Shown: in pieces, positions 1-38,567 of the stretch
Position numbering within the stretch: position 1 is the first letter of the stretch
Layout of the letters: each line of letters begins with the position of its first letter
Source: a virus
IMG/VR virus record: IMGVR_UViG_3300043436_005807
Span: 1-38,567 of that record
Length of the DNA: 38,567 bases
Strand: one strand, 5' to 3'
Program-made: the position numbers and the translations under genes
The notes under the pieces: model-generated
What the model was told of the DNA's origin: nothing
Databases searched by the model: none
The model's input: the letters and a program-made list of their open reading frames with translations, nothing else

Positions 1-1230
1 ATGAAGGCACATCTTACCGAACGCTCTGTGAAAGGGCTTCAGCCGCAGCCAAAGAACGTGATCGTCTATGACAAAGAAGTTGTGGGCTTCGGCGTCCGCA
101 TCACCAGCGGCGGCACGCGCGCCTTCATCCTGACCTATCGGATCGAGGCGCGGGAGCGCCGCTTGACCATTGGTGCGTGGCCGGATTGGTCGGTCACCGC
201 TGCCCGGGAAGAGGCCAAGCGCTTCAAGCGCGAAATCGATCAAGGCCGCGATCCGATGGCGGAACGGGATGAAGCCCGCGAGTCGCCGAATGTGCGGCAA
301 CTGATCGACCGCTATCTCGAAGAACACGCCGCCAAGCTTGCAAAGCGCAACAGGGATGATCAGGCCTCCATGCTGCGCAAGCTGGTCGAACCCGCCTGGG
401 GGCCGCGCAAAGCGTCCGAAATCCAGCCCGAAGATGTTGATCGGCTTTTGCGTCAGATCGCCGGTGGCACGCCAGGAAAACGCGGCCGCAAGCCGACGCC
501 GGTGCGGGCGAACCGCGTCGGCGAAATCCTGCGCAAGATGTTCAACCTGAGCGTCCGCTGGCGTATCCGCACCGACAACCCCGCCGCCGGCTTCGCCCGG
601 AACGCCGAAGCGCCGCGCGATCGCTATCTCTCAACGGATGAAATCGGGCGGCTGTCTTCCGCTCTCGATGCCCATGCGAACCGGCGCGCCGCCGATGCTA
701 TCCGCCTGATACTGCTCACTGGCGCGCGGCGGGGGGAAGTCCTGAATGCGCGTTGGGATCAATTCGACCTCGAAGCCGCCGTCTGGATCAAACCCGCTGC
801 CACCACCAAGCAACGCCGCCTGCATAGAGCACCGATCAGCGCCGCCGCCGCCGCACTGCTCCGCACGATCCAGCTGCGCGTGCCGGAAGGTTGCGAATGG
901 GTTTTCCCTGGCGAGGCTGAAGGCAAGCCGCTTCAGGACATCAAGCGATTCTGGGAAGATGTCCGGGTGAAAGCCGATCTGCCCGCCGTCCGTATCCACG
1001 ATCTCCGCCACACCTTCGCGTCGCTGCTCGTTTCGGGAGGCATGACGTTGCCGATGATCGGCAAGCTCCTTGGCCACACGCAGGTTCAAACCACCCAGCG
1101 CTATGCCCACCTGCTCGACGATCCCCTTCGCGCCGGGCTCGAACAGGTCGGCGATATGCTGCGGGCGAAGCCGAAACTGGCCGAAGCGGCTATCCGCAAT
1201 GTTCCCGAGCGGGGCATTTTCACGGGATAG
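1..1230 (+). CDS. Tyrosine-family phage integrase (P4-like, DUF4102 arm-binding N-terminus)
   Basis: A 409-residue site-specific recombinase that would integrate and excise the prophage by strand exchange at att sites. The N-terminus (about residues 1-95) reads as the DUF4102 arm-type DNA-binding domain (VVGFGVRI, LTIGAWPDWSV). A core-binding SAM-like domain follows (about 97-200), then the catalytic domain. The catalytic set is complete: R243 in TGARRGE, K270 in ATTKQRR, H333 and R336 in HDLRHTF, H359 in LLGHTQ, and nucleophile Y368 in TTQRYAHL. The length is normal for P4-type integrases. The gene points into the element, so attL should lie left of position 1, outside the window. The ATG at position 1 begins the canonical MKAHLTERSVKGL start. 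Confidence 0.97.
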   Translation: MKAHLTERSVKGLQPQPKNVIVYDKEVVGFGVRITSGGTRAFILTYRIEARERRLTIGAWPDWSVTAAREEAKRFKREIDQGRDPMAERDEARESPNVRQLIDRYLEEHAAKLAKRNRDDQASMLRKLVEPAWGPRKASEIQPEDVDRLLRQIAGGTPGKRGRKPTPVRANRVGEILRKMFNLSVRWRIRTDNPAAGFARNAEAPRDRYLSTDEIGRLSSALDAHANRRAADAIRLILLTGARRGEVLNARWDQFDLEAAVWIKPAATTKQRRLHRAPISAAAAALLRTIQLRVPEGCEWVFPGEAEGKPLQDIKRFWEDVRVKADLPAVRIHDLRHTFASLLVSGGMTLPMIGKLLGHTQVQTTQRYAHLLDDPLRAGLEQVGDMLRAKPKLAEAAIRNVPERGIFTG

Positions 1231-1270
1231 AGCCTCACGTCCCCATATTTTTCCCGAGCGGGACATTCTC
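1202..1270. repeat. Two 20-bp near-identical repeats with a CCCG-AG-CGGG core upstream of hipB
   Basis: TTCCCGAGCGGGGCATTTTC (1202-1221, inside the integrase 3' end) and TTCCCGAGCGGGACATTCTC (1251-1270) match at 18 of 20 positions and start 49 bp apart. Each has an inverted-repeat core CCCG-AG-CGGG. A related half, TTCCCGCTC, occurs in the opposite orientation at 1299-1307, just before hipB. HipB proteins bind palindromic operators upstream of their own operon, so these are candidate hipBA operators. An att-related role is also possible, since they sit beside the integrase gene. Confidence 0.45.
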
Positions 1271-1318
1271 ATCGACAGCCCCGGAAATCCATGATAATTT
1301 TCCCGCTCAGTAAATATC

Positions 1319-1561
1319 ATGGTTAGACGCACCCTCACCACCGCCGAGATCGGCGACATTGTTCGATCCACCCGCAAGGCCGCTGGCCTGCGGCAGGACG
1401 AACTTGCGGGTGCGGCGGGCGTCGGCCTGCGCTTCATTGTCGATCTTGAAGCGGGCAAGCCCACCGCGCAAATGGGGAAGGCCCTTCAGGTCCTGGCTGC
1501 GCTGGGATGCTCGCTGGAAATCACGCCGCCACCGGAACCCAAAGGAGCGCGGAAGGCATGA
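1319..1561 (+). CDS. hipB: HipB-like XRE antitoxin
   Basis: An 80-residue Cro/C1-type helix-turn-helix protein. The HTH spans about residues 20-50 (LRQDELAGAAGVGLRFIVDL), with the EAGKPTAQMGKALQVLAALG continuation typical of the y4mF/HipB antitoxin family, and a short beta-strand tail follows. In the family it binds and neutralises the HipA kinase and represses the operon. The ATG follows 89 bp after the integrase stop, and upstream palindromic repeats are candidate operators. Its TGA stop overlaps the start of the next gene (ATGATG), which indicates translational coupling with hipA. Confidence 0.88.
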   Translation: MVRRTLTTAEIGDIVRSTRKAAGLRQDELAGAAGVGLRFIVDLEAGKPTAQMGKALQVLAALGCSLEITPPPEPKGARKA

Positions 1562-2835
1562 TGCGCATTCTGGATGTATGGTGGGACGGGCGCATTGCGG
1601 GTCAGCTGACGCAGAACGAGCAGGGCGAATTGGGATTCGCCTATGCGCCGGAATGGCTGAGCGACGTGGAGGCGCTCGCCTTATCAGCCTCCCTGCCCAA
1701 GCGAGCGGAACCCTTCACCCGTCGCGAGTGCCGCCCATTCTTCGGCGGTCTCTTGCCGGAAGAAGGCCAGCGCGATGCCGCGGCGCAAGCGCTCGGCGTT
1801 TCGCCTGCGAATGATTTCGCCCTTCTCGATCGCCTCGGCGGCGATGTCGCGGGCGCACTTCAGCTTCTGCCGCCTGGTGAAGGCCCCACCAAACCTGCAC
1901 TTGATCAATGGCCTACCCCGCTTGACGACGCAGGCCTGATCCGGGTGCTGGATACGCTGCCAGCCCGGCCATTGCTTGCGGGCGAGACAGGGCTCCGCCT
2001 ATCGCTCGCTGGCGCGCAATCGAAGGTGCCGGTGGTTCTGGTGAAGGGAGCCGTGGCGTTGCCTGCACCGGGCCAGCCCACAACGCATATTCTCAAACCG
2101 CCGATATCAAGATTTAAGGCAACGACCGAGAACGAGGCCTTTGTGATGCGTCTTGCCGCCGCAATCAGCCTCGATGTTGCACCCGTCGAGCCGCGTATTG
2201 TCAAGAATCGAACGTTTCTGCTGGTCCAACGCTATGACCGCGCGATTGGCGGCGATGGAAATGTGCGTCGTATCCATCAGGAGGATTTCTGCCAGGCGCT
2301 CGGGGTGCCGCCGGAAACCAAATACGCCAGCGAGGGCGGGCCGACCTTCAAGGATTGCTTTGAGCTCCTCCGCCGCGTTGCTGCGCGGCCGGCCGTCGAT
2401 GTCCTGAAGCTGCTTGATGCTGTGATCTTCAATGTGATCGCCGGAAACGCCGACGCGCATGGAAAGAATTTCTCGATCCTCTACGGCGACGACGGCGCGC
2501 GCCTCGCTCCTCTTTATGATTTGCTGTCAACCGTCGCCTATCCCGATCTCTCTCCGAACTTCGCGATGAAGATAGGAAAGCGCGCGACGCTTGCTGAACT
2601 GGACGCAAAAGGCTGGACCGCTTTCGCCGCCGACGCGGGTCTCGGCCTACCGCTGGTCCGAAGGCGGGTGACCGAGATCAGCGAAGCGGCTATCTCGCAA
2701 GTGCCTCGGGTTGCTCAAGATCTCACAGGCTATGGCCTTAATGAAGATGCAATATCTCTTTTTGCTGAGATGATCGCCCAACGGGCTGAACGGAGCGCTA
2801 TCGTCTTCCATAGACCGCAGGAGGGTCAACAATAA
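1558..2835 (+). CDS. hipA: HipA-like serine/threonine kinase toxin
   Basis: A 425-residue HipA family kinase. Known HipA toxins phosphorylate glutamyl-tRNA synthetase and induce a dormant, antibiotic-tolerant state. The glycine-rich phosphate loop region reads LSLAGAQSKVPV, followed by THILKP with the ATP-binding Lys, VQRYDR, and IHQEDFCQALG. The catalytic loop is GNADAHGKN with D299 as predicted base, and the metal-binding motif is APLYDLLS. Nothing looks truncated. I start at 1558 because this ATG overlaps the hipB stop and has an AAAGGAG ribosome site (1541-1547) upstream; the in-frame ATG at 1507 lies inside hipB. Next to the integrase, the pair may stabilise the prophage. Confidence 0.93.
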   Translation: MMRILDVWWDGRIAGQLTQNEQGELGFAYAPEWLSDVEALALSASLPKRAEPFTRRECRPFFGGLLPEEGQRDAAAQALGVSPANDFALLDRLGGDVAGALQLLPPGEGPTKPALDQWPTPLDDAGLIRVLDTLPARPLLAGETGLRLSLAGAQSKVPVVLVKGAVALPAPGQPTTHILKPPISRFKATTENEAFVMRLAAAISLDVAPVEPRIVKNRTFLLVQRYDRAIGGDGNVRRIHQEDFCQALGVPPETKYASEGGPTFKDCFELLRRVAARPAVDVLKLLDAVIFNVIAGNADAHGKNFSILYGDDGARLAPLYDLLSTVAYPDLSPNFAMKIGKRATLAELDAKGWTAFAADAGLGLPLVRRRVTEISEAAISQVPRVAQDLTGYGLNEDAISLFAEMIAQRAERSAIVFHRPQEGQQ

Positions 2836-2903
2836 AGAGCACTTCTATCAGTTCCCTAGGTCCATCCACTTGAAGCTATGACTTTGCTCTTTGGTCTGGC
2901 TTG

Positions 2904-3542
2904 TCAGGCGGAAGTAACTAACTCCCTCCAGATCGCCGAAACCTTCCGCCGCACCGTTCGCTCGTCGGGCGGCGAGCTTGCTTCCCTGCCCGCGAACCAC
3001 GCCATCATATCTCGCACCAGTTCCCCCTGGCTCGACGGCATGCCGTGGTCGTGCACGCGGCGGGCGATGGCGCCGGCGAAGGCGTCCCAGTCGTGTTTGG
3101 GCGGGGCGCCGGGGCCGGGCGCGCGCTTGGGTGGCGTGGGTGAACTTGCTGCGGCGTCGGCGCGGCTGGTGTCGAACAGGCCCCAGGCCCGTTCGCAACG
3201 CTCGAACTCGCTGCGCAAGATGATCACGTCCGCCGCGGCGATCGCGATGCCGTCGGCGGGGCGGGCGATCCATTCCCAGTCTGCTTTCTTGGATCGGCGG
3301 AAGCGGCGGACAATCGCTGGTTTGCGCGATGGGTTTTCGCGACGGAACAGGGCCACCACATCCGCGCCGTCGATCTCGACAATCCCGGAAGCGATCTGCT
3401 GGCCGGCGGTTTCAACGGTTGGCAACAAGGCGGAAAGCGAAATCTCGCCGTCGATGGCCCAGCCGGCAATATCGAGGGCCGCCACCTGCCAGCGGATTGC
3501 GGTGTCGGTGACAGACAGAAAGGAACGGGGCGGGGCTGGCAT
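2904..3542 (-). CDS. Unknown protein, third gene of the lysogeny-control operon
   Basis: A 212-residue protein of unknown function. It opens with a beta-rich region (ALDIAGWAIDGEISLSALLPT, IVEIDGADVVALF) and has a Pro/Ala-rich linker around residues 128-148 (SSPTPPKRAPGPGAPPK). The C-terminal helical segment ends in RTVRRKVSAIWREL, which resembles a DNA-binding helix. It lies 28 bp downstream of the XRE gene on the same strand and converges on hipA. Proteins of this shape occur next to XRE/ImmA genes in alphaproteobacterial mobile elements, so a regulatory role is plausible but not shown by the sequence. The start is the first in-frame ATG; it has no strong ribosome site. Confidence 0.75.
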   Translation of the reverse strand: MPAPPRSFLSVTDTAIRWQVAALDIAGWAIDGEISLSALLPTVETAGQQIASGIVEIDGADVVALFRRENPSRKPAIVRRFRRSKKADWEWIARPADGIAIAAADVIILRSEFERCERAWGLFDTSRADAAASSPTPPKRAPGPGAPPKHDWDAFAGAIARRVHDHGMPSSQGELVRDMMAWFAGREASSPPDERTVRRKVSAIWRELVTSA

Positions 3543-3570
3543 GGCTTCGATCTCGTGTGGCGGTTTTAGC

Positions 3571-3864
3571 TCAAGGCTTGCTGCTGGTTGTCCCCATGCT
3601 TCGGTTTCGGCGGTAGAGCGTCACCACCGCTTTGATGTCGTCGCGCAAATCGGGTGGCAGGCGGCCTGCTTCGCAAAAGAGATCGTCGAGCTTCACCTCC
3701 AGGATGGCGGCAACGCGCTCAACAAGATCGTCGCGCGGCGGGTTTTCCTGCTCGCGCTCAACACGGCTCCAATAGGCGGGGGAAACGCCTAGGCGCTCGG
3801 CGAATTCGTTCAAGCCGAAGCCCTTGGCGTTGCGGTGGAAGCGAACGGTCTGTCCGAAGGCCAT
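3571..3864 (-). CDS. XRE-family repressor-like regulator
   Basis: A 97-residue protein with an N-terminal Cro/C1 HTH (about residues 5-60: VRFHRNAKGFGLNEFAERLG, VSPAYWSRVEREQENPPRDD) and a helical tail (LPPDLRDDIKAVVTLYRRNR) that may dimerise. The ATG at 3864 overlaps the TGA of the upstream M78 peptidase gene by one base (TGATG) and follows a GGGAG box by about 9 nt; an in-frame TTG sits three bases further upstream. The order peptidase then XRE recalls ImmA/ImmR pairs, in which the metallopeptidase cleaves the repressor. This is the best candidate for the prophage immunity repressor in the window. Confidence 0.88.
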   Translation of the reverse strand: MAFGQTVRFHRNAKGFGLNEFAERLGVSPAYWSRVEREQENPPRDDLVERVAAILEVKLDDLFCEAGRLPPDLRDDIKAVVTLYRRNRSMGTTSSKP

Positions 3865-4610
3865 CAATCAACTCTCCCTCTTGTGTTCAGGCGGCCGATG
3901 AAGCCGCCTTTTGCAAGCCGCACGGACATGAAGGCGGCGGTGACGCCGAAGGTTTCGGCAAGGCTATCGACCAGCAGGCCTAATTTGCCGTCGCTGGGAT
4001 CAAGATCGATAAACGGCAAGGGGCGGTTGTTGGCGAAAGCGCGCCAGTGCAGCTGCAAGCCTAAGGCGCTGGCGTGCCTGGGAAGCAATCGCGCAAGCTG
4101 ATCGGCGGGGGCAAGGAAGGCGCCCATGAAGGCGTCAGCCCGCCATTCCGCCCATTCCATCGCGGCGCCGGGGCGGGCAAGGGCTGGCGCGAAGCTCGTT
4201 CGGAAGGCGCGGCGGCGGTGGCCGCTGATCGCGGCGGGCATGTCGAAAATGGCATGGGCAAATTCATGCGCAGCGGTTGAACGGATGACCTCCGGCTGGT
4301 GGGAGAGCAAACTCTCGTTGATGCTGATCAGTACCGTGCCGGGCAAATCGGGATCGGTCTCGCAAGCGCCTAGTGCTTCGTGCCCCTCTTCGTCGTGAAC
4401 GGGCCGGTCAAGACCCCAGCAAAGTGCAATCGCCTCGCCGTTCACGCTGATGCGCCGCGTCCTTGCGATGAAGGCGCTGATGTCGATGGGCCTTGGCTGA
4501 ACGCCGAATAAGCGGCGGCGGATATCGCCGGCAAGGGCGGCAATGGCGCCCGCGCTCAGCCGCTGCGGGCCGCGGGCCGCCGTGTGGGGGTAAGCAATCG
4601 TGAGAACCAT
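3864..4610 (-). CDS. ImmA/IrrE-family M78 metallopeptidase (antirepressor candidate)
   Basis: A 248-residue protein with the zinc-binding helix AAHEFAHAIF (H115, E116, H119) and a third-ligand region EWAEWRADAFMGAFLAP (probably E155), characteristic of ImmA/IrrE peptidases. ImmA proteins cleave partner XRE repressors to trigger induction of mobile elements. The next gene here encodes an XRE protein, coupled by a TGATG overlap. The start at 4610 is preferred because a GGAG box lies 6 nt upstream; a further in-frame start at 4631 would add seven residues. The promoter upstream carries a LexA-type box, so SOS derepression of this gene is a plausible induction route (inference). Confidence 0.9.
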   Translation of the reverse strand: MVLTIAYPHTAARGPQRLSAGAIAALAGDIRRRLFGVQPRPIDISAFIARTRRISVNGEAIALCWGLDRPVHDEEGHEALGACETDPDLPGTVLISINESLLSHQPEVIRSTAAHEFAHAIFDMPAAISGHRRRAFRTSFAPALARPGAAMEWAEWRADAFMGAFLAPADQLARLLPRHASALGLQLHWRAFANNRPLPFIDLDPSDGKLGLLVDSLAETFGVTAAFMSVRLAKGGFIGRLNTRGRVD

Positions 4611-4644
4611 GGACTGCTCCGTGTGAACCAAATCGTTAACGGAT

Positions 4645-4659
4645 GTTCCTCTTATGTTC
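4645..4659. promoter_or_regulatory. Putative LexA (SOS) box, GTTC-N7-GTTC
   Basis: The sequence GTTCCTCTTATGTTC has two GTTC half-sites separated by exactly 7 bases. This is the direct-repeat form recognised by alphaproteobacterial LexA, rather than the CTGT-N8-ACAG form of E. coli. It covers the -10 box of the predicted minus-strand promoter. A third GTTC half-site lies inverted at 4669-4666, so an XRE-repressor operator made of ATGTTCC halves (4643-4649 and 4671-4665) is an alternative or additional reading. Confidence 0.6.
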
Positions 4660-4677
4660 TCTGTGGAACATTGTCTA
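4649..4677 (-). promoter_or_regulatory. Putative sigma-70-like promoter of the peptidase/XRE operon
   Basis: On the minus strand TAGACA (4677-4672) and TAAGAG (4654-4649) are separated by 17 bp. The -35 box matches TTGACA at 5 of 6 positions; the -10 box is weak (3 of 6). It lies about 40 bp upstream of the chosen start at 4610. Confidence 0.45.
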
Positions 4678-4919
4678 GATTTGTTTCACGAAAATGCTCT
4701 CTCTGGGTGTGGAAAACTCTGGAAACGGTTGTGGCTCTGATTGCTGGGGGCGCCCGCGGCGGCGGCGGTGAAACGCGCTAAAGCCCGCGGTTTTCCGTAT
4801 GTTTCCGCCCCTCCCCTGATGTCTTTCCGCCCTGTTTGCGCCCGTTTCAACCCTGCCTGCCGCTGCCGCGCCGTGCTCCCTTTGCCGGCGTGAAACAAGC
4901 AACGGCAAGGCAAGCGGCC
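4678..4919. other. Control region between divergent operons, no gene seen
   Basis: No convincing gene lies between the minus-strand lysogeny operon and the plus-strand early operon. The right half contains three copies of a TGTTTSCGCCC-like element: TGTTTCCGCCC at 4800-4810, a variant with TTTCCGCCC at 4824-4832, and TGTTTGCGCCC at 4833-4843. TTTCCGCCC recurs at 22-bp spacing, about two helical turns. These could be operator sites for the early promoter. I see no clear -35/-10 pair for the plus strand. Confidence 0.4.
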
Positions 4920-5177
4920 ATGGACGATCAAGTGAACGGGCAACAAGCGGGCGGCGCTTCGGCGGATCTGATGCAAGGCTGGCTGGGCCGCCGGGAAGTG
5001 GCCGAAGCGCTCGGGATTTCGGCGGCAACCTTGCAACGCTGGCAATCGCAACGGGTGGGCCCGCCGCTCGTCCGGATCGGCCGCCGGGTTTTCTATCGGG
5101 CCGATGCCTTCCGCGAATGGATGATTGCGCGCGAACGCGGCCCCGTCGTTTCCCGGCGCGGTGGGGCAGGCCGATGA
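4920..5177 (+). CDS. Small HTH DNA-binding protein (excisionase/AlpA-like)
   Basis: An 85-residue protein with a winged-helix MerR/HTH_17-type domain: WLGRREVAEALGISAATLQR at about residues 18-37, then GPPLVRIGRRVFYRADAFREW. This is the layout of excisionase and AlpA-type regulators. It is the first gene of the early operon, directly across the control region from the repressor operon, which fits an excisionase or early regulator. The ATG at 4920 (MDDQVNG) is chosen because the residues before it, up to an in-frame start at 4836, look non-coding and lie in the repeat-bearing control region. It has no strong ribosome site. Confidence 0.8.
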   Translation: MDDQVNGQQAGGASADLMQGWLGRREVAEALGISAATLQRWQSQRVGPPLVRIGRRVFYRADAFREWMIARERGPVVSRRGGAGR

Positions 5178-5443
5178 ACGCGCCCCTCCTGATCGCCGAA
5201 CGCCGTGAAGCGCGGCTTCTGGCAAAGCGCGCCGTGGGGCTTGCCTTCCATGAACAACTTGGCCGCGGGCCGCGCCGCGCGGAACCCCTCTATTGCCTCG
5301 ATCGCGGGATCTGGCTCGTGCTGCTGGCGGCGATTGAACGGCGGCTCGGAATCACCTTCTCGGATGAAGACATCGAATTTGTCGAAACCGAAGCCGATCT
5401 CGCGGAACGCGGTGCGCTGGCGCTGATGCGGAGGCGCGCGTGA
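5174..5443 (+). CDS. Small unknown early protein
   Basis: An 89-residue protein with no family I can name. It is rich in charged residues and Leu/Ala helices (IAERREARLLAKRAVGLAFH, WLVLLAAIERRLGITFSDED). The ATG at 5174 overlaps the TGA of the upstream HTH gene (ATGA), and its own stop overlaps the GTG of the nuclease gene (GTGA). It is therefore locked into the early operon by translational coupling on both sides, which argues strongly that it is a real gene. Confidence 0.72.
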   Translation: MNAPLLIAERREARLLAKRAVGLAFHEQLGRGPRRAEPLYCLDRGIWLVLLAAIERRLGITFSDEDIEFVETEADLAERGALALMRRRA

Positions 5444-6225
5444 GCAATTCCTTTGAGCGCCATGGGATTGGCCATCTCTCCGCTTCCTCGCTCAATCTCT
5501 GGGCGGCGGAACCCGCACTATGGATCATGGAACGCTTGCTCGGGCGGCGTGCGCCGCCGGGAATTTCTGCCGCGCGCGGCAAGGCAGTAGAATCCGGCGT
5601 CAATATCGGGCTCCAAAATCCCGCTCTTCCCGTTGAAAACTGCGTGGCCGAAGCGGAAAGCGCCTTTGATCGCGAAACCGCGCTCAACGCTGATCCGCGC
5701 CGTGATGAAGAACGCAAGAAACTTCCCGGCTATGTGCGCGGCGCGCTCGCCGAACTCCGGCAATATGGTCTGCCCGATGCGGATGGCTATCAAGGCAAGG
5801 TTGAACTCCGCCTGGATGATATCGCCGTGCCGGTGATCGGCTTTGTCGATTGGCGCTTCTCGGCCCATGGGTTGATTGTTGATCTCAAGACGACCGAACG
5901 GTTGCCGTCGGCGATCGGCGCAAGCCATGGGCGGCAAGGTGCTGTTTATGCCACGGCCCATGGCAATTTCGGAATGCGCTTTGCTTATGCAAAGCCCGCG
6001 CCCGCGAAGGGCGATGGGCGGCAAGTTCAAGTTCTCGAAATGTCGGGTGATGACGTGCGCGAACATATCGCCGCGCTTCGGCTGATCGCCCTCTCGCTCG
6101 GGCGCTTCCTCGCCCTCTCCCATGATGCCCGCGAACTGGCGGGTCTCATCGTTCCGGATTTCGACAGTTTCTATTGGTCGGACCCGACTGTTCGCGCAGG
6201 CGGCCGGGATGTCTTCGGATTCTGA
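5440..6225 (+). CDS. PD-(D/E)XK nuclease (RecB/Cas4-like)
   Basis: A 261-residue nuclease of the PD-(D/E)XK superfamily, probably a phage recombination or replication exonuclease. The catalytic core reads GFVDWRF (D137) then LIVDLKTTE (D148, K150), followed by a Q-x3-Y motif (Q166 and Y170 in HGRQGAVY) typical of RecB-like nucleases. The N-terminal LSASSLNLWAAEPALWIMER and RGKAVESG segments match the usual opening of this family. The start is the GTG at 5440, overlapping the previous stop. The next gene encodes an ssDNA-binding-like protein, a common pairing in phage recombination modules. Confidence 0.88.
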   Translation: MSNSFERHGIGHLSASSLNLWAAEPALWIMERLLGRRAPPGISAARGKAVESGVNIGLQNPALPVENCVAEAESAFDRETALNADPRRDEERKKLPGYVRGALAELRQYGLPDADGYQGKVELRLDDIAVPVIGFVDWRFSAHGLIVDLKTTERLPSAIGASHGRQGAVYATAHGNFGMRFAYAKPAPAKGDGRQVQVLEMSGDDVREHIAALRLIALSLGRFLALSHDARELAGLIVPDFDSFYWSDPTVRAGGRDVFGF

Positions 6226-6266
6226 ACCCTCAACTGCTCAAGGCTCAATGCTCAAGGAGATGAACA

Positions 6267-6902
6267 ATGGCACTTAACATCGGCGCTTCCGGCGTTATCC
6301 GCCCCTATGTCAAGTATAACGCGAAATCGGACAAGTGGTTTATCCGCGCCGAAGGCGGCGGCGATCTGGAAATCGCGCGGCCCACCTTCCTGCTCGATCT
6401 CGCGAATATCCGCACCGGCTGGCTGCGTTTTCAGGAAGGCCAGGCGCCGGAACGGTTGATTGATCCGGCGCTCGATAAGGTCGCTCCCGTCCCTGGCGAA
6501 GGATTCAAGCGCGGCTTCGTGGTGATGGCTTTTTCGCCGAGATTCTTCGGTGGCGCTGTCGAAATGGCCTCGGCCTCGATCCATGTCTCGAATGCGATCC
6601 GCGATGTCTATGCGGTGTTCGAGGAACAGGCCGGGCGCACGGAGCACCGCGGCAAGGTGCCGGTGATCGCCTGCACCGGCGCGGACGCCATGAAGGACAA
6701 ATACGGCACCAACTACCGTCCGAAGCTCGAACTGACAAAGTGGGTCGATCGCCCGGCGGAATTCCCGGACGCCTCGCCCGTTGAAGAAGGCGAAATCTGG
6801 AAGGGCAACGCCGCCGGGGCCTCAAAGCCCGCGCCCGCTGCCCATGTGCCGCCGCCGGCTGCGAAGCCTGCTCCGCAACCTGTCTACGAGACCGACTTCT
6901 GA
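6267..6902 (+). CDS. Phage ssDNA-binding-like protein (Gp2.5/DUF2815-like)
   Basis: A 211-residue protein. Residues 1-165 look like a compact beta-rich OB-type phage ssDNA-binding fold (VKYNAKSDKWFIRAEG, FKRGFVVMAFSPRFFGG, KDKYGTNYRPKLELTKWVDR). A Pro/Ala-rich linker (PAPAAHVPPPAAKPAPQP) leads to a short acidic-aromatic tip, YETDF. That layout of core, flexible linker and acidic tip ending in Phe is typical of ssDNA-binding proteins that recruit partners. An AAGGAG box lies 8 nt before the ATG, and a terminator hairpin follows the stop. It would protect ssDNA made by the adjacent nuclease or during replication. The exact family is uncertain. Confidence 0.75.
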   Translation: MALNIGASGVIRPYVKYNAKSDKWFIRAEGGGDLEIARPTFLLDLANIRTGWLRFQEGQAPERLIDPALDKVAPVPGEGFKRGFVVMAFSPRFFGGAVEMASASIHVSNAIRDVYAVFEEQAGRTEHRGKVPVIACTGADAMKDKYGTNYRPKLELTKWVDRPAEFPDASPVEEGEIWKGNAAGASKPAPAAHVPPPAAKPAPQPVYETDF

Positions 6903-6906
6903 ACGC

Positions 6907-6950
6907 ACACCGCCCGCGCCGCGATGCGGTGCGGGCGGTGTCTTTGCCTT
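6907..6950 (+). terminator. Intrinsic terminator-like hairpin after the ssDNA-binding gene
   Basis: ACACCGCCCGC (6907-6917) pairs perfectly with GCGGGCGGTGT (6931-6941) across a 13-nt loop, followed by a moderately T-rich stretch (TCTTTGCCTTT). It begins five bases after the stop codon. The weak T-tract suggests partial termination, allowing some read-through into the methyltransferase gene. Confidence 0.65.
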
Positions 6951-6983
6951 TCACCAATCCCTCAACATGTGGGCGATCACGCC

Positions 6984-8276
6984 ATGCCTCTGCGCGCCTA
7001 CTACAACGAGATCGATCCGTTCGCCGCCGGCGTTCTGAAGCGCCGGATCGCCGACGGATCGTTGCCGCCAGGGGACGTCGACGACCGTGACATCCGATCA
7101 ATTCAAGCTTCCGATCTTCGGGGATATGCCCAGGTCCACCTCTTCGCGGGGATCGGCGGATTTGGGCTTGCCGCTCGCCTTGCCGGATGGCCCGACGACC
7201 GCCCACTGTGGACCGGTGGCTATCCGTGCCAGCCGTTCTCGGTCGCAGGAGTCCGGCGTGGAATGTCGGATGATCGCTACCTCTGGCCGGAATGCGCTCG
7301 CCTTCTCGGGGCTCTCGAAGAAAGACCCGCTTGGTGCGTGTTCGAAAACGTTGATGGTCATCGCGATCTGGGGCTCGATCGAACGCTCCTTGATCTGGAA
7401 GCCCTGGGCTACGCCGGGCGGCCGTTTTGGATTCCGGCTTGCGCCGTCGGCGCGCCCCACGACCGCATGCGGGTCTGGATCGTTGCCAAAAGGCTGGACG
7501 ACGCCGCAGGCGCACGATGCGCAGGGCCGGGGCGATCCGAAGCGGTGGCGGAGGTTTGGCGGGAAACATGGCGGGGCGAACCTGCCGGACGAGGTGGCGA
7601 TGGCCGTATCGCCGTGGCCGACGCCGAGGGCGAACGAAAGCACCGGAGCGCAACCGCCGCCCGGACGCCAGGGAGGTCCGGCGCTGAAAACGCTCGCGCT
7701 GTCGACGCTTTGGCCGACGCCCCGGGTCTGCTCAGGCGCACGGTCGTCGGGGATGAACCGGACGGAGATGTATCGGGCAGGGCCGACGAACTGGCCGACG
7801 CCGGGGACGGACAGCTTTCGCAGCCGCAGCGGCAAGCGCAAAGACGAGATGGGGCTCGATCAACTGGCCCGGCGCTCGGCGGTGGCTCCGTGGTCAACGC
7901 CGACACAGAACGATTCCGCGAATCTGGGAGCGCCCAGCCAGTTCTGCCGGAACAGCCAGGCACTGAACGTGCAGGCCAAAGCCAACTGGTCAACGCCCCG
8001 TGCGTCGGATGGGGCAAAGGGTGGGCCGAACCAGGCGTTCGGGGCGGGCGGTCAACCGCTGCCGGCGCAAGCGGCGCAGACCGCGATCCGTGGGGAAATG
8101 CCATCTGGGTCGAATGCGCCGACGGAAAACTCCGGCGCATTGAACCCGGCTTGGGTCTGCTGGCTCATGGGATACCCGAACGGGTGGCTCGACTAAGGGC
8201 GCTCGGCAACGCGATCGTTCCGCAAGTCGCCGCGCAAATTCTCAGCGCCATCATCGCCTCCGAGGCCCGTCCATGA
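6984..8276 (+). CDS. Phage DNA (cytosine-5-)-methyltransferase
   Basis: A 430-residue C5-cytosine methyltransferase; it would methylate phage DNA from S-adenosylmethionine, probably for protection from restriction. The motifs are in order: I (HLFAGIGG from residue 52), IV (GGYPCQPFSVAG with catalytic C82), VI (CVFENVDG, E121), VIII-like (DRMRVWIVA from residue 160) and X (RALGNAIVPQVAA from residue 405). The target-recognition region (about 170-380) is low-complexity with repeated LDDA, VADA, LADA, LADA, VNAD and VNAP blocks. ATG 6984 is chosen because MPLRAYYNEIDPFAAGVLKRR is the usual family start; upstream codons lie in the terminator hairpin. The gene overlaps the primase gene by ATGA. 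A second open frame crosses it. Confidence 0.92.
   Translation: MPLRAYYNEIDPFAAGVLKRRIADGSLPPGDVDDRDIRSIQASDLRGYAQVHLFAGIGGFGLAARLAGWPDDRPLWTGGYPCQPFSVAGVRRGMSDDRYLWPECARLLGALEERPAWCVFENVDGHRDLGLDRTLLDLEALGYAGRPFWIPACAVGAPHDRMRVWIVAKRLDDAAGARCAGPGRSEAVAEVWRETWRGEPAGRGGDGRIAVADAEGERKHRSATAARTPGRSGAENARAVDALADAPGLLRRTVVGDEPDGDVSGRADELADAGDGQLSQPQRQAQRRDGARSTGPALGGGSVVNADTERFRESGSAQPVLPEQPGTERAGQSQLVNAPCVGWGKGWAEPGVRGGRSTAAGASGADRDPWGNAIWVECADGKLRRIEPGLGLLAHGIPERVARLRALGNAIVPQVAAQILSAIIASEARP
7087..8196 (+). CDS. Overlapping +1-frame ORF with six W-[PST]-T-P units inside the methyltransferase gene
   Basis: This frame is open from 7039 to 8196, entirely inside the methyltransferase gene. Its first half is out of register with the methyltransferase motifs and reads like a shadow. 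From 7495 it contains WTTP (7495), WPTP (7615, 7711, 7792) and WSTP (7891, 7987), often followed by x-A/D-x-D/E-type blocks (WSTPRASDGAKGGPN), and it ends LNPAWVCWLMGYPNGWLD. That ending and the W-P-T-P repeats resemble target-recognition regions of other phage cytosine methyltransferases. A GTG at 7087 or an ATG at 7600 (after GAGGTGG) could start it; a +1 shift near 7485-7495 could fuse it to the methyltransferase core. It could equally be an untranslated relic. Confidence 0.4.
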   Translation: MTSDQFKLPIFGDMPRSTSSRGSADLGLPLALPDGPTTAHCGPVAIRASRSRSQESGVECRMIATSGRNALAFSGLSKKDPLGACSKTLMVIAIWGSIERSLIWKPWATPGGRFGFRLAPSARPTTACGSGSLPKGWTTPQAHDAQGRGDPKRWRRFGGKHGGANLPDEVAMAVSPWPTPRANESTGAQPPPGRQGGPALKTLALSTLWPTPRVCSGARSSGMNRTEMYRAGPTNWPTPGTDSFRSRSGKRKDEMGLDQLARRSAVAPWSTPTQNDSANLGAPSQFCRNSQALNVQAKANWSTPRASDGAKGGPNQAFGAGGQPLPAQAAQTAIRGEMPSGSNAPTENSGALNPAWVCWLMGYPNGWLD

Positions 8277-10498
8277 GCGAGGCCTCTCCCCTTGAGCCTG
8301 ATCGCAGCGCGATGTTGCGCCATGTCGAACTGGTGTTCGGCGGCGGGTTTGATGGCGCGCTCGATGGTTTAGTCGAGCTTGCTTGGAGTGATCCGGCGAC
8401 CGGCTCGCTTCGCAACGCGCAGATGTTCGGCACCGATCAGCTCGAAGAATTGGTCGAGCGTGCCGCAGAACTGAACCGCACCGAGCACTGCAACGTCTAT
8501 GTCGGCGCCGCGCTCCGCAAACCCGGCACCGCGCTGGCAAAGCGCACCGCTGATTCCGATTTCCATTCCGCGCCCTTCGCCTGGGCCGATATCGACGATG
8601 ATTGCGTCGAAGCCGCGATCCGGGCAGCGAAGGCGGCGGGCATGCCGGCGACCATGACCGTCGTCACCGGCCGCCATCCCCACATGCGCGCGCAGTTCTG
8701 GTGGCGGCTTGTGGATGCCGAGCGGGATGGCGCGGCGATCAAGACGCTGTGTTCACAGCTCGCCCTCGCGCTCGGCGGTGACGGCTCCGTCTCGAACCCC
8801 GGCCGTGTGCTCCGGCTCGGCGGCTCGATCGCCTGGCCGGTCAAGGCTGGGCGCGTTGTCGAGGCCACTGAAGTCCATATCCCCGATGATGATCGGCCGC
8901 CCGCCTATTGGGCGTCGGCGCTGGCGCAGGCCTTCGCCGCGCCCGCGCCGCTCCTCAAGACTGCTCCGGCAGCTTCGGAGGCGTCTGCGCCCTCAGTGGC
9001 GCCCTCGACGCCAAAGCCGCTCGAACTGCCTATCGGCAGTCTGTCGGTCGAGGCGACGCTGGCCGCGATCCAGCGAAACGATCACTGGCACCAGAACGCT
9101 GTGCGGCTCGTCGGCAATTGGGTGGCGCGCGGATTGTCGGATGCGGAGATCCTGTCCTTCGCGCCCGCTTTGACCATCGGCAGCACAGCGGATGGGCGGA
9201 GCTACACGCCCGAGCAGACCCGCCTTCAACTCAATTCGATGATCACCGGCGCGCGGCGCAAGTGGAACCTGCCAAACCCGGTCGTGACGATCGAGGACAA
9301 GCTCCCGCCGCCTCTCATCGAAATCGAATGGGAGGATGGCGCAACGGCGGCCATGATTCCGCGCCGCCGCTGGCTGGTCGGTTCCTTCGCGATCCGCGGC
9401 GCTCTGACCGTGCTCGTGGCCCCTCCCGGTGCCGGCAAGTCCACGCTCGGCATTGCGCTGGCGGTGGCCGGCGTCACCCGCCGTGGCGAGATCGTGGGCG
9501 AAACGGTTCACGAACCGATCAAGGCGTGGGTTTGGAACAACGAAGACGACAAGCTCGAACTGCGGCGGCGCCTGGCCGCGATCCTGCAACACTGGAACGT
9601 CGCTCCTGCGGATCTCCGCGGCAAGCTGGGGCTCAACTCCGGATCGGAACGCCCGCTCGTCGTCGCCCGGGCAACCAGGGACGGCGCGGTCCTTCGCCTG
9701 CCGGATATCGAAGCCATCATCGAGCGGGTGCAGGCTGAAAGCATCGGCCTGCTGATCGTCGATCCCTTTGTCGAAACCCATGAGGTCGACGAGAACAACA
9801 ATGCCCAGATCAAGGCCGTCGCCGCCATGTGGCGCGACGTGGCGCGGCGCGGCGATTGCGCCGTGGTGATCGTCCACCACACCGGCAAGCCGCCGCCGGC
9901 TTCGCCCGATGCCTGGACGGGATCGCTGTCGGCCTCGCGCGGCGCGTCGTCGCTCGGCGGTGTTGCGCGCATCATGCGCACGCTCTTTGCCATGTCGCCT
10001 GCCGATGCCGGTAAATTCGGGCTTGATGCGGAGGAGCGCCGTCTCTGGGTGCGGCTTGATGATGCGAAAGCGAACCTCTCGCTGGCCTCAGGCTCGGCCC
10101 GCTGGTTCAAGCGCGTCTCGATCACTATCGCCAATGGCGAGGAGGTGGGCGCGCTGGTGCCCGGCGATCCGAATGAACGCGCGCAGCAAGAGGACCGCGC
10201 GGCCGAAATCGAAGGCGCCTTGTTCAATGCGATCGCCGCCGCCTGGAAGGCCGGCGCGCCGCTCTCGGAACAACCACGCGCGAAGGATCGCTATGCGCCC
10301 GCGATCGTCGGCAAGGGCCTGCGCATCGCCGCTGAAACCGTTGCGGAGGTGCTCTCGCAGCTGATGGGCGGCGGCGCGATCGAGCGTGCGCTGTTCTGCT
10401 CGAAAACCAAGACCTATGGCCTGCGGATCGTCCCTTTGGACGAGCGCGATATGCGCGGCGCGGGCCGGATGTCTGAAGCAGCGGAGGGGTTCGAATGA
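8273..10498 (+). CDS. RepA-like primase-helicase (RepB-like N-terminal domain plus RecA-type ATPase)
   Basis: A 741-residue replication protein. The N-terminal part (about 1-220) resembles RepB/archaeo-eukaryotic-type primases, with acidic residues in FAWADIDDD, then TVVTGRHPHMRAQFWWRL and SVSNPGRVLRLGGSIAWP. A Pro/Ala-rich linker follows (about 225-250). The C-terminal RecA-like ATPase has Walker A VAPPGAGKSTL (K389), Walker B GLLIVDPFVE (D497) and a VIVHHTGK sensor region, as in hexameric RepA/DnaB-type helicases (AAA_25). It would prime and unwind phage DNA at the origin. The ATG at 8273 overlaps the methyltransferase stop (ATGA). Iteron-like repeats lie just downstream. Confidence 0.88.
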   Translation: MSEASPLEPDRSAMLRHVELVFGGGFDGALDGLVELAWSDPATGSLRNAQMFGTDQLEELVERAAELNRTEHCNVYVGAALRKPGTALAKRTADSDFHSAPFAWADIDDDCVEAAIRAAKAAGMPATMTVVTGRHPHMRAQFWWRLVDAERDGAAIKTLCSQLALALGGDGSVSNPGRVLRLGGSIAWPVKAGRVVEATEVHIPDDDRPPAYWASALAQAFAAPAPLLKTAPAASEASAPSVAPSTPKPLELPIGSLSVEATLAAIQRNDHWHQNAVRLVGNWVARGLSDAEILSFAPALTIGSTADGRSYTPEQTRLQLNSMITGARRKWNLPNPVVTIEDKLPPPLIEIEWEDGATAAMIPRRRWLVGSFAIRGALTVLVAPPGAGKSTLGIALAVAGVTRRGEIVGETVHEPIKAWVWNNEDDKLELRRRLAAILQHWNVAPADLRGKLGLNSGSERPLVVARATRDGAVLRLPDIEAIIERVQAESIGLLIVDPFVETHEVDENNNAQIKAVAAMWRDVARRGDCAVVIVHHTGKPPPASPDAWTGSLSASRGASSLGGVARIMRTLFAMSPADAGKFGLDAEERRLWVRLDDAKANLSLASGSARWFKRVSITIANGEEVGALVPGDPNERAQQEDRAAEIEGALFNAIAAAWKAGAPLSEQPRAKDRYAPAIVGKGLRIAAETVAEVLSQLMGGGAIERALFCSKTKTYGLRIVPLDERDMRGAGRMSEAAEGFE

Positions 10499-10716
10499 CC
10501 GCGCACCAAAGGCGGAAACGTCGCGGAGACATCCGCCAAGTGCTTGATTTCATTGGCGGCGGAAACGCCGCGGAGACGCGGAAACGTCCTTCTAACCCTC
10601 TGATTTCAAAGCGGCGACGGAAACGGAAACAGGCCCCTATCCCCTTCGGGGATACCGCGCGCACGCGCACGCGAGGGCGTGCCGTGCCGCGCTTTGCGGC
10701 GAGGGCGCTGGCATGA
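10495..10716 (+). CDS. Very basic small ORF across the iteron region
   Basis: A 73-residue ORF whose ATG overlaps the primase-helicase stop (ATGA) and whose stop overlaps the next start (ATGA). That overlap pattern supports translation. The product is extremely rich in Arg and Lys (HQRRKRRGDIRQ, KRRRKRKQ, RTRTRGRAVPRFAARALA), with no recognisable fold. Its composition follows the repeated GGCGGAAACG DNA and a TATCCCC hairpin, so it may be an accidental reading of an origin region that keeps ribosomes moving through the operon. It could be a DNA-binding peptide. I leave the function open. Confidence 0.4.
   Translation: MTAHQRRKRRGDIRQVLDFIGGGNAAETRKRPSNPLISKRRRKRKQAPIPFGDTARTRTRGRAVPRFAARALA
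10511..10589. repeat. Iteron-like direct repeats, candidate replication origin
   Basis: GGCGGAAACGTCGCGGAGAC (10511-10530) and GGCGGAAACGCCGCGGAGAC (10558-10577) differ at one base and start 47 bp apart; a partial third copy, GCGGAAACGTC, is at 10579-10589. Further GGAAAC units follow at 10619-10630, and a perfect hairpin TATCCCC-TTC-GGGGATA lies at 10638-10654. Repeats directly after a primase-helicase gene suggest the phage origin. They sit inside a small ORF of doubtful coding status. Confidence 0.5.
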
Positions 10717-11399
10717 GCGCCGCCGATCTCGCAAAGGCCTCGCTGGATCGCCTCGATGCGGTGGCTTCGGCCATGGAACGCAAATGGGGAATTGGCCGTC
10801 TCCCCTCGCTGGTTGATGCGGCCCTTGCGCTGCGGTTTGGCTCGCAACGCCGGCGCCTCGATGATGCGATCCTTGCGGATGTGCCTTCGGTGATCGCGGT
10901 ACAAGCCGAAGCGATGCTGCGGGCGTGGATCGCGCTTGATGCTGCGGCCCTTGCCGCTGGCTGGGCGCCGCTTAGTCCTCTGATCTGGGAAGCGGTGCTG
11001 CCTTCGACGGGCGAGATCGTCGCGATTGTCCGCGATGCGGATGAAGCTCATGCGATTTCGGTGAGAGGCAAAGGCACGGTATGGACGCTGACTGAAGTCG
11101 CCATCGCCATAGAGGCCTTTGGCGAGGTCGTACGGGCGGCGAAGCGGGTGTTTCCCTCCGCCGAAGTCACCGCGGTCAGGCCCAGCGCCTCAAGCCCGAA
11201 TCTTGCGATCGGTTCTGCGGCCCCCGCCATGGCCACAGAAGGCGAGGCAAGGCCCGGCCGCAATCAGGCTGCCCACAAGCGTCGAAGCCGTTCTGCGGGC
11301 TTGTCTGATCCGTTTGCGCCGGCGCTCAACACGCAGCCCCGTCGCCCACCCAACCAGCCGCGCTTTGATTGGACGCGCGGCGATGACGTTCCGTTCTGA
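10713..11399 (+). CDS. Unknown early protein with an SSB-like acidic C-terminal tip
   Basis: A 228-residue protein of unknown family. Residues 1-150 are mostly helical (LAKASLDRLDAVASAMERKW, VIAVQAEAMLRAWIALDAAA) with a short strand region (GEIVAIVRDADEAHAISVRG). Residues 155-215 form a disordered, basic and proline-rich tail, and the last residues are RGDDVPF. That ending closely resembles the DDxPF tip with which bacterial SSB recruits replication and repair partners. The gene lies between the primase-helicase and the RuvC-like resolvase, so a role in replication or recombination is likely. The ATG overlaps the previous ORF's stop. Confidence 0.72.
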   Translation: MSAADLAKASLDRLDAVASAMERKWGIGRLPSLVDAALALRFGSQRRRLDDAILADVPSVIAVQAEAMLRAWIALDAAALAAGWAPLSPLIWEAVLPSTGEIVAIVRDADEAHAISVRGKGTVWTLTEVAIAIEAFGEVVRAAKRVFPSAEVTAVRPSASSPNLAIGSAAPAMATEGEARPGRNQAAHKRRSRSAGLSDPFAPALNTQPRRPPNQPRFDWTRGDDVPF

Positions 11400-11418
11400 T
11401 CAACCCCGGAGGAGAAAC

Positions 11419-11958
11419 ATGCTCGCACCTATCCAAACAAGCCTTCCCGCCAGCCCGGCGTTACCCGGCCTCACAATCCCCAGCGGACGCGCCATGCTCG
11501 CGCTTGATCTTGGAACAAAAACCGGATGGGCCGTGCTGCCACGCTCGGGCGTGATCGCCTCGGGCGTCAACGAATTCCGGCCCGGCCGCTTCGAAGGCGC
11601 TGGCATGGCTTTCCTGCGCTTCGGCAAGTTCCTCGCCGATCTTGATCGCGACGCTGGGCCCCTCGATGCCGTGGTGTTCGAAGAAGTCCGCGCCCATGCG
11701 GGCACCCTTGCGGCGCAGGTCTATGGCGGCTTCCTGGCCCATCTCACCGCCTGGTGCGAGCGCCAGGGCACGCCCTATCTCGGCGTGCCGGTCGCCACCA
11801 TCAAGCGCCACGCCACGGGCAAGGGCAATGCGGGGAAAGCGGAGGTCATCCGCGCCATCAAAGCGCAAGGCTTCGCGCCCGCCGACGATAACGAGGCCGA
11901 TGCCCTGGCGATCCTGGCCTGGGCCATCGGCAACGGCATCAGCGGAGCCCAGCAATGA
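11419..11958 (+). CDS. RuvC-like Holliday junction resolvase
   Basis: A 179-residue RNase H-fold nuclease. The acidic active site is visible: D30 in MLALDLGTKTGWA, E88/E89 in AVVFEEVRAH, and D157/D161 in PADDNEADALAILAWA. A conserved basic loop (ATIKRHATGKGNAGK) precedes the last motif, as in phage RuvC-like resolvases. It would cut branched DNA formed during replication and recombination before packaging. A strong GGAGGAGAA ribosome site (11408-11416) fixes the ATG at 11419; an upstream in-frame ATG at 11119 lies inside the preceding gene and is rejected. Its stop overlaps the DUF6362 start. Confidence 0.88.
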   Translation: MLAPIQTSLPASPALPGLTIPSGRAMLALDLGTKTGWAVLPRSGVIASGVNEFRPGRFEGAGMAFLRFGKFLADLDRDAGPLDAVVFEEVRAHAGTLAAQVYGGFLAHLTAWCERQGTPYLGVPVATIKRHATGKGNAGKAEVIRAIKAQGFAPADDNEADALAILAWAIGNGISGAQQ

Positions 11959-12422
11959 GCAAGCATCGCTTTGAACCGCTATCACCCCGCGAGGTGGAAG
12001 AACGCTTCGCAGAGGCCGCCCGCACGCTGCGCCGCCTGCCTGATAAGCGCCCCATCGGCTACTTTAACGTCTGGCCTGCCATTGTGCGGACGCGGTGGGA
12101 GATCATGGCCATGGAGCCCCAGCCGATGAAGATCCTCGCCACGCCCCAGGCTATTTCCCGCATGGAGCTTTGCATCGACTGGATGCTGCGGCTCGACCCC
12201 GAGGACGCCCGGCTCGTGTGGCTACGCGCTGAGGGACACAGCTTCCGCTATCTCGCCCGCCACTTCGGCGTCTCTCGCATGATGGTGTGGCGGCGCTGGG
12301 CTGCAGCCCTGATCGTGATCTCAAACCGCACAAAAACAAGGGAATTACTGGCACGCAGCAACAGCAAGCGCAAAGGCGAGGCCGCACAGGGCGCGCCAGG
12401 ACCGCGCCAGAGTGTCGAATGA
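11955..12422 (+). CDS. DUF6362-like helix-turn-helix protein
   Basis: A 155-residue protein with the DUF6362 pattern: EEVRF/EVEERFAEAARTLRRLP near the start, then GYFNVWPAIV and RMELCIDWMLRLDPEDARLV. A sigma-region-4-like HTH, HSFRYLARHFGVSRMMVWRR, sits at about residues 95-114, with a basic, disordered tail. It is the last gene of the early operon (ATGA overlap with the resolvase). An HTH protein at the junction between early and later modules is a reasonable candidate for a middle/late gene activator, but this is inference; the family has no established role that I can cite. Confidence 0.8.
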   Translation: MSKHRFEPLSPREVEERFAEAARTLRRLPDKRPIGYFNVWPAIVRTRWEIMAMEPQPMKILATPQAISRMELCIDWMLRLDPEDARLVWLRAEGHSFRYLARHFGVSRMMVWRRWAAALIVISNRTKTRELLARSNSKRKGEAAQGAPGPRQSVE

Positions 12423-12692
12423 CAGGGGCGAAAGCGGCACAGATTGTCGAACTTCGGTTGGGACAAAACGGGCTGTTTCTGGCAGTCTTTCGGGCATGAT
12501 CGCGGGAGCTGCAGGCAAACTGGCAGGCCCTCGCGGGATCGTGATAGCCCCCTTCTAGGTTCTTCCCGGCCCTCAACGTATGCGGGCGGCGGCAGCGCGA
12601 TCCATAGCTAGCGCCAGGAACGCGAACCGGGTTCGCACCCCGTCCTTGAGGTTCGCAGGTTCGCGCCCCGGTTCGCATTCATCGGAGATATA
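12423..12692. other. 270-bp gap between the early operon and the modification cassette
   Basis: No gene is convincing here. The gap holds an imperfect GC-rich dyad near 12512-12545 (GCGGGAG...CTCGCGGG) and, in its last 70 bp, a cluster of GGTTCGC heptamers listed separately. A new promoter for the ParB-like gene is expected here, but I cannot point to clear boxes. Confidence 0.5.
12622..12676. repeat. Five GGTTCGC heptamers before the ParB-like gene
   Basis: GGTTCGC occurs at 12630-12636, 12650-12656, 12658-12664 and 12670-12676, and inverted as GCGAACC at 12622-12628. The first pair forms a perfect 7-bp palindrome with a one-base centre. The cluster ends 16 bp before the ParB-like ATG, so it may be an operator or a ParB-family binding site. 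Confidence 0.55.
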
Positions 12693-13436
12693 ATGCTCGC
12701 CATCGAAACCCGCCCGCTTGCGCGGCTGATCCCCTATGTCCGCAACGCGCGGACGCATTTGAGCGATCAGATTGCGCAGATCGCGGGCTCGATTGCCGAG
12801 TTCGGCTTCGTGAACCCGGTGCTGATCGGCACCGATGATGTGATCATCGCTGGCCACGGCCGGGTGCTCGCGGCCGGGAAGCTCGGTCTCGACGAGGTTC
12901 CGGTCATCGTGCTTTCGCATCTATCGGACTCGCAGCGCCGGGCGCTGGTGATCGCCGACAATCGAATCGCGGAGAACGCGGGCTGGGATGAAGCGATGCT
13001 CAAGGCCGAAATCGCCGCTCTGCAAGAAGACGCCTTCGATCTCGATCTTCTGGGCTTTGCCGAAGAGGAACTCGGCCGGCTGCTCGATGGCCTTGACGCC
13101 GAAATCGGCGGCGAGGGTGCCGCGGATGGCGAGCGGTCTTCCGATGTTGCAACCGAAACTGGGCGCGCGACCCTTGCCGAGCGCTTCGGCATTCCGCCCT
13201 TCTCCGTGCTCGATGCGCGCAAGGGCTGGTGGCAGGATCGCAAGCGCGCCTGGATCGATCTCGGCATCCGCTCTGAACTCGGCCGCGGCGAAGGCGCGAC
13301 CTATGGCACCGCCGACGGCGTGAGCGAGCCCGGACTCAACCACTATCGCAACCGGAACAGCGCCGCACCTGGCGGCTCGCCCCGCCCGCTCGATCGCGGC
13401 TGGACCGGCAAGAAAGACAAATCCGCCCATGGCTAA
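12693..13436 (+). CDS. ParB-like nuclease-domain protein, N-terminal half of a split DNA-modification protein
   Basis: A 247-residue protein. Residues 1-110 are a ParB/Srx-type domain with the signature box VIIAGHGRVLAAGKLGLDEVPV and the preceding LIPYVRNARTHLSDQIAQIA. Helices follow (DSQRRALVIADNRIAENAGW). Residues about 165-195 contain RFGIPPFSVLDARKGWWQDR, a block I know from phage proteins in which a ParB-like domain and a methyltransferase are one chain. Here the chain stops at 13436, and the methyltransferase continues in another frame from an ATG 8 bases upstream. ParB-like domains in such contexts probably bind CTP and/or DNA to target the modification; that is family knowledge, not visible here. 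GGAG precedes the ATG. Confidence 0.87.
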   Translation: MLAIETRPLARLIPYVRNARTHLSDQIAQIAGSIAEFGFVNPVLIGTDDVIIAGHGRVLAAGKLGLDEVPVIVLSHLSDSQRRALVIADNRIAENAGWDEAMLKAEIAALQEDAFDLDLLGFAEEELGRLLDGLDAEIGGEGAADGERSSDVATETGRATLAERFGIPPFSVLDARKGWWQDRKRAWIDLGIRSELGRGEGATYGTADGVSEPGLNHYRNRNSAAPGGSPRPLDRGWTGKKDKSAHG

Positions 13437-14376
13437 GGGTCTCGCGCGCACATTCGGCCAAGATCTGATGCGCGGCGAGCATGAGATCGGCGCACCGCGC
13501 AACGGCGGTGTGCTGATGCCGTCGCACACCTCGGGCGATCCCGGCTTCTATGCCAAGAAGCGCGCACGCGAGGCCGAGATCGGGCGTGAATTGACCACAG
13601 AAGAATTCCTCGCGGAGCATTATGAGGCATCCGACGCGCCGACCGCGTCCGGCACGTCGATCTTCGATCCGGTCCTGTGCGAGGTCGCCTACCGCTGGTT
13701 CTGCCCACAAGGCGGAACCGTGCTTGATCCCTTTGCGGGCGGGTCTGTCCGCGGCATCGTCGCCTCGCGCCTCGGCCGCCGCTATGTCGGCATCGAACTC
13801 CGCCCCGAGCAGGTCGCGGCGAACCGCGCGCAGCTTGCCATCGCCGTTGATCCCTTGCCGGAATGGCGTGTGGGCGATGCACGCGATCTTGGCGCGCTTG
13901 CCGCGGATGTCTCGGCCGATCTGATCTTCTCCTGCCCGCCCTATTGGAACCTCGAGCGCTATTCGGACGATCCCGCCGATCTCTCCACCATGGACGAGGC
14001 CCAGTTCTTCGAAGCTCAAGGCGCGATCATCGCCGCTGCCGTCGCCCGGTTGAAGGAGGATCGCTTCGCGGTCTGGGTTGTCGGTGACGTCCGCGACGCC
14101 CGGGGCTTCTACGTGAACCTGCCAGGCCGAACGGTTGAAGCCTTTGAGAAGGCGGGCGCGCGTTTCTACAACGAGGCAATCCTCGTCACCGCCGTCGGGT
14201 CGCTGCCGATCCGCACTGGCCGGCAATTCACCGCCGCGCGCAAGCTCGGCCGCACCCATCAAAGCGTGCTGGTCTTCGTCAAAGGCGATCCCCGGGGCGC
14301 GACGGAAGCCTGTGGCGAGGTGGAGTTCGGGGAGATCGAAGTCGAAGCCGTAAGCAATCACGAGGCAAAGGCATGA
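13429..14376 (+). CDS. Amino-type DNA methyltransferase (N6/N4), partner of the ParB-like protein
   Basis: A 315-residue Rossmann-fold methyltransferase. The SAM-binding motif I is VLDPFAGGSVRG (from V98), followed by YVGIELRPEQVAANRAQ. The catalytic motif is FSCPPYWNLERY (S168-Y172), a variant of the usual D/N/S-PP-Y/W. The C-terminal VTAVGSLPIRTGRQF and QSVLVFVKGDP strands match phage enzymes of this type. The ATG overlaps the ParB-like gene by 8 bp (ATGGCTAA). In related phages I recall the two parts as one protein, so this looks like a gene split that keeps both halves coupled. Its stop overlaps the PLP-enzyme start by ATGA. The base modified cannot be told from sequence. Confidence 0.88.
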   Translation: MAKGLARTFGQDLMRGEHEIGAPRNGGVLMPSHTSGDPGFYAKKRAREAEIGRELTTEEFLAEHYEASDAPTASGTSIFDPVLCEVAYRWFCPQGGTVLDPFAGGSVRGIVASRLGRRYVGIELRPEQVAANRAQLAIAVDPLPEWRVGDARDLGALAADVSADLIFSCPPYWNLERYSDDPADLSTMDEAQFFEAQGAIIAAAVARLKEDRFAVWVVGDVRDARGFYVNLPGRTVEAFEKAGARFYNEAILVTAVGSLPIRTGRQFTAARKLGRTHQSVLVFVKGDPRGATEACGEVEFGEIEVEAVSNHEAKA

Positions 14377-15077
14377 TCCCGCCGGTGGTCCGCGAATATG
14401 ACGGCGTGAAAGTCGTTCGGGACGATCTCTACCTCGGCGGCACCAAGGCGCGCTTTATGCCTGCCCTGTTCGAAGGCTTCGATGAAGCAGTCTATGCGAG
14501 CCCGGCCGAGGGTGGCGCGCAGACCGCTCTCGCGGTCGCCGCCCGGCAATTGGGAAAGCGGGCCACGATCTTTGTGGCGGCGCGCGCCAGGCTTCACGAT
14601 CGCACGCTCGAAGCGGCAAAGCTCGGAGCAAAGGTCGTGCCCGTTCGGCCCGGTTATCTCTCGGTCGTGCAGGCGCGCGCCAAGGACTATGCGAAGGCAG
14701 GCGGTGCGCGGCTTGTGCCCTTCGGTGCCGATATGCCCGAAGCGGTCGCGCGGCTTGCGGAAGCTGCGCGCATGACCGGGCTCGATCCCGATGAGTTGTG
14801 GTGCGCCGCAGGCTCTGGCGTTCTCGCCCGGGCGCTGGCGCAAGCCTGGCCGCGTGCCAGACGCCACGTCGTGCAGGTCGGGCGGCGGCTCGAACCAAAG
14901 GAGGTGGCGGGCGCCACAATTCACGTCTATCCGCGCCCGTTCTCCGAACTTGCCGGGTCAAAACCACCCTTTCCGTCCGATCCGCACTATGACGCCAAGG
15001 CGTGGGAGAAGATGACGGCCCGGAAAGGTCCGGGCCGCGTGCTGTTCTGGAATGTTGCAGGGCCTGCCCGGGCCTGA
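14373..15077 (+). CDS. Phage PLP-dependent-enzyme-like protein (fold type II, ACC deaminase/TrpB-like)
   Basis: A 234-residue protein resembling fold type II pyridoxal-phosphate enzymes. LYLGGTKARFMPAL (K25) matches the GGNK-x-R lysine motif of ACC deaminase/D-cysteine desulfhydrase. ASPAEGGAQTALAVAARQLG occupies the substrate-loop position, and CAAGSGVLARAL (G147-G149) is a phosphate-binding glycine loop. It is shorter than free-standing enzymes of the fold (usually 300 or more residues). It is coupled by ATGA to the DNA methyltransferase gene. I infer a role in DNA-base modification with an amino-acid-derived group, but a metabolic role is not excluded. Its stop abuts the stop of the convergent next gene with no gap (palindrome GCCTGATCAGGC, 15072-15083). 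Confidence 0.78.
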   Translation: MIPPVVREYDGVKVVRDDLYLGGTKARFMPALFEGFDEAVYASPAEGGAQTALAVAARQLGKRATIFVAARARLHDRTLEAAKLGAKVVPVRPGYLSVVQARAKDYAKAGGARLVPFGADMPEAVARLAEAARMTGLDPDELWCAAGSGVLARALAQAWPRARRHVVQVGRRLEPKEVAGATIHVYPRPFSELAGSKPPFPSDPHYDAKAWEKMTARKGPGRVLFWNVAGPARA

Positions 15078-15530
15078 TCAGGCGGAGGTGTTGCGTGCCT
15101 CAATTGCGATGATCGCGAGATCACGATAACGCACCATCGCCTTTGGGCTCGTCGACACCGGATTGATTTCGATGGCCTTGAGGCTTTCGACGTCGCCTGC
15201 CTCGGCGAGCGCAACCAGCTTGGCGAGCTTCGCCCGAAACCGTGCGTGGGTGGGCTTCGAGAAATCCGGTGCTGCAGGAAGTGCGCCCGCCTGCGCCTGC
15301 TCGATAGCTGCCTGCCGCTTGCCGGGCTTATGGTTGATTGCCGACGTTGACTGCCCGAGCTCCGTGATCTGGATCGGCGGCTGGTCGCCACCGTCAGAGG
15401 CCTTGGCCTGCCACCCGAAACGTCCATCGGGCGTTTTGAAGACTTCGAACTCGCCGGGCTTCAAACCGGCGCGCTGCGCGCCGCGCTGGGCGTTGAACTT
15501 CTTATCGTAGGTCGCGGCTTCAGTGGTCAT
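15078..15530 (-). CDS. Unknown accessory protein
   Basis: A 150-residue protein of unknown function. It opens TTEAATYDKKFNAQRGAQRA, a basic region with GEFEVFKTPDGRFGWQAK. The C-terminal part (ARFRAKLAKLVALAEAGDVE, NPVSTSPKAMVRYRDLAIIA) is a helical domain that I recall from hypothetical proteins on alphaproteobacterial plasmids and prophages. AAGGAG lies 7 nt before the ATG at 15530. It is the second gene of a two-gene minus-strand unit set against the plus-strand operon, between the modification cassette and the packaging genes. Confidence 0.72.
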   Translation of the reverse strand: MTTEAATYDKKFNAQRGAQRAGLKPGEFEVFKTPDGRFGWQAKASDGGDQPPIQITELGQSTSAINHKPGKRQAAIEQAQAGALPAAPDFSKPTHARFRAKLAKLVALAEAGDVESLKAIEINPVSTSPKAMVRYRDLAIIAIEARNTSA

Positions 15531-15554
15531 GGTCTTGCTCCTTCAGATTGGGGT

Positions 15555-15803
15555 TTAGTTCGAGGTGACAAGCGCCGAGCGGCCTTCTGCGGTGACGCCG
15601 TAGATCAACGGTAGGCGCTTGCCGAACGGGCTCGGGTTTTCGGCAACGAGCCGCATCGCCTCTATCCGGGCTTCTTCGAGGCTCGGCGCGCTCGCCCGGG
15701 CGTAGCGCCCGGTTCCGAGGAACAGAGCCACGTCAAAGCGAACGGCTTGGGCAAGAACCGCCGCGTTGGCGGCGTCGGCGGGATGAACTTTGCGGCGTTT
15801 CAT
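15555..15803 (-). CDS. Small unknown accessory protein
   Basis: An 82-residue protein starting MKRRKVHPADAANAAVLAQA. It is followed by FDVALFLGTGRYARASAPSL and a helix-turn segment LEEARIEAMRLVAENPSPFG, and ends LIYGVTAEGRSALVTSN. I do not recognise the family. The start at 15803 has an AAGGAG box 8 nt upstream; the longer in-frame start at 15848 would add 15 residues and cover that ribosome site, so it is rejected. It precedes the 150-residue gene by 24 bp on the same strand. Confidence 0.68.
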   Translation of the reverse strand: MKRRKVHPADAANAAVLAQAVRFDVALFLGTGRYARASAPSLEEARIEAMRLVAENPSPFGKRLPLIYGVTAEGRSALVTSN

Positions 15804-15911
15804 GAGCGATCTCCTTGGGTTAGGACGGGTCGCAGACAGCCTCGACACACAAATCGGAGCAACTCCTAAGTCGCTCTAATCGCTCATTATTTTCGATTGG
15901 GAGCGTAGCCC
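15804..15911. promoter_or_regulatory. Divergent intergenic region before the terminase genes
   Basis: A 108-bp gap separates the minus-strand pair from the small terminase gene, so it should hold divergent promoters. AATCG (15878-15882) and CGATT (15894-15898) form a short dyad around an AT-rich centre (CTCATTATTTT), the most AT-rich spot nearby. A packaging site (cos or pac) is often near small terminase genes, but I cannot identify one. Confidence 0.35.
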
Positions 15912-16484
15912 ATGGGTCTATCGCGGAGGGCCTACGCGCGCCATCGCGGCGTCTCCGACATGGCGGTTCGGAAGGCCATCGCTTCGGGCCGGATCACTGT
16001 TGAGGACGATGGCACGATCGACGCGCAAAAGGCGGATCGCGCCTGGGGATCGAGCTCCGATCCGGCGCAGATTCGCCCTGTGGCGAGATCGCCGCCGCCA
16101 CGGCGCGGCACGCCGCGCCCAGTGCCGATGGCGGCAGTCGAAGCCGTCCGTGAAACCTTGCGCGAAAGCGGCGAGCCCGCGCCCGCCGCCGGCAATATGA
16201 CCTTCGTGCAGGCGCGTACCGCCAATGAGGTGATCAAGGCGCAAGAGCGGCGCATTCGCCTGGCGAAGCTCAAGGGCGATCTCGTCGATCGCTCCCGCGC
16301 GGTCTCAACGGTGTTTGCGCTGGCAAGGCGCGAACGTGATGCCTGGGTGCAATGGCCCGCGCGCGCCGCCGCTCTTATCGCTGCTGAACTGCAGATTGAT
16401 CCTCACCGCTGCGAGCAGGTTCTCGAAGCCCATGTCCGACGCCACCTTGAAGAGCTCAGCCAGATCGGCATCGAGCTTCGATGA
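15912..16484 (+). CDS. Terminase small subunit (Nu1-like)
   Basis: A 190-residue protein. The N-terminus has a winged-helix Nu1/gpNu1-like segment (SRRAYARHRGVSDMAVRKAI ASGRI, residues about 4-28). A Pro/Arg-rich linker (VARSPPPRRGTPRPVP) follows, then a helical region (AQERRIRLAKLKGDLVDRSR, AVSTVFALARRERDAWVQWP) that probably oligomerises and contacts the large subunit. It would recognise phage DNA to start packaging. The gene lies directly before the large terminase gene and overlaps it by 53 bp. GGGAG precedes the ATG. Confidence 0.85.
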   Translation: MGLSRRAYARHRGVSDMAVRKAIASGRITVEDDGTIDAQKADRAWGSSSDPAQIRPVARSPPPRRGTPRPVPMAAVEAVRETLRESGEPAPAAGNMTFVQARTANEVIKAQERRIRLAKLKGDLVDRSRAVSTVFALARRERDAWVQWPARAAALIAAELQIDPHRCEQVLEAHVRRHLEELSQIGIELR

Positions 16485-18423
16485 GGGCTTCGACGGACGC
16501 GCGGAGATCATCGCTGCCTGGAACCGCGGCCTCGCGCCCGATCCGGCGCTGACGGTTTCCGCCTGGGCAGATCGCTATCGGTTCCTGTCCTCGCGTGCCT
16601 CGTCCGAAGCGGGCCGCTATCGCACCGAGCGCACGCCCTACATGCGCGGCGTCATGGATGCGCTCTCGCCGGGTAGTTCGGCCCGCCGTATCGTGTTCAT
16701 GAAAGCCGCGCAGGTGGGTGCGACCGAGGCCGGAAACAACTGGATCGGCTATTGCATCCATCAGGCGCCGGGCCCGTTCCTCGGCGTGCAGCCGACGACC
16801 GATCTTGCCAAACGCCTCTCGCAACAGCGCATAGAACCGCTGATCGATGAAAGTCCTGAACTCCGGGCGCTGATCCTGCCGTCACGCTCGCGCGATAGCG
16901 GCAACACGGTGCTCGCCAAGAAATTCGCGGGCGGGCAGCTTGTCCTGACCGGCGCAAACTCCGCCGTCGGATTGCGGTCGATGCCCGCGCGCTATGTCTT
17001 CCTCGACGAGGTGGACGCCTATGAGGGCGACGTCGACGGCGAAGGCGATCCCGTGGCGCTCGCCATCGCCCGCACGCGCACCTTCGGCCACCGCGCCAAG
17101 GTGTTTCTGGTCTCGACGCCTACGATCAAGGGCCTGTCGCGGATCGAACGCGAATTCGAAGCCAGCGATCAGCGCCGCTTCTTCGTGCCATGCCCAAAGT
17201 GCGGGATGATGCAATGGCTGAAGTTCGAGCGGCTCAAATGGACCAGCGGCGAACCTTCGAGCGCCGCATATCACTGTGAGGCCTGCGATCAGCCGATCGC
17301 GGAACACCACAAGACGGCGATGCTGTCGGCGGGTGAATGGCGCGCGACCGCCACGCCGGCTGATCCGCATTGCGTGGGCTTTCATATCTCGGGCCTCTAT
17401 TCGCCGGTGGGCTGGCTCGGCTGGGCCGATATCGCGCAGGAATGGGAGGCCGCCCAGGGCGATGATGCAGCACTCAAGGCCGCGAAAAACACCTTGCTCG
17501 GCGAGACGTGGCAGGAACGCGGAGAAGCGCCCGATTGGCAGCGCCTTTATGACCGGCGGGAAGATTTCGCGCCAAGGGTCGCCCGATGTGGTTTGATCCT
17601 TACAGCCGGTGCGGATGTTCAGCATGACCGCATCGAGGTCGATATCTGGGCCTGGGGCCGGAAGCTCACCAGCGCGCTCGTCGAGCACATCGTGCTCGAA
17701 GGCGACACCTCCCGCGAGGACGTCTGGGGAAAGCTTACAGCACTCCTCGGACAGACTTGGCGTCATGAAAGCGGCGCGCAGATGCGGATCGCCCGGCTGG
17801 CAATCGACTCGGGCGATGGACGCAACACCGCTGCCGTCTATAGCTGGGTGCGGCGCGCGGGTGCCGGGCAGGCTTTGGCCATCAAGGGTGTTGATGGGTT
17901 CGATAGGTCAACCCCTGTCGATGGCCCCACCTATGTCGATGTGAACGAATATGGCCGCACGATCCGGCGCGGCGTGAAGCTCTGGCGGGTCTCAGTCGCC
18001 GTGTTCAAATCGGAGACCTATCGCTTCCTGCGGCTTGACCGCCCGACGGATGAAGAACGCGCCGCGGACACGCCTTTTCCGGACGGATTCGTGCATCTGC
18101 CGAAAAGCGTTACCGCTGAATGGGTGAAGCAGCTCGTCGCGGAACAGCTGGTGACGGTGCGCGACCGCCGCGGCTTCTCGAAACTCGAATGGCGGCAGAT
18201 GCGCGAGCGCAACGAGGCGCTCGATTGCCGCGTCTATGCCCGCGCCGCCGCCTGGCTGCTCGGGATCGATCGCTTCGACGACGCCAAATTCGAAGCCCTC
18301 GAAGAGGAGCTCCGGGTCGCGGCGGAAGAAGAAGCACGCCCGATTGAACAACGCGGGCTGAACACGCCCGCCGCACCCGTGCGCCGCAACGACTGGCTGG
18401 GGCGGCGCGATAAATGGTTCTGA
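16432..18423 (+). CDS. Terminase large subunit (lambda gpA family)
   Basis: A 663-residue packaging ATPase-nuclease. A deviant Walker A reads FMKAAQVGATEAGNN (about residues 89-103) and Walker B is RYVFLDEVDAY (D192-E193), followed by the VFLVSTPTIKG motif III. A CPKCG...CEACD pair is a zinc-ribbon insertion typical of gpA proteins. The nuclease domain starts at LTAGADVQHDRIEVDIWAWG, and the C-terminus includes RNEALDCRVYARAAAWLLGI. The start at 16432 (MSDATLK) is the first in-frame ATG giving a family-like N-terminus; an ORF start at 16315 lies deep in the small-subunit gene. With gpW and a lambda-type portal it forms a lambda-like head module. Confidence 0.95.
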   Translation: MSDATLKSSARSASSFDEGFDGRAEIIAAWNRGLAPDPALTVSAWADRYRFLSSRASSEAGRYRTERTPYMRGVMDALSPGSSARRIVFMKAAQVGATEAGNNWIGYCIHQAPGPFLGVQPTTDLAKRLSQQRIEPLIDESPELRALILPSRSRDSGNTVLAKKFAGGQLVLTGANSAVGLRSMPARYVFLDEVDAYEGDVDGEGDPVALAIARTRTFGHRAKVFLVSTPTIKGLSRIEREFEASDQRRFFVPCPKCGMMQWLKFERLKWTSGEPSSAAYHCEACDQPIAEHHKTAMLSAGEWRATATPADPHCVGFHISGLYSPVGWLGWADIAQEWEAAQGDDAALKAAKNTLLGETWQERGEAPDWQRLYDRREDFAPRVARCGLILTAGADVQHDRIEVDIWAWGRKLTSALVEHIVLEGDTSREDVWGKLTALLGQTWRHESGAQMRIARLAIDSGDGRNTAAVYSWVRRAGAGQALAIKGVDGFDRSTPVDGPTYVDVNEYGRTIRRGVKLWRVSVAVFKSETYRFLRLDRPTDEERAADTPFPDGFVHLPKSVTAEWVKQLVAEQLVTVRDRRGFSKLEWRQMRERNEALDCRVYARAAAWLLGIDRFDDAKFEALEEELRVAAEEEARPIEQRGLNTPAAPVRRNDWLGRRDKWF

Positions 18424-18441
18424 CAGCTTTCTGGAAACCCG

Positions 18442-18651
18442 ATGCCCTGGACGCAAGCCGAACTCGATGCGCTGAAGCGCGCCTTCGCGGGCGGAACACT
18501 GCGCGTGACCTATGATGGCAAAACCGTTGAATATGGCTCGGCGGACGATCTCCTGAAGCGCATCCGCACCATCGAGACCGAGATTGCCGCCCTTTCCGGT
18601 AAGCCGCGCCCGATCGCAGGTTTCGCGGGCTTCGGCCGTGGCGATCGCTGA
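18442..18651 (+). CDS. gpW-like head-tail joining protein
   Basis: A 69-residue protein, the usual size for gpW. WTQAELDALKRAFAGGTLRV and TYDGKTVEYGSADDLLKRIR form the two-helix plus beta-hairpin pattern of gpW (head completion, joining head to tail), and the C-terminal tail is Gly/Arg rich. It sits between the large terminase and the portal, exactly where gpW is found in lambda. Its TGA overlaps the portal ATG by one base (TGATG). Confidence 0.88.
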   Translation: MPWTQAELDALKRAFAGGTLRVTYDGKTVEYGSADDLLKRIRTIETEIAALSGKPRPIAGFAGFGRGDR

Positions 18652-20159
18652 TGTCCGCGAACTGGATCGACCGGGCCCTCGCCAGCGTGGCACCCGCTGC
18701 AGCCCGCAAGCGGCTTGAGGAACGGCAAGCCTTCGAGAAGCTGGCGCGCGCCTATGATGGCGCGGCGGCCGGGCGCCGCACCGATGGCTGGCGCTCATCG
18801 TCCAGCTCCGCCGATGGCGAAATCGCCGCGGGCGCCTCACGGTTGCGCGACCGCATGCGGGATCTCACCCGCAACAATCCGCATGCGGCAAAAGCCGTTG
18901 CGGTGCTGGTGAACAACATTGTGGGCGCCGGGATCAGGCCAAGGGCGGCGACCGGAACCGATGCGCTCGACAACCGGATCAACGAGCTTTGGGAAGCCTG
19001 GGCCGCAAAGTCTGACGCCGATGGCCTCGCCGATTTCCACGGGCTCACAACACTGGCCGTCCGTGAGATGATCGAGGGCGGCGACGTGTTCCTTCGCCGC
19101 CGCATCCGCCGCGCCGAAGACAAGCTACCGGTGCCCTTGCAGCTTCAACTTCTCGAAGCCGATCACCTCGACGATACCAGGATCGCCGCACTTCCCGACG
19201 GGGGGCGGATCGTGCGCGGCATTGAATATGACGCCATAGGCCGCCGCCGCGCCTATTGGCTGTTCCCCGATCATCCCGGCGATACCAGCGTGCCGCTGTC
19301 GCGCAACCTCACCTCGGCGCGCGTACCCGCTGATGGCATCGCCCATCTCTTCGAGCGCCAGCGCGTGCAGAGCCGCGGCGTGCCATGGGGTGCGCCGGCC
19401 ATGCGGGCGCTGCGTGATCTTGATGATTGGACCCATGCCGAACTGGTGCGCAAGAAGACCGAGGCCTGCCTTGTGGGCGTGGTGCTCGGTGCCGATGAAG
19501 CTGATCAGGGCATCGCGCCGACGGTCGTTGATGCTGAAGGCAGGACCATCGAGCAATTCGAGCCCGGCCTGATCGCCTATGCGCGGGGTGGCAAGGACAT
19601 CAAGTTCAACCAGCCTGCATCAACCGCAGGTGTGTCGGAATGGCTTCGGGCGCAGCTGCACATCATCGCCGCCGGATACCGCGTGCCGTATGAGCTGCTG
19701 ACCGGCGATTTATCGCAGGTCAACTATTCAAGCCTGCGCGGCGGCCTTGTCGAGTTCCGGCGCATGGTCGATGCACTGCAATGGCAATTGGTGATCCCGG
19801 GCTTCTGCGAACCGGTCTGGCGCTGGTTTACCGAGGCGGCTTGGGTGGCCGGTCTGATACCGAACCCGGTGGTCAAGGTCGAATGGCAACCGCCGCGCTT
19901 CGATGCCGTCGATCCCTTAAAGGACGCGCAGGCCGACCTTCTGATGCTGCGCTCCGGCACCATGACGCTGGCCCAGGCCATTGCCCGGCAGGGCTATGAT
20001 CCGGTCTCGCAACTGAACGAAATCGCTGAACTGAACACGGCGCTCGACCGGCTCAAGATCGTGCTCGATAGCGATCCGCGCATGACGACCAAGGCTGGCA
20101 CCGCACAGCCCGATCCAAACGCAACTGACGGCGATGCTCAACCGCAACCCGGCGACTGA
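18651..20159 (+). CDS. Portal protein (lambda gpB family)
   Basis: A 502-residue portal that forms the dodecameric DNA entry ring of the head. Family features are SRLRDRMRDLTRNNPHAAKA near residue 65, then VLVNNIVGAGIRPRAATG, LQLLEADHLD, NLTSARVPADGIAHLFE and RAQLHIIAAGYRVPYELLTG, followed by LSQVNYSSLRGGLVEFRRMV. The C-terminal region (QARQGYDPVSQLNEIAELN-like) ends in a disordered acidic tail. The order terminase, gpW, portal supports the call. The ATG overlaps the previous stop. Confidence 0.95.
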   Translation: MSANWIDRALASVAPAAARKRLEERQAFEKLARAYDGAAAGRRTDGWRSSSSSADGEIAAGASRLRDRMRDLTRNNPHAAKAVAVLVNNIVGAGIRPRAATGTDALDNRINELWEAWAAKSDADGLADFHGLTTLAVREMIEGGDVFLRRRIRRAEDKLPVPLQLQLLEADHLDDTRIAALPDGGRIVRGIEYDAIGRRRAYWLFPDHPGDTSVPLSRNLTSARVPADGIAHLFERQRVQSRGVPWGAPAMRALRDLDDWTHAELVRKKTEACLVGVVLGADEADQGIAPTVVDAEGRTIEQFEPGLIAYARGGKDIKFNQPASTAGVSEWLRAQLHIIAAGYRVPYELLTGDLSQVNYSSLRGGLVEFRRMVDALQWQLVIPGFCEPVWRWFTEAAWVAGLIPNPVVKVEWQPPRFDAVDPLKDAQADLLMLRSGTMTLAQAIARQGYDPVSQLNEIAELNTALDRLKIVLDSDPRMTTKAGTAQPDPNATDGDAQPQPGD

Positions 20160-20176
20160 TCTCAATTGAGGATGCC

Positions 20177-22231
20177 ATGAAACCTGCTCAACCGCACTCA
20201 GCTGACGCGGCACCTCTGGCGCATGCGCTGCCGATGCAGACCAGGCTTGCGCCGGTTGCTACAATCGCGGCGGATACCCGCACCGTAGATGTCGTCTGGA
20301 CCACGGGCGCCTCGGTGCGCCGCCGCCGTTGGTCCGGGTTTGATACCGCGATCGACTATGAGGAAATCCTCATGGTCTCGCGCGAGGCGGTTGATCTCTC
20401 GCGCCTTGAGGCGCACGCACCCGTCCTCGATAGCCATTCGCAAGGAACAACCCGCGCGATCGTCGGCGTGGTCGAACGCGCCTGGATCGAACAAGGCGAA
20501 GGCCGCGCCGCCTTGCGCTTCCCGAAGCAGGGCGTCGACGAAGCGGCTGATCGGCTGTTCGCGCTGGTGAGCGATGGGATCATCCGCAACATTTCTGTCG
20601 GTTATCGCATCGATAAGGTGCGGATCGAAAAGTCTGAGCGGGCCGGTGAACCCGAGCGCTGGTTCGTAGAACGCTGGACGCCGCATGAATTGTCCTTCGT
20701 GGCAATCGGTGCTGATCCCGGCGCGCAAGTCCGGGCGGCAGCCGATGCGCCAATCTTCCCCTTTGAACTGATCAATCCCAACACCCGTATGATGGAGACC
20801 GCCGCCATGGACGAACCTGTCCAATCCCGTGAAGCCACGCCCGATCTGGCACCGGTGCCTGCTGCTCATGATCGTGCCGAATCCGTGTCACCCATCCCGC
20901 CGCCTGCTGTACCGGATGTGGATCAGGTGCGCGCCGAGGAGCGCGCACGTGTGGCCGCGATCTTCGGCCTCGCCGACCGCTTCCGGCTCGATCGCGCTTT
21001 TGCCGATGATCTCGTCACGCGCGGGGTTGCCCTTGAGGAGGCCCGCCGCGTCATCCTCGACAAGCTTGCCGAACGCGACGAGCGCGGTGCCGGGCATACC
21101 GCCGTCTCCTTCCCGGCCGGCGGGCTCGATGCAACCGTCACACGCCGCGAAGCCATCACCGAGGCGATTGCCCACCGGCTGGCCCCCTCGGCCAACGCCT
21201 TGCCGGATCGTGCCCGTGAATATCGCGGCATGTCTCTGGTCGAGATCGCCCGCGAAACCCTGCAACAGGCTGGCGTCCGGACCCGCGGCATGACGGCCAA
21301 TGAAGTCGTACAAATGGCCCTTCGTAATGCGGGGCCCCATGGCACCAGCGATTTTCCGCTGATCCTTGCCAATGTTGCCGGCAAGCGGCTGCGCCAGGCC
21401 TATATGACCGCACCCCGCAGCTTTGACCGGTGGACGCGGGGCATTACCACCTCGGACTTCAAGCCGATGTTCCCTTCCCAGATCGGCAATTTCCCAGGCC
21501 TTCAGCCGGTCATGGAAGGGGCGGAATTCAGCTATGGAACCATCGCTGAAAGCCGGGAAACCTATCGCCTTGCCACCTTCGGCCGCATCGTGGCGCTTAC
21601 CCGCCAAGCCATCGTCAATGACGATCTCCGCGCGTTCGACCGGGCGCTCGGCACGGCGGGCATGAAGGCCGCCGATCTCGAAAGCGGTCTGGTCTATAAC
21701 GAGCTGCTGTCCAATCCCACCTTGGCGGATGGCGTTACGCTGTTCTCGTCAGCGGCGGGCCGGACCAACCAGGGCACGGCGGCGGCGATAACCGAGGCCT
21801 CGCTCACCCAGGCGATCGAGCTCATGACGCAACAGCGCGAGATGACGCCCGCTGGCGTTACCGGGGACCAGATCAGCAACAATTACCCGCGCTATATTCT
21901 GGTGGCGCCGGGCGCGCGCGCGATTGAGGCGCGCAAAATCATCGCCCAGACGACACCTGCCCAGGCAAGCCAGGTCAACCCCTATGCCAATGCCTTCGAG
22001 GTGATCGAGGAGCCGCGCCTCTTCAACACCTCGGGTCCGCAGCGCTGGTGGCTGGCGGCCGATCCCGCAACCATCGACACCATCGAGTATTGCCGCCTCG
22101 AGGGCCAATCCGAGCCCTTCCTCGATCAACGCGTCGGCTTCGAAGTCGATGGCGTCGAATTCAAGATCAGGCACGATTTCGCGGCGAAGGCGATCGACTT
22201 CCGCGGCCTGTTCTTCAACGCCGGCGTCTGA
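20177..22231 (+). CDS. Fused prohead protease and major capsid protein
   Basis: A 684-residue fusion. Residues 20-200 are an S78-type (HK97-like) prohead protease with H87 in VLDSHSQGTTRA and S140 in IIRNISVGYRID. A proline-rich and then helical segment (about 210-330) looks like linker plus scaffold (APVPAAHDRAESVSPIPPPA, VRAEERARVAAIFGLADRFR). The rest is a HK97-fold capsid subunit (FKPMFPSQIGNFPGLQPVM, ATFGRIVALTRQAIVNDD, YILVAPGARAIEARKI, DQRVGFEVDGVEFKIRHDFA). After self-cleavage the capsid part would form the shell. The fusion is continuous with no internal stop. GAGG lies near the ATG. Confidence 0.93.
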   Translation: MKPAQPHSADAAPLAHALPMQTRLAPVATIAADTRTVDVVWTTGASVRRRRWSGFDTAIDYEEILMVSREAVDLSRLEAHAPVLDSHSQGTTRAIVGVVERAWIEQGEGRAALRFPKQGVDEAADRLFALVSDGIIRNISVGYRIDKVRIEKSERAGEPERWFVERWTPHELSFVAIGADPGAQVRAAADAPIFPFELINPNTRMMETAAMDEPVQSREATPDLAPVPAAHDRAESVSPIPPPAVPDVDQVRAEERARVAAIFGLADRFRLDRAFADDLVTRGVALEEARRVILDKLAERDERGAGHTAVSFPAGGLDATVTRREAITEAIAHRLAPSANALPDRAREYRGMSLVEIARETLQQAGVRTRGMTANEVVQMALRNAGPHGTSDFPLILANVAGKRLRQAYMTAPRSFDRWTRGITTSDFKPMFPSQIGNFPGLQPVMEGAEFSYGTIAESRETYRLATFGRIVALTRQAIVNDDLRAFDRALGTAGMKAADLESGLVYNELLSNPTLADGVTLFSSAAGRTNQGTAAAITEASLTQAIELMTQQREMTPAGVTGDQISNNYPRYILVAPGARAIEARKIIAQTTPAQASQVNPYANAFEVIEEPRLFNTSGPQRWWLAADPATIDTIEYCRLEGQSEPFLDQRVGFEVDGVEFKIRHDFAAKAIDFRGLFFNAGV

Positions 22232-22267
22232 TCGCGCCCTTCATTCGAACTCAAGGAGACCCCTTCC

Positions 22268-22618
22268 ATGCGGAACTTCATTCAGGCGGGCAACACTCTG
22301 GCCGTGCCCGCGCCCTATGCGCTCACCTCCGGCCAGGGCGCGCGTGTCGGTCAGCTGTTCGGCGTCGCCACCAATGACGCCGCACTTGCGGCTGATGTTG
22401 CTCTCGATCTCACCGGCGTCTTCGAACTCACCAAGATCGGCTCGCAGGCCTGGACGGCCGGCGCGCTGGTCTATTGGGATGACGCCAACCGCCGCTGCAC
22501 CACGGTTGCCACCGCGAATCTCCTGATCGGCGTCGCAGCTGCGGCGGTCGCGGGCGGCGCTGCCAACACCACCGGTCGCGTCCGGCTCAATGCCTCGTTC
22601 CGCGCGAATGATCCGTGA
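22268..22618 (+). CDS. DUF2190 head decoration (cement) protein
   Basis: A 116-residue protein of the DUF2190 type: MRNFIQAGNTLAVPAPYALT, SGQGARVGQLFGVATNDA, VFELTKIGSQAWTAGALVYW and a final FRANDP. These small proteins follow the capsid gene and probably stabilise the head surface. An AAGGAG box lies 10 nt before the ATG. Its TGA overlaps the GTG start of the next gene. Confidence 0.88.
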   Translation: MRNFIQAGNTLAVPAPYALTSGQGARVGQLFGVATNDAALAADVALDLTGVFELTKIGSQAWTAGALVYWDDANRRCTTVATANLLIGVAAAAVAGGAANTTGRVRLNASFRANDP

Positions 22619-22932
22619 TCAATGCTTTCGCAGCGGCCGTCGATGCGCTCTTCGCCGATCCCAACATCGGCGAAGATGCGCTGTGGAAGGCGGGCGGCTC
22701 CGGCGCAGGCGTTGCCGTCCGCATCATAAGGAAGTCACCCGACCGGGTTGCCGAATTCGGCGAAAGCCGCGCTGTGATGCCAACCACCTGCATCGATATC
22801 CAGCGCTCGCAGGCCGCCGCGATCACCGAAGGCGATCTGATCCTAATCGGCCCTGAGACTTATCGGATCAACGGCGAACCGATGGGTGATGCGCTCGGGC
22901 TGGTGCTGGCTTGCGAAGCTGTGAAGGCCTGA
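22615..22932 (+). CDS. Head-tail connector protein (gpFII-like)
   Basis: A 105-residue protein starting at a GTG that overlaps the decoration-gene stop (GTGA). The sequence (VRIIRKSPDRVAEFGESRAV, EGDLILIGPETYRINGEP, ALGLVLACEAVKA) follows the beta-sandwich pattern of lambda gpFII/Phage_attach proteins, which join the completed head to the tail. Its position between the head decoration and tail genes agrees with this. Confidence 0.78.
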   Translation: MINAFAAAVDALFADPNIGEDALWKAGGSGAGVAVRIIRKSPDRVAEFGESRAVMPTTCIDIQRSQAAAITEGDLILIGPETYRINGEPMGDALGLVLACEAVKA

Positions 22933-22935
22933 TCC

Positions 22936-23565
22936 TTGCGCTTTACCATCCAGCATCCCGATCTCGGCAAAGCCCTTACTGAAACCGAGAAGGGCATCGA
23001 ACGCGCTGTCACATCCGGGATGCGTGACGCCACCAACGGCCTGAAGCGGGATCTCCGCGAAGATATCGTCGCGGCCGGGCTCGGTGAACGGCTCTCGCGA
23101 ACATGGCGGGGAAAGACTTTTCCGGAAGTCGGCGAAAGCGCTGAGGCCGCGGCCTATGTCTGGTCGCGCGCGCCGAAGATTGTCGACGCCTTCGATCGTG
23201 GTGTGGTGATCCGTTCAGCGCGCGGCTTGTTCCTGGCAATCCCCACCGCCGCCGCCGGCAAGAGCGGACGGGGTGCAGGGGGCTCCCGCGAAAAGATCAC
23301 GCCGGAAGGCTGGCAGCGGCGAACCGGGCTGAAGCTTCGGTTCGTCTATCGGCGCGGCCGTCCTTCGCTGCTGGTCGCGGACAATGCCCGAATCAACAAG
23401 CGCGGGCTTGGCCTCGCTAATCGGCGCAAAAACGGTCAGGCGAGCGTCATCGTATTCATTCTGGTTCGCCAAGTGGCGCTGAAGAAACGCCTCGATGTCG
23501 GGAGCACCGCCGCCGCCCAAGCCGCGCGCGTACCCTCGCTGATCGCGCGGCACTGGCCGCTGTAG
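22936..23565 (+). CDS. DUF6441-like minor tail/connector protein
   Basis: A 209-residue protein: FTIQHPDLGKALTETEKGIE, RAVTSGMRDATNGLKRDLRE, then LSRTWRGKTFPE and IVDAFDRGVVIRSARGLFLA. The C-terminal KKRLDVGSTAAAQAARVPSL ends the family pattern. It lies where a tail-completion or neck protein is expected. The only start that keeps the family N-terminus is a TTG at 22936, 3 nt after the previous stop; the first ATG would remove 28 residues. A minus-strand toxin remnant begins 5 bp after its stop. Confidence 0.82.
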   Translation: MRFTIQHPDLGKALTETEKGIERAVTSGMRDATNGLKRDLREDIVAAGLGERLSRTWRGKTFPEVGESAEAAAYVWSRAPKIVDAFDRGVVIRSARGLFLAIPTAAAGKSGRGAGGSREKITPEGWQRRTGLKLRFVYRRGRPSLLVADNARINKRGLGLANRRKNGQASVIVFILVRQVALKKRLDVGSTAAAQAARVPSLIARHWPL

Positions 23566-23570
23566 AAGAC

Positions 23571-23663
23571 TCAACAGGTCTCACACAGCTCGAGCACTCT
23601 GCAGAAGAGCCAGTCGTGCAACGCATTAATCGCCTCGCCAAGAAAGGCGGGCTCATAGGTCAT
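23571..23663 (-). pseudogene. Truncated RelE/ParE-like toxin remnant
   Basis: On the minus strand an ATG (23663-23661) overlaps the last codons of the antitoxin gene in the arrangement ATGACCTATGA, the usual junction of relBE-type operons. It encodes only 30 residues (MTYEPAFLGEAINALHDWLF, then CRVLELCETC) before a TGA at 23573-23571. The MTYE-x-x-F opening fits RelE-type toxins, which are normally about 85-95 residues. The rest of the toxin is missing because the tail gene on the other strand ends 5 bp away. The antitoxin is therefore probably an orphan. Confidence 0.55.
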
Positions 23664-23901
23664 CGAGAGAGACCTTGTGGACGGCCTGCCCTTCCCGCGC
23701 TTCGGCGATGGCGTTCAGTTCGAGATTTTCAAGCCGCTCCAGCATCGCCTCATAGGCTTCGGCGGGCACGCAATAGAAGACGGGCTCGTTGCGATTAAAG
23801 ATCGCAACCGGGAACCCCTCGCCAGCCGCAACGGTGCCGATGGGGTTCCTCTTCAGCTCAGACACGCTGGCGGTTGTCGCCGCAAAGATTTGGTGAGCCA
23901 T
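23653..23901 (-). CDS. Phd/YefM-family antitoxin (orphan)
   Basis: An 82-residue antitoxin. HQIFAATTASVSELKRNPIG is the DNA-binding N-terminus of the Phd/YefM (StbD) fold, followed by GEGFPVAIFNRNEPVFYCVP and the toxin-binding helix AEAYEAMLERLENLELNAIA, ending VSLDDL. A GGAGG box lies 6 nt before the ATG. It is inserted antisense in the late operon between two tail genes, and its toxin partner is reduced to a 30-residue stub. It may still confer protection against a related toxin (anti-addiction) or act as a regulator; this is inference. Confidence 0.87.
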   Translation of the reverse strand: MAHQIFAATTASVSELKRNPIGTVAAGEGFPVAIFNRNEPVFYCVPAEAYEAMLERLENLELNAIAEAREGQAVHKVSLDDL

Positions 23902-23988
23902 GAGAAGCCTCCAGATGAATAATCAAATTGGCACTCTTATCAGGTCTTTTCCAGCCAGCGTCTTGGAGGATTTGGTGGGGTTGAAATT

Positions 23989-24423
23989 ATGTCTTCGAAA
24001 CGTGAGACCGTCCTTGCGGCAGTGAACGCGCTGGTCGCCGCAGCGCTACCGGGCGCAGACATAAAGCGCAATCTGGCCAAGGCCGAGCGCATTCCGCCCG
24101 GCGGGCTGGTGGTGATCCGGGATGGCGATCCGGGCGAACCGGAGGTCAGCCTGTCGCCGCTGACCTACCTCTATTCGCATCGCATCCCCCTGGAGATCGC
24201 GGCTTACGAGAGCGCCACGCTCACCCGGGAGCAGGTGCTGGACGCCATGCTGGGGGCTATCGGCGCGGCGGTGATGGCGAACCGGACGCTTGGCGGGTTG
24301 TGCGACTGGATCGAGACGCAGGCGCCGGTGACGGAGGATATCGAAGCGCCCGGCGCCCTGCCGGGGCGCTTTGCCGATCTCGCGATCCTCGCGGTCTACG
24401 CGACGAACGACCCGCTGAACTGA
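23989..24423 (+). CDS. Tail terminator/completion-like protein
   Basis: A 144-residue protein with SSKRETVLAAVNALVAAALP, NLAKAERIPPGGLVVIRDGD, LSPLTYLYSHRIPLEIAAYE and a final LAILAVYATNDPLN. This matches the small phage protein found just before the tail tube gene (gpU/tail-terminator position). Relatives are often given the misleading name acyl-CoA transferase. It would cap the tail tube at the head-proximal end. Confidence 0.8.
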   Translation: MSSKRETVLAAVNALVAAALPGADIKRNLAKAERIPPGGLVVIRDGDPGEPEVSLSPLTYLYSHRIPLEIAAYESATLTREQVLDAMLGAIGAAVMANRTLGGLCDWIETQAPVTEDIEAPGALPGRFADLAILAVYATNDPLN

Positions 24424-24447
24424 ACCAACAACGACAGGAGTAATCCC

Positions 24448-25719
24448 ATGGCACGCGCACGCGGCGCCAATGCCGTTATGGCTGCGGTGTTTGAAACCAG
24501 TTACGGCATCCCACCCGCCAACGGCTTCCGCAGGCTGCCCTTCGTCTCGGCAAATCTTGGCGAAGAGCAATCTCTGATCGAAAGCGATCTCCTGGGCTAT
24601 GGCCGCGATCCGCTGACGCCCGCCTATGACGTGGTGTCGAACGAAAGCGACATTGTGGTTCCCATGGATCATCGCAACATCGGCTTCTGGCTGAAGGCGC
24701 TGCTTGGCAATCCGGTCACGGCCGCGGCAATCGCTGCAAGGGGTACGATCCTGTTCGCGGCGCAGCCCGCGGTCAATGCAACGATCACCATCAATGGCAC
24801 TGCCTTCACCGCCGTTGCCTCCGGTGCGACCGGCAATCAGTTCAACATCGGCGCAAACCTCGCGGCGACGCTGACCAACATCGTGACCGTGCTCACCGCA
24901 AGTGTTGTGCCGGCCGTCACCCAGGCGGCCTATTCCCAGACCGGTGGCAATACGCTGGTAATCACCCGCACCGCGCTGGGCCCCGCTGGCAACAGCTTCA
25001 CGATTGCCGCCTCCACCACGCCTGCGTCGAATGGCACGGCGTCGGGCGCAACGCTGGCCGGTGGCGCAAACAGCCATAGCTTTGTTTCCGGCACGCAGAA
25101 CCTGCCGTCGATGTCGATCGAGATCGGCCTTCCCGATGTGCCATTCTTCGGCATGAATTATGGCGCGCGGGCGAACAGCCTGTCGATCCAGGCGCAAAGA
25201 TCGGGGCTCCTGTCGGCCACTGTCAATGTGATTGCGCAAGGTGAAGCCATGGCCGCAAGCACGGCGGCTGGCGTTCCGTTCAGTCTCGACATCGAGCGCT
25301 TCAGCCAGTTTCAGGGGTCGATCACCCGCAACGGCGCAGTGCTGGGCAACATCGTTTCGGCTGAACTCATGTATTCGAACAATCTCGAAAAGATTGAAGT
25401 GATCAGGCCCGATGGCCGCATCGCCGATACTGATCCGGGCGTCATCAAATGTTCCGGCAGCCTCAATGCGCGGTTTCAGGATACGAGCCTGCTCGATCAG
25501 GCCACCGCCCGCACGCCCTGCGAGATTGCGTTCGGCTGGACGATCGACGCCAGCCGATCATTGCTCTTCACCGCACATCGCGTGTTCCTGCCACGTGGCA
25601 ACCGGCAGATCCAGGGGCCGGGCGGCATTCAGATGCCCTTCGCTTGGTCTGCCGCACTCGATCCGGTCCTGAACAAGACGATGACGGCAGTTCTGACGAA
25701 CGACGTCGCCACTTATTGA
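24448..25719 (+). CDS. Major tail tube protein with an inserted beta-domain
   Basis: A 423-residue tail tube subunit. The N-terminal (ETSYGIPPANGFRRLPFVSA, LLGYGRDPLTPAYDV, MDHRNIGFWLKALLGNPV) and C-terminal parts (FSQFQGSITRNGAVLGNIVS, FLPRGNRQIQGPGGIQMPFA) form the tube family pattern. Between about residues 98 and 208 lies a separate Thr/Ala/Asn-rich repeat-like domain (NATITINGTAFTAVASGATG, GPAGNSFTIAASTTPASNGT) of the type inserted in phage tail tube and sheath proteins, probably surface-exposed. AGGAG precedes the ATG. It polymerises into the tail tube around the tape measure. Confidence 0.92.
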   Translation: MARARGANAVMAAVFETSYGIPPANGFRRLPFVSANLGEEQSLIESDLLGYGRDPLTPAYDVVSNESDIVVPMDHRNIGFWLKALLGNPVTAAAIAARGTILFAAQPAVNATITINGTAFTAVASGATGNQFNIGANLAATLTNIVTVLTASVVPAVTQAAYSQTGGNTLVITRTALGPAGNSFTIAASTTPASNGTASGATLAGGANSHSFVSGTQNLPSMSIEIGLPDVPFFGMNYGARANSLSIQAQRSGLLSATVNVIAQGEAMAASTAAGVPFSLDIERFSQFQGSITRNGAVLGNIVSAELMYSNNLEKIEVIRPDGRIADTDPGVIKCSGSLNARFQDTSLLDQATARTPCEIAFGWTIDASRSLLFTAHRVFLPRGNRQIQGPGGIQMPFAWSAALDPVLNKTMTAVLTNDVATY

Positions 25720-25781
25720 TCTTCACCGCAAAGCATCGCTCTCATGAACGATGCGATCATTGTCCGGGAAGATGCCGACGT

Positions 25782-26237
25782 TCACTTCGCTCTCAACAGA
25801 TGTGCCTTGAGCCCTTCTGGAAAAAGCTGAGGCCGCCCTGGAAGATCAAGCATCTCGAGTTCATACCACTCTGCGTAACAAGTCGTGCCATGATCTTCCT
25901 TGAAGGCAATGCGCTCCGTCCCGTCAAAAACCCCTCCGGGAAATGCAACGGTGAAGATCGCCAGGATCTCATGCCCGAGGCTGCCTTCATGGGTAAAAAT
26001 ATTCTCCATGAAGACCGGAGGTCTCACGATATCAACAGTGATGCCAAGTTCTTCACGGAACTCCCGTATGAGCGCCGCTTCAGCGGTTTCGCCAAACTCG
26101 ACTGAACCTCCAAGCGGGCGCACACCCTTCACTCGTCCTGAATCATCCAAGACTTCGGCAGCGAGAAGTCGACCCCCACGCCAGTGAAGGCCTAATGCCT
26201 TCAATCGGATAGCAGATGGAGGGCGCCAAGTTGTCAT
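25782..26237 (-). CDS. NUDIX hydrolase (cargo gene)
   Basis: A 151-residue NUDIX hydrolase. The full box G-x5-E-x7-R-E-x-x-E-E-x-G is present in GGSVEFGETAEAALIREF followed by REELGI, with the metal-binding REE glutamates. It would hydrolyse a nucleoside diphosphate linked to another group; the substrate cannot be told. It lies antisense in the tail operon between the tail tube and the tail chaperone, with lower GC content and different codon use from its neighbours by eye, so it looks like a recently gained cargo (moron) gene. The ATG at 26237 lacks a clear ribosome site. Confidence 0.92.
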   Translation of the reverse strand: MTTWRPPSAIRLKALGLHWRGGRLLAAEVLDDSGRVKGVRPLGGSVEFGETAEAALIREFREELGITVDIVRPPVFMENIFTHEGSLGHEILAIFTVAFPGGVFDGTERIAFKEDHGTTCYAEWYELEMLDLPGRPQLFPEGLKAHLLRAK

Positions 26238-26332
26238 TTAGGTAAAATATCCGAACGGTCTAACGGCAGCAATGGCGTCAATGCTGCCTATTGCGAATGC
26301 TCAAGAACGATTTCAAACCCAGGGGAGCCGCT

Positions 26333-26689
26333 ATGCTCAAGCTCGAATCCGCGTCAATCGAACCCTTCTGGCTGGACGTGCTGCCGGGTGTGCGTATCCG
26401 GTTCCGGCCTGTCTCCGTGGCCTCGATGCTGATCGCGCGCGCCGCTGCGGGGGAAGCTCTGAAATCCGCTGGTGACGGGGCCGTAATCGAAGCGGGCGCC
26501 GCCTTCACCCGGGCGCTGGCGCAGCAGGGGATTGTGGCCTGGGAAGGCATCGGCGACGCCTCCGGCAAGCCGGTTGATCCTGGCAAGGAGACCATCGATC
26601 AGCTACTTGAGCTATGGCCCGCCTTCGATGCCATTGACCGGCTCTATGTCGGCCCGGCGCTCATGGCGGTGTCCGAAAAAAACGTCTGA
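26333..26689 (+). CDS. Tail assembly chaperone, short form (gpG-like)
   Basis: A 118-residue protein: LKLESASIEPFWLDVLPGVR, FRPVSVASMLIARAAAGEAL, AAFTRALAQQGIVAWEGIGD, then VDPGKETIDQLLELWPAFDA. This fits the small chaperone encoded between tail tube and tape measure, the gpG position of lambda. AGGGGAG lies 6 nt before the ATG at 26333, which is preferred to the in-frame ATG at 26291. The last codons GAA-AAA-AAC-GTC contain the heptamer A_AAA_AAC just before the TGA, so a fraction of ribosomes should shift into the -1 frame. Confidence 0.88.
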   Translation: MLKLESASIEPFWLDVLPGVRIRFRPVSVASMLIARAAAGEALKSAGDGAVIEAGAAFTRALAQQGIVAWEGIGDASGKPVDPGKETIDQLLELWPAFDAIDRLYVGPALMAVSEKNV

Positions 26690-26997
26690 TCGCCCTTGCC
26701 GAATGGCACTTCGATGGGGGTGAAGCTTATTGTGCCGCCTGTCCATCCCGCTGTGCGGCCTGCCCTTATGGCGCGCACGCGCCCGCCACGCCCGAGGGGC
26801 TGCTGGCCTGGGAGGTGATCCGCCGCTCAGCTGGTCAGGTGCGGGCCGTCATGGGCGGTGTCTATGCGCTGGATTTCGGGGCGGTTCTGCTGCTCGCCTC
26901 CGCCATGGGTGCGCTCAATCCGCTGCTGGTCGATGTGCTGCCTGAAATCGAACCCGTGATCGTCAACGCCTATCGCCGGAACGCTGAACCGCCATGA
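26333..26997 (+). CDS. Tail assembly chaperone, long frameshift form (gpGT-like)
   Basis: A -1 shift after the AAC codon (26681-26683) continues from base 26683 as RLIALAEWHFDGGEAYCAAC and on to the TGA at 26995-26997, giving about 221 residues. The T-part has four cysteines in a CxxC-x3-CxxC arrangement (codons 26731-26763), then helices (LLAWEVIRRSAGQVRAVMGG, LLLASAMGALNPLLVDVLPE). In lambda-like phages a G to GT frameshift product in this exact position chaperones the tape measure. The T-part stop overlaps the tape-measure start by ATGA. Because the T-frame lacks a start at its beginning, frameshifting is the simplest explanation; internal initiation at GTG 26815 would lose the cysteine motif. 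Confidence 0.82.
26677..26683 (+). promoter_or_regulatory. Programmed -1 ribosomal frameshift site A_AAA_AAC
   Basis: In the zero frame the codons are GAA-AAA-AAC, so the heptamer A_AAA_AAC is in the correct X_XXY_YYZ phase. The zero-frame stop TGA is at 26687-26689, 4 bases later. The -1 frame is open from 26683 to 26997 and has no ATG, GTG or TTG start until 26815. I did not find an obvious stimulatory stem-loop by eye. Confidence 0.85.
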
Positions 26998-29528
26998 GCG
27001 CCACGTCTGTCTCGATCCGCCTTGGTGTTGAGGGCAAGGCGGAGATCAAGCGGGCCTTTGCGGAAGTGGGCCAGGCAGGCGAAGCCGCCTTCGGCTCCGT
27101 TGAAAAGGCAATGGATCGCTCGGGCGCGGCGGGGGATCGCGAAGTCGCAAGGCTGAAGCGCCTGGCGGAAGCCGCGCGGATGGCAGGCGAGGCGGAGGCC
27201 TCGCAGAAGCGGTTCAATGCCGTTCTCAATGTTGATCGTCCGTTGCCGCGATCGGCCCGTGGGTCCGCCGGTGTCTTCGAGGAAGCCACGCGTGAAGCCG
27301 AAAGCTTCGCGGTGCGGGCGAATGCGCTGCGCGCCGCGATCGATCCCTTGGGCGCGGCGCAAGCGCGGCTCAACCAGGAACTGGCCGAATATGCCGCTCT
27401 TGCCGGGCGCGGCTCCATCACCACTGCTGAACAGGCCGCCGCGCAGGGGCTGGCGCGGCAGCGCTATGATCAGACAGCGCAGGCAATCCGGGGTGTCGGC
27501 GGAGCCAGCCGCCTCACCCGTAACCAGTTACTGACGCTGCAATACACATTCAACGATGTGGTGGCGTCGCTCTCAACCGGCATGTCGCCGATGACCATCC
27601 TGCTGCAACAGGGTGGCCAGGTCACGCAGGCCTTCGGCGGATTGCGCGGAACGTTGGCCGCCTTTGGCTCTTCACTCGGGGTTGTGGGCGGCGCCGTGGC
27701 CGGCGTTGCGGTGGCCGCGGCTGGTTTGACCGCCGCCTGGGTGGCGAATGATGCATCAACCCGGGCAGTGACTGTTGCGCTTGCCGGTTTGGGACGGGCG
27801 TCTGGTACGACGGCGGCACAGCTTGAGCAGGTGGCGCAGGCCTCTGCGGAAGCGGGCGGGATCTCGGTCACCTCCGCCCGCGACATGGAAGTGGCTCTGC
27901 TCCGCGCCGGGCGGATCGGTGCGGGCGAAATCGGCCGCGCCATCGCAATCACCCGCGATTTTGCGGTCACCCTCGGGGTTGATGCCAAGGCGGGGGCCGA
28001 ACAGCTTGCCGCCGCACTTGCCGATCCGGTTCGCGGTGCCGAACAGCTCACCACGCGGCTGGGTTTTCTCGATGATCGCACGCGGCAATATATCCGCACA
28101 CTTTCCGATCAGAACGAGCGGACGGAGGCGCAACGTGTTCTGCTTGATGCCCTTGTGCCCGCGCTTGCTGATGCGGAGGAAGCGACCAACGCCTTCGGCC
28201 GGGCCTGGGCTTATGTGGCGCGGCAGGCGTCCAATGCCTTCGATGCCATCGGCAAGGCTGCTGATCGTGCCATCAACGGCCGCAGCCCGCAGGAAGAACT
28301 TGATCTGCTGCGCTGGCAACGCCAGCAACTGCTGGAAAACGCGCAGGGTGGCGATATGCCACTCATGCTGCCGCAGGTCGAAGAGCGCATCCGCCTGCTG
28401 CAAAACCTGCTCGATGGGCAACAGCGCAAGGCCCAGCTGGTCGCGCAGGATATCGCCGCCAATGAGCTTTCAATCCGGGCAGGTGATATCGCCCGCGATA
28501 TCGCGCCGGGCTTTCGCGAACTGGAACGCCTCAAGGCGCAGCAGGCGGCGCTCAAGTCGGCCCTCGATGATCCGTTGGCACGCGGCAAGCTGGCCGATCT
28601 GTCGCTTGTTGAAGATGCCTATCGCCGCATCACGCAAAGGATCGAGAATTACCGGCCGCCGGTTGAAGCGGCGGCGAAGGCTGAAGAAGCCCAGGCCAAG
28701 GCCGCCCTCGGCACAGCTTCAGCACTTGATCGCAAAGCGGCGGCCAGCGCCGAAGCAGCCCGGCGGCTGCGGGAAGGCCAGATCAATGAGATTGAACTCC
28801 TCACCCGCCGCATCAGCCTTCAAGGCGCGGATACGGCCCAGCGCGATCAACTCCTCGCCGGGCTCCGGACCGAACAGGATCTGCGGCGGCGGGGCATTGA
28901 TCTTGCGGGCGAGGAAGGCCGCGCGATCATCGAGAATGCCGGCCGGATCGAGCGCCTTACGCAGGAGCTGCAAGCCCAGGATGCCGCCTATCGCGCGATT
29001 GAATCGGCCGTGGGCTCAGCGCTTGACCGCTTCGCCGATGTGCTGGCGCAAGGAAAGCTCGATTGGAAATCCTGGGCGGATGCAGGCCGGGCTGCACTTC
29101 AGGACTTGTCCCGCGAAATGATCAAACTCGCCCTGCTCAATCCGCTGAAGAATTTGTTGTTCGGCTCAAATCTGCCGAACCTAAACCAGGGCCTCGGCAT
29201 TTTCTCCCGTCTCTTTCATGATGGCGGCCTCGTGGGCGCGGGCGGTGTGGGCCGCATGGTGCCGGCGTCAACCTTCCTCGGCGCGCCGCGCTTCCATGAA
29301 GGGGCCTTCCTCAAGCCCGATGAAGTTCCCGCGATCCTGCAACGCGGCGAACGCGTGCTGAACCGCAAGGAAGCGCGCGCCTATGAACGGGGGCCCTCCG
29401 GTCGCGGGCAAGGTGCTGTGGTCAACGTCACCATCCAGACGCCGAACCCTTCCGCCTTCGAAGCAAGCCGCGGCCAGATCGCGGCGGGCCTCGCGCGTGC
29501 GGTACAATCCGGCATGCGGGGCCTCTGA
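26994..29528 (+). CDS. Tail tape measure protein
   Basis: An 844-residue protein, the longest helical product of the tail module. It has an N-terminal coiled-coil region (VEGKAEIKRAFAEVGQAGEA), a conserved block RNQLLTLQYTFNDVVASLST followed by GMSPMTILLQQGGQVTQAFG, a hydrophobic segment (SLGVVGGAVAGVAVAAAGLT), a long Ala/Arg/Gln-rich helical centre (500-660), and the usual C-terminus FHDGGLVGAGGVGRMVPAST with VPAILQRGERVLNRKEARAY. It sets tail length and helps DNA ejection. No peptidoglycan hydrolase domain is evident. It starts at an ATG overlapping the chaperone T-frame stop. Confidence 0.95.
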   Translation: MSATSVSIRLGVEGKAEIKRAFAEVGQAGEAAFGSVEKAMDRSGAAGDREVARLKRLAEAARMAGEAEASQKRFNAVLNVDRPLPRSARGSAGVFEEATREAESFAVRANALRAAIDPLGAAQARLNQELAEYAALAGRGSITTAEQAAAQGLARQRYDQTAQAIRGVGGASRLTRNQLLTLQYTFNDVVASLSTGMSPMTILLQQGGQVTQAFGGLRGTLAAFGSSLGVVGGAVAGVAVAAAGLTAAWVANDASTRAVTVALAGLGRASGTTAAQLEQVAQASAEAGGISVTSARDMEVALLRAGRIGAGEIGRAIAITRDFAVTLGVDAKAGAEQLAAALADPVRGAEQLTTRLGFLDDRTRQYIRTLSDQNERTEAQRVLLDALVPALADAEEATNAFGRAWAYVARQASNAFDAIGKAADRAINGRSPQEELDLLRWQRQQLLENAQGGDMPLMLPQVEERIRLLQNLLDGQQRKAQLVAQDIAANELSIRAGDIARDIAPGFRELERLKAQQAALKSALDDPLARGKLADLSLVEDAYRRITQRIENYRPPVEAAAKAEEAQAKAALGTASALDRKAAASAEAARRLREGQINEIELLTRRISLQGADTAQRDQLLAGLRTEQDLRRRGIDLAGEEGRAIIENAGRIERLTQELQAQDAAYRAIESAVGSALDRFADVLAQGKLDWKSWADAGRAALQDLSREMIKLALLNPLKNLLFGSNLPNLNQGLGIFSRLFHDGGLVGAGGVGRMVPASTFLGAPRFHEGAFLKPDEVPAILQRGERVLNRKEARAYERGPSGRGQGAVVNVTIQTPNPSAFEASRGQIAAGLARAVQSGMRGL

Positions 29529-30118
29529 TGCCGCAACCGTTTCTGGATATCGCCTTCCCGGGCTCGGTGGGGCGCGGTGCGACAGGCGGCCCGGGCTTCT
29601 CAACCCAGATCGTAACGCTGGCCTCTGGCGCCGAGCAGCGCAACGTGAACTGGTCGCAAGCCCGGGGCCGCTGGAATATCTCAACCGGAATCCGCGGCCG
29701 CGCCGATATGGCGGCGGTGATCGCCCATTTTCATGTTGTGAAGGGCCGCGCCTATTCCTTCCGCTTCAAGGATTGGAATGACTTCGACGCTGCCGATCAG
29801 CCGCTGCTGCAGATCACGCCTGCAATCTGGCAGATCGTCAAACGCTACAACCGCTCGGGCTATGAGCATGTCCGCGCGATCACCAAGCCGGTTTCAGGAT
29901 CGGTTACGGTGAAGATCGCTGGCTCAACCGTTACGCCTGCCGCGATTGATGTGCTGACGGGCCGCGTCACATTCAGCACTGCACCGTCATCTGCTCCGGC
30001 CGCGTCCTTCCAATTCGACGTGCCGGTCCGCTTCGATAACGACAGCCTGCCGGTCCAGTCGGATGCCTGGGACTTGCAGATCGTCAACAACATCGATCTT
30101 GTGGAGGTGCTCGAATGA
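29528..30118 (+). CDS. DUF2460 distal tail protein (GTA gp12-like)
   Basis: A 196-residue DUF2460 protein: PFLDIAFPGSVGRGATGGPG, FSTQIVTLASGAEQRNVNWS, GRAYSFRFKDWNDFDAADQP and LPVQSDAWDLQIVNNIDLVE. In gene transfer agents the homologous protein forms the distal tail ring beneath the tube. Its start overlaps the tape-measure stop by one base (TGATG) and its own stop overlaps the next start by ATGA, forming a run of coupled tail-tip genes. Confidence 0.93.
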   Translation: MPQPFLDIAFPGSVGRGATGGPGFSTQIVTLASGAEQRNVNWSQARGRWNISTGIRGRADMAAVIAHFHVVKGRAYSFRFKDWNDFDAADQPLLQITPAIWQIVKRYNRSGYEHVRAITKPVSGSVTVKIAGSTVTPAAIDVLTGRVTFSTAPSSAPAASFQFDVPVRFDNDSLPVQSDAWDLQIVNNIDLVEVLE

Positions 30119-31002
30119 AAACCCTCCCGCCCGCCTTGGCCGCTCATCTTACCGGCGGGCTCACCACGCTGTGCCGGTGCTGGCGGCTCGACCGCCGTGA
30201 TGGCGTGGTGATGGGCTTTACCGATTTCGACCGCGATCTCGCCTTCGATGCCGTCACCTACAAGGCCGCTTCGGGGTTCACTGCGAGTGCGATCGAGGGG
30301 CAGCTCGGGCTGGCGGTGTCGAACCTTGATGTGCAGGGGGCCCTCTCGGCGGATGCTTTGACAGAGGATGACCTTCACGCCGGCCGCTATGACGACGCCG
30401 CTGTCACGATCTATCTGGTGAACTGGGGTGATGTTTCCCAGCGCGTGATCCTGCGCGCGGGGAACCTCGGCCAGGTGTCGCGGGGCAAGCTGGCGTTCTC
30501 CGCTGAACTACGTGGGCTTGCGGCGAAGCTCGATCAACCGGCGGGGCGCGTCTTCCAGCGCTCCTGCGCGTGGGATCTGGGTGATGCCCGTTGCGGCGTT
30601 GATCTGAACGGGGCCGGACGCAAGGGGACGGGTGCGGTGTCGCAAGTGATTGATGCCTTCGAATTCCTCGCCTCCGGGCTTGCCGGGATTGCCGCGGGCG
30701 CCCTGGCGCGCGGGCGGCTCGTGTGGACCTCCGGGGCGAATGCCGGGCTCGCGGTTGAGATCAGGGCGCATTCCACGGGTGGCGGAACCTCGCGGGTCGC
30801 ACTTGCCTTGCCGATGGGCATGGCCGTGGCGGCGGGCGATGCCTTCACCGCGACCGTGGGCTGCGACCGCGCTCTTTCAACCTGCCGGGATCGCTTCGGC
30901 AATGCCCTCAACTTCGGGGGCTTTCCGCATATGCCGGGAACGGATTTCGTCATGTCTTATCCGAACCAGGGTGCCGGCAATGATGGCGGCCGGATCGCAT
31001 GA
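30115..31002 (+). CDS. DUF2163 baseplate hub protein (GTA gp13-like)
   Basis: A 295-residue protein with the DUF2163/BR0599-type pattern: LTTLCRCWRLDRRDGVVMGF, TDFDRDLAFDAVTYKAASGF, SAIEGQLGLAVSNLDVQGAL, then FQRSCAWDLGDARCGVDL. The C-terminal CDRALSTCRDRFGNALNFGG is followed by FPHMPGTD. The several cysteines in the second half are family features; in GTA tails the hub protein at this position binds an iron-sulfur cluster, which may apply here. ATGA overlaps link it to both neighbours. Confidence 0.93.
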   Translation: MKTLPPALAAHLTGGLTTLCRCWRLDRRDGVVMGFTDFDRDLAFDAVTYKAASGFTASAIEGQLGLAVSNLDVQGALSADALTEDDLHAGRYDDAAVTIYLVNWGDVSQRVILRAGNLGQVSRGKLAFSAELRGLAAKLDQPAGRVFQRSCAWDLGDARCGVDLNGAGRKGTGAVSQVIDAFEFLASGLAGIAAGALARGRLVWTSGANAGLAVEIRAHSTGGGTSRVALALPMGMAVAAGDAFTATVGCDRALSTCRDRFGNALNFGGFPHMPGTDFVMSYPNQGAGNDGGRIA

Positions 31003-31427
31003 TAATCCGTGATACCGTGGTTGCCGAAGCCCGTGCGTGGATCGGCACGCCCTATCACCATCAGGCGGCGCTGAAGGGTGTGGGCTGCGATTGCCTGGGC
31101 CTCGTGCGCGGCGTTTGGCGCGCGGTCTATGGCGCTGACCCCGAACAGCCACCCGCCTATACGCGCGATTGGGCGGAAACGCTGCGCCGTGAGACGCTGG
31201 CCGAAGCCGCAAGCCGCCATATGCTGGCTGTCCCGTTCGATGCGATTGAGCCCGGCGATCTTCTCCTTTTCGCGATCAGCGCCGATGCGCCCGCGAAGCA
31301 CTGCGCGATCCTCACCTCTCCGGGCCGGATGGTTCATGCGATTGAATCCCATCCCGTTGCAGAGGTTTCGCTGGTGGCCTGGTGGCGCGCCCGCCTGCGC
31401 TTTGCGTTCCGCTTTCCCGATATCTGA
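30999..31427 (+). CDS. NlpC/P60 cell-wall peptidase (tail-associated, GTA gp14-like)
   Basis: A 142-residue cysteine peptidase. The catalytic Cys is C32 in VGCDCLGLVRGVW; H101 (PAKHCAIL) is the catalytic His, with H113 (MVHAIE) as third polar residue. WIGTPYHHQAALKGVGCDCL is the typical opening of phage/GTA versions. It would cut peptidoglycan peptides during DNA entry as part of the tail tip. The ATG overlaps the DUF2163 stop. Confidence 0.93.
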   Translation: MIIRDTVVAEARAWIGTPYHHQAALKGVGCDCLGLVRGVWRAVYGADPEQPPAYTRDWAETLRRETLAEAASRHMLAVPFDAIEPGDLLLFAISADAPAKHCAILTSPGRMVHAIESHPVAEVSLVAWWRARLRFAFRFPDI

Positions 31428-31436
31428 AATACCCGA

Positions 31437-31946
31437 TTATGTGGAAGCGGTTTGTGCCAGCCACGCTGCAATGTCATCGATCGAACGAAACAGTGTTGAG
31501 GAATCCGAACTCGACGGCATGAAACCGCATGACGTCCAGAACTCCTCTGCCTCTCTGTCAATCGCGCGAACAATGACGGCCCGTCCGCCGATCGCCTCTG
31601 CCGCCGCAACGCAACGCTCCAACGCATGCCGAAGAAGTGCGCTGCCAACTCCCTTGCCCATATAAGCCGTATCAACGGCAAGCTGACCAAACAGAATGCA
31701 GGGCACTGGATCAGGCGGCCGGCCGGTGCGCACCTTGCGGGATAGGATTGATGGCGGGACCGCCGTGGGTGCAAGTCCGTAAAAGCCGATCAGACGCTTG
31801 TTCTCCCGGATGACCATCACGCGGGTGAAGCCCTTGGCTTGATTGGCAAGCGCATAGGTGCGCAGCCAATCATTCAGGGCGGATTTACCGCAATCGAACG
31901 CTGACAGATCATGATCGGCATTGAGAGGTTCGGGCGGCGAAATCAT
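31437..31946 (-). CDS. GNAT-type toxin (TacT/AtaT-like) with unusual Trp at the tyrosine position
   Basis: A 169-residue GNAT acetyltransferase. EPLNADHDLSAFDCGKSALN and DWLRTYALANQAKGFTRVMV are the signature start of tRNA-acetylating toxins; the acetyl-CoA loop is MGKGVGSALL (96-105), preceded by ILFGQLAVD. These toxins acetylate charged tRNA and stop translation. The motif normally reading F-Y-x3-GF is EEFWTSCGF here: W137 replaces the usual tyrosine, so activity may be altered. ATG 31946 overlaps the antitoxin stop (ATGA); the longer start at 31967 is rejected. The pair is antisense in the tail operon. Confidence 0.9.
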   Translation of the reverse strand: MISPPEPLNADHDLSAFDCGKSALNDWLRTYALANQAKGFTRVMVIRENKRLIGFYGLAPTAVPPSILSRKVRTGRPPDPVPCILFGQLAVDTAYMGKGVGSALLRHALERCVAAAEAIGGRAVIVRAIDREAEEFWTSCGFMPSSSDSSTLFRSIDDIAAWLAQTAST

Positions 31947-32239
31947 CCTTTGGACGTTTCGCCCCACGGAGCCTTACGCGAAAGCCGTTCACGCATCTCG
32001 GCTGGAATAGCGGCAATCGGCGCATCAATAGCGGCGACGAACTGCAGATAAGCCTCGGGCGCCATACGCACCACGGTCTGGTTGAGGATAGCGATCTGGG
32101 CGTCGTGAAGCGCCGCCCGGCGCATGAACTCCGTTCGCGAAAGCCCGCTCAGTTCCGCTCCGCGGTCGATAATGCCGAGATCCTCGTCCCGGAAACGCAT
32201 CGAAACCGCCACATCCCGCTTTTGGGCCAGATCAGTCAT
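31943..32239 (-). CDS. DUF1778 ribbon-helix-helix antitoxin (TacA/AtaR-like)
   Basis: A 98-residue antitoxin. RDVAVSMRFRDEDLGIIDRG and AELSGLSRTEFMRRAALHDA make up the ribbon-helix-helix DUF1778 domain that binds DNA as a dimer; the C-terminal part (YLQFVAAIDAPIAAIPAEMR) would wrap the GNAT toxin. AAGGAG lies about 8 nt before the ATG at 32239. The gene order antitoxin-then-toxin, with a 4-bp overlap, is standard. TTGTAT repeats directly upstream are candidate operator sites. Confidence 0.9.
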   Translation of the reverse strand: MTDLAQKRDVAVSMRFRDEDLGIIDRGAELSGLSRTEFMRRAALHDAQIAILNQTVVRMAPEAYLQFVAAIDAPIAAIPAEMRERLSRKAPWGETSKG

Positions 32240-32250
32240 GCCAGAGCTCC

Positions 32251-32272
32251 TTGTATTGCGTTTGTATATACA
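32251..32272. promoter_or_regulatory. Candidate RHH-antitoxin operator
   Basis: TTGTAT occurs at 32251-32256 and again at 32262-32267, 11 bp apart (about one helical turn), and the second copy is part of a perfect 10-bp palindrome TGTATATACA (32263-32272). It lies 12 bp upstream of the antitoxin start, in an AT-rich stretch unlike the flanking GC-rich genes. Confidence 0.4.
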
Positions 32273-32298
32273 CGCCCTCTTCTGGAAAAGCTAGCCCT

Positions 32299-35200
32299 AT
32301 GGCTGTCCTTCTTCTCACCGCCGCCGCGTCCGCGCTGACTGCGGGGGCTTCGGCGATTGTCCAGATTGCGGCCGCGGCGGCGGCAACGGCGATCGGCGGC
32401 TATATCGATAACCGGTTGTTCGGACAATCAGCGGGCACCGCCAAGCAGGAGGGCCCGCGCCTTGATAGCCTGCAGGTTCAGGCTTCAACCGAGGGCGCTC
32501 CGATCCCTGAGGTCGCGGGGCGGGTGCGGATTGCGGGCCAGATCATCTGGGCGACACGGTTCAAGGAAGTGGTCAGCACGAAGACCTCCGGCGGCAAGGG
32601 CGGAAACCGCGGGGGATCGGTCAAGACCAAGACCTATCTCTATTTCGCGAACTTCGCGGTGGGGCTGTGCGAAGGTCCGATCGACCGCATCGGCCGGGTC
32701 TGGGCTGATGGCAAGCCCTTGTCGCTCGCCGGGATCACCATGCGGGTTTATCGCGGCACGCTCTCGCAAATGCCCGATCCGCTGATCGAAGGCATTGAAG
32801 GCGCGGGCAGCACGCCGGCTTATCGCGGCCTGGCCTATGTGGTGTTCGATAATTTGACGCTTGAGAAATTCGGCAACCGCCTGCCGCAACTCAATTTCGA
32901 AATCTTCCGCCGCGTGCTGCCCGATGCCGGCGATGGGCTCGAAAGCATGGTGCGCGCGATCACACTCATTCCGGGCTCGGGCGAACGGGTCTATGATACC
33001 CGAATTCAAAAGCGCAACGCGGGTGGCGGTTCTTTTCCGCCGGAGAATGACAGTGCCGGACGTGCCGTGGCCGATCTGCGTGTCTCGCTCGATGATCTGA
33101 AGGCAACGCTTCCCGCTGTCGAACGCGTCTTTCTGGTGGCGGGCTGGTTTGGCGATGATCTGCGCTGCGGCGCCTGCACGATCCGGCCCAAGGTCGAAGT
33201 CGCGAAAAAGACCACGTCGCCCGACGCCTGGAGTGCTCATGGCCTCTCCCGCTCGGGCGCGCTGGTGATGTCGCTCAATGATGGCAAACCCGCCTATGGC
33301 GGCACGCCGTCGGACGATTCGCTTGTTCGCGCGATCCGGGAACTCAAAGCCCGCGGCTATAAGGTGGCGTTCTATCCCTTCGTGTTCATGGATGTGCCTG
33401 CAGGCAATGCGCTGCCCAATCCTTATGGTGGCGTGGGCCAGCCCGCCTATCCCTGGCGCGGGCGGATCAGCTGTCACCCCGCGGCGGGCCTGCCGGGCAC
33501 GGTCGACAAGACCGCCGCTGCTGGTGGCCAGGTTGCGGCCTTTTTCGGCTCCTGCACCCCGGGCCAGATTTCCGTGTCGGTTGCTGCGGGCGGCGCGGTC
33601 TCAACCTCCTACTCGGGGCCTGCCGAATGGGGCTTGCGCCGCTTCATCCTGCATTATGCCAGGCTTTGCGCTGCGGTGAACGCAAGCGATCCCGGCGCGG
33701 TTGATGCCTTCCTGATCGGCTCCGAATTCCGCGCGCTCTGCGCGGTGCGCGATGGGCCTGCAAGCTTTCCCGCGGTCGCCCGGCTAAAGACGCTGGCCGC
33801 CGACGTGAAGGGTATTCTCGGCGGCGGCGTCAAGATCGGCTATGCCGCCGATTGGTCGGATTATAACGCCTATCGCCCCGCCGACGGCTCGAATGATCTG
33901 TTCTTCCATCTCGATCCGCTGTGGGCTGATCCCAATATCGATTTTATCGGAATCGACTGGTATGCGCCGCTCGCCGATTGGCGCGATGGTTCAACCCATC
34001 TTGACCGGCAGTCGGGTGCCGCCTCGATCTATGATCGGGGCTATCTGCAAGCGAATATCGAAGGCGGCGAATTCTTCGATTGGTTCTATGCCAGCGATGC
34101 CGCGCGCAACGCCCAGTTCCGCACGCCGATCACCGATGGCGCGCGGGCGAAGCCCTGGGTGTTCCGTTCGAAGGATATCCGCAATTGGTGGCTCAACCCG
34201 CACTACAATCGGCCGGGTAGTGTTGAAGCCGCGGCCGCCACCGCCTGGGTTCCGCAATCGAAGCCGATATGGTTCTGCGAACTTGGCGTTCCCTCGGTTG
34301 ATAAGGGCGTCAATCAGCCCAATGTTTTCTATGATCCGAAATCCTCGGAAAGCATCCTGCCCTATTTCTCGAAGGGCACGCGCGATGATCTCATCCAGCG
34401 CGAGGCGCTGAAGGCCGTGCTCGGCTATTGGGCCCCCTCGGGCTCCCGCAACCCGATTTCCGCCGTCTATGGCGGGCGGATGATTGAATCCATCGGCGTC
34501 TGGACATGGGATGCCCGGCCCTATCCCGCCTGGCCGGGGCGCGCTGATCTGTGGTCGGATGGCGATCTTTATCCGCTTGGCCATTGGCTCAATGGCAAGG
34601 CGGGGCTCGCGGATCTCGCGGCGCTGGTGGCCGAACGCTGCCGGCGCGTGGGGTTTGCGGCCTATGATGTGTCGTCTCTCTATGGCGTCGTTACCGGCTA
34701 TCTGCGCGACCGCCCGATGAGCCCGCGTGTTGAAATCGAAACGCTCGCCGCGGCCTTCGCCTTTGATGCGGTGGAAAGCGATGGGGTGATCCGCTTCGTG
34801 CCGCGCGGGCGGCCCTCCGCTCTCAGTCTCAATGAGTCTGATCTTGCCGTGCCGCAAAGCGGTGAGGCGCTGACGCTGACGCGGGCGCAGGAAACCGAAC
34901 TGCCGCAGGAGATCGGGCTCGGCTTTGCCGATGGCCTCGATGAATACCGGCCCGGTACTGTCGCCGCCCGCCGGCTTGCGGGCTATTCCGAACGCAAGTC
35001 CGATCTCCGCCTCGCGCTGGTGATGGATCAGGTCCAGGCGCAAACCATCGCCGACCGCACTCTGACCGAAGCCTGGATCGAACGCGAAACCGCGCAATTG
35101 ACGCTTCCGCCCTCCCGCGTGGCGCTTGATCCCGGCGATGTGGTCGACGTCGTTATCAATGGCCGACCCCGCGCCTTCCGGCTGCAACGGATCACCGATA

Positions 35201-36234
35201 GCGGCTTCCGGGCCGCCGAAGCGGTGCGCGCCGAAGCCGCGATCTATGGTCCGGCGCTGAACGGCCTCGCGCCACCGCGTGTCGTGACCCCACCGGTCTA
35301 TGGCGCGGCCCTTCTGCGCCTGATGGATCTGCCGCTGCTGCGCGAAACGGACAGCGGCTCAGCACCTTATGCCGCGGCTTCTGCGTCGCCGTGGGGCGGC
35401 GTTGCAGTGATGGATAGTGCCACCGGAACCGAGTTCGCAGCGGATACGCTTCTCGATGTGCAGGCCAGCCTGGGCGAAACACTGGGGCCGCTTCCTGCCG
35501 GTCCGTCGGAATATTGGGATGAAGGTGCCGTCCTCGATGTGAAGCTCTATTCGGGCGAACTCTCCTCCGCCACACCGGATACGATCCTCAGCGGAAACGC
35601 CAACAGTCTGGCCCTGGGAACGCCGGACGGTGATTGGGAAATCATCCAGTTCGCCGAAGCGCTGCTGATCGGCGCGCAAAGCTACCGGCTTTCGAAGCTG
35701 TTGCGCGGACGGCTCGGCACCGAGCATGCGATCCGCGCTTCGCTGCCCGCCGGCGCGCCGGTGGTGGTGCTGGATCGCTCGGTGGTGGAACTTGAAGGAA
35801 ACCTCTCGGAACGCCTGGCGTCCCGCTTCTATCGCTGGGGTCCGCCCGGCCTCGATCTCTCCGATCCGGCCTGGCAACAAACCGTCTTCGCCAGCAAGGC
35901 TGCGGGGCTCATGCCGTGGTCGCCAGTGCAGATTGCGGGGGTCCGCAACGCGGGCGGCGATCTCGCGATCTCATGGGTCCGGCGCACCCGTTTCGGCGGC
36001 GCCTGGAGCGATGGGACGGACGTGCCCCTCAATGAGGAAAGCGAACGCTATGAGGCCGATATTCTGAATGGCGGCTTGGTGGTGCGCACCATCGCCGCAA
36101 CGGCTCCCGCCGCCAGCTACCCGGCGGCCCAGCAAATCGCGGATTTCGGCTCCGTTCAATCCGCCGTTTCGGTTCTGATCTGTCAGCTTTCGGCCTCCGT
36201 CGGCCGCGGCTGGCCGGGCGCTGCCATCATCTGA
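32299..36234 (+). CDS. Giant tail tip protein with TIM-barrel-like domain (GTA gp15-like)
   Basis: A 1311-residue host-recognition or tail-tip protein. The N-terminus is hydrophobic (AVLLLTAAASALTAGASAIV), followed by a conserved block QASTEGAPIPEVAGRVRIAG and YLYFANFAVGLCEGPIDRIG. The glycoside-hydrolase TIM-barrel-like domain is central (AFLIGSEFRALC, YAADWSDYN, IDFIGIDWYAPLADWRDG, KPIWFCELGVPSVDKG, IGVWTWDARPYPAWP). A phage-tail_3-type region follows (DLRLALVMDQVQAQTIADRT), with beta-rich receptor-type ends. The ATG at 32299 (MAVLLLTAA) is chosen; an in-frame ATG at 32251 would lie in the antitoxin operator region. The toxin-antitoxin pair separates it from its usual partner, the NlpC gene. 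Confidence 0.94.
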   Translation: MAVLLLTAAASALTAGASAIVQIAAAAAATAIGGYIDNRLFGQSAGTAKQEGPRLDSLQVQASTEGAPIPEVAGRVRIAGQIIWATRFKEVVSTKTSGGKGGNRGGSVKTKTYLYFANFAVGLCEGPIDRIGRVWADGKPLSLAGITMRVYRGTLSQMPDPLIEGIEGAGSTPAYRGLAYVVFDNLTLEKFGNRLPQLNFEIFRRVLPDAGDGLESMVRAITLIPGSGERVYDTRIQKRNAGGGSFPPENDSAGRAVADLRVSLDDLKATLPAVERVFLVAGWFGDDLRCGACTIRPKVEVAKKTTSPDAWSAHGLSRSGALVMSLNDGKPAYGGTPSDDSLVRAIRELKARGYKVAFYPFVFMDVPAGNALPNPYGGVGQPAYPWRGRISCHPAAGLPGTVDKTAAAGGQVAAFFGSCTPGQISVSVAAGGAVSTSYSGPAEWGLRRFILHYARLCAAVNASDPGAVDAFLIGSEFRALCAVRDGPASFPAVARLKTLAADVKGILGGGVKIGYAADWSDYNAYRPADGSNDLFFHLDPLWADPNIDFIGIDWYAPLADWRDGSTHLDRQSGAASIYDRGYLQANIEGGEFFDWFYASDAARNAQFRTPITDGARAKPWVFRSKDIRNWWLNPHYNRPGSVEAAAATAWVPQSKPIWFCELGVPSVDKGVNQPNVFYDPKSSESILPYFSKGTRDDLIQREALKAVLGYWAPSGSRNPISAVYGGRMIESIGVWTWDARPYPAWPGRADLWSDGDLYPLGHWLNGKAGLADLAALVAERCRRVGFAAYDVSSLYGVVTGYLRDRPMSPRVEIETLAAAFAFDAVESDGVIRFVPRGRPSALSLNESDLAVPQSGEALTLTRAQETELPQEIGLGFADGLDEYRPGTVAARRLAGYSERKSDLRLALVMDQVQAQTIADRTLTEAWIERETAQLTLPPSRVALDPGDVVDVVINGRPRAFRLQRITDSGFRAAEAVRAEAAIYGPALNGLAPPRVVTPPVYGAALLRLMDLPLLRETDSGSAPYAAASASPWGGVAVMDSATGTEFAADTLLDVQASLGETLGPLPAGPSEYWDEGAVLDVKLYSGELSSATPDTILSGNANSLALGTPDGDWEIIQFAEALLIGAQSYRLSKLLRGRLGTEHAIRASLPAGAPVVVLDRSVVELEGNLSERLASRFYRWGPPGLDLSDPAWQQTVFASKAAGLMPWSPVQIAGVRNAGGDLAISWVRRTRFGGAWSDGTDVPLNEESERYEADILNGGLVVRTIAATAPAASYPAAQQIADFGSVQSAVSVLICQLSASVGRGWPGAAII

Positions 36235-36246
36235 AGGATACCCACA

Positions 36247-36945
36247 ATGCCGACGCCGAACCTCGGCCTGCCCACGCTCGCGCAAGGGCAGGCGCAGAAG
36301 GAGATCACCCATAACGAGGCGCTTTTGCGGCTTGATGGAATGGTGCAAGCCAGCGTCCGCAGCCGGGCACAGGCGACTCCGCCGGCAAGCCCTGCGAATG
36401 GCGAGCGTTGGATCGTGCCGCCCGGTGCTGGGGGCGCGTGGGCGGGCCAAACTGACAGGATCGCTTTCTGGCGCGAAAACGCTTGGGCCTTCTTCGTCCC
36501 CGCCAATGGCTGGCGCGTGCAGGTAGAAGATGAACGGATCGCGGTGGTCTGGTCCGACGGTGCCTGGCGCGACCGGATTGTCGGCACCGCCAATGGCGGC
36601 GCAATCCGCCTCGTGGCTATTGAGCAAGAGCTGACGCTCGCAGGTGCCTTCGTCGATGCCACTATCGCTGTGATTGCCGATCGCATGATCGTTCTGGCCG
36701 TTGCTTCGCGCACGACGCAGGCAATTACCGGTGCCGCTTCCTACAGCGTCGGTGTGGCGGGCAACACCAGCCAGTTCGGCGGATCTCTCGGCATTGCGCT
36801 TGGCTCAAATAACATCGGCGTGATCGGTCCGACCGCTTTCTATGCCAACACACCGATCCGCATCTCCGCTGCAGGCGGAAATTTCACCGGCGGCAGGGTG
36901 CGCGTCGTTCTCTATGCGCTTGCCTTTGCCGCACCCTCATCCTGA
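36247..36945 (+). CDS. DUF2793 tail fibre-like protein
   Basis: A 232-residue protein with the DUF2793 pattern at its N-terminus (TPNLGLPTLAQGQAQKEITH, NEALLRLDGMVQASVRSR) and ANGERWIVPPGAGGAWAGQT after that. The C-terminal half (TTQAITGAASYSVGVAGNTS, FGGSLGIALGSNNIGVIGPT) is a Gly/Ser-rich beta-structure found at the ends of phage receptor proteins. Following the giant tail protein, it probably forms a host-binding appendage. Confidence 0.9.
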   Translation: MPTPNLGLPTLAQGQAQKEITHNEALLRLDGMVQASVRSRAQATPPASPANGERWIVPPGAGGAWAGQTDRIAFWRENAWAFFVPANGWRVQVEDERIAVVWSDGAWRDRIVGTANGGAIRLVAIEQELTLAGAFVDATIAVIADRMIVLAVASRTTQAITGAASYSVGVAGNTSQFGGSLGIALGSNNIGVIGPTAFYANTPIRISAAGGNFTGGRVRVVLYALAFAAPSS

Positions 36946-36963
36946 TCTTCAGAGGAACGATCC

Positions 36964-37296
36964 ATGTCCACCACTCCGGTTTCTATCGCCGCCGATGCGC
37001 TCACGCTCACCTGGGTTGCCGTCGGCAGCTTGATCCTCGAACTTCTGGTGATGATCGTTGTCCTCGTCCGCGTCACATGGTGGCTGTCGCATCGCTTCAC
37101 GCTGATCGATGCAACGCTCGCCGCCCGGGACCGGGATATCGCGGCGCTCAAGGCTGATATCTCGAATGATATCGCCGGCCGCCGTGTTGTCGCCGAAGCC
37201 CGCACGGATATCGCGCAAATCAAGGCCACGATCAGCGAATTCCGCGAACGCATCGACCGGATCGAAGCCAATGAGGATGGGCGCAAACACGCCTGA
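36964..37296 (+). CDS. Small membrane/coiled-coil protein before the lysis genes
   Basis: A 110-residue protein with one hydrophobic segment at about residues 14-40 (LTWVAVGSLILELLVMIVVL) and a long charged coiled coil (about 47-105: LIDATLAARDRDIAALKADI, then IAQIKATISEFRERIDRIEA). I cannot name a family. N-terminal membrane anchor plus coiled coil is seen in phage holin-associated and XhlA-like proteins, and the gene lies just before the endolysin. A terminator follows its stop. Confidence 0.78.
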   Translation: MSTTPVSIAADALTLTWVAVGSLILELLVMIVVLVRVTWWLSHRFTLIDATLAARDRDIAALKADISNDIAGRRVVAEARTDIAQIKATISEFRERIDRIEANEDGRKHA

Positions 37297-37322
37297 TCCG
37301 CCACGAAGCCTCGCCTTCCCAA

Positions 37323-37353
37323 AAGCCCGCCCCTTCGGCGGGCTTCCTCTTTT
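37323..37353 (+). terminator. Intrinsic terminator between tail and lysis genes
   Basis: AAGCCCGCC (37323-37331) pairs perfectly with GGCGGGCTT (37337-37345) over the loop CCTTC, followed by CCTCTTTTC. This is a strong rho-independent pattern 26 bp after the previous stop. The lysis genes begin 14 bp beyond it, so they need read-through or their own promoter. Confidence 0.8.
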
Positions 37354-37367
37354 CTGGAGACCCCACA

Positions 37368-37937
37368 ATGCTCCCTGCTCGATACCGCTGGCTTAACGCT
37401 GAACCCGGCCCGCGCATGATTGTCGAAGCGCTGAAGGAATTCGGCACGCTCGAAGCGCCGGGCACCGCCAACAACGCAAAGATCATCGGCTGGCAAAGAC
37501 AACTCGAAGCCGCCGGTCTCGGCCGAGCCTACGCCGGCGTCTACCGGCACGACGCGATCCCATGGTGCGGCCTGTTCATGGCCATCATCGCCCACCGCGC
37601 CAACATCGAACGCCGCCCCGAGCGCAACCCTCCGAAACTCTATCTGGCAGCGCTCGAATGGGCGTCCTTCGGCGTCTCGGTTCCGAAGGGCGCGGCGGCG
37701 CTTGGCGACGTTCTCGTCTTCAACCGAAAGGGCGGCGGGCATGTCGGCCTCTATGTCGGCCACGACGCCTCGGCCTTCCACGTTCTCGGCGGCAATCAAT
37801 CCGATCGCGTGACGATCTCCAGGCTGTCGAAGCAGCGCCTCGTGGCAGTGCGCCGCCCGGCCTATCGCGCCCAGCCCGCCAACGTTCGACCCATCGCCCT
37901 CGCCGCGAGCGGAAGCCTCTCCGTCAACGAGGCCTAA
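37368..37937 (+). CDS. CHAP/TIGR02594-family endolysin
   Basis: A 189-residue protein of the TIGR02594 type, a CHAP-like cysteine amidase/peptidase. The predicted catalytic Cys is C67 in DAIPWCGLFMA, the His is H125 in KGGGHVGLYVG, and N143 in VLGGNQSDRV is the third polar residue. The N-terminus (MIVEALKEFGTLEAPGTANN) matches family proteins. It would degrade peptidoglycan at the end of the lytic cycle. No signal peptide is seen, so export through a holin is expected; a holin candidate follows directly. Confidence 0.88.
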   Translation: MLPARYRWLNAEPGPRMIVEALKEFGTLEAPGTANNAKIIGWQRQLEAAGLGRAYAGVYRHDAIPWCGLFMAIIAHRANIERRPERNPPKLYLAALEWASFGVSVPKGAAALGDVLVFNRKGGGHVGLYVGHDASAFHVLGGNQSDRVTISRLSKQRLVAVRRPAYRAQPANVRPIALAASGSLSVNEA

Positions 37938-37961
37938 TCCACCACAACCAAGGAGTTACCT

Positions 37962-38159
37962 ATGAACGCCGCTCTTCAGTTCGGTGCGGGCTACCGCACT
38001 TACATCATCGCCGCTGTGCTCGTGCTCGTCGTCGCCGTCGAGAAAGGCCTCGGGATCGACGTTCCGGGCGTCGATGTCGGGTCCGACTGGCTCACCCATG
38101 TCCTCGCCGCGCTCGGCCTCGGCACCCTGCGCGCCGGGATCAACGGGGCGAACAAGTGA
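37962..38159 (+). CDS. Holin candidate
   Basis: A 65-residue protein with one clear transmembrane segment (YIIAAVLVLVVAVEKGLGI, about residues 13-31) and a second weakly hydrophobic stretch (DWLTHVLAALGLGTLRAGI), ending in a short basic tail. The size and position between endolysin and spanins fit a small holin that permeabilises the inner membrane. A strong AAGGAG box lies 6 nt before the ATG; its stop overlaps the GTG of the next gene (GTGA). No family name is certain. Confidence 0.68.
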   Translation: MNAALQFGAGYRTYIIAAVLVLVVAVEKGLGIDVPGVDVGSDWLTHVLAALGLGTLRAGINGANK

Positions 38160-38389
38160 CCGGCTGGATCGCACTTGCCCTCATCGTCGCGGTGGTCGTC
38201 GCCACCGCGGCGATCTTCGCTGCTGGCCGCAAGGCGAGCACCGCCGCCGAGGCGGCGAAAACCCGCGAAGCCGAACTCAAATCCCAGAAGGAGGCTTCCG
38301 ATGCAAAGGACCGGATGCTCGAAGCAGGCGCTGCCGCTCCTCGTGATCGCGACGCTCTCGCTGACCGCCTGCGCGACGGCACCTTCTAG
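38156..38389 (+). CDS. Inner-membrane spanin candidate (Rz-like)
   Basis: A 77-residue protein starting with a GTG that overlaps the holin stop. One N-terminal membrane segment (GWIALALIVAVVVATAAIFA, about residues 3-22) is followed by a helical, charged periplasmic part (AGRKASTAAEAAKTREAELK, then EASDAKDRMLEAGAAAPRDR). It is type-II membrane-anchored with a coiled coil, as in i-spanins. The next gene, a lipoprotein, overlaps its last 89 bases in another frame, the classic Rz/Rz1 overlap. A start codon other than ATG makes it easy to miss. Confidence 0.72.
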   Translation: MTGWIALALIVAVVVATAAIFAAGRKASTAAEAAKTREAELKSQKEASDAKDRMLEAGAAAPRDRDALADRLRDGTF

Positions 38390-38567
38390 GCCGTCCATCG
38401 TCTGCCCGCCGGTCGCGGCTTACGACCGCGCCTTCCAGGCACGGCTTGCCGACGAAATCCAGCGCTTGCCGCCCAGCGCGGCGCTGGAACGGGCGATGCT
38501 CGACTATGCCCGCCTACGCGATCAGGCCCTGGGGTGTGCCAATGCCGAGAAAAGACAAGGGCAATGA
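38301..38567 (+). CDS. Outer-membrane spanin candidate (Rz1-like lipoprotein)
   Basis: An 88-residue protein with a lipoprotein signal: basic start (MQRTGCSKQ), hydrophobic core (ALPLLVIATLSLTAC) and lipobox LTAC with C24 as the lipidated residue. The mature part begins ATAPSRPSIVCPPVAAYD and continues as helix (AFQARLADEIQRLPPSAALE, RAMLDYARLRDQALGCANAE). A GGAGG box (38290-38294) lies 6 nt before the ATG at 38301, which is preferred over an in-frame ATG at 38175. With the Rz-like gene it would fuse inner and outer membranes at lysis. Its stop ends the window. Confidence 0.85.
   Translation: MQRTGCSKQALPLLVIATLSLTACATAPSRPSIVCPPVAAYDRAFQARLADEIQRLPPSAALERAMLDYARLRDQALGCANAEKRQGQ

Follow-up and report, generated by a model that had tools for sequence, protein, structure and literature searches.

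Background

Two described methyltransferases divide their conserved motifs between subunits: in M.EcoHK31I motifs I–VIII and X lie in the large subunit and motif IX in the small one, and in M.AquI motifs IX–X lie in the small subunit (PMC3404938). Multispecific methyltransferases with tandem recognition domains have been described from the Bacillus phages SPR and H2 (PMC8936443), and the ShiLan domain is an out-of-frame HNH endonuclease within an actinophage methylase (PMC11855218). The gene analysed here lies on a phage contig, in a stretch of 38,567 nucleotides (the window), and is open in two frames, termed frame 0 and +1. The multispecific SPR and H2 enzymes are single-chain. For M.EcoHK31I, the small gene is said to lie inside the large gene, in a different reading frame (reportedly the work of Lee, Kam and Shaw in 1995).

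Loci and null models

The loci set consisted of 315 loci and the window, and about half of it was fetched with frame-0 queries that were blind to the +1 frame. As null model, synonymous codons were shuffled with the frame-0 protein and its codon use held fixed. Stops in +1 were counted from codon -96 (before motif VIII) to ten codons before motif X in loci with recognisable motifs, and codon positions were compared in pairs of loci, each locus being reused up to twice. The alignment behind the +1 structure model took in two wrong-frame rows (L317 and L325), which were both left out of later profiles. Since the wobble-by-region analysis, the 227-locus stop analysis and the Shine-Dalgarno (SD) analysis drew on loci with a +1 match, the set fetched with frame-0 queries only was taken as the main evidence.

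Two families in one gene

The two frames were searched separately. Frame 0 matched phrog_363 (E 4e-64) and Pfam DNA_methylase (3e-21), and +1 matched a different family, phrog_1008 (E 3.9e-25); judged by these matches, two methyltransferase families can be recognised in a single piece of DNA, one per frame, as an earlier note on this DNA had suggested. Both families are labelled DNA methyltransferase and are listed separately, and no source was found which states that they are two readings of one gene. The +1 chain gave no domain in Pfam or NCBIfam, and its profile gave no match in a sequence search against solved structures; used alone as protein query, the chain matched in 58 phage records. 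Frame 0 probably starts at ATG 6984 (an earlier ATG at 6924 lies within the same open frame), and +1 starts at GTG 7087 to give 369 aa, with ATG 7126 as alternative. The open +1 stretch reported by the earlier note is real and is longer than the 7495–8196 given there, running from the GTG at 7087 to 8196. The six TGG codons it had placed at what are now the module starts (Table 1) were all found, with +1 reading WTTP, WPTP, WPTP, WPTP, WSTP and WSTP, and both frame endings were as it had quoted them; of its frame-0 units, LDDA, VADA, LADA and LADA stand, and VNAD and VNAP had been read one codon late (actually VVNA and LVNA). A scan of a few neighbouring genes revealed no recognisable restriction partner. 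A HipA-like kinase gene is located on the same phage contig at 1507–2835 of the window (HipA_C 2.5e-53).

Table 1. Features of the gene open in two frames (positions in the window)
Feature	Position	Strand	Basis or remark
Frame-0 C5-cytosine methyltransferase, proposed catalytic (alpha) subunit	6984..8276	+	Pfam, phrog_363, M.HhaI-like model
AGGGG, possible weak ribosome-binding site for GTG 7087	7070..7074	+	Sequence; family-wide enrichment of SD plus start nearby
+1 ORF, proposed beta subunit (target recognition and motif IX)	7087..8196	+	phrog_1008, same ORF in homologs, stop depletion, wobble constraint
Motif IV (Pro-Cys-Gln), frame 0	7224..7232	+	Sequence; invariant or nearly so in family
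Conserved +1 segment LIWKPWATPGGRFGFRL (family LTWKxxxTPxGR), predicted beta hairpin	7390..7440	+	W104 nearly invariant; pLDDT 82-84
Motif VIII (GAPHDRMR), frame 0	7449..7472	+	Family alignment
W-x-T-P module 1 (WTTPQAHDAQGR...), +1	7495..7614	+	Modules at most 71% identical in other loci
Frame-0 residues 198-365 (VADA/LADA repeats), predicted disordered linker	7575..8078	+	AF2 pLDDT ~32-38
W-x-T-P module 2, +1	7615..7710	+	+1 module scan
W-x-T-P module 3, +1	7711..7791	+	+1 module scan
W-x-T-P module 4 (WPTPGTDSFRSRSGKRKDEMGLDQ...), +1	7792..7890	+	81-85% identical in L258, L265, L268, L293, L294, L296
W-x-T-P module 5 (WSTPTQNDSANLGAPSQFCRNS...), +1	7891..7986	+	At most 76% identical elsewhere; related in-frame module in mycobacteriophage IrishSherpFalk
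W-x-T-P module 6 (WSTPRASDGAKGGPNQ...) and linker, +1	7987..8139	+	Related in-frame modules in Actinoplanes and Arthrobacter phage Scavito
Motif-IX-like segment LNPAWVCWLMGYPNGW, +1	8140..8187	+	p3/p1 0.27-0.49; pLDDT 91; precedes motif X in single-frame enzymes
Motif X (RLRALGNAIVPQ), frame 0	8190..8225	+	GNAIVPQ; G408 and N409 invariant in family alignment

The frame-0 chain

Frame 0 has the Pro-Cys motif, the AdoMet-binding fold and the motif X of a C5 methyltransferase. Its structure model comprised a confident catalytic core and a C-terminal motif X region with a disordered middle (residues 198–365), and its best match was M.HhaI (Z 17.2, rmsd 3.3 over 196 aligned residues); the disordered linker is predicted to sit where a folded target-recognition domain would be expected. 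Motif IX was not recognisable within frame 0 of the window. Across 338 loci, the PCQ pattern was found in frame 0 of 335 and in +1 of none, and the motif X pattern in frame 0 of 321 and in +1 of 6; the motif IX pattern, which was written from forms found in this dataset, occurred in +1 of 291 loci and in two frame-0 chains. Frame 0, lacking a recognisable motif IX, was classed with the large chains of split enzymes and not with complete one-chain enzymes.

The N-terminus of frame 0 (window 6984–7100, AYYNEIDPFAAGVL...) is like the M.HhaI segment that follows motif I, but is located before motif I here; residue 3 of the model aligns with HhaI residue 34, and from the model the arrangement looks like a local permutation. 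Two other dual loci (L005 and L325) have the usual motif order at this end.

Selection on both frames

Because the gene is GC-rich and 224 of 5000 shuffles left +1 open over as long a stretch, openness alone is weak evidence in the window. W-x-T-P occurs seven times in +1 of the window, a count reached by none of the 5000 shuffles, and with the +1 profile, built without the window and its 92%-identical twin, the real frame scored 276.5 bits, whereas no shuffle exceeded 106.8. In all 152 loci fetched with frame-0 queries (152/152), the real +1 frame scored above every one of its own shuffles (median 209 vs 39 bits). Over the counted interval, five +1 stops were observed in 100 distinct frame-0-query loci where 352 were expected from synonymous shuffles, and 96 of the 100 had none at all; in the same loci there was no stop depletion far upstream, downstream or in +2. 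A set of 227 loci was likewise depleted of +1 stops. The earlier note had named frequent +1 stops in homologs as an observation that would speak against it, and homologs proved to be nearly free of them.

Synonymous change was suppressed in the overlap. For related pairs, the ratio of position 3 to position 1 divergence (p3/p1) was 1.21 within the overlap; beyond the overlap it was 2.78, and neighbour genes gave 2.19; between the window and L011, changes at positions 1/2/3 numbered 28/9/22 in 367 overlap codons and 27/11/94 in 283 neighbour codons. By region, p3/p1 was about 2.5 upstream of codon -56, where the first half of +1 is open with its amino acids little constrained, 0.49–1.08 across the bins of the LTWK/TPSGR segment (0.49–0.63 in the two strongest) and 0.27–0.49 at the motif-IX-like segment, and it was back to normal at motif X. 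Next to motif IX, divergence was.217 at p1 and.060 at p3, i.e. the +1 wobble position changed faster than the +1 second position. A protein-coding +1 frame should leave just this pattern, as the first codon position of frame 0 is the third of +1. Constraint on the frame-0 wobble positions coincides exactly with the conserved parts of the +1 protein; the other objections anticipated in the earlier note, a dS as high as elsewhere and a lack of independent W-P-T-P proteins, were likewise not borne out.

Start of the +1 chain

Stops in +1 were in excess upstream of codon -118 and nearly gone from -96 on. Within this start zone, +1 start codons with an SD-like tetramer before them were found in 147 loci (54.6 expected), and at column -116 there were 70 of them (9.4 expected). 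The start signal of the window itself is weak and not decisive, with a suboptimal gap of 12 bases between AGGGG and GTG 7087. Taken together, the enrichment of SD-preceded starts and the stop pattern suggest that +1 is initiated separately rather than reached by frameshift, and a start region of its own with separate initiation is the reading favoured from these sequences.

Modules and the motif-IX-like end

The +1 chain has the signature LNPxxxxWLMGYP, which resembles motif IX, and ends, just before its stop, in LNPAWVCWLMGYPNGW; M.HhaI has KLHPRECARVMGYPDSY in its motif IX. Modelled alone, the +1 chain gave a poor structure (pTM 0.26), too poor for a structure search; given this poor fold and the lack of a matching solved structure, the motif IX assignment is based on the sequence pattern and on single-frame relatives.

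There are usually two to five modules per +1 chain, with a median length of 36 residues. Similar modules in different loci stood at a different ordinal position in 1250 of 1647 pairs, and the same module type was never found twice within one locus (7.7 expected in shuffles). Shuffling between phages together with absence of repeats in a locus suggests that the modules are tandem target-recognition units; removal of duplicates by recombination could also account for the missing repeats. Most of the tested modules of single-frame enzymes have relatives among the +1 modules.

Single-frame and tandem relatives

In mycobacteriophages IrishSherpFalk and Shauna1, Gordonia phage Phinally and Actinoplanes, W-P-T-P modules, a motif-IX-like segment and motif X follow each other in one chain. 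The +1 profile found all these single-frame enzymes and also the second ORF of the tandem pair 81/82 of Arthrobacter phage Scavito. As the single-frame enzymes hold modules, segment and motif X in this order, the +1 chain corresponds, by sequence comparison, to the recognition part and motif IX of related enzymes. In Scavito 81/82 (L400, 460–2557), the catalytic part and the W-P-T-P/IX/X part are two tandem overlapping ORFs. In five loci (L302, L308, L257, L299 and L312) a W-P-T-P ORF is located downstream of a truncated C5 methyltransferase and is not nested; some of these have in-frame W-P-T-P in the first ORF too. In two further loci (L313 and L341) the methyltransferase frame changes partway through the gene: the VADA reading gives way to the W-P-T-P/LNP one. 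As this second reading stops with no motif X, the two loci look like damaged or wrongly assembled copies, and the switch itself looks like a natural frameshift or an assembly error.

Distribution

In 308 of the 316 sequences, 153 loci from the frame-0 set among them, the best +1 profile match lay over the methyltransferase gene, in its +1 frame; the median overlap was 996 nt. Among loci from bacterial genomes of many phyla the overlap was present in 76 of 80, figures that indicate spread and not frequency as these loci were fetched with the +1 query. Double coding is thus conserved in hundreds of phages and prophages and is not a one-off coincidence; the hosts include Proteobacteria, Firmicutes and Cyanobacteria, among others. 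Mostly just one of the two proteins is annotated: in Klebsiella phage VLCpiM12a (L001, 1111–1986) only the +1 ORF is annotated, as DNA methyltransferase, and the catalytic frame was missed. Both frames are annotated as overlapping genes in Escherichia phage K1ind2, and both are named DNA cytosine methyltransferase in Paenibacillus phage Bloom. A literature search, with most subscription papers outside its reach, found no report of a family-wide overlap of this kind; a paper that connects overlap and methyltransferase in Salmonella phages was not relevant.

Discussion

The analysis documented selection on both frames, a split of the motifs between them, a start region that +1 has to itself and, in other methyltransferases, these modules and the motif-IX-like segment within a single frame. 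It is considered highly probable that the locus encodes a nested two-subunit methyltransferase of the M.EcoHK31I kind, in which +1 would provide target recognition and motif IX in trans. Frame 0, which holds motifs I–VIII and X but no recognisable motif IX, would give the catalytic chain, with a disordered linker where target recognition would be expected; the +1 ORF, started at its own codon inside the gene, would be translated into a second chain that carries an N-terminal helix-hairpin segment, motif IX and several W-P-T-P modules. Both would then assemble into one enzyme, with target recognition supplied in trans by the second, and phage DNA methylated by it may escape host restriction. 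We infer the translation, the assembly, the role of the modules and the protection.

If +1 encoded an independent protein, e.g. an anti-restriction or regulatory one, that is no part of the enzyme, its own start region and its lack of a Pfam or NCBIfam domain would be accounted for. This is unlikely, as its modules and IX-like segment occur between motifs VIII and X in single-frame methyltransferases, frame 0 lacks both, and +1 was accompanied by a C5 methyltransferase in every locus examined. Still less probable is a programmed ribosomal frameshift that joins the catalytic part read in frame 0 to the recognition part read in +1 and so yields a second form of the enzyme: strong amino-acid constraint on +1 does begin only about 50 codons before motif VIII, but the frame is stop-free from about codon -96 with a stop excess upstream of -118, SD-preceded starts are enriched in its start zone, and the shifted product would end without motif X. 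In the window, a frame-0 chain shifted into +1 would end at the 8196 stop and lack the motif X at 8190–8225, so that an indel or frameshift switch is not a workable swap. The purpose proposed in the earlier note, a change of specificity by indel or ribosomal frameshift, is therefore not upheld; both frames are kept intact together, and +1 has its own start region.

Frame swapping by indels could also act over evolutionary time, with the family alternating between readings and one frame always a relic; the two loci that change frame in mid-gene and the existence of single-frame W-P-T-P enzymes would fit. Nearly all loci keep both frames intact and constrained at once, and swapped readings lose motif X, which makes this very improbable. 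Hardly credible is the view that conservation of +1 is a by-product of frame-0 conservation, codon usage, high GC or a DNA-level repeat. The openness of the window is by itself not significant, and null sequences do score some bits against the +1 profile, but the shuffles that keep amino acids and codon use were exceeded in every frame-0-query locus, and the faster change of the +1 wobble than of the +1 second position is a coding signature.

Within the nested two-subunit reading, a more specific one is put forward tentatively, at slightly less than even chances: +1 may be an exchangeable out-of-frame specificity subunit of shuffled W-P-T-P cassettes, each for a different DNA sequence, which serve one catalytic chain in trans, and over this region the catalytic chain may have become a disordered linker able to accommodate the cassettes in whatever order. 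Changes of specificity would then arise in evolution through cassette recombination that leaves both frames intact. It is rare for two proteins that share a long overlap both to be conserved across phyla, and this overlap spans about 1 kb. If the two-chain reading is right, many phage methyltransferases have been annotated as half an enzyme, and expression of frame 0 with changed codons would silently destroy the second chain, with possible false-negative activity tests; how overlapping genes and methylation specificity evolve would become directly testable.

Of the systems described, M.EcoHK31I is matched in the placing of motifs I–VIII and X in the large chain and of IX in the small one, and in having two ORFs on the same DNA, both frames being under selection here; in M.EcoHK31I, however, the predicted recognition domain is in the large chain, whereas here the middle of the large chain is predicted to be disordered and the W-P-T-P modules are in +1. 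With M.AquI the gene would share a division of activity between two chains within the recognition region, but here the large chain keeps motif X and the second gene lies inside the first; IX and X are not joined in the small chain, since +1 stops at 8196 before the GNAIVP codons, and Scavito 81/82 is nearer to M.AquI than the nested gene is. As in SPR and H2, several units, here only candidate recognition units, stand in a row, but in contrast to these enzymes they are read in a different frame from the catalytic chain. With the ShiLan HNH endonuclease the locus has in common a second protein from another frame inside a phage methylase gene; the HNH is a homing insertion, whereas the +1 chain is proposed to be a subunit of the enzyme itself.

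Follow-up and report, generated by a model that had tools for sequence, protein, structure and literature searches.

A probable lambda-type −1 frameshift at a phage tail assembly chaperone gene, with a candidate stem-loop and a four-cysteine T part

Programmed −1 ribosomal frameshifting is a textbook mechanism, and the kind of site described here is already known from the G/GT tail assembly chaperones of phage lambda, where the slip heptamer is G_GGA_AAG. For lambda a G/GT ratio of 30:1 is given, and A_AAA_AAC is less shifty in E. coli than A_AAA_AAG (PMC5009743); measured values of 6% and 7% are given for two tail-chaperone frameshift genes in PMC3711429. For phages of Rhodobacter capsulatus, PMC8601537 names the tail chaperone genes as the usual location of the programmed frameshift.

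We consider a virus record of 38,567 bases, taken whole and referred to below as the window. It encodes an integrase, a large terminase, a portal and a head protease/major head protein, and therefore reads as a temperate tailed phage. The tail region runs in the order tail terminator, tail tube, (Nudix, on the opposite strand), G, T and tape measure, with the following features:

24448..25719, plus strand: tail tube protein gene (Phage_tube_2; PF18906, E 6.7e-47)
25782-26237, minus strand: Nudix hydrolase gene, between tail tube and G
26333..26689, plus strand: G, short tail assembly chaperone, 118 aa (phrog_313, E 1.1e-9, and relatives)
26677..26683, plus strand: −1 slippery heptamer A_AAA_AAC in the G phase, conserved in relatives
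26683..26997, plus strand: T part in the −1 frame (GT fusion of 221 aa; PF24752, DUF7697)
26684..26689, plus strand: 6-nt spacer GTCTGA, including the G stop codon (same distance in 102 of 156 distinct loci)
26690..26723, plus strand: candidate stimulatory stem-loop (arms 26690-26703 and 26710-26723, loop 26704-26709; 13 of 14 pairs in the window)
26731..26763, plus strand: C-x2-C-x3-C-x2-C motif of T (C17 to C27), from alignments and genome loci
26994..29528, plus strand: tape measure gene, its ATG overlapping the T stop (PF06791, E 4.3e-44; phrog_24, E 2.4e-52)

The slip site and its reading frames

Between 26675 and 26689 the G frame reads GAA AAA AAC GTC TGA, which places the heptamer in X_XXY_YYZ phase, and the G stop codon (26687) starts 4 nt past the last base of the heptamer. 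After a slip of one base, reading would continue as CGT CTG ATC GCC (R L I A L A E W H F), in a −1 frame that spans 312 nt or 104 codons (26683-26994) before a TGA at 26995-26997, which overlaps the tape-measure ATG at 26994. This frame opens at 26638, such that the heptamer lies near the end of G and inside a doubly open overlap, and ATG, GTG and TTG are absent from it through codon 44, the earliest being the GTG at 26815. A preliminary description of this DNA had claimed that the heptamer is in phase, that the −1 frame stays open for 312 nt to the tape-measure start and that its first 130 nt hold no initiation codon; the frame coordinates bear out all three, the actual startless length being 132 nt. 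It also expected a standard gene caller to overlook the greater part of T, and the mechanical list of open reading frames, which gives T 60 of its 104 codons, from GTG 26815, agrees with this.

G is homologous to a tail assembly chaperone family (phrog_313) and shares its strand with the tail-tube gene on one side and the tape-measure gene on the other, with the Nudix gene intervening on the opposite strand between tail tube and G; no NCBIfam model matched G or T at E 0.01. The arrangement of lambda-like phages, to which the locus had been likened, is thus supported by gene order, by phrog_313 for G and by DUF7697 for T. The gap from tail tube to G is 0-100 nt in most relatives, and the Nudix gene, for which tblastn found a match in none of the other fetched loci (L001, the single match, is the window itself), looks like an inserted ‘moron’ gene. 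Gaps of around 700-2600 nt are seen in L011/L077, L053/L116, L113, L142 and L166, and these may be other insertions at the same junction. A DNA search of a phage collection in ‘distant’ mode with 1001 bases around the site gave no match, and nor did Rfam on 26500-27000.

The presence of AAAAAAC is, by itself, uninformative, as the window holds one copy over both strands, versus 2.30 +/- 1.49 in dinucleotide shuffles, of which 87 out of 100 contain at least one; it is the place and phase of the copy that are unusual. In-phase X_XXY_YYZ sites with Y = A/T occur at 4 of 5213 codon positions across the ten main open reading frames of the window, which by simple arithmetic puts the chance of finding one within the 52-nt doubly open overlap at about 1%.

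Conservation of the junction among relatives

Unlike the mere presence of the heptamer, its conservation at the exact place settles the reality of the site. A scan of related loci, a counterpart of the chaperone alignment that the preliminary description had proposed as a check, puts a shifty heptamer precisely at the T junction in 156 of 156 distinct loci (viral and genome sets pooled, window included), as AAAAAAC in 144, GGGAAAC in 9 and AAAAAAA in 3. Among the 82 distinct viral loci with both G and T (window included), the −1 arrangement is seen with AAAAAAC in 75, GGGAAAC in 3 and AAAAAAA in 2, and the remaining 2 (L026 and L130) carry an eighth A that fuses G and T in frame; among the genome loci, scanned as the best 80 of 112 relatives, all 80 carry a shifty heptamer at the junction (73, 6 and 1, respectively). 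The viral scan for G covered the best 80 of 115. The G stop lies 6 nt past the slip in 102 of the 156 and 63-186 nt past it in the other 54. Lysine is mostly encoded by AAG outside the slip site (219 AAG to 43 AAA in the sampled G and T stretches), so the AAA at the slip is not a matter of codon bias. In genome contigs, the nearest relatives of T among the best 80 of 112 belong to Methylocystaceae, Beijerinckiaceae, Ancylobacter and other Rhizobiales.

Phage records tell the same story. By tblastn, G was found in 13 of them and T in 14, and in the 13 that share both (those of 11 Rhodobacter phages, a Synechococcus phage and a Nostoc phage) the end of the G match and the start of the T match fall on the same base, which indicates a −1 junction. 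In the four Rhodobacter records examined (RcMeacham, RcKvothe, RcFrancesLouise and RcKemmy) the annotation builds the long product by joining two pieces. The G/GT frameshift reading put forward at the outset accordingly gains from matches that abut at the slip base, from joined annotations and from near-universal conservation of the slip site; we give it a probability of roughly 0.94, with the slipping itself, and its rate, predicted from sequence. Counted against it are the lesser shiftiness of A_AAA_AAC in E. coli, the weakness of the stem in the window (below) and the sharing of one frame by G and T in no fewer than two distinct relatives. A search of the open-licence literature for programmed frameshifting in Rhodobacter tail assembly chaperones matched nothing, which is weak evidence of absence.

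The upstream G frame, checked where a locus had more than 300 nt of upstream sequence, is open in all but 3 of the 156 distinct loci; the exceptions, in each of which the A run is altered, are two A8 fusions and L199, with one A fewer (A6). Variants with A8, in which G and T form one open frame, occur at L026:2991-3003, L153:2491-2503 and L130:2166-2178; L026 and L153 are identical in sequence at this site, and L153, from Rhizobiales bacterium YIM 77505, is counted among the 73 AAAAAAC genome loci. These variants are either sequencing indels or a real loss of the two-product arrangement.

The natural A8 runs of two distinct relatives fuse G and T just as an inserted A would, and the run in the window is an A7; it could thus be proposed that the polymerase slips on this run and adds one A, such that a share of the mRNAs encodes GT in frame. 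We hold this to be improbable, given that A7 is short for polymerase slippage, that 9 of the 156 relatives use GGGAAAC, without a long A run, and that the constant spacing of the stem fits slipping by the ribosome.

Separate initiation of T, with the heptamer incidental, was the case named in the preliminary description as the one that would overturn the frameshift. The GTG at 26815 does yield a 60-codon frame containing the DUF7697 match (T residues 56-101), and 48 of the 156 loci have an ATG, GTG or TTG in the T frame only after Cys17. A start at 26815 would, however, forfeit 11 of the 15 invariant T columns, the Cys motif and the WH pair among them, all lying upstream of codon 45; moreover, 105 of the 156 loci have no such codon in the stretch that starts 20 codons ahead of the junction and ends at codon 44, a start before Cys17 is found in only 3 (the fused L026 included), and the heptamer is kept at the exact junction in all 156. 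Independent initiation, at 26815 or at another internal start, is on this evidence disfavoured and, in our estimation, a shade more improbable than slippage during transcription. Synechococcus phage Sc-Yong805-1 and Nostoc phage Nsp-JY21 (L006 and L007; around 2839-2845) have T annotated as an open reading frame of its own, a point in favour of separate initiation; the same −1 junction is present in both, with the heptamer AAAAAAA, and the separate annotation is probably a missed frameshift.

Least probable is a sequencing error or decayed gene concealing one fused frame, for although homopolymers do attract indel errors, with A8 fusing the frame in L026, L130 and L153 and A6 breaking the arrangement in L199, the two-frame arrangement is present in all but 3 of the 156 distinct loci, which derive from a large number of independent contigs and genomes, and this makes an error in the A run of the window very unlikely, and both the G and T frames are conserved as protein.

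The candidate downstream stem-loop and the T part

Structures that stimulate −1 slipping are expected 5-9 nt after the heptamer, and 6 nt past it a 14-bp stem with a loop UGGCAC/U can be drawn for most relatives. Of 60 distinct viral and phage sequences, 32 form all 14 pairs, 10 form 13 and 18 form 8-12. When compared with synonymous recodings that keep the T protein, these stems have a mean z of -2.13, with 44 of 60 below -1.5 and 16 above, and 58 further sequences from genomes have a mean z of -2.55, with 53 below -1.5; the z-scores come from related sequences, and hence are not independent trials. Across the family 89.6% of stem cells are paired, versus 41-61% when one arm is slid, and the stem is retained, with some base changes, in the Rhodobacter phages.

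Covariation is modest. Compensatory changes affect 2 or 3 of the 14 pairs by two counts, the count of 3 being reached by 240 of 500 shuffles, and RNAalifold recovered 8 pairs from the alignment of the 60 viral and phage stems with the window and 3 from a 68-row alignment (the window, 9 chosen of those 60 and the 58 new genome stems).

In the window itself the stem has 13 pairs, several of them G-U, and an energy of -14.9 kcal/mol (computed on L009, whose sequence there equals that of the window), with a z of -0.99 and 149 of 1000 recodings as stable or better; longer downstream folds of the window gave no signal (z -0.73 at 60 nt, 0.38 at 90 nt). We read the stem-loop, on comparative grounds, as probably a real feature of the family that appears eroded in the subgroup to which the window belongs, where a Gly codon is replaced by one for Asp or Glu; in the family as a whole it is likely to make slipping more frequent. 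A Shine-Dalgarno-like stimulator was also considered (duplex energy of -6.1 in the window; family mean z of -0.79 against synonymous recoding) and is not supported.

The T part opens with a conserved WHF...C-x2-C-x3-C-x2-C region and ends with Pfam DUF7697, matched at residues 56-101 with E 6.2e-13 and 48.9 bits (curated cut-off 27); DUF7697 is here part of the frameshift-encoded T domain. In an alignment of 46 T sequences (the window with 13 viral and 32 genome loci, after thinning by similarity and length) the invariant columns are R1, L5, A6, W8, H9, G13, C20, C24, C27, P28, W43, Q52, R54, D64 and E90, with C17 nearly so, and DUF7697 is matched by all 46; the alignment labelled A1 leaves out L037, L040 and L086. 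Of the genome loci (the best 80 of 112 relatives), 77 keep the exact Cys4 spacing, and the other 3, from Sphingobium/Sphingopyxis, have four cysteines set further apart. Insertions within the motif, which lengthen the loop between the Cys pairs, are seen in L085 and L008, and likewise in the sphingomonad loci L195, L224 and L225.

A metal site at the four cysteines is plausible, with zinc binding suggested by the motif; a zinc-finger Pfam model matched 1 of the 46 members (E 0.0024). Pfam DUF1799 is also matched by 10 of the 46 (best E 0.00038), which suggests that DUF1799 and DUF7697 are related T-type domains. An AlphaFold2 model of T built from the 46-sequence alignment reached a pLDDT of 90.7, and a single-sequence model, with a pLDDT of 58, was discarded. 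Against PDB folds the alignment-based model had no significant match, and a T profile had none among PDB sequences; in BFVD, 4 of the 6 top-ranking viral matches to the model (E 0.014 to 0.57) bear the name tape measure chaperone. Open-licence literature yielded nothing on DUF7697, nor any paper linking lambda gpG/gpT tail assembly with zinc, both weak evidence of absence.

A model for the site, and comparison with known systems

Synthesising the above, we suggest that most ribosomes would terminate G at 26687-26689, and that a minority, with tRNA-Lys and tRNA-Asn on AAA AAC, would slip back by one base and read CGT CTG ATC, so making GT, a fusion of the G part with the T part behind it; the stem-loop 6 nt downstream probably increases this slipping in the family. 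By analogy with lambda, G may bind and coat the tape measure protein, and the T of the rarer GT may bind and recruit tail-tube subunits, such that the ratio set by the slip would control tail assembly. We also speculate, at somewhat short of even odds, that in phages and prophages of Alphaproteobacteria, and in two phages whose recorded hosts are cyanobacteria, a single cis element (A_AAA_AAC or G_GGA_AAC, 6-nt spacer and 14-bp stem) controls a GT chaperone with a frameshift-only Cys4 zinc site followed by DUF7697; in that case tail-tube subunits would be recruited through a metal-bound domain that only the rare form has.

With regard to the T part, the closest known families are PF24752 (DUF7697, a domain of unknown function) and phrog_11212; in the window the Pfam model covers only residues 56-101 and leaves the conserved WHF/Cys4 half outside. 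Likeness in predicted fold to proteins that BFVD names tape measure chaperone, from the enterobacterial phages F20, W011D, Solomon and Shivani, with none at E <=0.001, is taken as a hint only.

The four Rhodobacter capsulatus phages named above are the nearer comparison, having a homologous G (31-35%) and T (41%), the same neighbours, a stem at the same place, the Cys4 motif and a joined CDS in their annotation; they differ in their slip, GGGAAAC, and in a G stop 93 nt past it, against 6 in the window.

With lambda G/GT, as set out in the accessible part of PMC5009743, the locus shares its gene order, a T in the −1 frame that reaches the tape-measure gene and, as predicted here, a −1 shift close to where G ends, with one start serving two products. 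The heptamer here is A_AAA_AAC, by contrast, and T has a Cys4 motif and DUF7697; the two are likened by arrangement. To this known kind of site the present locus and its relatives add the candidate stem-loop, the Cys4/DUF7697 T part, a range across Alphaproteobacteria and rare in-frame fusions.
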